Positions 1-33,165 of a stretch of 33,165 nucleotides of DNA are shown here, piece after piece. The position numbers and the translations under genes were made by a program. A model generated the notes under the pieces. That model was not told the origin of the DNA, searched no databases, and saw only the letters and a program-made list of their open reading frames with translations. This DNA is from Romboutsia sp. (GTDB taxonomy: Bacteria; Bacillota; Clostridia; Peptostreptococcales; Peptostreptococcaceae): NCBI GenBank assembly GCA_017889265.1, contig JAGHEK010000056.1, forward strand, positions 1-33,165, given 5' to 3'. Positions within the stretch are counted from its first letter, which is position 1. Each line of letters begins with the position of its first letter.

Positions 1-60
1 AAAAAAGAAGAAGTTAAAAAGGAAGAAGTTAAAAAACAAGAAGTTAAGAAAGAAGAAAGC
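1..60 (+). repeat. 15-bp tandem repeat encoding a Lys/Glu-rich linker
   Basis: Four tandem units of 15 bases, in frame with the EIIA gene, encode KKEEV, KKEEV, KKQEV and KKEES. The unit is almost pure purine apart from the GTT codon. The peptide is a charged, probably flexible or helical linker before the folded EIIA domain. The repeat may continue past the left edge of the window. Confidence 0.8.
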
Positions 61-513
61 AAAATAGCTACTGTATCAAATGGTGAATTAGTTGAATTAT
101 CTGAAGTTCCAGATGAAGTATTTTCACAAAAAATGATGGGTGATGGATTTGCTATGAAAACTTCTGATGGTGTTATAGTATCTCCTGTTGATGGTAAGGT
201 AGAAAACGTATTTCCAACTAAACATGCTTTAGGTATAACTACAAAAGATGGGAAAGAAGTATTACTTCACTTAGGTGTTGATACTGTAAACTTAAAAGGT
301 CAAGGATTTGAAGTTTTTGTAAATGAAGGTCAAGAAGTTAAAATAGGTGATAAATTAGTTAAAATGGACGTTGAGTTCATAGAAAATAGCGAAGAAGCAA
401 AATCTTCTATGCCAATAGTAGTATTTACTAATTTACAAGAAGGAGAGTCTGTTAAATTAAAAACAGGTTCAACTACTGCAGGAGAATTAGATAGAATAGA
501 GATTGTTAAATAA
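1..513 (+). CDS. crr: PTS glucose-type EIIA domain protein (5' end missing)
   Basis: This is the phosphocarrier EIIA of a glucose-type phosphotransferase system. It takes phosphate from HPr on a histidine and passes it to the EIIB domain. The reading frame is open from base 1, so the start lies outside the window. Fragment residues 1-20 are a Lys/Glu-rich repeat linker, and the EIIA beta-sandwich follows from about residue 28. The two conserved histidines are visible at fragment residues 75 (in TKHALG) and 90 (in LLHLGVDTV); the latter is the expected phosphorylation site. VNLKGQGFEVFVNEGQEVK is typical of the family. Because the N-terminus is absent, I cannot tell whether this is a stand-alone EIIA or the end of a larger PTS protein. 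The IICB gene downstream lacks an EIIA domain, so the two probably form one transporter. Confidence 0.9.
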   Translation, partial: KKEEVKKEEVKKQEVKKEESKIATVSNGELVELSEVPDEVFSQKMMGDGFAMKTSDGVIVSPVDGKVENVFPTKHALGITTKDGKEVLLHLGVDTVNLKGQGFEVFVNEGQEVKIGDKLVKMDVEFIENSEEAKSSMPIVVFTNLQEGESVKLKTGSTTAGELDRIEIVK

Positions 514-591
514 TTACAAGAAAATGTTTGCATAAATAAAAAGTATATGATACAATTATATCAAGTAATGAGATGATGTATTTGTGGTTAT

Positions 592-650
592 AAAAAGCTA
601 AGTTTTATATATAAATATAATAGATATAATTCTTGGCTTTTTGGATTTAT
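592..650 (+). terminator. Hairpin with T-run between the EIIA gene and ptsG
   Basis: AAAAAGCTAAG at 592-602 pairs with CTTGGCTTTTT at 632-642 with one G-U pair, leaving an AT-rich loop of about 29 bases. The T-run lies within the 3' arm. It could terminate the EIIA transcript or act as an attenuator for ptsG. I did not find a convincing antiterminator-protein target (RAT-like) sequence. TATAAT-like -10 hexamers occur downstream at 648-653 and 668-673, without clear -35 partners. Confidence 0.5.
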
Positions 651-721
651 AATAGAAATTGTATTTTTATAATTTATAACAAAGAATGCATCATTTGTTT
701 TATTACAGAGGAGGAAAACAT

Positions 722-2380
722 ATGCTTCAATTTTTACAAAGAATAGGTAAAGCTATAATGTTACCAATAGCAGCTTTACCAGTAGCGGGTATATTACTAG
801 GAATTGGGGGATCTTTGCTTAATATAGCTAATTTATCTGACGCACCTAGTATATATCAACCATTAATAAGTTTTGTTTCTATACCGTTTGTAACAATAAT
901 ATTAACGATAATGCAAGGAATTGGGGATATAGTATTTGGTAATTTACCTATACTTTTTGCACTTGGTACTGCAATAGGTCTTGCTAAAGAGGATAAAGGA
1001 ACGGCAGGACTTGCTTCTGTTTTTGGTTTTTTAATTATGAACCAAGTTATAAGTATACTGCTTTCAGTAGGAGCTACTCCACTTGGTGTTTTAACTAGTG
1101 ATTCTGTACCAAGTGAATATACACAGTATGTAACTACTACTTTAGGAATATTTACTCTTAATATGTCTGTATTTGGTGGTATTATAACTGGTATAGTAAC
1201 TGCAACTTTACACAATAAGTATTATAAAATACAGTTACCGCAAGTTATAGGATTTTTCTCAGGTTCAAGATTTGTACCAATAGTTGTATCTTTAGCCATG
1301 GCAGTTGTTGGTGGAATACTTGCTTTTGCTTGGCCTTTTATACAAGATACAATAGCTATGATTGCACTTTTAGTTAAGAATTCAGGGGCTTTTGGAACGT
1401 TTTTATTTGGATTTATAGAAAGAGCATTAATACCATTTGGTCTTCATCATATATTCTATACACCATTTTGGTATGGTTCATTTGTAGACGGTCAAGTTTT
1501 AATAGATGGTGCTTGGCAAACTATCCAAGGTGCTAACTATGCATATTTTGCTCAATTAGGTAGTATGCAAAGTATAGTTGGAGCAGATCCAGAAACTATG
1601 GCTACTATAATAGATGGATCTTCAAGATTTATGGCAGGTAAGTTCCCATTTATGATGTTTGGTTTACCAGCTGCGGCTTATGCTATGTATAAAACTGCAA
1701 ATGATAGCAAGAAAAAAGTTGTTGCAAGTTTATTATTATCAGCAGGATTTACTTCATTTTTAACTGGTATAACTGAACCTTTAGAATTTACTTTCTTATT
1801 CGTTGCACCAGCTTTATACGTTGTACATTGTGTAATGGCAGGTTTATCATTCTTCTTAATGGATATATTAAACGTATTTATAGGAATGACTTTCTCTGGA
1901 GGATTAATTGATTTTACTTTATTCGGACTTTTACCAGCTGGAGCAGGAGTAAAAACTAATTGGTATATGGTACTTTTAGTTGGTATTTGTTATTCAGTTG
2001 TGTACTATTTTGTATTCAAGTTTATAATAGAAAAATTAAATTTAAAAACTCCAGGTAGAGAATCAGAGGGAGAAGATACAAAATTATACTCAAAAGCAGA
2101 TTATCAAGCATCAAAATCAGGAAATGCACAAGATGAAATAACTAAAAATGCTCCTGAAGTTTTAGAAGCTTTAGGAAATGAAGAAAATATAGTTTCAGTA
2201 GATGCTTGTATAACAAGACTTAGAGTAGAAGTAAAAGATAAATCAAAAGTTAATAAAGATAAGTTGAAATCTTTAGGTGCTGTTGGAGTTATGGAAGTCG
2301 GAAATGGAGTTCAGGCAATATTCGGTGCTAAAGCTGATGCTTATAAAAATGAGATAAATAACATAATGAAAAGAAGTTAA
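722..2380 (+). CDS. ptsG: PTS glucose transporter subunit IICB
   Basis: This membrane permease of the glucose PTS imports and phosphorylates the sugar. Residues 1 to about 435 are a polytopic EIIC domain with MLQFLQRIGKAIMLPIAALP at the start, GLHHIFYTPFWY in the middle and the sugar-site motif GITEPLEFTF. An EIIB domain follows after a charged linker. Its phosphorylated cysteine is residue 496 in DACITRLR. The length is 552 residues, and no EIIA domain is attached; the upstream gene supplies it. I chose ATG 722 because GAGGAGG lies directly before it and the protein then begins as family members do; the in-frame upstream codons add an unlikely extension. Glucose is the best guess for the substrate from the EIIC motifs, but a related hexose or amino sugar is possible. 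Confidence 0.9.
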   Translation: MLQFLQRIGKAIMLPIAALPVAGILLGIGGSLLNIANLSDAPSIYQPLISFVSIPFVTIILTIMQGIGDIVFGNLPILFALGTAIGLAKEDKGTAGLASVFGFLIMNQVISILLSVGATPLGVLTSDSVPSEYTQYVTTTLGIFTLNMSVFGGIITGIVTATLHNKYYKIQLPQVIGFFSGSRFVPIVVSLAMAVVGGILAFAWPFIQDTIAMIALLVKNSGAFGTFLFGFIERALIPFGLHHIFYTPFWYGSFVDGQVLIDGAWQTIQGANYAYFAQLGSMQSIVGADPETMATIIDGSSRFMAGKFPFMMFGLPAAAYAMYKTANDSKKKVVASLLLSAGFTSFLTGITEPLEFTFLFVAPALYVVHCVMAGLSFFLMDILNVFIGMTFSGGLIDFTLFGLLPAGAGVKTNWYMVLLVGICYSVVYYFVFKFIIEKLNLKTPGRESEGEDTKLYSKADYQASKSGNAQDEITKNAPEVLEALGNEENIVSVDACITRLRVEVKDKSKVNKDKLKSLGAVGVMEVGNGVQAIFGAKADAYKNEINNIMKRS

Positions 2381-2383
2381 TCT

Positions 2384-2419
2384 AAAAAAGTGTTTCGATA
2401 TTATTCGGAACACTTTTTT
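2384..2419 (+). terminator. Rho-independent terminator after ptsG
   Basis: AAAAAAGTGTTTCG at 2384-2397 pairs with CGGAACACTTTTTT at 2406-2419 (one G-U pair, 8-base loop), with the T-run in the 3' arm. It separates the PTS genes from murE. A TATAAT at 2437-2442 downstream may be the -10 of a murE promoter, but its -35 region falls in the terminator T-run and matches poorly. Confidence 0.9.
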
Positions 2420-2474
2420 GATTTAGAAAAATATATTATAATGATATTATATTTTGAATTGGAAAGGAAATAAT

Positions 2475-3920
2475 ATGTTATTAAGAGATATTATAAAAGG
2501 AATTGAAATTTTAGATATAAAAGGAAGTTTAGATATAGAAATATCAAATATAGAATTTAACTCAAGAAAAGTAACTGAGAATACTTTATTTGTTTGTATA
2601 AAAGGGTTTAGTGTAGACGGACACGATTATATTGAAAGTGCTATAAAAAGTGGAGCTATTGCTTTTTTAGTTGAAGAAGATATAGAAATCGAAGGGTATA
2701 CTTTTATTAAAGTAAAAAATACAAGATGTGATATGGCAAAAATATCTTGTAATTTCTTTGATAATCCTTCAAGTAAAATGGATGTAATTGGTGTTACTGG
2801 TACTAATGGAAAGACTAGCATAACGACTTTTTTAAGCGAGATTTTATCAGGTATAAATAAAGTTGGGATAGTTGGAACTATAAAAATATTTGATGGAGAT
2901 AAGGAGATAGAATCTAAAAATACTACTCCCGAAAGTATTGATTTGCAAAGAAACTTTGATAAAATGGTAAGAAATAATTGTAAAAATTGTGTTATGGAAG
3001 TATCATCTCATTCATTAGTATTAAATAGAGTTGATAATACTGATTTTAAAATAGGTATATTCACTAACTTAACGCCTGACCATTTAGATTTTCATAAAGA
3101 TTTAGAAGATTATAAAAATGCAAAAGAAAAATTATTTTATAAAACTAGTCTGAAAAATATAATAAATATAGATGATGATGGTGGTAAAAAGATACACGAA
3201 AATATAAAAAATCTAAAGACATCAGTTTATACTTATGGTATAGATAATAATGCTGATTTTATGGCAAAAGATATAAAAATACTTCCAGAAGGGATATCAT
3301 ACAAACTTATAACACCTACCTATGAAGAAAATATATTTGTTCCTGTATCTGGAAAGTTTACTGTTTATAATGCTTTAGCAGTTATAGCTACTTGTTATAG
3401 TTTAGGGATAGATAAAGATTATTTAATTAAAAAACTTAGAAATATAAATGGAGTTTCTGGAAGATTTGAAAGTGTAGTTAATAATAAAAATAAAAATATT
3501 ATAGTAGATTATGCACATACCCCAGATGCACTTGAAAATGTTATAAATACTGCTAGAGAATTTACCAAAGGAAAAGTTATAACAGTTTTTGGTTGTGGAG
3601 GAGATAGGGATAAAACTAAAAGACCGTTAATGGGTAAAATTGCTAGTGATTTATCTGATTTTACTATAATAACATCTGACAATCCAAGAACTGAAAATCA
3701 AGAAAATATAACTAAAGATATATTAAAAGGTATAACTAAAAATAATTATGAAGTAATTGAAGATAGAAAAGAAGCTATAAAAAAAGCTATAATAATGTCA
3801 AATGAAAGAGATATAGTTTTAATAGCAGGAAAAGGTCATGAGAATTATCAGATAATAGGAAATGAAAAAACTCATTTTGATGATAAAGAAGAAGCTATCA
3901 AAATATTAAATACTTTATAG
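2475..3920 (+). CDS. murE: UDP-MurNAc-tripeptide ligase (meso-DAP adding)
   Basis: This cytoplasmic Mur ligase adds the third residue of the peptidoglycan stem peptide, using ATP. The ATP-binding motif GVTGTNGKTS is at residues 106-115, followed by VMEVSSHSL, TNLTPDHLDFH and the lysine in YKNAKEKLF that is carbamylated in the family. The C-terminal domain carries DNPRTE at residues 402-407; in characterised MurE enzymes DNPR selects meso-diaminopimelate rather than lysine. The length of 481 residues is normal. ATG 2475 is preceded by GGAAAGGA at 2461-2468; an in-frame TTG 21 bases upstream would overlap that site and is unlikely. The gene lies outside the main dcw block, separated by the vanZ-like gene and ychF. 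Confidence 0.95.
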   Translation: MLLRDIIKGIEILDIKGSLDIEISNIEFNSRKVTENTLFVCIKGFSVDGHDYIESAIKSGAIAFLVEEDIEIEGYTFIKVKNTRCDMAKISCNFFDNPSSKMDVIGVTGTNGKTSITTFLSEILSGINKVGIVGTIKIFDGDKEIESKNTTPESIDLQRNFDKMVRNNCKNCVMEVSSHSLVLNRVDNTDFKIGIFTNLTPDHLDFHKDLEDYKNAKEKLFYKTSLKNIINIDDDGGKKIHENIKNLKTSVYTYGIDNNADFMAKDIKILPEGISYKLITPTYEENIFVPVSGKFTVYNALAVIATCYSLGIDKDYLIKKLRNINGVSGRFESVVNNKNKNIIVDYAHTPDALENVINTAREFTKGKVITVFGCGGDRDKTKRPLMGKIASDLSDFTIITSDNPRTENQENITKDILKGITKNNYEVIEDRKEAIKKAIIMSNERDIVLIAGKGHENYQIIGNEKTHFDDKEEAIKILNTL

Positions 3921-3935
3921 AAAGAGAAAGATTAT

Positions 3936-4382
3936 ATGAATAAAAAAATATTTTTAGTACTTGATATACTTTGGATGGGATTCATATTTTATCTATCAAA
4001 TCAACCGGCAGATATTTCATCAGACCAATCTGGTGAACTTATAAAGATGCTTAGTAATTTACCTATTATAGGTAATGTTATAGATTATATGATGAAAATT
4101 GATATAGCGCAGTTTATAGTAAGAAAAAGTGCACATATGTTTGCATATTTTCTGCTTTTTATACTTATGTTTATGTATGCATATAAAAATAATAAAGGAG
4201 TAAAAAAATCTTATTTTATAGGTTTTGTGGCTACATTTTTGTATGCTTGTACTGATGAAATTCATCAACTTTTTATAGAGGGAAGAAGTGGAGAAATAAG
4301 AGATATATTAGTTGATTCAACAGGTGCTTTAATAGGTATGGTCTTAGTAAGTATAATTTTAAAGATAAAGAAGAGGGTTTAA
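3936..4382 (+). CDS. VanZ family membrane protein
   Basis: This is a 148-residue protein with about four membrane segments and the VanZ-family signatures: an FYLSNQP motif near residue 19 followed by a serine-rich stretch, RKSAHMFAYF in the middle, and DEIHQLFIEGRSGEIRDILVDSTGALIG in two pieces near the C-terminus. The biochemical function of the family is unsettled. The name comes from a teicoplanin-resistance gene, but most chromosomal copies have no shown link to resistance. It starts 15 bases after murE stops and probably shares its mRNA. The upstream AAAGAGAAAG is a weak ribosome binding site. Its stop codon lies in the loop of the terminator shared with ychF. Confidence 0.85.
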   Translation: MNKKIFLVLDILWMGFIFYLSNQPADISSDQSGELIKMLSNLPIIGNVIDYMMKIDIAQFIVRKSAHMFAYFLLFILMFMYAYKNNKGVKKSYFIGFVATFLYACTDEIHQLFIEGRSGEIRDILVDSTGALIGMVLVSIILKIKKRV

Positions 4383-4393
4383 TCCCTCTTTTA
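4371..4393. terminator. Bidirectional terminator between the vanZ-like gene and ychF
   Basis: AAGAGGG at 4371-4377 pairs with CCCTCTT at 4384-4390 around a 6-base loop, with A-rich and T-rich flanks on either side. It serves both convergent genes. The vanZ-like stop codon is inside the loop and the ychF stop codon directly abuts the stem. Confidence 0.8.
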
Positions 4394-5488
4394 TACGTTA
4401 AATCTAAATAATATAACGTCTCCGTCTTTAACTACATAATCTTTTCCTTCAAGTCTAACAAGACCTTTATCTTTAGCGGCAGTCATAGTACCAACAGTAA
4501 CTAAATCATCAAATGCAATAGTTTCTGCTCTTATGAAACCTCTTTCTATATCAGAATGTATTTTTCCACCTGCTTGAGGAGCTTTAGTACCAACTTTTAT
4601 AGTCCAAGCTCTAACTTCTTGAGGACCTGCAGTTAAATAAGATATAAGACCAAGTAAAGCATAAGAAGACTTTATAAGTTTATCAAGACCTGATTGTTCA
4701 AGTCCTAGAGTTTGTAAAAATTCTTTCTTTTCTTCTTCTGATTCGAATTCTGATATTTCTGCCTCGATTTGTGCACAAACTACTACAACTTCTGCATTTT
4801 CAGTTTTTGCAAATTCTCTAACAGTATTTACATGATGGTTATTTAAACCGTCATCTGCTAAGTCATCTTCACAAACATTAGTTACATAAATAACTGGTTT
4901 TGAAGTAAGTAAATTTAGAGAGTTTACGAATACTTGTTCTTCTTCTGTAAATTCCATAGTTCTAACGCATTTACCGTCTTCTAAAGTAGTCATTATTTTC
5001 TTTAAAAATTCAAGTTCACTAGCTAAAGTTTTATCTGCTTTTGCAGCTTTTTGAGTTTTTTGTATTCTTCTATCTAATATTTCTATATCAGAGAATATTA
5101 ATTCTAAGTTTATTGTTTCTATATCTCTAAGAGGATCAACACTTCCGTCAACGTGTACAACATTTTCATCATCAAAACATCTAACAACGTGAACTATTGC
5201 ATCAACTTCTCTTATATGAGATAAGAATTTATTCCCAAGACCTTCACCTTTTGAAGCACCTCTAACAAGACCTGCTATATCACAAAATTCTATTGCAGTA
5301 GGAACTATTTTTTTAGAATCATATAGTTCTCTTAATTTTTCTAATCTTTCATCTGGAACAGCAACAACACCAACATTAGGTTCTATCGTACAAAATGGGT
5401 AGTTTGCAGATTCTGCACCTGCTTGAGTTATTGCATTAAATAAAGTACTTTTACCGACATTTGGTAATCCAACTATACCTAATTTCAT
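4391..5488 (-). CDS. ychF: Redox-regulated ATPase YchF (Obg-family)
   Basis: This is a universally conserved P-loop NTPase of the Obg family that binds ribosomes and prefers ATP. The P-loop GLPNVGKS is at residues 7-14, the switch region NYPFCTIEPN at 29-38 and DIAG at 70-73. The nucleotide-specificity motif is NVCED (204-208), in place of the GTPase NKxD, as expected for ATP preference. The C-terminal TGS domain includes FLTAGP-like YLTAGPQEVRAW and AGGKIHSDIERGFIRAE. The length of 365 residues is normal. The start has AGAAAGGAAG upstream. It is a single-gene unit convergent with the vanZ-like gene and divergent from lgt. Confidence 0.95.
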   Translation of the reverse strand: MKLGIVGLPNVGKSTLFNAITQAGAESANYPFCTIEPNVGVVAVPDERLEKLRELYDSKKIVPTAIEFCDIAGLVRGASKGEGLGNKFLSHIREVDAIVHVVRCFDDENVVHVDGSVDPLRDIETINLELIFSDIEILDRRIQKTQKAAKADKTLASELEFLKKIMTTLEDGKCVRTMEFTEEEQVFVNSLNLLTSKPVIYVTNVCEDDLADDGLNNHHVNTVREFAKTENAEVVVVCAQIEAEISEFESEEEKKEFLQTLGLEQSGLDKLIKSSYALLGLISYLTAGPQEVRAWTIKVGTKAPQAGGKIHSDIERGFIRAETIAFDDLVTVGTMTAAKDKGLVRLEGKDYVVKDGDVILFRFNV

Positions 5489-5524
5489 AAAATTTCTTCC
5501 TTTCTAATTTATAAATACTCTCAC

Positions 5525-5554
5525 ATTATACATCATATATATTATTAATGTAAA
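5525..5554 (-). promoter_or_regulatory. Putative SigA promoter of ychF
   Basis: On the minus strand TTTACA (5549-5554) and TATAAT (5525-5530) are separated by 18 bases, about 40 bases upstream of the ychF start codon. This is a near-consensus housekeeping promoter. Confidence 0.6.
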
Positions 5555-5617
5555 CTATACAAACGTATACTCTATTTATTTGTATAAAAATAATATGTAT
5601 TATTATTAATCCTAAAC

Positions 5618-5626
5618 TGTTATAAT
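5618..5626 (+). promoter_or_regulatory. Putative extended -10 promoter of lgt-rsmH
   Basis: TGTTATAAT (5618-5626) is a perfect extended -10 element 30 bases upstream of the lgt start codon. No good -35 is visible at the right distance, which is typical of extended -10 promoters. Confidence 0.5.
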
Positions 5627-5656
5627 ATATATTATAGTTTTTTAAGAGGTGATAAA

Positions 5657-6397
5657 ATGGACAAAGTTGCATTTACCATATTTGGAATAGATATAATGTG
5701 GTACGGAGTTTTAATGTCTTTAGGTATGATACTTGGTAGTTTAATAGCTATAAAAGAAGCGAAAAGAGTGGGCTTAAAAGAAGACGATATTTTAGACTTA
5801 GCTATTTTTGCTATACCGCTTGGACTTTTAGGGGCTAGACTTTACTATGTATTGTTTAACCTTGATTATTATTTAGAAAATCCTTCTCAGATACTTAACT
5901 TTAGAGGAGGAGGTATGGCAATACATGGAGCATTAATTACAGGGTTTTTAACGGGATATATATTTTGTAAAATAAGAAAATTAGACTTTTTTAAAATGGC
6001 AGATACAGTTATTCTAGGTATGCCTTTAGCTCAATCAATAGGTAGATGGGGAAATTTTATAAACCAAGAAGCTCATGGAGGACCAACTGATTTACCATGG
6101 GGGATAATGGTTGATGGAGTAAAAGTTCATCCAACTTTTTTATATGAATCTATTTGGGATTTAGGTATTTTTATATTTTTAGTTATGTTTAGAAAAAATA
6201 AAAAATACGACGGTCAAGTTTTATTTTATTACATAGGTCTTTATTCATTAGGAAGATTTTTTATTGAGGGTCTTAGAACTGATAGTTTAATGATAGGACC
6301 GTTAAGAATGGCACAAGTTATAAGTTTAGTTTTTATTTTATGTGCTATTTTAGGACATTTATATTTATCAAAAAAATCAAAAGAAGAGGTAAAGTAG
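5657..6397 (+). CDS. lgt: Prolipoprotein diacylglyceryl transferase
   Basis: This polytopic membrane enzyme moves diacylglycerol from phosphatidylglycerol to the lipobox cysteine of prolipoproteins. RGGGMAIHG (residues 83-91) holds the conserved histidine 90. The signature [20 protein letters not shown] runs from residue 129, and HPTFLYES from residue 158. The C-terminal [11 protein letters not shown] motif matches the family. The length of 246 residues is slightly short but complete. AAGAGGTGAT precedes the ATG. rsmH starts one base after the stop, so the two are co-transcribed. In many Firmicutes the gene upstream of rsmH is mraZ; here lgt takes that place. Confidence 0.95.
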
Positions 6398-6398
6398 T

Positions 6399-7334
6399 AT
6401 GAATTTTCATCATGTTTCTGTACTTTTAGATGAGTGCATAGAGAGCTTAAATATAAAACCAGATGGAGTTTATGTCGATTGTACCATGGGTGGTGCAGGA
6501 CATTCAAAAGAAATAGTAAAAAGATTATCAAGTAAAGGGTTATTTATAGGTTTTGACCAAGATAAAAATGCAATAGAAACTGCAAAAGAAAGATTAAAAG
6601 ATTATAGCGATAGAGTTAGATTTATTCATAGCAACTTTGAGAATATAAAAGAAGAACTTGAAAAAATAGGTGTTTATAAAATAGATGGAGTTTTAGCAGA
6701 TTTAGGAGTTTCATCTCATCAATTAGATGAAAAAGATAGAGGATTTTCTTATATGCAAGACGCACCACTTGATATGAGAATGGATGTAAGAAAAGATTTT
6801 AGTGCTTACGATGTTGTAAATACTTATTCAGAAGAAGAACTTGCAAGGATAATAAAAGAATATGGCGAAGATAATTGGGCTAAAAGAATAGCAAAATTCA
6901 TAGTAGAAAAAAGAGAAGAAAAAGAAATTGAAACTACCGGAGAATTAGTTGATATAATAAAAAGTGCTATACCTAAAAAAGCAAGAATAGACGGTCCTCA
7001 TCCTGCTAAAAGGACTTTCCAAGCTATAAGGATAGAAGTTAATAATGAACTTTTGGTAATAAATAAAATGATACAAGATGCAGTAAGCATTATGGATAAA
7101 GGTGGTAGAATTTGTATAATAACATTCCATTCATTAGAAGATAGAATAGTAAAAAATGAATTTAAAGAATTAGCGCTTGATTGTGTTTGTCCTCCTCATT
7201 TTTTAATGTGTCAATGTGATAAAAAGTCTTTAGTTAAAGTAATAACTAGAAAACCAATTCTTCCAAGCGAAGAAGAAATAAATGAAAATCCAAGGTCAAG
7301 AAGTGCGAAACTTAGGGTAGCCGAAAGAATATAA
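6399..7334 (+). CDS. rsmH: 16S rRNA (cytosine(1402)-N4)-methyltransferase
   Basis: RsmH (MraW) methylates N4 of C1402 in the 16S rRNA decoding centre, using S-adenosylmethionine. The SAM site is seen as [10 protein letters not shown] near residue 28 and FDQDKNAIE near residue 52. The family signature [20 protein letters not shown] starts near residue 101, with DAPLDMRMD after it. [17 protein letters not shown] and the C-terminal [13 protein letters not shown] are also typical. The length is 311 residues. It follows lgt with one base between and uses AAGAGG at the end of lgt as its ribosome binding site. As usual it opens the dcw cluster, but no mraZ is present. Confidence 0.97.
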
Positions 7335-7397
7335 ATGTTTGTAAATAGATATTTATTATGATAATATTTATTTAAATAGATTATTAGAGGTGATAAT

Positions 7398-7607
7398 ATG
7401 ACAATAGGAAGTATGCCTGCTTTATCAATAGCAAATACACTTTCATCTAATTATGAAGCAGCAGGAGAATCTATGGTAGCAGTAGCTACTGGAACTTCTT
7501 CAGGAGAAAGTATGGGATCAAGTAATGTAAAAACAGAATTATCTATAAGTATGTTGGATATGGCACTTGAAACACAAAAAGGAATAAACTTAGATGTATT
7601 TGCATAA
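7398..7607 (+). CDS. Small YjfB-like putative motility protein
   Basis: This encodes a 69-residue soluble protein rich in Ser, Ala, Gly and Met. The C-terminal half, ELSISMLDMALETQKGINLD, resembles the YjfB_motility family (short Firmicute proteins with a VSxxVLKKALDTQ-like pattern), whose function is not established. The N-terminal half with SIANTLSSN also fits loosely. AGAGGTGATAAT precedes the ATG. The gene sits between rsmH and the ftsL-like gene, has 63 bases of upstream spacer and ends in its own terminator, so it looks like an independent unit inside the dcw cluster. The assignment rests on a short pattern; an unrelated small protein is possible. Confidence 0.6.
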   Translation: MTIGSMPALSIANTLSSNYEAAGESMVAVATGTSSGESMGSSNVKTELSISMLDMALETQKGINLDVFA

Positions 7608-7637
7608 AATGGACTCTTTTTAGGGTTCATTTTTTTG
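7606..7637 (+). terminator. Terminator after the YjfB-like gene
   Basis: AATGGACTC (7608-7616) pairs with GGGTTCATT (7623-7631) with two G-U pairs, followed by a run of T. It overlaps the stop codon of the small gene and would separate rsmH and the small gene from the ftsL-spoVD transcript. Confidence 0.75.
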
Positions 7638-7709
7638 TATAAATTTATAAAAATTTGTTTGAAGGATAATAAATAAAATTCCTAAAAATATATTATTTGG
7701 AGGGATTTT

Positions 7710-8060
7710 ATGAGTAAAAGAGTGAGTGATATAAATGAATATAAAAAGAAAAAGAAGAATAATAATATAAAAAGGAAAAGAAAAAAGTTTTTAAAAAAGT
7801 TTTCGAGGGTTTTTCTTTTTGTTTTTATTTTCGGGATGATAATAGGGAACATATCAGGTCAAGCATTAATATCTAAATTAAATTATGAAGTTTATTATCT
7901 AAAAAAGGATTTAAGAGAAAGAGAAATAAGGCTTGATGAACTTAAAGAAGATGTATATACTGATGCATCACTTAAAGAAATTGAAAAAAAAGCAAGAGAA
8001 GAACTTCAAATGGATTATCCTAAAAAAGAGCAAATAAGGTATATACAAGTAGATAATTAA
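7710..8060 (+). CDS. ftsL: FtsL/DivIC-type septum formation initiator protein
   Basis: This is a small bitopic division protein of 116 residues. It has a strongly basic cytoplasmic N-terminus (Lys/Arg-rich to about residue 30), one membrane segment at about 31-52, and an extracytoplasmic coiled coil beginning LNYEVYYLKKDLREREIRLD. Members bridge FtsQ/DivIB to the FtsW-FtsI (here SpoVE-SpoVD) synthase. The position between rsmH and the PBP gene is that of ftsL. The C-terminal KKAREELQMDYPKKEQIRYI is closer to the septum formation initiator (DivIC/FtsB) pattern, so the symbol is positional. GGAGGG precedes the ATG. spoVD follows after 11 bases, so the two are co-transcribed. Confidence 0.8.
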   Translation: MSKRVSDINEYKKKKKNNNIKRKRKKFLKKFSRVFLFVFIFGMIIGNISGQALISKLNYEVYYLKKDLREREIRLDELKEDVYTDASLKEIEKKAREELQMDYPKKEQIRYIQVDN

Positions 8061-8071
8061 AAGGGGGAAAA

Positions 8072-10051
8072 ATGAGAAAAAAAATAAAGATAATGAGTAA
8101 AAAAAGGATAGTTATAGTCCTTGTTTTGTGTTGCATATTGTTTTTTTTACTTGTAACTAGAACGGCTTATTTACAACTTATAAAAGGGGATTGGTTAAGC
8201 ACAAAAGCTATTGAACAACAGACTAGAGAAGTTCCTATACCTGCTAAAAGAGGTACTATATACGATAAAAATATGAAAGAATTAGCAGTTAGTATAACTA
8301 AGTATACTGTTTGGTGTAAACCTGTTGAGGTTGAAGATAAGGAATTAGCTATTAAAAAATTATCAGAAATATTAGAAAAAGATGAGAAAGAAATAAGTGA
8401 ATTAGTAAACAAAAAAAATATGGCACTAGTTAAGATTGAAAGATGGATAGAAGATGAAAAAGCTACTAAAATAAGAGAAGCTAAAATACCTGGAATTTGG
8501 GTAGCAGAAGATAATAAAAGATATTATCCTTATGGTAATTTTGCTCCGTATGTTTTAGGTCATACATCTAATGATTCTCAGGGAATAGCAGGGGTAGAGA
8601 TGGTTTATAATAATAAACTTCAAGGAGAAGATGGTAAACTAATAATAAGTACTGATGCTTCAGGTAGAGAAATTCCACAAGGTATGGAAAAATATTTTGA
8701 ACCTAAACAAGGTAATGGAGTAATACTTACTATTGATGAAGTAATACAACATTATACAGAAAAAGCAGTACAAAAAGCTTATGAATTAAATAATGCAAAA
8801 AGAGTTACGGTAGTAGCATTAGACCCGAAAACTGGAGATGTACTTTCTATGGCATCAAAACCAGATTATGATCCAAATACTCCAAGAGATGCTATATATC
8901 CTTATTTTGAAGAAGAATTAGCTAAATATAGTGATAATGATAAATTAAAAGGGTATTATCAAATGTGGAGAAATCCTGCAGTTAGTGATACTTACGAACC
9001 AGGGTCTACTTTTAAACTTGTAACATCTGTTGCAGGACTTGAAGAAAATGTTATAAAAGATACTGATAGATTTACTTGTACAGGAAGTGTAACCATAGGA
9101 GGAAGAAGAATAAAATGTTGGAGACATTATAATCCTCACGGTGAACAAACTTTTGCACAAGGAGTTCAAAATTCTTGTAATCCAGTCTTTATAGAAGTAG
9201 GTAATAGGCTAGGAGTATCAAAGTTATATGATTACATAGAAGGTTTTGGATTTATGGAAAAAACAGGACTAGATTTACCGGGAGAAGCTAAAGGTATACT
9301 TTATAATGAAAAAAATGTAGGTCCTGTTGAACTTGCTACTATATCTTTTGGTCAATCTATATCTGTTACACCTATGCAACTTATAAGAGCTATTAGTGCT
9401 ATATCAAATGACGGAAAACTTATGCAACCAAGAGTAGTTAAAGGGTTTACAGACGATAAAGGAAATGTAATAGAAGAAATTGAACCTGTTATGACAAGAC
9501 AAGTAATATCAGAAGAAACTTCTGATGAAATGATGGAAATAGCAGAAAGTGTAGTTAGAGAAGGTTCTGGTCAAGCGGCATACATACCAGGGTATAAAAT
9601 AGGTGGAAAAACTGGAACAGCGCAAAAAGTTATAGACGGAAAATATGCACAAGGAAAATATATATGTTCATTTATTGGTATAGCGCCTACTGATGACCCG
9701 CAAATAGTAGTTTTAGCAATAGTTGATGAACCAACTGGAGTTATGGCATTCGGTAGTACGACTGCAGGACCTATTGTAAAAGAAATTATGCAAGATTCTT
9801 TAAAATATCTTGGTATTGAGGAAAAATATACAGAGGAAGAAAAAGAAGAATTTGAAAAACAGCAAGTAGTTGTACCAGATGTCAGAAATTTAAATATAGG
9901 AGATGCTAGTAAAATTTTAGAAGAAGCAGGGTTTAAAGCTAATTTAGATACCGATATAGAAATGTCTGAAAAAACTAAGGTAAAAGATATGTTCCCAAAA
10001 CCAGGTATAAAAGTTGAAAAAGATTCAAGTATAATCCTTTATTTTGAATAA
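8072..10051 (+). CDS. spoVD: SpoVD/FtsI-type penicillin-binding protein with PASTA domain
   Basis: This class B PBP is a transpeptidase that crosslinks septal or spore peptidoglycan. It has one N-terminal membrane segment (about residues 10-30), a PBP dimerisation domain, and a transpeptidase domain with the catalytic motifs STFK (Ser312, Lys315), SCN (368-370) and KTG (513-515). A single PASTA domain lies at the C-terminus from about residue 596 (VVVPDVRNLNIGDASKILEE). The length is 659 residues. It is the only PBP in this dcw cluster and pairs with the SEDS gene further down. The PASTA domain and the SpoVE-like partner favour the SpoVD name, but it may also serve in vegetative division. GGGGG precedes the ATG. 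Confidence 0.9.
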   Translation: MRKKIKIMSKKRIVIVLVLCCILFFLLVTRTAYLQLIKGDWLSTKAIEQQTREVPIPAKRGTIYDKNMKELAVSITKYTVWCKPVEVEDKELAIKKLSEILEKDEKEISELVNKKNMALVKIERWIEDEKATKIREAKIPGIWVAEDNKRYYPYGNFAPYVLGHTSNDSQGIAGVEMVYNNKLQGEDGKLIISTDASGREIPQGMEKYFEPKQGNGVILTIDEVIQHYTEKAVQKAYELNNAKRVTVVALDPKTGDVLSMASKPDYDPNTPRDAIYPYFEEELAKYSDNDKLKGYYQMWRNPAVSDTYEPGSTFKLVTSVAGLEENVIKDTDRFTCTGSVTIGGRRIKCWRHYNPHGEQTFAQGVQNSCNPVFIEVGNRLGVSKLYDYIEGFGFMEKTGLDLPGEAKGILYNEKNVGPVELATISFGQSISVTPMQLIRAISAISNDGKLMQPRVVKGFTDDKGNVIEEIEPVMTRQVISEETSDEMMEIAESVVREGSGQAAYIPGYKIGGKTGTAQKVIDGKYAQGKYICSFIGIAPTDDPQIVVLAIVDEPTGVMAFGSTTAGPIVKEIMQDSLKYLGIEEKYTEEEKEEFEKQQVVVPDVRNLNIGDASKILEEAGFKANLDTDIEMSEKTKVKDMFPKPGIKVEKDSSIILYFE

Positions 10052-10114
10052 AATTTACTATTTAGAAATATTATAGTATTATAGAAATATCTTTTAAAAA
10101 AATTATAAATATTA

Positions 10115-10155
10115 TATAATAAAATTTAGCAATGTATATTCATACATTGCTTTTT
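10115..10155 (+). terminator. Hairpin (terminator or 5' leader) upstream of murF
   Basis: AGCAATGTAT (10128-10137) and ATACATTGCT (10142-10151) form a perfect 10-bp stem with a 4-base loop, followed by a run of T to 10155. It has the form of an intrinsic terminator for ftsL-spoVD. It ends only 28 bases before the murF ATG, leaving no room for a promoter in between. A TATAAT at 10115-10120 just before it could start transcription so that the hairpin forms the very 5' end of the murF mRNA. Confidence 0.75.
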
Positions 10156-10183
10156 AGTTGAAAAATTGGAAAGGAAAAGTATT

Positions 10184-11551
10184 ATGCAAAAATTAAGTAT
10201 AGAAGAATTACTTAAAGCAACTGATGGAAAATTATTAAAAGGCGATATTTTTTATGAAATAAATGATGTTGTTATAGATAGTAGAAATGCTAATAAAGAT
10301 AATGTTTTTGTAGCCATAATAGGTAAAAATTTAGATGGTCATAAATTTTTAGACTCTGCATATAAAAATGGATGCAAAACATTTATAAAAAATGAATCAA
10401 GTAGCATAAATATATCTTATGAAGACATAAATTTAATAGAAGTTAAAAATACAGAATTAGCACTTGGAGATATATCAAAGTACTATAAAAATAAGTTTGA
10501 TATACCATATGTTGCAGTTACTGGTAGTGTTGGAAAAACTACTACTAGAGATTTTATCCATTCGGTTTTATCATATAAATTTAAAACTCTAAAAAATGAG
10601 GGGAATTTAAATAATAACTTTGGAGTTCCACTTACACTTTTTAATTTAGATGATACTTATGAGTGTTCGGTAATTGAAATGGGTATGTCAGGCTTTAAGG
10701 AGATAGAATATTTAGCAAATATAGTAAATCCTAATATATCTGTAATATCTAATATTGGATTATCTCATATAGAAAATTTAGGTTCTCAAGAAGGTATTTT
10801 TGAGGCTAAAATGGAAATAACTAAGAATTTCAATAAAGACAATGTTTTAATAGTAAATGGAGATGATAAATTTTTATCTACCTTAAAAGAAAAAAGTTTA
10901 GATTATAAGTTAAAAACTTTTGGATTTGGTAAAGATAATGATATATATTGTAAAGATTATGAGATACTAAATAATAGTACAGAGTTTATATGTGTTATAG
11001 ACAATAAAGAAGAAAAAACAGAAATACCAACAGTTGGAAAGCATAATATTTATAATGCTATGGCATCCATATTAGTTGGTCTTAGCCTTAAAATGTCATT
11101 AGAAGAAATAAAAGAAGGTCTTTTAAAATTTGTACCTACTAAAATGAGATTAGATATAATAAATTCTAATAATAAAACTATAATAAATGATTGTTATAAT
11201 GCAAGTCCTGAATCTATGGAAGCAGCACTTAGTATACTTTCAAAATATGAAAATAGAAAAGTAGCAATTCTTGGTGATATGTTTGAGATGGGTGATTATA
11301 CGGAGTATGGTCACAGAAAAGTAGGAAAAAATATTTTAAATAATACTGATATTCTTATAACTATAGGCAATTCATCTAAGTTTATATCAGAGGAAGCTAT
11401 AAAAAATGGTTTCACAAAAGAAAATTGTTATCATTTTCAGACTAAAGAAGAAGGAATAAAAAACTTTTCAAAAATATTAAAGGATGATGATGTAGTATTA
11501 GTAAAGGCATCTAGAGGAATGCAATTTGAAAAGTTAATAGAATATATTTAG
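10184..11551 (+). CDS. murF: UDP-MurNAc-tripeptide--D-Ala-D-Ala ligase
   Basis: This cytoplasmic Mur ligase adds D-Ala-D-Ala to complete the UDP-MurNAc-pentapeptide. The ATP-binding motif TGSVGKTT is at residues 113-120, then NEGNLNNNFGVPLTL and VIEMGMSGFKEIEYL, which are MurF-specific. DCYNASPESMEAALS and the C-terminal VLVKASRGMQFE are further signatures. The length is 455 residues. ATG 10184 is preceded by GGAAAGGAAAAG; an in-frame TTG six codons upstream overlaps that site and is not favoured. It sits between a strong hairpin and mraY (23 bases downstream), and probably leads the murF-mraY-murD-spoVE-murG transcript. Confidence 0.95.
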   Translation: MQKLSIEELLKATDGKLLKGDIFYEINDVVIDSRNANKDNVFVAIIGKNLDGHKFLDSAYKNGCKTFIKNESSSINISYEDINLIEVKNTELALGDISKYYKNKFDIPYVAVTGSVGKTTTRDFIHSVLSYKFKTLKNEGNLNNNFGVPLTLFNLDDTYECSVIEMGMSGFKEIEYLANIVNPNISVISNIGLSHIENLGSQEGIFEAKMEITKNFNKDNVLIVNGDDKFLSTLKEKSLDYKLKTFGFGKDNDIYCKDYEILNNSTEFICVIDNKEEKTEIPTVGKHNIYNAMASILVGLSLKMSLEEIKEGLLKFVPTKMRLDIINSNNKTIINDCYNASPESMEAALSILSKYENRKVAILGDMFEMGDYTEYGHRKVGKNILNNTDILITIGNSSKFISEEAIKNGFTKENCYHFQTKEEGIKNFSKILKDDDVVLVKASRGMQFEKLIEYI

Positions 11552-11573
11552 ACATTATTGAAAGGAGAATATT

Positions 11574-12542
11574 ATGTTAGGGATAACTGAATTAACTTAT
11601 ACAGCACTCATTTCATTTTTGATAGTTGTAATACTTGGTCCAATATTTATACCAATGCTTACTAAGTTTAAATTTGGTCAAACTGTAAGAAGTGATGGAC
11701 CAAAAAGTCATTTATCTAAAAATGGAACGCCTACAATGGGTGGAATACTTATGATAATAGCAATACTTATAACGGGTCTTACTAGAAGTAGAGTGGGGTC
11801 TGATTTACTAGTAGGACTTTTTTGCGTAGCAGGTTTTGGTTTAGTAGGATTTTTAGATGATTTTATAATAATAAAAAAGAAAAGGTCTTTAGGTCTTAGA
11901 GCTTGGCAAAAAATAGTTCTTCAGCTTGGAATAGCACTTTTCGTATCGTATTATCAATATAATCAATCAGCAAGTGCTCCTCAACTTATGGTACCGTTTA
12001 CTGATATAGTAATAAATGTTGGTCCATTATACGTACCGTTTATGACTTTTGTAATAGTAGCAACTGTAAATGCAGTAAATTTAACTGATGGGCTTGATGG
12101 ACTTGCATCTGGAATAACTTTAGTAGTTTCAACATTTTTTATGTTACTTGCATCTTATTCTGGAGTAGTAAATCAAGAGGTAGCAGTATTAGCAGCAGCA
12201 ACTGTTGGAGCTTGTCTAGGATTTTTAGGATTTAATTCATATCCTGCGAAGATATTTATGGGAGATACTGGGTCTATGGCATTAGGAGGGGCTGTAGTTT
12301 CGTTTGCAGTTTTAACTAACACAGTATTACTTATACCTTTAGTAGGTGGAATATATTTTGCAGAGGCTTTATCAGTTATAATACAAGTAACTGTTTATAG
12401 ATTAACTAGAAAAAGAGTTTTTAAAATGGCTCCTATACATCATCATTTTGAACAATGTGGTTGGCCAGAAACTAAAGTAGTATTTACTTTTTGGATAGTA
12501 ACTATAATACTTGCTTGGATAGGAATAATAGCAGTATTTTAG
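11574..12542 (+). CDS. mraY: Phospho-N-acetylmuramoyl-pentapeptide transferase
   Basis: MraY is the integral membrane enzyme that moves phospho-MurNAc-pentapeptide to undecaprenyl phosphate, making lipid I. The family motifs are all present: PTMGG near residue 53, FLDDF (93-97) with the two catalytic-site aspartates, NLTDGLDGLASG ending at residue 180, GFNSYPAKIFMGDTGSMALG, and APIHHHFE near the C-terminus. The length of 322 residues and about ten membrane segments are normal. GAAAGGAGAAT precedes the ATG, and murD follows after nine bases. Confidence 0.97.
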   Translation: MLGITELTYTALISFLIVVILGPIFIPMLTKFKFGQTVRSDGPKSHLSKNGTPTMGGILMIIAILITGLTRSRVGSDLLVGLFCVAGFGLVGFLDDFIIIKKKRSLGLRAWQKIVLQLGIALFVSYYQYNQSASAPQLMVPFTDIVINVGPLYVPFMTFVIVATVNAVNLTDGLDGLASGITLVVSTFFMLLASYSGVVNQEVAVLAAATVGACLGFLGFNSYPAKIFMGDTGSMALGGAVVSFAVLTNTVLLIPLVGGIYFAEALSVIIQVTVYRLTRKRVFKMAPIHHHFEQCGWPETKVVFTFWIVTIILAWIGIIAVF

Positions 12543-12551
12543 GGGGATATT

Positions 12552-13889
12552 ATGAAAAATGTATTGTTAATTGGTCTTGCCAAAACGGGAGTATCTACTA
12601 TAAAGTATTTGAGTAAAATGGGTTCAAACGTAGTAGTAAATGATATAAAAACTAAAGAAGATTTAAAGGAAATATTAGAAGATTTAAAAGAAATAGAAAA
12701 TATAGAGTACATATTAGGAAAACATATAGAAAATATAGAAAATATAGATTTGGTAGTAGTTTCTCCAGGTGTTCCACTTGATTTACCTTTTATAAAAAAT
12801 ATAAAAGAAAAAGTAGAAGTAATAGGTGAAGTTGAACTTTCTTATAGATTATCGAATTTACCTAAAATAATAGGTATAACTGGTACTAATGGAAAAACTA
12901 CAACGACCAGTTTAGTTTCTTCTATATTTAAAGAAGCTAAAGAAGATGTTTTTACGGTTGGTAATATAGGAAATCCTGTAATAGATACTGTTGACGTTGC
13001 TACAAAGGAGTCTGTATTAGTTACAGAACTTAGCAGTTTTCAGTTAGAAAGTATAGATACATATAAGCCTCATATAAGTGCCATACTTAATTTTAGCGAA
13101 GATCATTTAAATAGACATCATACTATGGAAGAATATATAAAAGCTAAATGTAATATATATAAAAATCAAGATGAAAATGATTACCTTATACTAAATTATG
13201 ATGATATATTAGTTAGAAATCTAAGAGATACTAAAGCTAAAAAGATATATTTTTCTTGTGATAGCATACTTGAAAAAGGTGTATATTTAGATGAAAATGA
13301 AGATATAATTATAAATATAGATAAAAAAATAAATTTAATGAATAAAAATGAATTAAAAATAAGAGGAAAACATAATGTTCAAAATGCTATGGCAGGAATA
13401 GCTATAAGTTATATTTATGGAATAGACGTTTCTATAATAAAAAACGCCTTAAAAAATTTCTCAGGTGTAGAGCATAGACAGGAATTGGTAAAAAATATAA
13501 ATGGAATTACTTTTATAAATGATTCAAAAGCTACTAATCCAGATTCTAGTATAAAAGCTATTAATTCATATGAAAATATAATATTAATAGCAGGTGGAAT
13601 GGATAAAGAAAATGATTTTGAAAATCTTTTAGAAAATGCAAAGGGTAGAGTTAAATCATTAGTATTACTTGGAGAAACTTCCCAAAAAATAAAAGATTTA
13701 GCATTAAAAAAAGGATTTGATGACGTAAATATAGTAGCTAATATGAAGGAAGCTGTTAGTATGTCTTATGAAAAGGCAAATGAAGGAGATATAGTTTTAC
13801 TATCACCTGCTTGTGCAAGTTGGGATATGTATAAAAGTTTTGAAGTAAGGGGTAGAGACTTCAAAGAAAATGTAAACAGTTTAAAATAA
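12552..13889 (+). CDS. murD: UDP-MurNAc-L-alanine--D-glutamate ligase
   Basis: This cytoplasmic Mur ligase adds D-glutamate to UDP-MurNAc-L-Ala. It has an N-terminal nucleotide-sugar binding domain (LIGLAKTGVST), the ATP motif IGITGTNGKTTTT at about residues 107-119, ELSSFQLES, LNFSEDHLNRH and the C-terminal SPACASWDMYKSFEVRGRDF. The length of 445 residues is normal. AGGGGGAT lies in the short gap after mraY. The next gene, spoVE, has its start 37 bases after the murD stop. Confidence 0.97.
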   Translation: MKNVLLIGLAKTGVSTIKYLSKMGSNVVVNDIKTKEDLKEILEDLKEIENIEYILGKHIENIENIDLVVVSPGVPLDLPFIKNIKEKVEVIGEVELSYRLSNLPKIIGITGTNGKTTTTSLVSSIFKEAKEDVFTVGNIGNPVIDTVDVATKESVLVTELSSFQLESIDTYKPHISAILNFSEDHLNRHHTMEEYIKAKCNIYKNQDENDYLILNYDDILVRNLRDTKAKKIYFSCDSILEKGVYLDENEDIIINIDKKINLMNKNELKIRGKHNVQNAMAGIAISYIYGIDVSIIKNALKNFSGVEHRQELVKNINGITFINDSKATNPDSSIKAINSYENIILIAGGMDKENDFENLLENAKGRVKSLVLLGETSQKIKDLALKKGFDDVNIVANMKEAVSMSYEKANEGDIVLLSPACASWDMYKSFEVRGRDFKENVNSLK

Positions 13890-13926
13890 ATCCTCTAAAT
13901 AATTGGGAATGGAGGTAATACTTTTT

Positions 13927-15054
13927 ATGCATACAGAAACTAAAAAAAGGTCTAATAAAAAAATAAAGAATGATTTTGATAGTGTGATTTTTTACACTAC
14001 GATGACATTGGTATTCATAGGAATCATCATGGTATTTAGTGCAAGTTATATTCAATCTTCATTTAAACATGGTGATTCCTATCATTTTCTTAAGAAAAAT
14101 TTAATATTTGCAATTTTAGGTTTTATATCTATGATGGTAGTATCTAATATTCATTATGAATTTTGGAAGAAAAATTCTAAAACTATATGTATAATTTCTG
14201 CTGTATTACTTCTTTTAGTTTTAACTCCACTTGGTATAAAATTAAATGGAGCAAGAAGATGGTTAGGAATAGGTTCTTTTACTGTTCAACCGGCAGAAAT
14301 CGCAAAGTTTGCAAGTATAGTTATTACGGCTAAGTTAGTAGAAAAAAAGTATCAAGATATAAAGTCTTTTAAAAAAGGGCTAATTCCTCTTCTGATTGTG
14401 CCTATGATTTTTTTTATACTTATAATGTTACAACCTAATATGTCAACTGCAGGTACTATAATATTAGTTACTTTCGTTATGATATTCGTTGCAGGAATGG
14501 ATATGAAGCTAGTTGTAGGGATGTTTTTCAGTGGGGTAGTACTTTTTTTGGCTCTAGCTTTAACGTCTCCATATAGATTAAAACGTGTGCTATCTTTTTT
14601 AGACCCATTTCAAGACCCATTAGGTAATGGATATCAAGTTATACAAGGTCTTTATGCACTTGGTTCTGGAGGGCTTTTTGGTATGGGACTAGGTAAAAGT
14701 CAGCAGAAATGGTTTTACATACCAGAACCACAAAATGATTTTATATTTGCTATAATAGGTGAAGAGTTAGGTCTAGTAGGTTGTACAGCTGTAATACTTA
14801 TTTTTGTACTTTTAGTTTATAGATGTGTAATAATTGCTTTAAGATGCCCAGATATATTTTCTTGTATGATGGTTATCGGAATAGGTGCACAAATAGGAAT
14901 ACAAGCAGCACTTAATATAGCAGTAGCCACTTCTTCTATGCCTGTTACAGGGGTTGCGCTACCTTTTATTAGTTATGGAGGGACTTCCCTTACTATATTA
15001 ATGAGTGCAATAGGTATAGTTTTAAACATTTCAAGACACGTCAAAATTAATTAA
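13927..15054 (+). CDS. spoVE: SEDS peptidoglycan glycosyltransferase SpoVE/FtsW
   Basis: This multispanning SEDS protein polymerises lipid II into glycan strands together with its cognate class B PBP, here most likely SpoVD. It has about ten membrane segments and the SEDS motifs GARRWLGIGSFTVQPAEIAK, FLDPFQDPLGNGYQ, NDFIFAIIGEELGLVG and FISYGGTSL. I chose ATG 13927 because GGAGGT (13911-13916) lies ten bases upstream. Two in-frame earlier starts (TTG 13903, ATG 13909) would overlap that site. The protein is then 375 residues with a short basic N-terminus. SpoVE and FtsW cannot be separated by sequence alone; being the only SEDS gene in the cluster it may serve division, sporulation or both. 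Confidence 0.9.
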   Translation: MHTETKKRSNKKIKNDFDSVIFYTTMTLVFIGIIMVFSASYIQSSFKHGDSYHFLKKNLIFAILGFISMMVVSNIHYEFWKKNSKTICIISAVLLLLVLTPLGIKLNGARRWLGIGSFTVQPAEIAKFASIVITAKLVEKKYQDIKSFKKGLIPLLIVPMIFFILIMLQPNMSTAGTIILVTFVMIFVAGMDMKLVVGMFFSGVVLFLALALTSPYRLKRVLSFLDPFQDPLGNGYQVIQGLYALGSGGLFGMGLGKSQQKWFYIPEPQNDFIFAIIGEELGLVGCTAVILIFVLLVYRCVIIALRCPDIFSCMMVIGIGAQIGIQAALNIAVATSSMPVTGVALPFISYGGTSLTILMSAIGIVLNISRHVKIN

Positions 15055-15069
15055 CAGGAGTGAAATTAA

Positions 15070-16269
15070 ATGAAAGTTTTATTATCTGGTGGAGGTACTG
15101 GAGGACACGTTTATCCAGCAATCGCCATAGCAAACAAGATTAAAGAAGAAAATCCAGATGCAAAAATTCTATTTGTTGGTACTGAAAAAGGTATAGAAGC
15201 AGAGATTGTACCTAAGTATGGATATGATTTTAAGACTGTAACAGTTCAAGGATTTAGAAGGAAGGTAGATTTTGAAAATGTAAAAAGAGTTTTTAAACTT
15301 TTTAAAGGTCTTGAAGAATCAAGAAGTATAGTAAAAAAGTTTAAACCAGACATAGTAATAGGTACAGGTGGATATGTTAGTGGACCTGTTTTATTCAATG
15401 CATCTTTAAAAAATATACCGACAATAGTTCACGAACAAAACTCTTTTCCTGGGGTTACTAATAAAATTTTATCAAAAGTAGTTACTAAAGTGCTTACTAC
15501 TTTTGAAGATGCAAAACAAAGATTTCCAGAAAAATCTCAAGATAAAATAGTTTTTACAGGAAATCCAGTAAGAAAAGAAATACTACTTACTAAAAAAAAT
15601 ATAGCAAGAAGAAAACTTGGAATAAGTGAAGATAAAAAGATGATTCTATGCTATGGAGGAAGTGGTGGTTCAAAAAAAATTAATGAAGCCATAAAAGTAG
15701 CTATAAACGATTTAGTAAAAGAAGATATAGCTTTCATAATAGCCACAGGAAAAGTATATTATGATGAATTTGTAAAAGATATAGAAAATATTACTTTAAA
15801 ACCATATCAAAAAGTAGTTCCATATCTAGATGATATGGCAAATGCATTAGGAGCTAGTGATTTAGTAATAGGAGGTGCAGGAGCAACTTCTATATCTGAA
15901 ATAACTGCACTTGGTAAACCTTCTATAATAATTCCTAAAGCATATACCTCAGAAAATCATCAAGAATATAATGCAAAAAGTGTTGAAAATAAAGGTGCAG
16001 GAATTTGTATACTAGAAAAAGATTTAACTGGTGAAGTTTTAAGTAATTCAATATTTAAGATTTTAGGAGATAATAATTTACTAAGTGAAATGTCTGAAAA
16101 AAGTAAAGAAATAGGAACGCCTAAAGCTATTGATAAAATATATGAGGAAATACTTAAAATTTATAATGAAAATAATAGTAAAAAAGAAACAGTAGTTGAA
16201 GAAATAGATGAAGTAGAAAATAAAGAAGAGAAAAAAGAAGAAAAAGTAATAGGAATAAAGAAAAAGTAA
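15070..16269 (+). CDS. murG: Lipid II synthase MurG with acidic/basic C-terminal tail
   Basis: MurG is a peripheral membrane GT-B glycosyltransferase that adds GlcNAc to lipid I, making lipid II. The N-terminal GGGTGGHVYPA is at residues 7-17, with IGTGGYVSGP, HEQNSFPGVTN, FTGNPVR and GGSGGSKKINE following. The C-terminal half has GGAGATSISEITALGKPSIIIP, the UDP-GlcNAc site. The catalytic fold appears to end near residue 364, where most MurG proteins stop. Here about 35 further residues follow, almost all Lys and Glu. AGGAGTG precedes the ATG. Confidence 0.96.
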   Translation: MKVLLSGGGTGGHVYPAIAIANKIKEENPDAKILFVGTEKGIEAEIVPKYGYDFKTVTVQGFRRKVDFENVKRVFKLFKGLEESRSIVKKFKPDIVIGTGGYVSGPVLFNASLKNIPTIVHEQNSFPGVTNKILSKVVTKVLTTFEDAKQRFPEKSQDKIVFTGNPVRKEILLTKKNIARRKLGISEDKKMILCYGGSGGSKKINEAIKVAINDLVKEDIAFIIATGKVYYDEFVKDIENITLKPYQKVVPYLDDMANALGASDLVIGGAGATSISEITALGKPSIIIPKAYTSENHQEYNAKSVENKGAGICILEKDLTGEVLSNSIFKILGDNNLLSEMSEKSKEIGTPKAIDKIYEEILKIYNENNSKKETVVEEIDEVENKEEKKEEKVIGIKKK

Positions 16270-16275
16270 CATATA

Positions 16276-16329
16276 CCCCCTAGATAACATAAATTAAAAT
16301 AGAATTTATATTATCTAGGGGGATTTTTT
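16276..16329 (+). promoter_or_regulatory. Terminator-like hairpin that contains the murA ribosome binding site
   Basis: The 20 bases at 16276-16295, beginning CCCCCTAGATAA, pair with 16303-16322, ending TTATCTAGGGGG. There is one mismatch and a 7-base loop. ATTTTTT follows and the murA ATG comes immediately after, at 16330. The structure has every feature of an intrinsic terminator. The only plausible Shine-Dalgarno sequence for murA, AGGGGG, is the base of the 3' arm. When folded the hairpin should both stop transcription and hide the ribosome binding site. Confidence 0.85.
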
Positions 16330-17586
16330 ATGGGTAAATATATAGTAAAAAATGGACAAAAAATAGAAGGAACTTTAGATATAAGGGGAGCTAAAAATTC
16401 TATTTTACCCATTATAGCTGGGTCTATCTTAAATGAAAATATAAGTATTATCCATAATGTAGCAGATATATCAGATGTTCATATTATGATAAAAATTCTT
16501 GAAAGTGTAGGATGTAAAATAAAATATGAAAATGGTACTTTAGTTGTTGATAGTTCAAATATAGTTTCTTGTGATATAAATGAAGAGTATGTAAATAAAA
16601 TGAGGTCATCTATAATAGTAATGGGGGCTATGATTGGACGATTAGATTATATGAAAATAGGTCATCCTGGAGGGTGCAAAATAGGGAAAAGACCAATAGA
16701 TTTACATTTAGAAGGTCTTAGAAAACTTGGTGTTGAAATAACAGAAAGTGAAGGATTTATACATTGTAATAAAAAAGAATTAAAGGGATCTACAATAGTT
16801 TTGGATTTTCCTTCAGTTGGAGCTACTGAAAATATAATGTTAGCATCAGTAAAAGCAAATGGAATAACTAAAATAATAAATCCTGCAAAAGAACCTGAAA
16901 TAGAGGATTTAGCTAATTTTTTAAATAAAATGGGGGCAAAAATTAGTGGAGCGGGAACTAATTTAATTAAGATTGAAGGAGTAAAAAAATTAAATAAAGT
17001 AGAACATACAGTAATACCAGATAGAATAGCAATAGGCACTTATATGGTAGCGAGTGCTATGACTGGTGGCAAGTTAGAAGTTAAAAATGTTATCCATTCT
17101 CATATGGACCCTGTATATAAAGTTTTTTCTTGTTGTGGATGTGATATCAAGTATTTAGATAATAAGGTTATTTTATTACCAACAAGAAAAATAAAATCAA
17201 TGGAATTAGTTAAAACTTTACCTTATCCAGGATTTCCAACAGATATGCAATCTCAAATTATGGCTTTAATGAGTATATCAGATGGTGAAACTATATTTAA
17301 TGAGACTATATTTGAAAATAGATTTATGCACGTTAAAGAACTAATAAAAATGGGGGCTAATATAGAAATAATAGATAAGAATACTTGTTTAGTAAAAGGT
17401 GTTGAAAAACTTTATGGAAATAATGTTGTATCTTCGGATTTAAGGGGAGGAGCTAGCCTTGTTTTAGCAGGATTAGTAGCAGAAGGTGAAACTGAGATAT
17501 CTAATATTTATCATATTGAAAGAGGATATGAAAAGTTTGAATACGTTTTAAGAAGTCTAGGAGCTAATATAAAAAAAGAACTTTAA
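16330..17586 (+). CDS. murA: UDP-N-acetylglucosamine 1-carboxyvinyltransferase
   Basis: MurA carries out the first committed step of peptidoglycan synthesis, joining the enolpyruvyl group of PEP to UDP-GlcNAc. The active-site cysteine is residue 116 in GGCKIGKRPIDLHLEGL, so the enzyme should be fosfomycin-sensitive in principle. RGAKNSILPIIAGS near residue 19, PYPGFPTDMQ and the C-terminal HIERGYE are family signatures. The length of 418 residues is normal. The start codon follows a strong hairpin that includes its ribosome binding site. In Bacillus the gene between murG and divIB is murB; here it is murA. Confidence 0.96.
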   Translation: MGKYIVKNGQKIEGTLDIRGAKNSILPIIAGSILNENISIIHNVADISDVHIMIKILESVGCKIKYENGTLVVDSSNIVSCDINEEYVNKMRSSIIVMGAMIGRLDYMKIGHPGGCKIGKRPIDLHLEGLRKLGVEITESEGFIHCNKKELKGSTIVLDFPSVGATENIMLASVKANGITKIINPAKEPEIEDLANFLNKMGAKISGAGTNLIKIEGVKKLNKVEHTVIPDRIAIGTYMVASAMTGGKLEVKNVIHSHMDPVYKVFSCCGCDIKYLDNKVILLPTRKIKSMELVKTLPYPGFPTDMQSQIMALMSISDGETIFNETIFENRFMHVKELIKMGANIEIIDKNTCLVKGVEKLYGNNVVSSDLRGGASLVLAGLVAEGETEISNIYHIERGYEKFEYVLRSLGANIKKEL

Positions 17587-17617
17587 TGATTATAAAAATA
17601 TTTTTGTAGGGATATTA

Positions 17618-17671
17618 ATGAAAAAATTGTATTTAATAAATATATTACTAATGAGGAGAGATTTGATTTGA
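17618..17671 (+). CDS. Possible 17-codon leader ORF coupled to divIB
   Basis: ATG at 17618 follows GTAGGG with six bases between, and opens a short frame that encodes MKKLYLINILLMRRDLI. Its TGA stop (17669-17671) overlaps the divIB TTG start (17668-17670) in the sequence TTGA. This arrangement is typical of translational coupling. The peptide is not recognised; the open frame is short enough to be chance. Confidence 0.3.
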   Translation: MKKLYLINILLMRRDLI

Positions 17672-18390
17672 AAAAGTTAAACGTTGGAGGAATAACTATA
17701 ATTTTTAGCATTTTTTTGATATTTTCGATAGGAAGTTATTCAATACTAAAAAGTGACTTATTTAATAGCAAAAAAGTAGTTATAGTAGGAAATAATAGAA
17801 TAACTGATGATGATATTTTAGATAAATTAGAAATAAGGGACGATAAAAATATATTTATGTATAAAATATCCGATATGGAAGAAAAAATAATAAAAAATCC
17901 TTATATAGAAAGTATTGAAATAAAAAGAAAATTACCAGATACTTTTAATATATCGGTAAAAGAAAAAGAAGTTTTCGGTTTATTAAAGTATGATGATAAT
18001 TATTGTTATATGGATTCTAATGGCGAATTTATAGAGAGTATAAAAGATATTTCCGAAGAAGAAAATTCTGTATTGGTAGTTGACATTAAATATGATATAA
18101 TAAAGGGTAAACTTGAATTTATTGATGAGGAAAGTAAAAAAAAATTGCTTTATTTGATTGAATGTATAAAAGATGAAAGTTTAAATAAAAAAATAAAAAA
18201 AATAGATTTAACTGATGAATATTTAGTAAAAATTCAAACTATAGATGATATAGAAATACTGTTAAATAAAGATAATTTAGGATATGATATCAGTAGAATT
18301 AGTTCTATTTTAGTAGATTTACAAAGCAGTAACAAAAAAGGTGGTACGTTAGATTTATCCAAAGGAACTTATGCTATTTACAAATCATAA
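17668..18390 (+). CDS. divIB: Cell division protein DivIB/FtsQ
   Basis: This is a bitopic divisome protein with a short cytoplasmic N-terminus, one membrane segment (about residues 8-28), an extracytoplasmic POTRA domain and a beta domain. The POTRA region starts LFNSKKVVIVGNNRITDDDI, and the FtsQ-type motif NPYIESIEIKRKLPDTF follows. The protein is 240 residues. The start is TTG: GAGGAGAG (17653-17660) lies seven bases upstream and no in-frame ATG gives a better start. It holds the FtsL/DivIC complex in the septum. It is the last gene before the 260-base gap in front of ftsZ. Confidence 0.88.
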   Translation: MKKLNVGGITIIFSIFLIFSIGSYSILKSDLFNSKKVVIVGNNRITDDDILDKLEIRDDKNIFMYKISDMEEKIIKNPYIESIEIKRKLPDTFNISVKEKEVFGLLKYDDNYCYMDSNGEFIESIKDISEEENSVLVVDIKYDIIKGKLEFIDEESKKKLLYLIECIKDESLNKKIKKIDLTDEYLVKIQTIDDIEILLNKDNLGYDISRISSILVDLQSSNKKGGTLDLSKGTYAIYKS

Positions 18391-18650
18391 ATAAAATTTA
18401 GATATTTTCTAACAAAAAGTTATAAAAAAGCTTGAAAAATAGTGCTAAGTAAAAGTAAAATAATATAGAACGAATATTTGTTGTATATGACAATTTATAT
18501 ATTATTATTACAAAAATAATATTAAAAAAGGGAAAAAACTTTTTTCGTGGAATAATTAATAGATGATAATAAAATGATAAATACCATAAAAGAATGTCTT
18601 TTTTTGGTTCAAATACATTTAGATAAAACACAAATAAGGAGGGTTACATA
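18391..18650 (+). promoter_or_regulatory. AT-rich gap upstream of ftsZ
   Basis: These 260 bases hold no convincing gene. ftsZ probably has its own promoter here; the best candidate, TTGTTG (18478-18483) and TATTAT (18500-18505) with 16 bases between, is weak at the -35. An imperfect hairpin at about 18590-18615 (ACCATAAAAGA paired with TCTTTTTTTGGT) lies shortly before the strong ftsZ ribosome binding site AAGGAGGG. Confidence 0.35.
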
Positions 18651-19769
18651 ATGTTTGATTTTGATATAGAAAATGACAGTTTTGCTAAAATTAAGGTAAT
18701 TGGTGCTGGTGGCGGAGGAAACAATGCTGTTAATAGAATGATAGAAGCTCAATTAAAAGGCGTTGAGTTTATAGCAGTTAATACAGATAAACAAGCATTA
18801 CACATATCAAAAGCTGAGCACAAAATCCAAATAGGAGAAAAGCTAACTAGAGGATTAGGTGCAGGTGCTAATCCTGATGTTGGAAAAAGAGCAGCAGAAG
18901 AAAGTAAAGATGAAATAATAAAAGTTTTACAAGGTGCAGATATGGTTTTTGTTACTGCTGGAATGGGTGGAGGAACAGGAACTGGTGCTGCTCCAGTTAT
19001 AGCTCAACTTGCAAAGGAAATGGGAATATTAACGGTTGGTGTTGTTACTAAGCCTTTCATATTTGAAGGTAAAGTTAGAATGAAGAATGCTGAAAATGGT
19101 ATAATAGAACTTAAATCTAAAGTTGATACTTTAATAACTATACCAAATGAAAGATTACTTCAAATCGTTCAAAGAAATACTAGTATGACAGAAGCTTTCT
19201 CGATAGCTGATGATGTTTTAAAACAAGGTATTCAATCTATATCAGACCTTATAGCAGTACCAGGTCTTATAAACTTAGACTTTGCAGACGTTACTTCTGT
19301 AATGAAAGAAAAAGGTATGGCTCATATGGGTATAGGTAATGCTAGTGGAGAAAATAGAGCAATAGAAGCTGCCAAAGAAGCTATACAATCGCCACTTCTT
19401 GAAACTTCTATAAAAGGAGCTAAAGGAGTTTTACTTAACGTAACTGGTGGAGGAAACTTAGGATTACTAGAAATAAATGAAGCATCTACATTAGTTCAAG
19501 AATCTTGTGACCCAGAAGCTAATATAATATTTGGGGCATCTATAAGACCAGAACTAGAAGAAGAAATAAGAATAACTGTAATTGCTACGGGATTTGATGA
19601 AAATCAAAAGAATGAGATTGTTATTGAACAAAAGCCAGTTATAAAACAACAAAAAGTAGAAACTGTTAAACCAAAAGAAGAAGTTGTTGAAGTAAAAGAA
19701 GAAGTAAAAAGAAACGACCCAATAGAAGACGATATGGAAATACCAACATTCTTAAGAAGAAGAAGATAG
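18651..19769 (+). CDS. ftsZ: Cell division GTPase FtsZ
   Basis: FtsZ is the tubulin-like GTPase that forms the Z ring. The nucleotide-binding [13 protein letters not shown] starts at residue 18, the tubulin signature GGGTGTGA is at 106-113, and the T7 synergy loop [11 protein letters not shown] follows. After the globular core (to about residue 320) there is a Lys/Glu/Val-rich linker and the conserved C-terminal peptide [13 protein letters not shown], which binds membrane anchors. The length is 372 residues. AAGGAGGG precedes the ATG. No ftsA is directly upstream, which is common in clostridia. A terminator follows, making ftsZ a unit of its own. Confidence 0.98.
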
Positions 19770-19780
19770 AATTTTTTGGA

Positions 19781-19806
19781 AGAAACCTTTATAGGTTTCT
19801 TTTTTT
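19781..19806 (+). terminator. Terminator after ftsZ
   Basis: AGAAACCT (19781-19788) and AGGTTTCT (19793-19800) form a perfect 8-bp stem with a 4-base loop, followed by six more T. Confidence 0.92.
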
Positions 19807-19939
19807 GTAAAAAATACTTTTATCAATAAATTATAACAAATAAAAATGGATAAAAATATTGAATTAGTAAATAAAAAACTGAAAAATAATATTTTCTGTA
19901 AATTTATATTATAAAATTATTAGTTATTTATTATAAAAA

Positions 19940-19972
19940 ATGACATAAAAAATTTTTTTATATATGTATAAT
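19940..19972 (+). promoter_or_regulatory. Putative spoIIG-type promoter with 21-base spacer
   Basis: ATGACA (19940-19945) and TATAAT (19967-19972) lie 21 bases apart, upstream of spoIIGA. Normal SigA spacing is 16-18. The Bacillus subtilis spoIIG promoter is known for a 22-base spacer and needs Spo0A-P to fire. A clear Spo0A box (TGTCGAA type) was not found nearby, so the regulator is inferred from the spacing and gene context only. Confidence 0.45.
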
Positions 19973-19997
19973 AAGTATAAAAGAAGGGGGAGTTTTA

Positions 19998-20801
19998 ATG
20001 TATATAGAGTATTACATTATAGAAAACTTGCTCATAAATTATATATTAATAACTTGCACATCTGCTATTTCAAAAAGATACACTCCTTTTAGTAAAAAAT
20101 TAATAGGTTCTATAATAGGTTCTATATATTCAGTTTTATATATTTTCAAAGAATTTGAAATATTATTTACCATACCATTTAAAATACTTATAATGAGCGC
20201 AATAATACTAATAGTTTTTGGATATAGAAATATTAGAGATTACATAAAGATATCTATAATATTTTATTTGGTGAATGGATTTATATCTGGAAGTACGTTT
20301 TTTATAATATATTTAACTGGAATTAAACATAGCAAAATATCTTTTATAATAATATGTGTTTATATAAGTTGTGAACTTTTAAAATATATTTATAAAGATA
20401 TAAAAATGATTAGATATATGGAAACTATGAAAAAAAATATAAAAGTGAGTTTATGTGGGGACATTTTTGAGTGTGTTTGTTTAGTAGATAGTGGAAATTT
20501 ATTAAAAGACCCTATAAGTAATGACGATGTTGTAATACTTAGTGCAAAAAAATTAAATAATTTAGGACTTGATATTGATACAAATAATATAAATAAATCT
20601 TTGGAATTGCTTGATAAAAGGTATTTAAATAGAGTTAGAATAATACCTTATAAAAATATATCAAATAGTAATATGATACTTGGTTTAAAAGCAGATTATA
20701 TTCAAATTGGGGAAAATAAAATAAGTAATATAGTTTTAGGTATAACTAATTTTGATGAAAATGAGTATGATGCTATTTTAAGTCCAAGTATACTGCAATA
20801 A
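19998..20801 (+). CDS. spoIIGA: Pro-sigma-E processing peptidase SpoIIGA
   Basis: SpoIIGA is a membrane aspartic protease that cleaves pro-SigE in the mother cell after a signal from the forespore (SpoIIR in Bacillus). The N-terminal half has about five membrane segments, starting [19 protein letters not shown]. The C-terminal half is the protease domain, with the catalytic aspartate 164 in [12 protein letters not shown]. The C-terminal NIVLGITNF and [10 protein letters not shown] match the family. At 267 residues it is a little shorter than the Bacillus protein. GGGGGAG precedes the ATG. sigE, its substrate, starts ten bases after the stop. Confidence 0.93.
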
Positions 20802-20811
20802 GGGGGATAAT

Positions 20812-21528
20812 ATGGTTATAAAAAAACTTATGAACAAAGTGATACTATTATTAATAAAACTTAAAATAATATCACCGAAAGGAGTTTATTATATGGGAGG
20901 AAGTAATGTATTACCACCTCCTTTAACTCAAAAAGAGGAAGTTGAACTTCTAAAAAGATTAGAAAATGATGAAAGTATAAAACAGACACTTATAGAAAGA
21001 AATTTAAGACTTGTAGTTTACATATCTAGAAAGTTTGAAAACACAGGAATTGACATAGAGGATTTAATATCAATAGGTACTATTGGACTTATAAAAGCTG
21101 TAAATACTTTTAATTTAAGTAAAAATATAAAACTTGCAACTTATGCATCAAGATGTATTGAAAATGAAATTTTGATGTATCTTAGAAAAAATAGTAGAAA
21201 AAAAGCAGAAGTTTCATTTGATGAACCTTTAAACGTTGATTTAGACGGTAATGAGCTTTTACTTTCTGATATTTTAGGAACTGATAATGATGAAATATAT
21301 AAAGTTATAGAAGAAGAAATAGATAGAGATTTGTTGGTTATGGCACTTGATAGTTTATCAGATAGAGAAAAACAAATTATGGAACTAAGATTTGCTCTAA
21401 AAACTAAAGGTCAGGAAAAAACTCAAAAAGAAGTAGCTACTATGCTTGGAATATCTCAGTCATATATATCAAGACTTGAGAAAAAAATAATATCAAGATT
21501 AAAAAGAGAAATAAAAAAGTTTGTATAA
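20812..21528 (+). CDS. sigE: Sporulation sigma factor SigE (pro-form)
   Basis: SigE directs early mother-cell transcription. Residues 1 to about 27 form the hydrophobic/basic pro-sequence that holds the protein inactive at the membrane. The processing region is [15 protein letters not shown] (residues 24-38). Region 2 ([56 protein letters not shown]) and region 4 ([34 protein letters not shown]) are complete. The length is 238 residues. ATG 20812 with GGGGGATAAT upstream gives the full pro-sequence. There is also an internal ribosome binding site before Met28. No terminator separates it from sigG. Confidence 0.95.
20877..20895 (+). promoter_or_regulatory. Internal ribosome binding site and ATG at the SigE processing site
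   Basis: GAAAGGAG (20877-20884) lies eight bases before the in-frame ATG 20893-20895, which is codon 28 of sigE. Spacing and sequence equal the best ribosome binding sites in this window. Initiation here would give a protein beginning [11 protein letters not shown], that is, SigE without its pro-sequence. Whether it is used is unknown; the SD-like bases are also the Lys-Gly-Val codons. Confidence 0.45.
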
Positions 21529-21533
21529 AAAAA

Positions 21534-21597
21534 TTTCTTAAAAGTATAAAAATATATTATATGTAAATAATCCCATATAAATAAAACTTTTAAGAGA
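21534..21597 (+). promoter_or_regulatory. sigG promoter flanked by an inverted repeat that covers the ribosome binding site
   Basis: A SigF/SigG-like promoter is seen as GTATA (21544-21548), 14 bases, then GTAAATAAT (21563-21571), close to the forespore consensus GYWTA and GGNRANAAT. Around it, TTTCTTAAAAGT (21534-21545) can pair with ACTTTTAAGAGA (21586-21597) over 12 bases with one G-U pair. The 3' arm overlaps the start of the sigG ribosome binding site GAGAGGA (21594-21600). The stem is AU-rich with a 40-base loop, so it is only moderately stable. Confidence 0.5.
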
Positions 21598-21609
21598 GGA
21601 CTGAAAAGT

Positions 21610-22383
21610 ATGCAAATTAATAAAGTTGAAATCTGTGGAGTTAATACATCTGAACTTCCGGTTATAAAAAATAGTGAAATGACTGAACTTCTTTTGAAAA
21701 TAAAATCGGGAGACGAAGATGCTAGACAACAGTTTGTTAGAGGAAATTTAAGGCTTGTTTTAAGTATCATACAAAAGTTTAATAATAGGGGTGAAAATAT
21801 AGATGACCTATTTCAAATAGGGTGTATAGGACTTATAAAAGCTATTGATAATTTTGATTTAAGTCAAAATGTAAGATTTTCAACTTATGCAGTTCCTATG
21901 ATTATAGGAGAAATAAGAAGATACTTAAGAGATAATAATCCTATAAGGGTTAGTAGGTCCTTAAAAGATATTGCATATAAAGCCTTGCAAGTAAGAGAAA
22001 GATTAGTTAGAAATAATTCAAAAGAACCGACAGTAGGAGAAATTGCAAGAGAATTAGAACTTCCTCTTGAAGATGTTGTTATGGCTCTTGATGCGATACA
22101 AGACCCTGTATCTTTATTTGACCCTGTATATCAAGATAATGGAGATGCGATATTTGTAATGGATCAAGTGCAAGACAAAAAAGATACTGATGAAAATTGG
22201 TTACAAGAAATTACTTTAAAAGAAGCTATAAAAAAATTAAATGCAAGAGAAAGATTAGTACTTGATTTAAGATTTTATAAGGGAAGGACTCAAATTGAGG
22301 TGGCTGATGAAATAGGTATATCTCAGGCGCAGGTATCTAGAATAGAGAAAAATGCCCTAAAGAATATGAAAAAACATATATAA
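21610..22383 (+). CDS. sigG: Forespore sigma factor SigG
   Basis: SigG directs late forespore transcription. The N-terminal segment MQINKVEICGVNTSELPVIK is typical of SigG. Region 2 (RGNLRLVLSIIQKFNNRGEN, DLFQIGCIGLIKAIDNFDLS, FSTYAVPMIIGEIRRYLRD), region 3 (PTVGEIARELELPLEDVVMA) and region 4 (LNARERLVLDLRFYKGRTQIE, GISQAQVSRIEKNALK) are complete. The length is 257 residues. GAGAGGA precedes the ATG by nine bases. It follows sigE by 81 bases and seems to have its own forespore promoter as well as possible read-through from spoIIGA-sigE. Confidence 0.96.
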   Translation: MQINKVEICGVNTSELPVIKNSEMTELLLKIKSGDEDARQQFVRGNLRLVLSIIQKFNNRGENIDDLFQIGCIGLIKAIDNFDLSQNVRFSTYAVPMIIGEIRRYLRDNNPIRVSRSLKDIAYKALQVRERLVRNNSKEPTVGEIARELELPLEDVVMALDAIQDPVSLFDPVYQDNGDAIFVMDQVQDKKDTDENWLQEITLKEAIKKLNARERLVLDLRFYKGRTQIEVADEIGISQAQVSRIEKNALKNMKKHI

Positions 22384-22408
22384 ATGGCCATTAAGGTCAT
22401 TTTTTTTT
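22382..22408 (+). terminator. Terminator after sigG
   Basis: AAATGGCC (22382-22389) pairs with GGTCATTT (22395-22402) with one G-U pair and a 5-base loop, followed by more T. It overlaps the stop codon end of sigG. Confidence 0.9.
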
Positions 22409-22456
22409 GTTAAATTACATATTTATTATAGTAAATTTTATAGTTGGAGGGTTATT

Positions 22457-22717
22457 ATGTTAAGGATTTCTGATATAATGGAAAAAGAAATAATAAATGT
22501 TAAAAATGGAAAGAGATTGGGATTTATAACAGATATAAATATAGATATGAATGAAGGAAAAGTTATTTCGTTTAATATAACTGGAAATGATGGGAGAGGA
22601 TTTTTTTATAGAGGAAACGATGGACAAGTAATACTTTGGAATGATATATTAAAAATAGGGTGCGATACAATAATAGTAAACATAGGCTCAGAAATGAATA
22701 TAGATGATTTTAGATAG
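22457..22717 (+). CDS. YlmC/YmxH family PRC-barrel sporulation protein
   Basis: This 86-residue protein is a single PRC-barrel fold. [20 protein letters not shown], then [20 protein letters not shown] and [19 protein letters not shown] are typical of the YlmC/YmxH family, which is found in spore formers, often next to sporulation sigma genes. Its molecular role is not established. TTGGAGGG precedes the ATG. It is separated from sigG by a terminator and lies 11 bases before nrdR, so it probably starts a new transcript. Confidence 0.88.
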
Positions 22718-22728
22718 GAGATAATTTA

Positions 22729-23193
22729 ATGCAGTGTCCTTATTGTAATTATAAAGAGTCAAAAGTTATAGACTCAAGACATACAGACCAACATTCTATA
22801 AGAAGAAGACGAGAATGCGAAGAGTGTAAAAAAAGATTTACGACTTACGAAAAAATAGAAACTACTCCTGTAATAGTTATAAAAAAGGATAACAGTAGAG
22901 AATATTTTGATATTAATAAATTAAAAAATGGAATATTAAAATCTTGTGAAAAAAGACCTGTTTCAATAGAGGATATAGAAAATATAATTTCTTATGTAGA
23001 AAATGAAATAAATAAAAGTCTTCAAAGTGAAATAGAGACTAAAATAATAGGCGAACTAGTCATGGAAAAATTAAAAAATATAGATGAAGTATCTTACATA
23101 AGATTTGCATCTGTTTATAGACAATTTAAAGATATAAATACTTTTGCAAATGAACTTAATACACTTATTGAAAAGGAAAAACAAGATGAATAA
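22729..23193 (+). CDS. nrdR: Ribonucleotide reductase repressor NrdR
   Basis: NrdR is a zinc-binding, nucleotide-sensing repressor of ribonucleotide reductase genes. The zinc ribbon has cysteines 3, 6, 30 and 33 (CPYC and CEEC), followed by RFTTYEKIE. The ATP-cone domain spans about residues 49-139 ([20 protein letters not shown], and [15 protein letters not shown] near its end). The length of 154 residues is normal. GGAGATAAT precedes the ATG. The last codons overlap the start of pgeF by eight bases. Confidence 0.96.
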
Positions 23194-23884
23194 TTTTATA
23201 AGAATAAATGATATAGACTGTGATTTTACAAATTTTATAATAACTACTAAAAATGTTGATTCAAAATCAAGAGAAGATATGAAAAAAGTTTGTGATGAAG
23301 CTGGTTTGAATTTTGATAATTTAACTAGTAATATACAAACTCATTCTGATATGGTAAATGTTATTTATAAAGAAAATATTTCAAAAAAAGTAGAATCAGA
23401 TGCATTAATAACTAACTTAGAAAACGTTCCTTTGTTAGTTTTTACTGCTGATTGTGTTCCGATAGGTATTATTGATAAATCAAAGAAAGTGATAGGTGTT
23501 GTTCACGCTGGTTGGAAAGGGACTTATAATGAAATAGTAAAAAATACTATACATAAAATGATTGAAGTTTATGGTTGTAATACAGATGACTTAATTTGTG
23601 TCATAGGTCCTTCAATAGGTAAATGTTGTTATGAAGTTTCAAATGAACTAGCTATTAAATTTGAAGAAAGATTTGGTGAAGGATTTTATAATTTAAAAGA
23701 TGAGAAATATTATCTAGATTTATGGAAAATAAATGAATACATAATAAAATCTACGAAAGTTAGTAATATAATAAATTTAAATTTATGTACTAGTTGTAAT
23801 TCTAAGTTATTTCATTCCTATCGAAAAGATAATAAAACTGATAAAAGGATAGGTATGATAATTCAGATAAATAAAGGGGAATAA
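23186..23884 (+). CDS. pgeF: Peptidoglycan editing factor PgeF (YfiH/YlmD family)
   Basis: This laccase-domain protein of the DUF152 family has homologues that remove wrongly added L-Ser peptides from peptidoglycan precursors; others act on purine nucleosides. The metal-binding residues are His53 (QTHSDMV), Cys90 (FTADCVP) and His107 (VVHAGWKGT), with the same spacing as in Yfi[12 protein letters not shown] and the C-terminal [16 protein letters not shown] are also typical. The start at 23186 gives 232 residues and overlaps the nrdR stop by eight bases; AAAAGG (23171-23176) inside nrdR serves as the ribosome binding site. A TTG further upstream would add 14 residues with no family match. Confidence 0.9.
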
Positions 23885-23888
23885 ACTA

Positions 23889-24575
23889 ATGACAAAAGTT
23901 TTAATAGTAGATGATGAAATACATATAGTGGAACTTTTAAAGTTTAATTTAGAAGTATCGGGTTATGAAGTTGATTTTGCGTATGATGGATTAGATGGTT
24001 TTGTTAAGATGAAGGAAAATGATTATGATTTAATTTTGCTTGATTGGATGTTGCCGAGTATTAGTGGAATAGATATGTTAAGGAAAATAAGAAATGATGC
24101 AACTTTATCTAAAAAACCTGTAATAATGATTACTGCTAAGAATATGGAAATGGATAAAATTGAAGGATTAGAGGTTGGAGCAGATGATTATATTACAAAA
24201 CCTTTTAGTGTTAAAGAATTATTAGCTAGAATAACGTCTATTTTAAGAAGGTATAATATAAGTGAAATTCAAACTAACAATGTATTAAAAACAGGAAATT
24301 TATCTATTGATTTGAGTAAGTACGAAGTATATATAGGTGATGAAAAAATAGAACTTACATTAAAAGAATTTGAACTTCTTAGACTATTAGTTGAAAATAA
24401 AGGTAAAGTTTTATCAAGAAATATTCTTTTAGATAAAGTATGGGGATATGAATATTATGGAGAAAGTAGAACTGTTGACGTTCATATTAGATATTTAAGA
24501 AAAAAATTAGAAGGAAATAGCTCATCTGAAAAATACATAAAAACTATAAGAGGTGTTGGATATAAGATAGATTAA
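23889..24575 (+). CDS. OmpR/PhoB-family response regulator
   Basis: The receiver domain (residues 1-120) has the acidic pair Asp8/Asp9, the phosphoacceptor Asp52 (LLDWMLPSISG), Thr82 and Lys104 (DDYITKPF). The C-terminal winged-helix DNA-binding domain (about 130-228) has LTLKEFELLRLLVENKGKV, and SRTVDVHIRYLRKKLE near its end. It is most like PhoB/PhoP or WalR-type regulators. The signal and targets are unknown. The start follows the pgeF stop by four bases. Its partner kinase is next, across a hairpin at the stop codon. Confidence 0.95.
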   Translation: MTKVLIVDDEIHIVELLKFNLEVSGYEVDFAYDGLDGFVKMKENDYDLILLDWMLPSISGIDMLRKIRNDATLSKKPVIMITAKNMEMDKIEGLEVGADDYITKPFSVKELLARITSILRRYNISEIQTNNVLKTGNLSIDLSKYEVYIGDEKIELTLKEFELLRLLVENKGKVLSRNILLDKVWGYEYYGESRTVDVHIRYLRKKLEGNSSSEKYIKTIRGVGYKID

Positions 24576-24587
24576 ATTCTATCTTAT
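24562..24587 (+). other. Perfect hairpin at the regulator/kinase junction
   Basis: ATAAGATAGA (24562-24571) and TCTATCTTAT (24578-24587) form a perfect 10-bp stem with a 6-base loop. The regulator stop codon is in the loop. The stem ends eight bases before the kinase ATG, where a ribosome binding site would be expected but none is seen. There is no long T-run, so it is not a standard terminator. Confidence 0.6.
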
Positions 24588-24595
24588 TTAATATT

Positions 24596-25867
24596 ATGAA
24601 AGAAATATATTTATATCAATTTCTAACATTATTGTCGATTGTTGTTTCCATAATAAGTGTAAGATATTCATTGAGCTTGAAACAATATCTAAAAGAATTT
24701 ACTAACGTTTCAAAAAAAATAAGCAAAAAAGAGTTTGAAACAAGGCTTGATATATACCCTAAAGGTGAAATTTCTGAACTTACTAAAAATTTTAATGAAA
24801 TGATAGATATAATGCATAATACTATAACTGAAGTTGAGAATAATAAATTACAGATGGAATCTATATTAAAAAGTATTTCGCACGGTATCTTGGCAATAGA
24901 TATAAATTCAAATATTATGCTTATAAATTCTAAGGCAAAAAGAATGCTAAAGTGTGAAAAAAATGAAAATATAGAAGGTAGCAGTATAAATAAATCGATA
25001 AAAGAACCAAATATACTAAAAGAAATAACGCCTTTTATAGGATATAAAAAAAGTATATCAAAAGAAGTGAAAATAAATGACGATAACGTATTTTTAATAA
25101 GCATAGACCCGATATATTTCCAAGACAATAATATAATAATAGGTTCTATAATTAATATAAAAAATATAACTCAAAGAGTTAGACTAGAAAATATGAGAAG
25201 TGATTTTGTGGCTAATGTAACACACGAACTAAAAACGCCAATCACTTCTATAAGTGGATTCGTCGAAACTTTAAGGTTAAATGAAAATTTAGATACAAGC
25301 ACTAGAAATAGATTTTTAGCAATAATAGAAAGCGAATCAGATAGATTAAAAAGACTTATTGACGATATATTATTTTTATCATTTATAGAAAATAGAGAAG
25401 ATATCTCAAAAGATAAAATAAAAATATATGATGTTTTCATAGAAGTTTATGATATGATGAATTATTTAGCTAAGCAAAAGGATATAAAATTACATTATGA
25501 AATAAAAGACGATATAATTTTAAACGCTAATAGAGATTATATAAAACAACTTTTTATAAATATAATAGAAAATTCTATAAAATATACTCCAAAAGAAAAA
25601 TCAATTTTTATTACAATAAAAAATGAAAATAATAAATTTATTTTTGAAGTTAAAGATGAAGGAATAGGAATACCTAAAGAAGATATAAACAGGATTTTTG
25701 AGAGATTTTATAGAGTGGATAAAGCAAGAAGTACCGAAGTTGGAGGAACTGGTTTAGGTCTTGCTATAACAAAACATATAGTAAAAAAATTGGGTGGTAG
25801 TATAAAAGTTTACAGCGATTTAGGAATAGGAAGTACTTTTATAGTAACTTTGCCTGTAAAAAAATAA
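24596..25867 (+). CDS. PhoR-like sensor histidine kinase with no extracellular sensor domain
   Basis: This 423-residue kinase has a single membrane segment at about residues 5-27, then a HAMP-like region (to about 80), a PAS domain (about 85-195), the HisKA domain with the phosphorylated His210 (FVANVTHELKTPITS) and a HATPase domain with the N box NIIENSIKYTPKE, DEGIGIPKED and GGTGLGLAI. PhoR and WalK relatives usually have two membrane segments around an extracytoplasmic domain; here that part is absent and only 20 bases separate it from the regulator gene, so it was not overlooked. Sensing is probably by the PAS domain or membrane. No clear ribosome binding site precedes the ATG. The HAMP call is inferred mostly from position. 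Confidence 0.9.
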   Translation: MKEIYLYQFLTLLSIVVSIISVRYSLSLKQYLKEFTNVSKKISKKEFETRLDIYPKGEISELTKNFNEMIDIMHNTITEVENNKLQMESILKSISHGILAIDINSNIMLINSKAKRMLKCEKNENIEGSSINKSIKEPNILKEITPFIGYKKSISKEVKINDDNVFLISIDPIYFQDNNIIIGSIINIKNITQRVRLENMRSDFVANVTHELKTPITSISGFVETLRLNENLDTSTRNRFLAIIESESDRLKRLIDDILFLSFIENREDISKDKIKIYDVFIEVYDMMNYLAKQKDIKLHYEIKDDIILNANRDYIKQLFINIIENSIKYTPKEKSIFITIKNENNKFIFEVKDEGIGIPKEDINRIFERFYRVDKARSTEVGGTGLGLAITKHIVKKLGGSIKVYSDLGIGSTFIVTLPVKK

Positions 25868-25895
25868 AAATTTCCCTTTTAGGGGAATTTTTTTT
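25868..25895 (+). terminator. Terminator after the histidine kinase gene
   Basis: AAATTTCCC (25868-25876) pairs with GGGGAATTT (25882-25890) with one G-U pair and a 5-base loop, within a run of eight T. Confidence 0.92.
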
Positions 25896-25939
25896 ATTTT
25901 CTGCATAAACTATTTATACTTTAAAAAGGAGGATAACAA

Positions 25940-26863
25940 ATGGAAAAGAGTTTATTAACAGAAGAATTATTTAGAAGGTCTTTTATTGTAGCTATGTTAG
26001 TAGGTATAATTTGTAGAATTATGGTTTTAAGAATGAGTGAAAAACAATACCCTTCAAAACCACAGGATTATATAGAACAGCTGATAGTATCAGGTCTTTC
26101 GTCTTCTTTGGGTGCAGTAGCATTTCCTGCATTGTTAGACAAGGAATTTTCGGCACTTACTTTTTTTGCTATTGCTATTCAGCAGTTTCAAGGATTATCT
26201 AAGCAAGAAAGAACTACAATAGAAAACATCGATAAAGCGGAATTAGTTCCAAAAGGTGTTGGATATATAGAAGACATATGTTCTACTTATGAAAGTAGAA
26301 GTTATATTAGTTTACTTTCATCTTTAGTTGCATCAGTTTGTTTTATAAGAGGTTATAAAATACATAATCTAGGATATATAGGAGCAACAATATTGGCAGT
26401 AATCGGTGGAATAATAGTTGGTCTTATATTTAGAAGATATTTAAGAAGATATAGTGTGGGAGATTTTGCAGAAGTTGTACCCGCAAATATAAATTTTGAT
26501 GGGCCTATATTAAAAGTTAATGATATATATATAGAAAATATCGGTCTTAAAGATACTAGAAAAAGATATATTGATAAAGGATTAGCTATTGAAATAAAGC
26601 CGAGTAATATGTTTTCTTTTGGAGTAATATCAGATGAATCTCAAAGACAAGCCATACTTCACAATATATTTATAAATCTTGGTATAGATAAAGATGTTGA
26701 TGAGAAAGATATATTATCGGTATCTAGAGTAGATTTGGAAAAAAGAACTGTTGTAATTCCTTATATACCTCTTATTAAAGATATGGATGAGTTAATAAGA
26801 GTTGTAAAAAGTACTCCTATTACTGAGTATGCAAAAGGAAAACAGAGCGCTTATCAAAAATAA
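25940..26863 (+). CDS. YIEGIA family membrane protein, first paralogue
   Basis: This 307-residue protein belongs to the YIEGIA family of Clostridia, whose function is unknown. It begins with a membrane segment (FIVAMLVGIICRIMVLRM), then QYPSKPQDYIEQLIVSG and a second hydrophobic segment with SSLGAVAFPALL. The family signature near residue 110 reads GYIEDICSTYESRSY. Two more hydrophobic stretches follow (about 120-165), then a soluble C-terminal domain with DESQRQAILHN and VVIPYIPLIKD. AAAGGAGGATAACA precedes the ATG. It opens a three-gene operon after a terminator. The signature deviates from YIEGIA at the glycine (Asp here). Confidence 0.85.
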   Translation: MEKSLLTEELFRRSFIVAMLVGIICRIMVLRMSEKQYPSKPQDYIEQLIVSGLSSSLGAVAFPALLDKEFSALTFFAIAIQQFQGLSKQERTTIENIDKAELVPKGVGYIEDICSTYESRSYISLLSSLVASVCFIRGYKIHNLGYIGATILAVIGGIIVGLIFRRYLRRYSVGDFAEVVPANINFDGPILKVNDIYIENIGLKDTRKRYIDKGLAIEIKPSNMFSFGVISDESQRQAILHNIFINLGIDKDVDEKDILSVSRVDLEKRTVVIPYIPLIKDMDELIRVVKSTPITEYAKGKQSAYQK

Positions 26864-26874
26864 AGGAGGAAAAT

Positions 26875-27807
26875 ATGGACAAAATATTTCTAATTGGAAT
26901 ATTAGTTGGAATTATATCTAGGGGTATTATGTTAAATACTGATAGAAATCAGTATCCAACGAAACCTAATGATTTGCTTAATCAGTTTATATTAGCTTTT
27001 GTTGCATCTTCGTTAGGAGCTTTATTAGTACCTGCACTTATAGAACGTTCGTATACATCTATAACGTTTTTATCATTAGCAGCAGAGCAGTTTAGACAAG
27101 TAAGAGAACATATGAGAACTTCTCTTCAAAATATGGAGGATAGTCAGCTTGTAAAAAGAGGGGATGCTTTTATCGAAGAAATTGCAAGAACTTATGAAGT
27201 TAGAAATTACATGTGTATAATATCATCGTTCGTAACTGTTGGAATTTTTTATTTAATAACTAGAGAGTTAAAAATAGGTGAGAATATGAGTATCGCAATA
27301 AGTACTGCGATAGGTATTTTACTTAGCTTAGTAATGAAAAAACTTTTGAGAAGAAGACAATTATCAGAAATAGCTGATGTTAATATAGTAGATATTAGTT
27401 TTGTTAATAATAGTATAATGAAAGTTGGAAGTTTACAAGGAATAACTAACGTCGGATTAGAAAGTGATAGACAAAGATATCTAGAAAAAGGTATAGGTAT
27501 AGAAATAATACCTAAAAATGGTAGTTATGAATATGCAGGAGCTATTTTAGACCCTGGACAAAGACAAGCTATAATATATAATCTTTATTCAAGACTTGGG
27601 ATATATAGAGAAAACTATGAAATAGCATTTTATCCTCTTCCAAGAAGAAATCCTGAAAATGAAAGTTTAGTTATTGCATATATTCCAATAGAAAAAGACG
27701 TAGAAAAAGTCTTAGATGCAGTTAATTCTGCACCAGTACTTTCTACATCAAAAGGTAGAAATTTATCTTTAGCAAAATATAAAATAAATAAGAAAGGAAC
27801 TGTGTAA
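26875..27807 (+). CDS. YIEGIA family membrane protein, second paralogue
   Basis: This 310-residue protein is clearly homologous along its length to the gene before it: IGILVGIISRGIML, QYPTKPNDLLNQFI, ASSLGALLVPALIE, the signature GDAFIEEIARTYEVRNY, then two more hydrophobic segments and the C-terminal DPGQRQAIIYNLYSRLGI with SLVIAYIPIEKDVEKVLDAV. The signature again lacks the glycine of YIEGIA (Glu here). AAAGGAGGAAAAT precedes the ATG, 11 bases after the previous stop. The two probably arose by tandem duplication and may form a heteromeric membrane complex; that is inference. Confidence 0.85.
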   Translation: MDKIFLIGILVGIISRGIMLNTDRNQYPTKPNDLLNQFILAFVASSLGALLVPALIERSYTSITFLSLAAEQFRQVREHMRTSLQNMEDSQLVKRGDAFIEEIARTYEVRNYMCIISSFVTVGIFYLITRELKIGENMSIAISTAIGILLSLVMKKLLRRRQLSEIADVNIVDISFVNNSIMKVGSLQGITNVGLESDRQRYLEKGIGIEIIPKNGSYEYAGAILDPGQRQAIIYNLYSRLGIYRENYEIAFYPLPRRNPENESLVIAYIPIEKDVEKVLDAVNSAPVLSTSKGRNLSLAKYKINKKGTV

Positions 27808-27808
27808 T

Positions 27809-28006
27809 ATGAGTATTAATGTGGGATTAACAGAATATACCATTGCTATTATAACTATGGATAAAGAAGTTAAAAATTGTGGTTGCCCAATATTTTATGT
27901 AAAAGATAATAATGAACTACAACAAAAAGCACTTCTTATGTCTAAAAGTGTAGGTGGTATGGTTCACGAGATGACAGAAGAAACTCTTATAATAGTTAAA
28001 CATTAA
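27809..28006 (+). CDS. Capping complex subunit for YIEGIA
   Basis: This 65-residue soluble protein starts one base after the second YIEGIA gene stops. MSINVGLTEYTIAIITMDKE, then CGCPIFYVKDNNELQQKALL and GGMVHEMTEETLIIVKH match the small protein that accompanies YIEGIA genes in Clostridia, called a capping complex subunit. Its function is not known from experiment that I am aware of. The AAAGGAACTG before the start is inside the preceding gene, so translation is probably coupled. A strong terminator overlaps its stop codon. Confidence 0.82.
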   Translation: MSINVGLTEYTIAIITMDKEVKNCGCPIFYVKDNNELQQKALLMSKSVGGMVHEMTEETLIIVKH

Positions 28007-28030
28007 TGAACTCTTTTTGAGTTCATTTTT
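28005..28030 (+). terminator. Terminator after the YIEGIA operon
   Basis: AATGAACTC (28005-28013) and GAGTTCATT (28019-28027) form a perfect 9-bp stem with a T5 loop, followed by T. It overlaps the stop codon. Confidence 0.92.
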
Positions 28031-28262
28031 AGATTTTGATAATCTTGACGATATCAACAAAATCGTGTTATCATTATTTGAAAATTTATAGTTTGAAAAG
28101 TGGTGATACAGGCAGATATTAACTTTCAAAAAAGTAATAATATAAATAAGAAAAATACATAAAAACAGTATAAAAATTATATTATGGATATAGAAATTAT
28201 TCATTATACAAATGATGACGATAACTTTGTTAACAAAATACTAAAATAGGAAAGGAATAATT
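28031..28262 (+). promoter_or_regulatory. Leader region of der with two stem-loops and a palindrome
   Basis: No full gene lies here. GATAA/TTATC and ACGAT/ATCGT (28038-28072) form one stem-loop. TTTGAAAAGT (28092-28101) and ACTTTCAAA (28122-28130) form a second with one bulge. TTTGTTAACAAA (28226-28237) is a perfect 12-base palindrome 25 bases before the der ATG and could be an operator. The stretch TGACGATA with AACAAAAT nearby occurs twice (28046-28063 and 28216-28239). No clear SigA promoter was identified. Confidence 0.35.
28184..28249 (+). pseudogene. Possible C-terminal remnant of a DUF512 gene
   Basis: A 21-codon open frame, MDIEIIHYTNDDDNFVNKILK, ends directly before the der ribosome binding site. 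It has no ribosome binding site of its own. From memory, clostridial DUF512 (PDZ/radical-SAM-like) proteins are often encoded just upstream of der and end in a similar NDG..FV..IL pattern. The rest of such a gene is not recognisable in the gap. It could equally be a chance frame. Confidence 0.25.
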
Positions 28263-29588
28263 ATGAGTGATAATAGACCTATAGTAGCAGTAGTTGGAAG
28301 ACCTAATGTTGGTAAGAGTACACTTTTTAATAAATTAGCAGGAAAAAGAATATCAATAGTAGAAGATACGCCGGGAGTAACTAGAGATAGAATTTTTACT
28401 GAAGTAGAATGGTTAAATAAATATTTTACTTTAATTGATACTGGAGGTATAGAACCTGATAATGGAGATATAATATTATCTCAAATGAGAAATCAAGCTA
28501 TGCTTGCTATGGATATGGCACACGTTATACTTTTTGTTGTTGATGGTAAAACAGGTCTTACATCTGCTGATAAAGAAGTTGCGCAAATCCTTAGAAAAAC
28601 TAAAAAACCAGTAATATTAGTAGTTAATAAAATAGACAGTCAAAAACAATTTGACGATATTTATGATTTTTATGAATTAGGACTTGGAACACCATATGCT
28701 ATATCTAGTGCTAATAGCATGGGGCTTGGAGATTTACTTGATGAAGTAGTATCAAACTTCCCAGAAGGGCTAAATACAGAATATGATGAGGATATAATAA
28801 GAGTAGCTATAACTGGTAAACCTAATGCAGGAAAAAGTTCAATACTTAATAATATATTAGGAGAAGATAGAGTTATAGTATCTCCTATTGCAGGAACTAC
28901 AAGAGATGCAATAGATACATATTTAGAAAGAAATGGACAGAAATTTCTTCTTATAGATACGGCAGGTATTAGAAGAAAAAGTAAAATTTATGAAACTGTC
29001 GAAAAATATAGTGTTATAAGGTCTATGGCGGCAGTAGATAGAGCAGATGTTGTACTTATAGTTATAGATGCACTAGAGGGAATAACAGAGCAAGATACTA
29101 AAGTTGCAGGTATCGCACACGATGAAGGAAAAGCTTGTATATTTGTTATTAATAAGTGGGATTTACTAGAAAAAGATAATCATACTTTAGGAAATTATAC
29201 TAAAGAGATAAAAGAAAAATTCCCTTTTATGATGTATGCACCAGCACTTTTCGTTTCTGCTAAAACTAATCAAAGAATGAGTAAAATTCTTGAAACTGTT
29301 GAAATGGTAGCAAATGAACATTCAAAGAGAGTTTCAACTTCTATGCTTAACGATGTTATAGGTGAAGCTGTTATGCTTAATCAACCACCTTCTGATAAAG
29401 GTAAAAGACTTAAGATTTATTATGGTTCACAAACTGGTGTTAAACCACCTAAATTTACTTTATTTATAAATGATAAGGAATTAACTCATTTTTCATATCA
29501 AAGATATCTTGAAAATAAGATAAGAGAAAACTTTGGATTTGAAGGAACTCCTGTACGATTCGAATATAAAGAAAAAAATAGAAAGTAA
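28263..29588 (+). CDS. der: Ribosome biogenesis GTPase Der (EngA)
   Basis: Der is an essential GTPase with two G domains in tandem and a KH-like C-terminal domain, needed for 50S subunit assembly. G1 motifs are GRPNVGKS (residues 12-19) and GKPNAGKS (185-192); NKID is at 122-125 and NKWD in the second domain. DTPGVTRDR and SPIAGTTRDAID are the switch regions. The KH-like domain includes KIYYGSQTGVKPPKFTLFIN. The length of 441 residues is normal. GGAAAGGAATAATT precedes the ATG. plsY follows 20 bases after the stop. Confidence 0.98.
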   Translation: MSDNRPIVAVVGRPNVGKSTLFNKLAGKRISIVEDTPGVTRDRIFTEVEWLNKYFTLIDTGGIEPDNGDIILSQMRNQAMLAMDMAHVILFVVDGKTGLTSADKEVAQILRKTKKPVILVVNKIDSQKQFDDIYDFYELGLGTPYAISSANSMGLGDLLDEVVSNFPEGLNTEYDEDIIRVAITGKPNAGKSSILNNILGEDRVIVSPIAGTTRDAIDTYLERNGQKFLLIDTAGIRRKSKIYETVEKYSVIRSMAAVDRADVVLIVIDALEGITEQDTKVAGIAHDEGKACIFVINKWDLLEKDNHTLGNYTKEIKEKFPFMMYAPALFVSAKTNQRMSKILETVEMVANEHSKRVSTSMLNDVIGEAVMLNQPPSDKGKRLKIYYGSQTGVKPPKFTLFINDKELTHFSYQRYLENKIRENFGFEGTPVRFEYKEKNRK

Positions 29589-29608
29589 TAAAACTTAGGG
29601 GGATTTTA

Positions 29609-30214
29609 ATGTTTTTTTATTTTGTAATTATTTTAGTATCTTATCTTTTAGGTAGTATATCTACATCTTATATAATAACTAAAAAAATAAGTGGAGTTGA
29701 TATAAGAACACAAGGTTCTGGTAATGCAGGTTCTACTAATGTACTTAGAACTTTAGGTAAAAAAGCAGGTATAATGACTTTCGTTGGAGATTTTTTGAAA
29801 GGCTCTTTAGCAGTTTTTATATCTAATATAATATCAAAATATACTTTAATAGATACTCAAATAGCGGGATATTTAGCAGCAGTATCTGTTGTTTTAGGAC
29901 ATAATTATCCAGTATTTTTGGGATTTAGGGGAGGAAAGGGAGTTGCCACTTCTTTAGGTTCTATGATATGTATGAACCCAATAGCAGCACTTTCTTGTCT
30001 TTTGGTTTTTATTATAGTAGTTGGATTTACTAAATATATTTCGCTTGGTTCTATACTTGGTATAGCTACAGGTCCTATAATAATGATATTAAAAGGAAAT
30101 AAAGCGGGGTTTTTTGCAACACTATTTTTATTTTTATTATCAGTTTATGGTCATAGAGCAAATATAAAAAGGCTATTAAATGGAACAGAAAGAAAACTAG
30201 GAGAAAAAAAGTAG
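29609..30214 (+). CDS. plsY: Acyl-phosphate:glycerol-3-phosphate acyltransferase
   Basis: PlsY is a membrane enzyme that acylates glycerol-3-phosphate from acyl-phosphate, the first step of phospholipid synthesis. The three family motifs are visible: GSISTSYI near residue 15, GSGNAGSTNVLRTLGKKAG near 35, and GHNYPVFLGFRGGKGVATS near 97. About five membrane segments and 201 residues are normal. GGGGGATTTTA precedes the ATG. It is followed by gpsA, which makes its substrate, so the pair supplies phosphatidic acid synthesis. Confidence 0.97.
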   Translation: MFFYFVIILVSYLLGSISTSYIITKKISGVDIRTQGSGNAGSTNVLRTLGKKAGIMTFVGDFLKGSLAVFISNIISKYTLIDTQIAGYLAAVSVVLGHNYPVFLGFRGGKGVATSLGSMICMNPIAALSCLLVFIIVVGFTKYISLGSILGIATGPIIMILKGNKAGFFATLFLFLLSVYGHRANIKRLLNGTERKLGEKK

Positions 30215-30240
30215 ATTTTTAGAAATGGGTGGTGTTTTAC

Positions 30241-31245
30241 TTGGAGAAAGTTTGTGTATTAGGTGCAGGAAGTTGGGGAAGCGCCCTAGCTTTAGTTTTA
30301 GCAAGTAAAGAATATGACGTTAGTTTATGGACTTTAAGCGAAAGTCAATGCAAGGAAATAAATGAAAAATCAACTAATGAGAACTATTTAAAGAATATAG
30401 TATTTCCTAAGAATATAGTTTGTACTACTTCTTTAGAAGAAGCTATAAAAGATAGTTCGGTAGTAGTTTTAGCTATACCTTCTCAAGCGATAAGAAATAT
30501 ATGTAAGAATATAAGACCATTTTTAAGTGAAAATCAGATATTAGTTAATGTAGCTAAAGGTTTGGAAAAAGAAACTGGCCTTAGATTGTCTGAGGTTTGT
30601 TATGAAGAACTACCAAACAATCCGTTTGTAGTATTATCTGGACCTTCTCATGCAGAGGAGGTAGCAAAATATATTCCAACTACTTTAGTAGCATCATCTA
30701 AAGATTTTGAGGTATCAAAAAAAATACAAGATATGTTTATGACATCAAAACTTAGAGTATATACTAATAAAGATATAGTAGGTGTAGAACTTGGAGGAGC
30801 ACTTAAAAACATAATAGCATTTGGTGCAGGAGTTTGTGATGGTATAGGTCTTGGAGATAATTCAAAGGCAGCTCTTATAACTAGAGGTATAAGAGAAATA
30901 TCAAGACTTGGAATTGCTATGGGTGCAAATGAAAATACTTTTTCTGGTCTTTCTGGTATAGGTGATTTAATAGTTACTTGTACTAGTGTTCATAGTAGAA
31001 ATAGAAAAGCAGGTCTTTTAATTGGACAAGGAAAAATGCTAGATGAAACATTAGAGGAAGTAAAAATGGTAGTTGAAGGTATAGTAGCTACTGAAGTAGC
31101 TTATAAGGTATCTAAAAAACTTAATGTAGATATGCCTATAACTACTGCCATATATAGGGTACTTTACGAGAATCTAGATGTAAAAGAAGTTATAGATGAA
31201 CTTATGAAAAGAGAAAAAACTGACGAAACTGAAATTCTAAGTTAA
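30241..31245 (+). CDS. gpsA: NAD(P)-dependent glycerol-3-phosphate dehydrogenase
   Basis: GpsA reduces dihydroxyacetone phosphate to glycerol-3-phosphate for lipid synthesis. The Rossmann motif VLGAGSWGSALA starts near residue 6. VVLAIPSQAIR, NVAKGLEKETG, SGPSHAEEVA, LGGALKNIIAFGAGVCDGIG and the C-terminal SGIGDLIVTCTS are family signatures. The start is probably TTG 30241: GGGTGGTG lies just upstream and the protein then begins MEKVCVLGAG, as relatives do. GTG 30229 would overlap that site and add four residues. The length is 334 residues. A strong terminator follows; spoIVA, the usual next gene in many clostridia, is absent. Confidence 0.95.
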   Translation: MEKVCVLGAGSWGSALALVLASKEYDVSLWTLSESQCKEINEKSTNENYLKNIVFPKNIVCTTSLEEAIKDSSVVVLAIPSQAIRNICKNIRPFLSENQILVNVAKGLEKETGLRLSEVCYEELPNNPFVVLSGPSHAEEVAKYIPTTLVASSKDFEVSKKIQDMFMTSKLRVYTNKDIVGVELGGALKNIIAFGAGVCDGIGLGDNSKAALITRGIREISRLGIAMGANENTFSGLSGIGDLIVTCTSVHSRNRKAGLLIGQGKMLDETLEEVKMVVEGIVATEVAYKVSKKLNVDMPITTAIYRVLYENLDVKEVIDELMKREKTDETEILS

Positions 31246-31251
31246 ATATAT

Positions 31252-31293
31252 AAAAAGGATGTAGACGAAGTAAACTGGTTTACATCCTTTTTT
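31252..31293. terminator. Bidirectional terminator between gpsA and lrgB
   Basis: AAAAAGGATGTA (31252-31263) and TACATCCTTTTT (31281-31292) form a perfect 12-bp stem. Within the loop GTAAAC and GTTTAC can pair instead and share the TAC. A-run and T-run flanks let it act on both strands for the convergent genes. Confidence 0.9.
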
Positions 31294-31299
31294 ATGAAA

Positions 31300-31989
31300 T
31301 TATATAAATTTTATTAATATAGGAACTAGTATAACAGTTATAATTCCACATATACCTATAGAAAGACTACTCATAGCACCTTCAACTTCACCCATTTCTA
31401 TTGCCTTTGATGTTCCAACTGCGTGAGATGATATTCCAAGTCCTATCCCTTTTGCTATTTTATTTTCTATTTTCCCGATTTTAAAAACTATAGGTGCAAT
31501 TATTGAACCAACTATTCCAGTTAAGATAATGCACATTATGGTTATAGATTCTATTCCATTTAAAGAATTTACTAAAGAAACACCCATTGGTGTTGTTATT
31601 GATTTTGGTATTATAGAATTTAATATTATATCATCCGCTTTCATAATCTTACACATAATAAAAACACTAAAAAAAGAAATTAATACACCAGTTATTATAC
31701 CTACTAAAATAGCTACTATATGTTTTTTTAATAAATCGAATTGTTTATAAAGTGGAACTGCTAAAACTATTGTTATTGGGCTTAAAAAGTAATTTATTGC
31801 ATCTGCACCTATTTTATAATTTTTATAGTCTATATCAAAAATTAATAGAAATAATATTATTGAAAAAATTGTTATTAAAAGAGGATTTAATAATGGATTT
31901 TTTATTTTTTTGCTTAAACTAGTACTAAAACAAAAAAATAAAACAGATATTACTATTCCGAATATAGGAGTTTGAAAAACATTATACAT
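31300..31989 (-). CDS. lrgB: LrgB/CidB family membrane protein
   Basis: This 229-residue protein has about six to seven membrane segments. PKSITTPMGVSLVNSLNG in the middle, and GLGISSHAVGTSKAIEMGEV with EGAMSSLSIGICGI near the end, are the family signatures. LrgAB/CidAB proteins are linked to control of murein hydrolase activity, cell lysis and, in several Firmicutes, transport of pyruvate or other small metabolites. AGAAAGGAAAAT precedes the ATG inside lrgA; the two genes overlap by eight bases and are translated together. Confidence 0.93.
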   Translation of the reverse strand: MYNVFQTPIFGIVISVLFFCFSTSLSKKIKNPLLNPLLITIFSIILFLLIFDIDYKNYKIGADAINYFLSPITIVLAVPLYKQFDLLKKHIVAILVGIITGVLISFFSVFIMCKIMKADDIILNSIIPKSITTPMGVSLVNSLNGIESITIMCIILTGIVGSIIAPIVFKIGKIENKIAKGIGLGISSHAVGTSKAIEMGEVEGAMSSLSIGICGIITVILVPILIKFI

Positions 31990-32362
31990 TTTTTATTTTC
32001 CTTTCTTTATTTTCTTTCTTAGTTATAACATTTTGAACAACTAAAGATGTCGTATACATAACGATGAATGTTGATACGAAAATAACCACTAAAAAAAGAA
32101 ATAAATTATCTTTTATTATTTCTAATGAGTTTATAAGCGATACTCCTGCAGGGACAAAGAAAAATGCTATATTATCTAAGAAAAAATTACTAACTTCTTC
32201 TATTTGGTTTAACCTTATTATTTTAAATTGAAGTGCTAGAAATAATAAAATCATTCCGATTATACTTCCAGGAATAGATAACATATCTTTTATAAAGTAA
32301 CTCATATACTCTCCTAATGACCAAATGACTAAAATTATAGATAATTGTTTTAATATTTTCAA
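31982..32362 (-). CDS. lrgA: LrgA/CidA family holin-like protein
   Basis: This small membrane protein of the LrgA/CidA family has four predicted membrane segments. LSIPGSIIGMILLFLALQFKI and FFLDNIAFFFVPAGVSLINS are family signatures. The start is best placed at TTG (32360-32362): GGAGGA lies six bases upstream on the minus strand, and the protein is then 126 residues, the normal length. Earlier in-frame starts would add 51 hydrophobic, Lys-poor residues read through the promoter region. With lrgB it forms a two-gene operon with a strong promoter. Confidence 0.88.
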   Translation of the reverse strand: MKILKQLSIILVIWSLGEYMSYFIKDMLSIPGSIIGMILLFLALQFKIIRLNQIEEVSNFFLDNIAFFFVPAGVSLINSLEIIKDNLFLFLVVIFVSTFIVMYTTSLVVQNVITKKENKERKIKNV

Positions 32363-32428
32363 ATCGAGTCCTCCATTAATTTTTTTTAATAAAATTATTT
32401 TAACATAATTAATAATGTATAGATAAAA

Positions 32429-32457
32429 ATTATAATGCTTGATAAAATAAAAGTCAA
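32429..32457 (-). promoter_or_regulatory. Strong SigA promoter of lrgAB
   Basis: On the minus strand TTGACT (32452-32457) and TATAAT (32429-32434) are exactly 17 bases apart, about 67 bases upstream of the lrgA start. It is the best SigA promoter match found in the window. No LytTR-type operator repeat was recognised nearby. Confidence 0.8.
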
Positions 32458-32517
32458 ATGTCATTAAAATTAATAATACTGCAAAAAACTTATTATAGAG
32501 TAATAGGAGTGTCAAAG

Positions 32518-33165
32518 ATGAATAAAAATATTCTTTTGTTTGATGGAGCTATGGGCACAATGCTATTAAAAAATGTAATTAAAAACAATGAAAGTTGTGA
32601 AATTTTTGGGTTTAATAACAAAGAAATAGTACTAGATATTCATAAAAGTTATTTAGAGGCAGGATGCGATATAATTACTACAAATACACTTTTAGCAAAT
32701 AGATTTTATTTAAAAGATACTGGATATTCAGTAGAAGAAATAATAAAAAATTCTATTAATATTGCAAAAGAGGCTATAAAAGGTTATGAAAATAAATTTA
32801 TAGCTTTGGACGTTGGACCAATACCTATGATTGAAAATAATTTAAGTTATGATGAGACTTATGAAATTTTTAAAGAAGTAGCTATTTTAGGTGAAAAATA
32901 CGGGGTTGATTTCATATATCTTGAAACTATGATGGAAATAGAACAAGTAAAAATAGCAGTAAAAGCTTGTAGAGAAAATACAAATCTACCTATTTTTTGT
33001 TCTATGCCTTTTTACGAGCAAAAAGCTGTTGATGAAAATAGTATAGAAAAAATAATCGATGAGATAAATAAATTAGATATAGAAGCTTTTGGAGTGAACT
33101 GTTCTTTTTTGAATGAAGGATTAGATGTGGTTGTAGAAAAGATACTTAGATTGTCTAATAAAAAG
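32518..33165 (+). CDS. Homocysteine S-methyltransferase domain protein (3' end missing)
   Basis: The frame is open to the window edge (216 codons). The N-terminal LLFDGAMGTMLL, then HKSYLEAGCDIITTNTLLAN, IYLETMMEIEQVKIAVKACR, and FGVNCS near residue 193 fit the zinc-dependent homocysteine methyltransferase fold. Such domains occur as stand-alone enzymes, as the first module of cobalamin-dependent MetH, and fused to methylenetetrahydrofolate reductase; which applies here depends on sequence beyond the edge. VGPIP replaces the more usual GPxG loop. TAGGAGTG precedes the ATG. It is divergent from lrgAB, with 155 bases between the start codons. Confidence 0.85.
   Translation, partial: MNKNILLFDGAMGTMLLKNVIKNNESCEIFGFNNKEIVLDIHKSYLEAGCDIITTNTLLANRFYLKDTGYSVEEIIKNSINIAKEAIKGYENKFIALDVGPIPMIENNLSYDETYEIFKEVAILGEKYGVDFIYLETMMEIEQVKIAVKACRENTNLPIFCSMPFYEQKAVDENSIEKIIDEINKLDIEAFGVNCSFLNEGLDVVVEKILRLSNKK

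Follow-up and report, generated by a model that had tools for sequence, protein, structure and literature searches.

A hairpin that sequesters the murA Shine-Dalgarno sequence and a putative sigma-K-type promoter share the murG-murA junction of a Romboutsia dcw cluster

In the genome of Romboutsia sp. (a 1.45-Mb draft), the murA gene that follows murG carries its Shine-Dalgarno (SD) sequence inside a predicted hairpin, which raises the question of when, and from which transcript, this gene could be translated. The window, i.e. the whole stretch of DNA that was analysed (33,165 nucleotides), contains a dcw cluster of the clostridial type with mraY, murD, spoVE/ftsW, murG, murA, ftsQ (a weak match), ftsZ, spoIIGA, sigE and sigG. 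The following features were located at the murG-murA junction:

15070-16269, + strand: murG (TIGR01133, 313 bits); its TAA stop codon (16267-16269) overlaps the AC of the putative promoter.
16269-16270, + strand: -35 element AC of the putative sigma-K-type promoter, invariant in 30 distinct sequences of the family and equal to the -35 of C. difficile sigma-K (PMC3789822).
16276-16287, + strand: anti-SD 5' arm CCCCCTAGATAA, within the promoter spacer, supported by folding and by compensatory changes in relatives.
16276-16322, + strand: hairpin predicted to lock the murA SD on read-through mRNA, from folding, opening costs and spacer shuffles.
16288-16295, + strand: putative -10 element CATAAATT (pattern CATANNNT) at the top of the 5' arm, with CATA and T invariant and at a constant distance from AC.
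16302, + strand: predicted transcription start in the apical loop, 6 nt past the -10 element, from promoter geometry.
16317-16322, + strand: murA SD, AGGGGG, at the end of the 3' arm, from sequence and folding.
16330-17586, + strand: murA, dcw-linked paralogue (TIGR01072, 517 bits), retaining the PGGC catalytic loop (PGGCKIGKRPID).

Folding of the junction gave a stem of 12 bp, one C.A mismatch and 7 bp closed by a 7-nt loop, with a minimum free energy of -24.5 kcal/mol for 91 nt as against -12.5 ± 2.9 kcal/mol for shuffled sequences (z -4.1; none of 200 shuffles was as stable). The sequence-only reading of this DNA had described a 20-bp stem with one mismatch; the hairpin and the mismatch stand, and the count is corrected to 19 pairs plus the mismatch. 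It had also placed ATTTTTT at the end of the stem and the murA ATG right after it, and both are there, the former directly 3' of the stem and the latter at 16330. The sole SD candidate of murA is AGGGGG, and its sequestration in the stem, proposed in the same reading, was borne out by the cost of opening the region from -16 to -6 of murA, which reached 21.6 kcal/mol compared with 10.5 kcal/mol or less at 27 other ORF starts tested in the window. The second highest cost in the window (10.5 kcal/mol) was that of the SD region of spoIIGA. An inactive or remnant murA was rejected, since the catalytic loop is present and the NCBIfam equivalog score is well above the cut-off, and a mobile or repeated element was rejected because the junction sequence is single-copy in the genome.

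In order to compare the junction among relatives, 54 distinct murA upstream regions were assembled from 34 genomes of the same family and from 20 that represent other families in the order, together with loci L005-L007. In most of the 54 regions the murA SD was predicted to pair with a segment located up to about 120 nt upstream, whose start lies between a few and some tens of bases past murG. According to the computed folding, more than 80% of the SD pairing involved the promoter segment in 45 of the 54 regions, and 46-70% in the remaining ones. The pairing persists across a switch in the type of SD: within the family GGGGGG faces an arm of the CCCC(C/T) type, and in the other families GGAGGTG faces one of the CACCT type. 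Covariation was analysed in 19 distinct order-level sequences over a 12-bp helix whose arms were anchored independently of the structure. Paired bases occupied 95.6% of the helix cells, versus 40-55% with the partner slid, and 19 double-change cells were found versus 6.7 after shuffling, a number that none of 500 shuffles reached; the relatives are not independent, so that such shuffle statistics overstate the significance. When only the promoter spacer was shuffled, in 20 sequences thinned by similarity, the mean opening cost fell from 13.3 to 5.7 kcal/mol, and the real value exceeded all 50 shuffles in 17 of the 20. The sequence-only reading had proposed looking for compensatory changes in related species and had allowed that the pairing might not be conserved there; the opposite was found, compensatory changes having preserved the pairing. 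Sequence comparison thus confirms the predicted hairpin as real and conserved, which upholds the earlier suggestion of a genuine control point ahead of murA.

A G+C-rich stem followed by a U-run is also what an intrinsic terminator or attenuator between murG and murA would display, and termination after murG had been suggested on these grounds. The ATTTTTT sequence of the window species is in favour of this possibility. However, the T-run, of 6 nt here and of 5 nt in one congener and in L103, is mostly of 1-4 nt in the other relatives and of 1-3 nt outside the family. Selection, moreover, is strongest on the SD pairing and on the promoter bases, and no alternative antiterminator stem was found, as the sequence-only reading had already observed. 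Termination is therefore not the conserved feature, the T-run being peculiar to the genus (apart from the 5 nt of L103), and a terminator or attenuator as the function of this hairpin is very improbable.

The DNA that encodes the 5' arm contains a second conserved element. The sequence AC-N17-CATAAATT spans positions 16269-16295 (AC-N17-CATAAATTA, 16269-16296), and this contradicts the earlier statement that no promoter fits between murG and murA, the more so as neither its spacing nor its bases vary among relatives. In 53 of the 54 distinct relatives AC-N16/17-CATANNNT was present in the 150 nt that precede murA, versus 1.2 expected from dinucleotide shuffles, and the pattern was kept in 19 of 20 sequences after similarity thinning; the single exception, L124, reads AATAGTAT. 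Among the 30 distinct sequences of the family, the columns without variation from the -35 to the -10 comprise A-C-A, two cytosines that belong to the anti-SD, CATA, and the T in CATANNNT. No indel between both elements was present in the family alignment, although the length of the junction ranges from 60 to 122 nt. The spacing is N17 in the family of the window and N16 in other families, where ACACCT doubles as -35 element and anti-SD. In this arrangement the AC touches the murG stop codon or lies 3' of it, the spacer contains the anti-SD, and the 5' arm is topped by the -10 box.

The pattern of sigma-K promoters (-35 AC, 16-17 bp, -10 CATANNNT(A)) is found at the junction. AC is the -35 of sigma-K promoters in C. 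difficile, and dpaA is sigma-K-dependent in that organism (PMC3789822). Used as positive control, dpaA showed AC-N17-CATATTGT in 8 of 8 relatives, all of one genus (g4), the only one in which dpaA was found with a good score. The upstream regions of spoIVA, of the sigma-E type, contained no promoter of the form AC-N16/17-CATANNNT. Taking together the pattern, the dpaA match and the lack of such a site ahead of spoIVA, the junction site would most simply be a sigma-K promoter, and sigK is present in the genome of the window (G000:C40:6251-6880; 312.8 bits, above the cut-off). A scan of positions 12000-20000 for consensus sigma-A promoters gave 46 sites versus 48.7 expected, no better than shuffled sequences; the same scan flagged the hairpin as terminator-like on the minus strand only. 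One AC-N17-CATANNNT match at 18628-18654 overlaps the start codon of ftsZ and is probably due to chance, and a strong hairpin, AAGAAACCTTTATAGGTTTCTTTTTTT, located 3' of ftsZ (19760-20010) is likely a terminator ahead of spoIIGA. Start-site maps for Paeniclostridium sordellii were sought in the literature, and none was found.

The same architecture might instead be driven by sigma-E, or by both mother-cell sigma factors, and act at engulfment rather than in cortex synthesis. Sigma-E shares -10 sequences with sigma-K, engulfment is the stage at which MurAB, the second MurA of B. subtilis, acts (PMC9600426), and a separate sigK hit was not seen in the genome of L124, though a split sigK can be missed. 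Against this, the -35 element is AC at 16-17 bp and the sigma-E motif ATA is absent there, notably in the ACACC-type sites found at the order level, which makes control by sigma-E somewhat unlikely. The conserved ACATA motifs, together with a conserved structure that hides the SD ahead of a committed-step enzyme, could also suggest a leader that senses a metabolite or a protein (a riboswitch, a thermometer or the site of an RNA-binding protein) and controls murA in this way. The ACATA blocks are, however, explained by promoter elements at constant DNA spacing, the length and the sequence of the apex vary freely, and scanning of the window with Rfam at gathering cut-offs gave no match; a sensing leader is thus hardly probable. 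A lock and a promoter at the same bases are, on the comparative evidence, both strongly supported.

If the promoter is used as predicted, two kinds of murA message would exist. Since the predicted start falls in the apical loop (about position 16302), mRNA from the promoter would not contain the anti-SD arm. Computed folding of the 54 regions gave a mean cost of SD opening of 11.6 kcal/mol on the read-through RNA and of 2.4 kcal/mol on the predicted promoter transcript, and the probability of the SD being unpaired was higher on the latter in all 54; on the shorter transcript the lock is lost. From this anatomy we infer that the dcw read-through message would be locked and the sporulation message open. 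On read-through mRNA coming from murG, the segment CCCCC just past the murG stop codon would pair with the murA SD and block initiation. The same DNA bears AC-N17-CATANNNT, which would be read by a mother-cell sigma factor, most likely sigma-K, and transcription starting in the apical loop would yield an mRNA devoid of the anti-SD arm, in which the SD would be open. The dcw-linked murA would be kept low during growth, because the lock would block the read-through mRNA and its bypass would need a mother-cell sigma factor, and a MurAA-type murA near glmS and spoIID would serve the cell. In the sporulating mother cell the dcw-linked murA would be switched on to provide UDP-MurNAc precursors for the cortex. 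Our main reading, to which we give a probability of roughly 0.7, is hence that the junction combines an SD lock, which silences murA on the dcw read-through mRNA, with a mother-cell promoter that bypasses this lock for cortex synthesis.

The proximity of the murG stop codon to the lock also permits translational coupling, in which the SD would open only as the base of the hairpin is melted by a ribosome completing murG, tying the MurA output during growth to that of MurG. In the window and in nearly all members of the family this codon is about 6 nt away from the arm, inside the ribosome footprint, so that ribosomes terminating there could melt the lock in part, and weak start codons (TTG) are frequent in murA, as they are in coupled genes. 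A short and constant distance from the upstream stop codon holds in this family only, with 33 nt in its member L085, whereas across the order the distance from stop codon to promoter ranges from 2 to about 73 nt. The Lachnospirales provided further evidence: AC-N16/17-CATANNNT was found in 15 of 18 murA loci, about 53-67 nt upstream, and the gene that precedes murA, where read, is ftsW instead of murG (FtsW was recognised by eye from the ORFs). Coupling also leaves the invariant AC-N16/17-CATANNNT unexplained. As the promoter tracks murA and the distance to the murG stop varies, coupling to murG is weakened, and is unlikely, as the main function; some coupling may occur in the family of the window, where the stop codon is near enough.

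In the Lachnospirales the lock was strong in some loci and weak or absent in several that keep the promoter, indicating that promoter and lock are separable. The loci of Bacilli that were scanned contained no such promoter, save one site with off-consensus spacing. These patterns suggest that the promoter belongs with murA and not with murG, and that the tight lock is a trait of the order of the window. It can tentatively be proposed, with the odds a little short of even, that throughout the Peptostreptococcales the murA gene of the dcw operon is in effect dedicated to sporulation and locked at the RNA level in growth by bases that double as a sigma-K promoter, the promoter being older (it is also present in Lachnospirales, next to a different gene) and the lock having been added or strengthened later.

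A second murA elsewhere in the genome had been among the early suggestions, and it was found between glmS and spoIID (G000:C5:2171-3409; 49% identity), with the ordinary SD AAGGAG; in the tree it clusters with the B. subtilis locus copy. The glmS-murA-spoIID copy is the housekeeping murA, and the dcw copy is additional to it. In those genomes of the family with a single detected murA, this copy scores like the glmS-spoIID type, except for a lower-scoring one in G019. With dcw-type genes called at E <= 1e-150 in 71 genomes of the family, 34 possess a dcw-type murA: 34 of the 55 with hits to mother-cell sigma factors and none of the 16 without, a link that is inflated by shared ancestry. As the other 21 sigma-bearing genomes are devoid of this gene, sporulation as such does not require the dcw murA. 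The link is claimed for this family only, because a published survey found the number of MurA paralogues to be uncorrelated with sporulation across Firmicutes (PMC9600426). Three genomes without sigE/sigK hits (G034-G036) contain a second murA in another neighbourhood (L125, L126 and L127) with an ordinary AAGGTGAT-type SD; neither murG ahead of it, in the stretch read, nor hairpin nor promoter was found at these loci.

Some loci appear to have decayed. In G046, and possibly in G047, a decaying murA remnant follows murG; the hairpin is intact there, and CATA of the -10 element has changed to TATA (L131). In members of genus g4 without a dcw murA (L129 and L130), which are among the 21 sigma-bearing genomes devoid of the gene, the promoter is lost and a stable hairpin with CCCC/GGGG arms (ACCCCTAATTTA and TAAATTAGGGGT) stays just past the murG stop codon. 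It is perhaps a 3'-end or terminator structure now; its persistence without murA and promoter is unaccounted for by the proposed lock and bypass.

Comparable arrangements have been described. In phage T4 gene e (also in I-TevI and soc) the SD is held in a hairpin on long read-through transcripts, and a late promoter in the DNA of the 5' strand of the hairpin gives rise to late transcripts that lack this strand and are translated, an organization conserved in related phages (PMC3014915, PMC2988022). The murA junction is alike in that the SD is paired with upstream bases on the read-through RNA, the putative promoter lies in or before the 5' arm, and the SD is computed to be accessible on the predicted promoter transcript; it differs in that the gene concerned is cellular, has a metabolic function and belongs to a cell-division operon, presumably with a sporulation sigma factor of the host rather than a phage late sigma factor, and the murA case is known from sequence. 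In B. subtilis, a hairpin of 20 or more bp was proposed to block the translation of read-through mRNA of sigG (spoIIIG), and this hairpin cannot arise on mRNA made from the sporulation promoter of sigG itself (PMC5942855). That case resembles murA in having a sporulation gene behind another operon and a read-through hairpin, but combines a forespore sigma-F/G promoter with a regulator gene, whereas a mother-cell promoter and a peptidoglycan enzyme would be combined here. By analogy, the murA junction would join the lock-and-bypass systems of T4 gene e and sigG, in a cellular metabolic gene. The sigE-sigG junction of the window (21512-21610) also contains a long hairpin, with the 3' arm reaching the sigG SD region and CATATAAA in the loop, and is possibly built on the same plan as that described for B. 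subtilis sigG.

Activation of this pathway by sigma-K has precedents: it raises murAA, murB, murC and murF in B. subtilis (PMC12251134) and glmM, glmS and murE in C. difficile (PMC3789822). The portions of both papers considered here describe no hairpin lock for these genes, in contrast to the murA junction, where a dedicated dcw-linked paralogue would be the target. MurAB of B. subtilis is a non-essential second MurA that aids engulfment and cortex synthesis (PMC9600426, PMC12251134), and is described as working in a sigma-K-independent pathway; the dcw-linked murA is of a different lineage, perhaps belonging to the MurAC clade. In the literature searched, no description was found of a murA lock combined with a sporulation promoter.

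The proposed arrangement would explain the presence of a second MurA inside the essential division operon of clostridial genomes, and would show how a gene co-transcribed with an essential operon can skip translation during growth and still serve development. Constraints of promoter and of RNA structure share the same bases here, conserved across the order. MurA is the target of fosfomycin, and the respective roles of the murA copies in growth and in the spore matter for the interpretation of essentiality and drug data.
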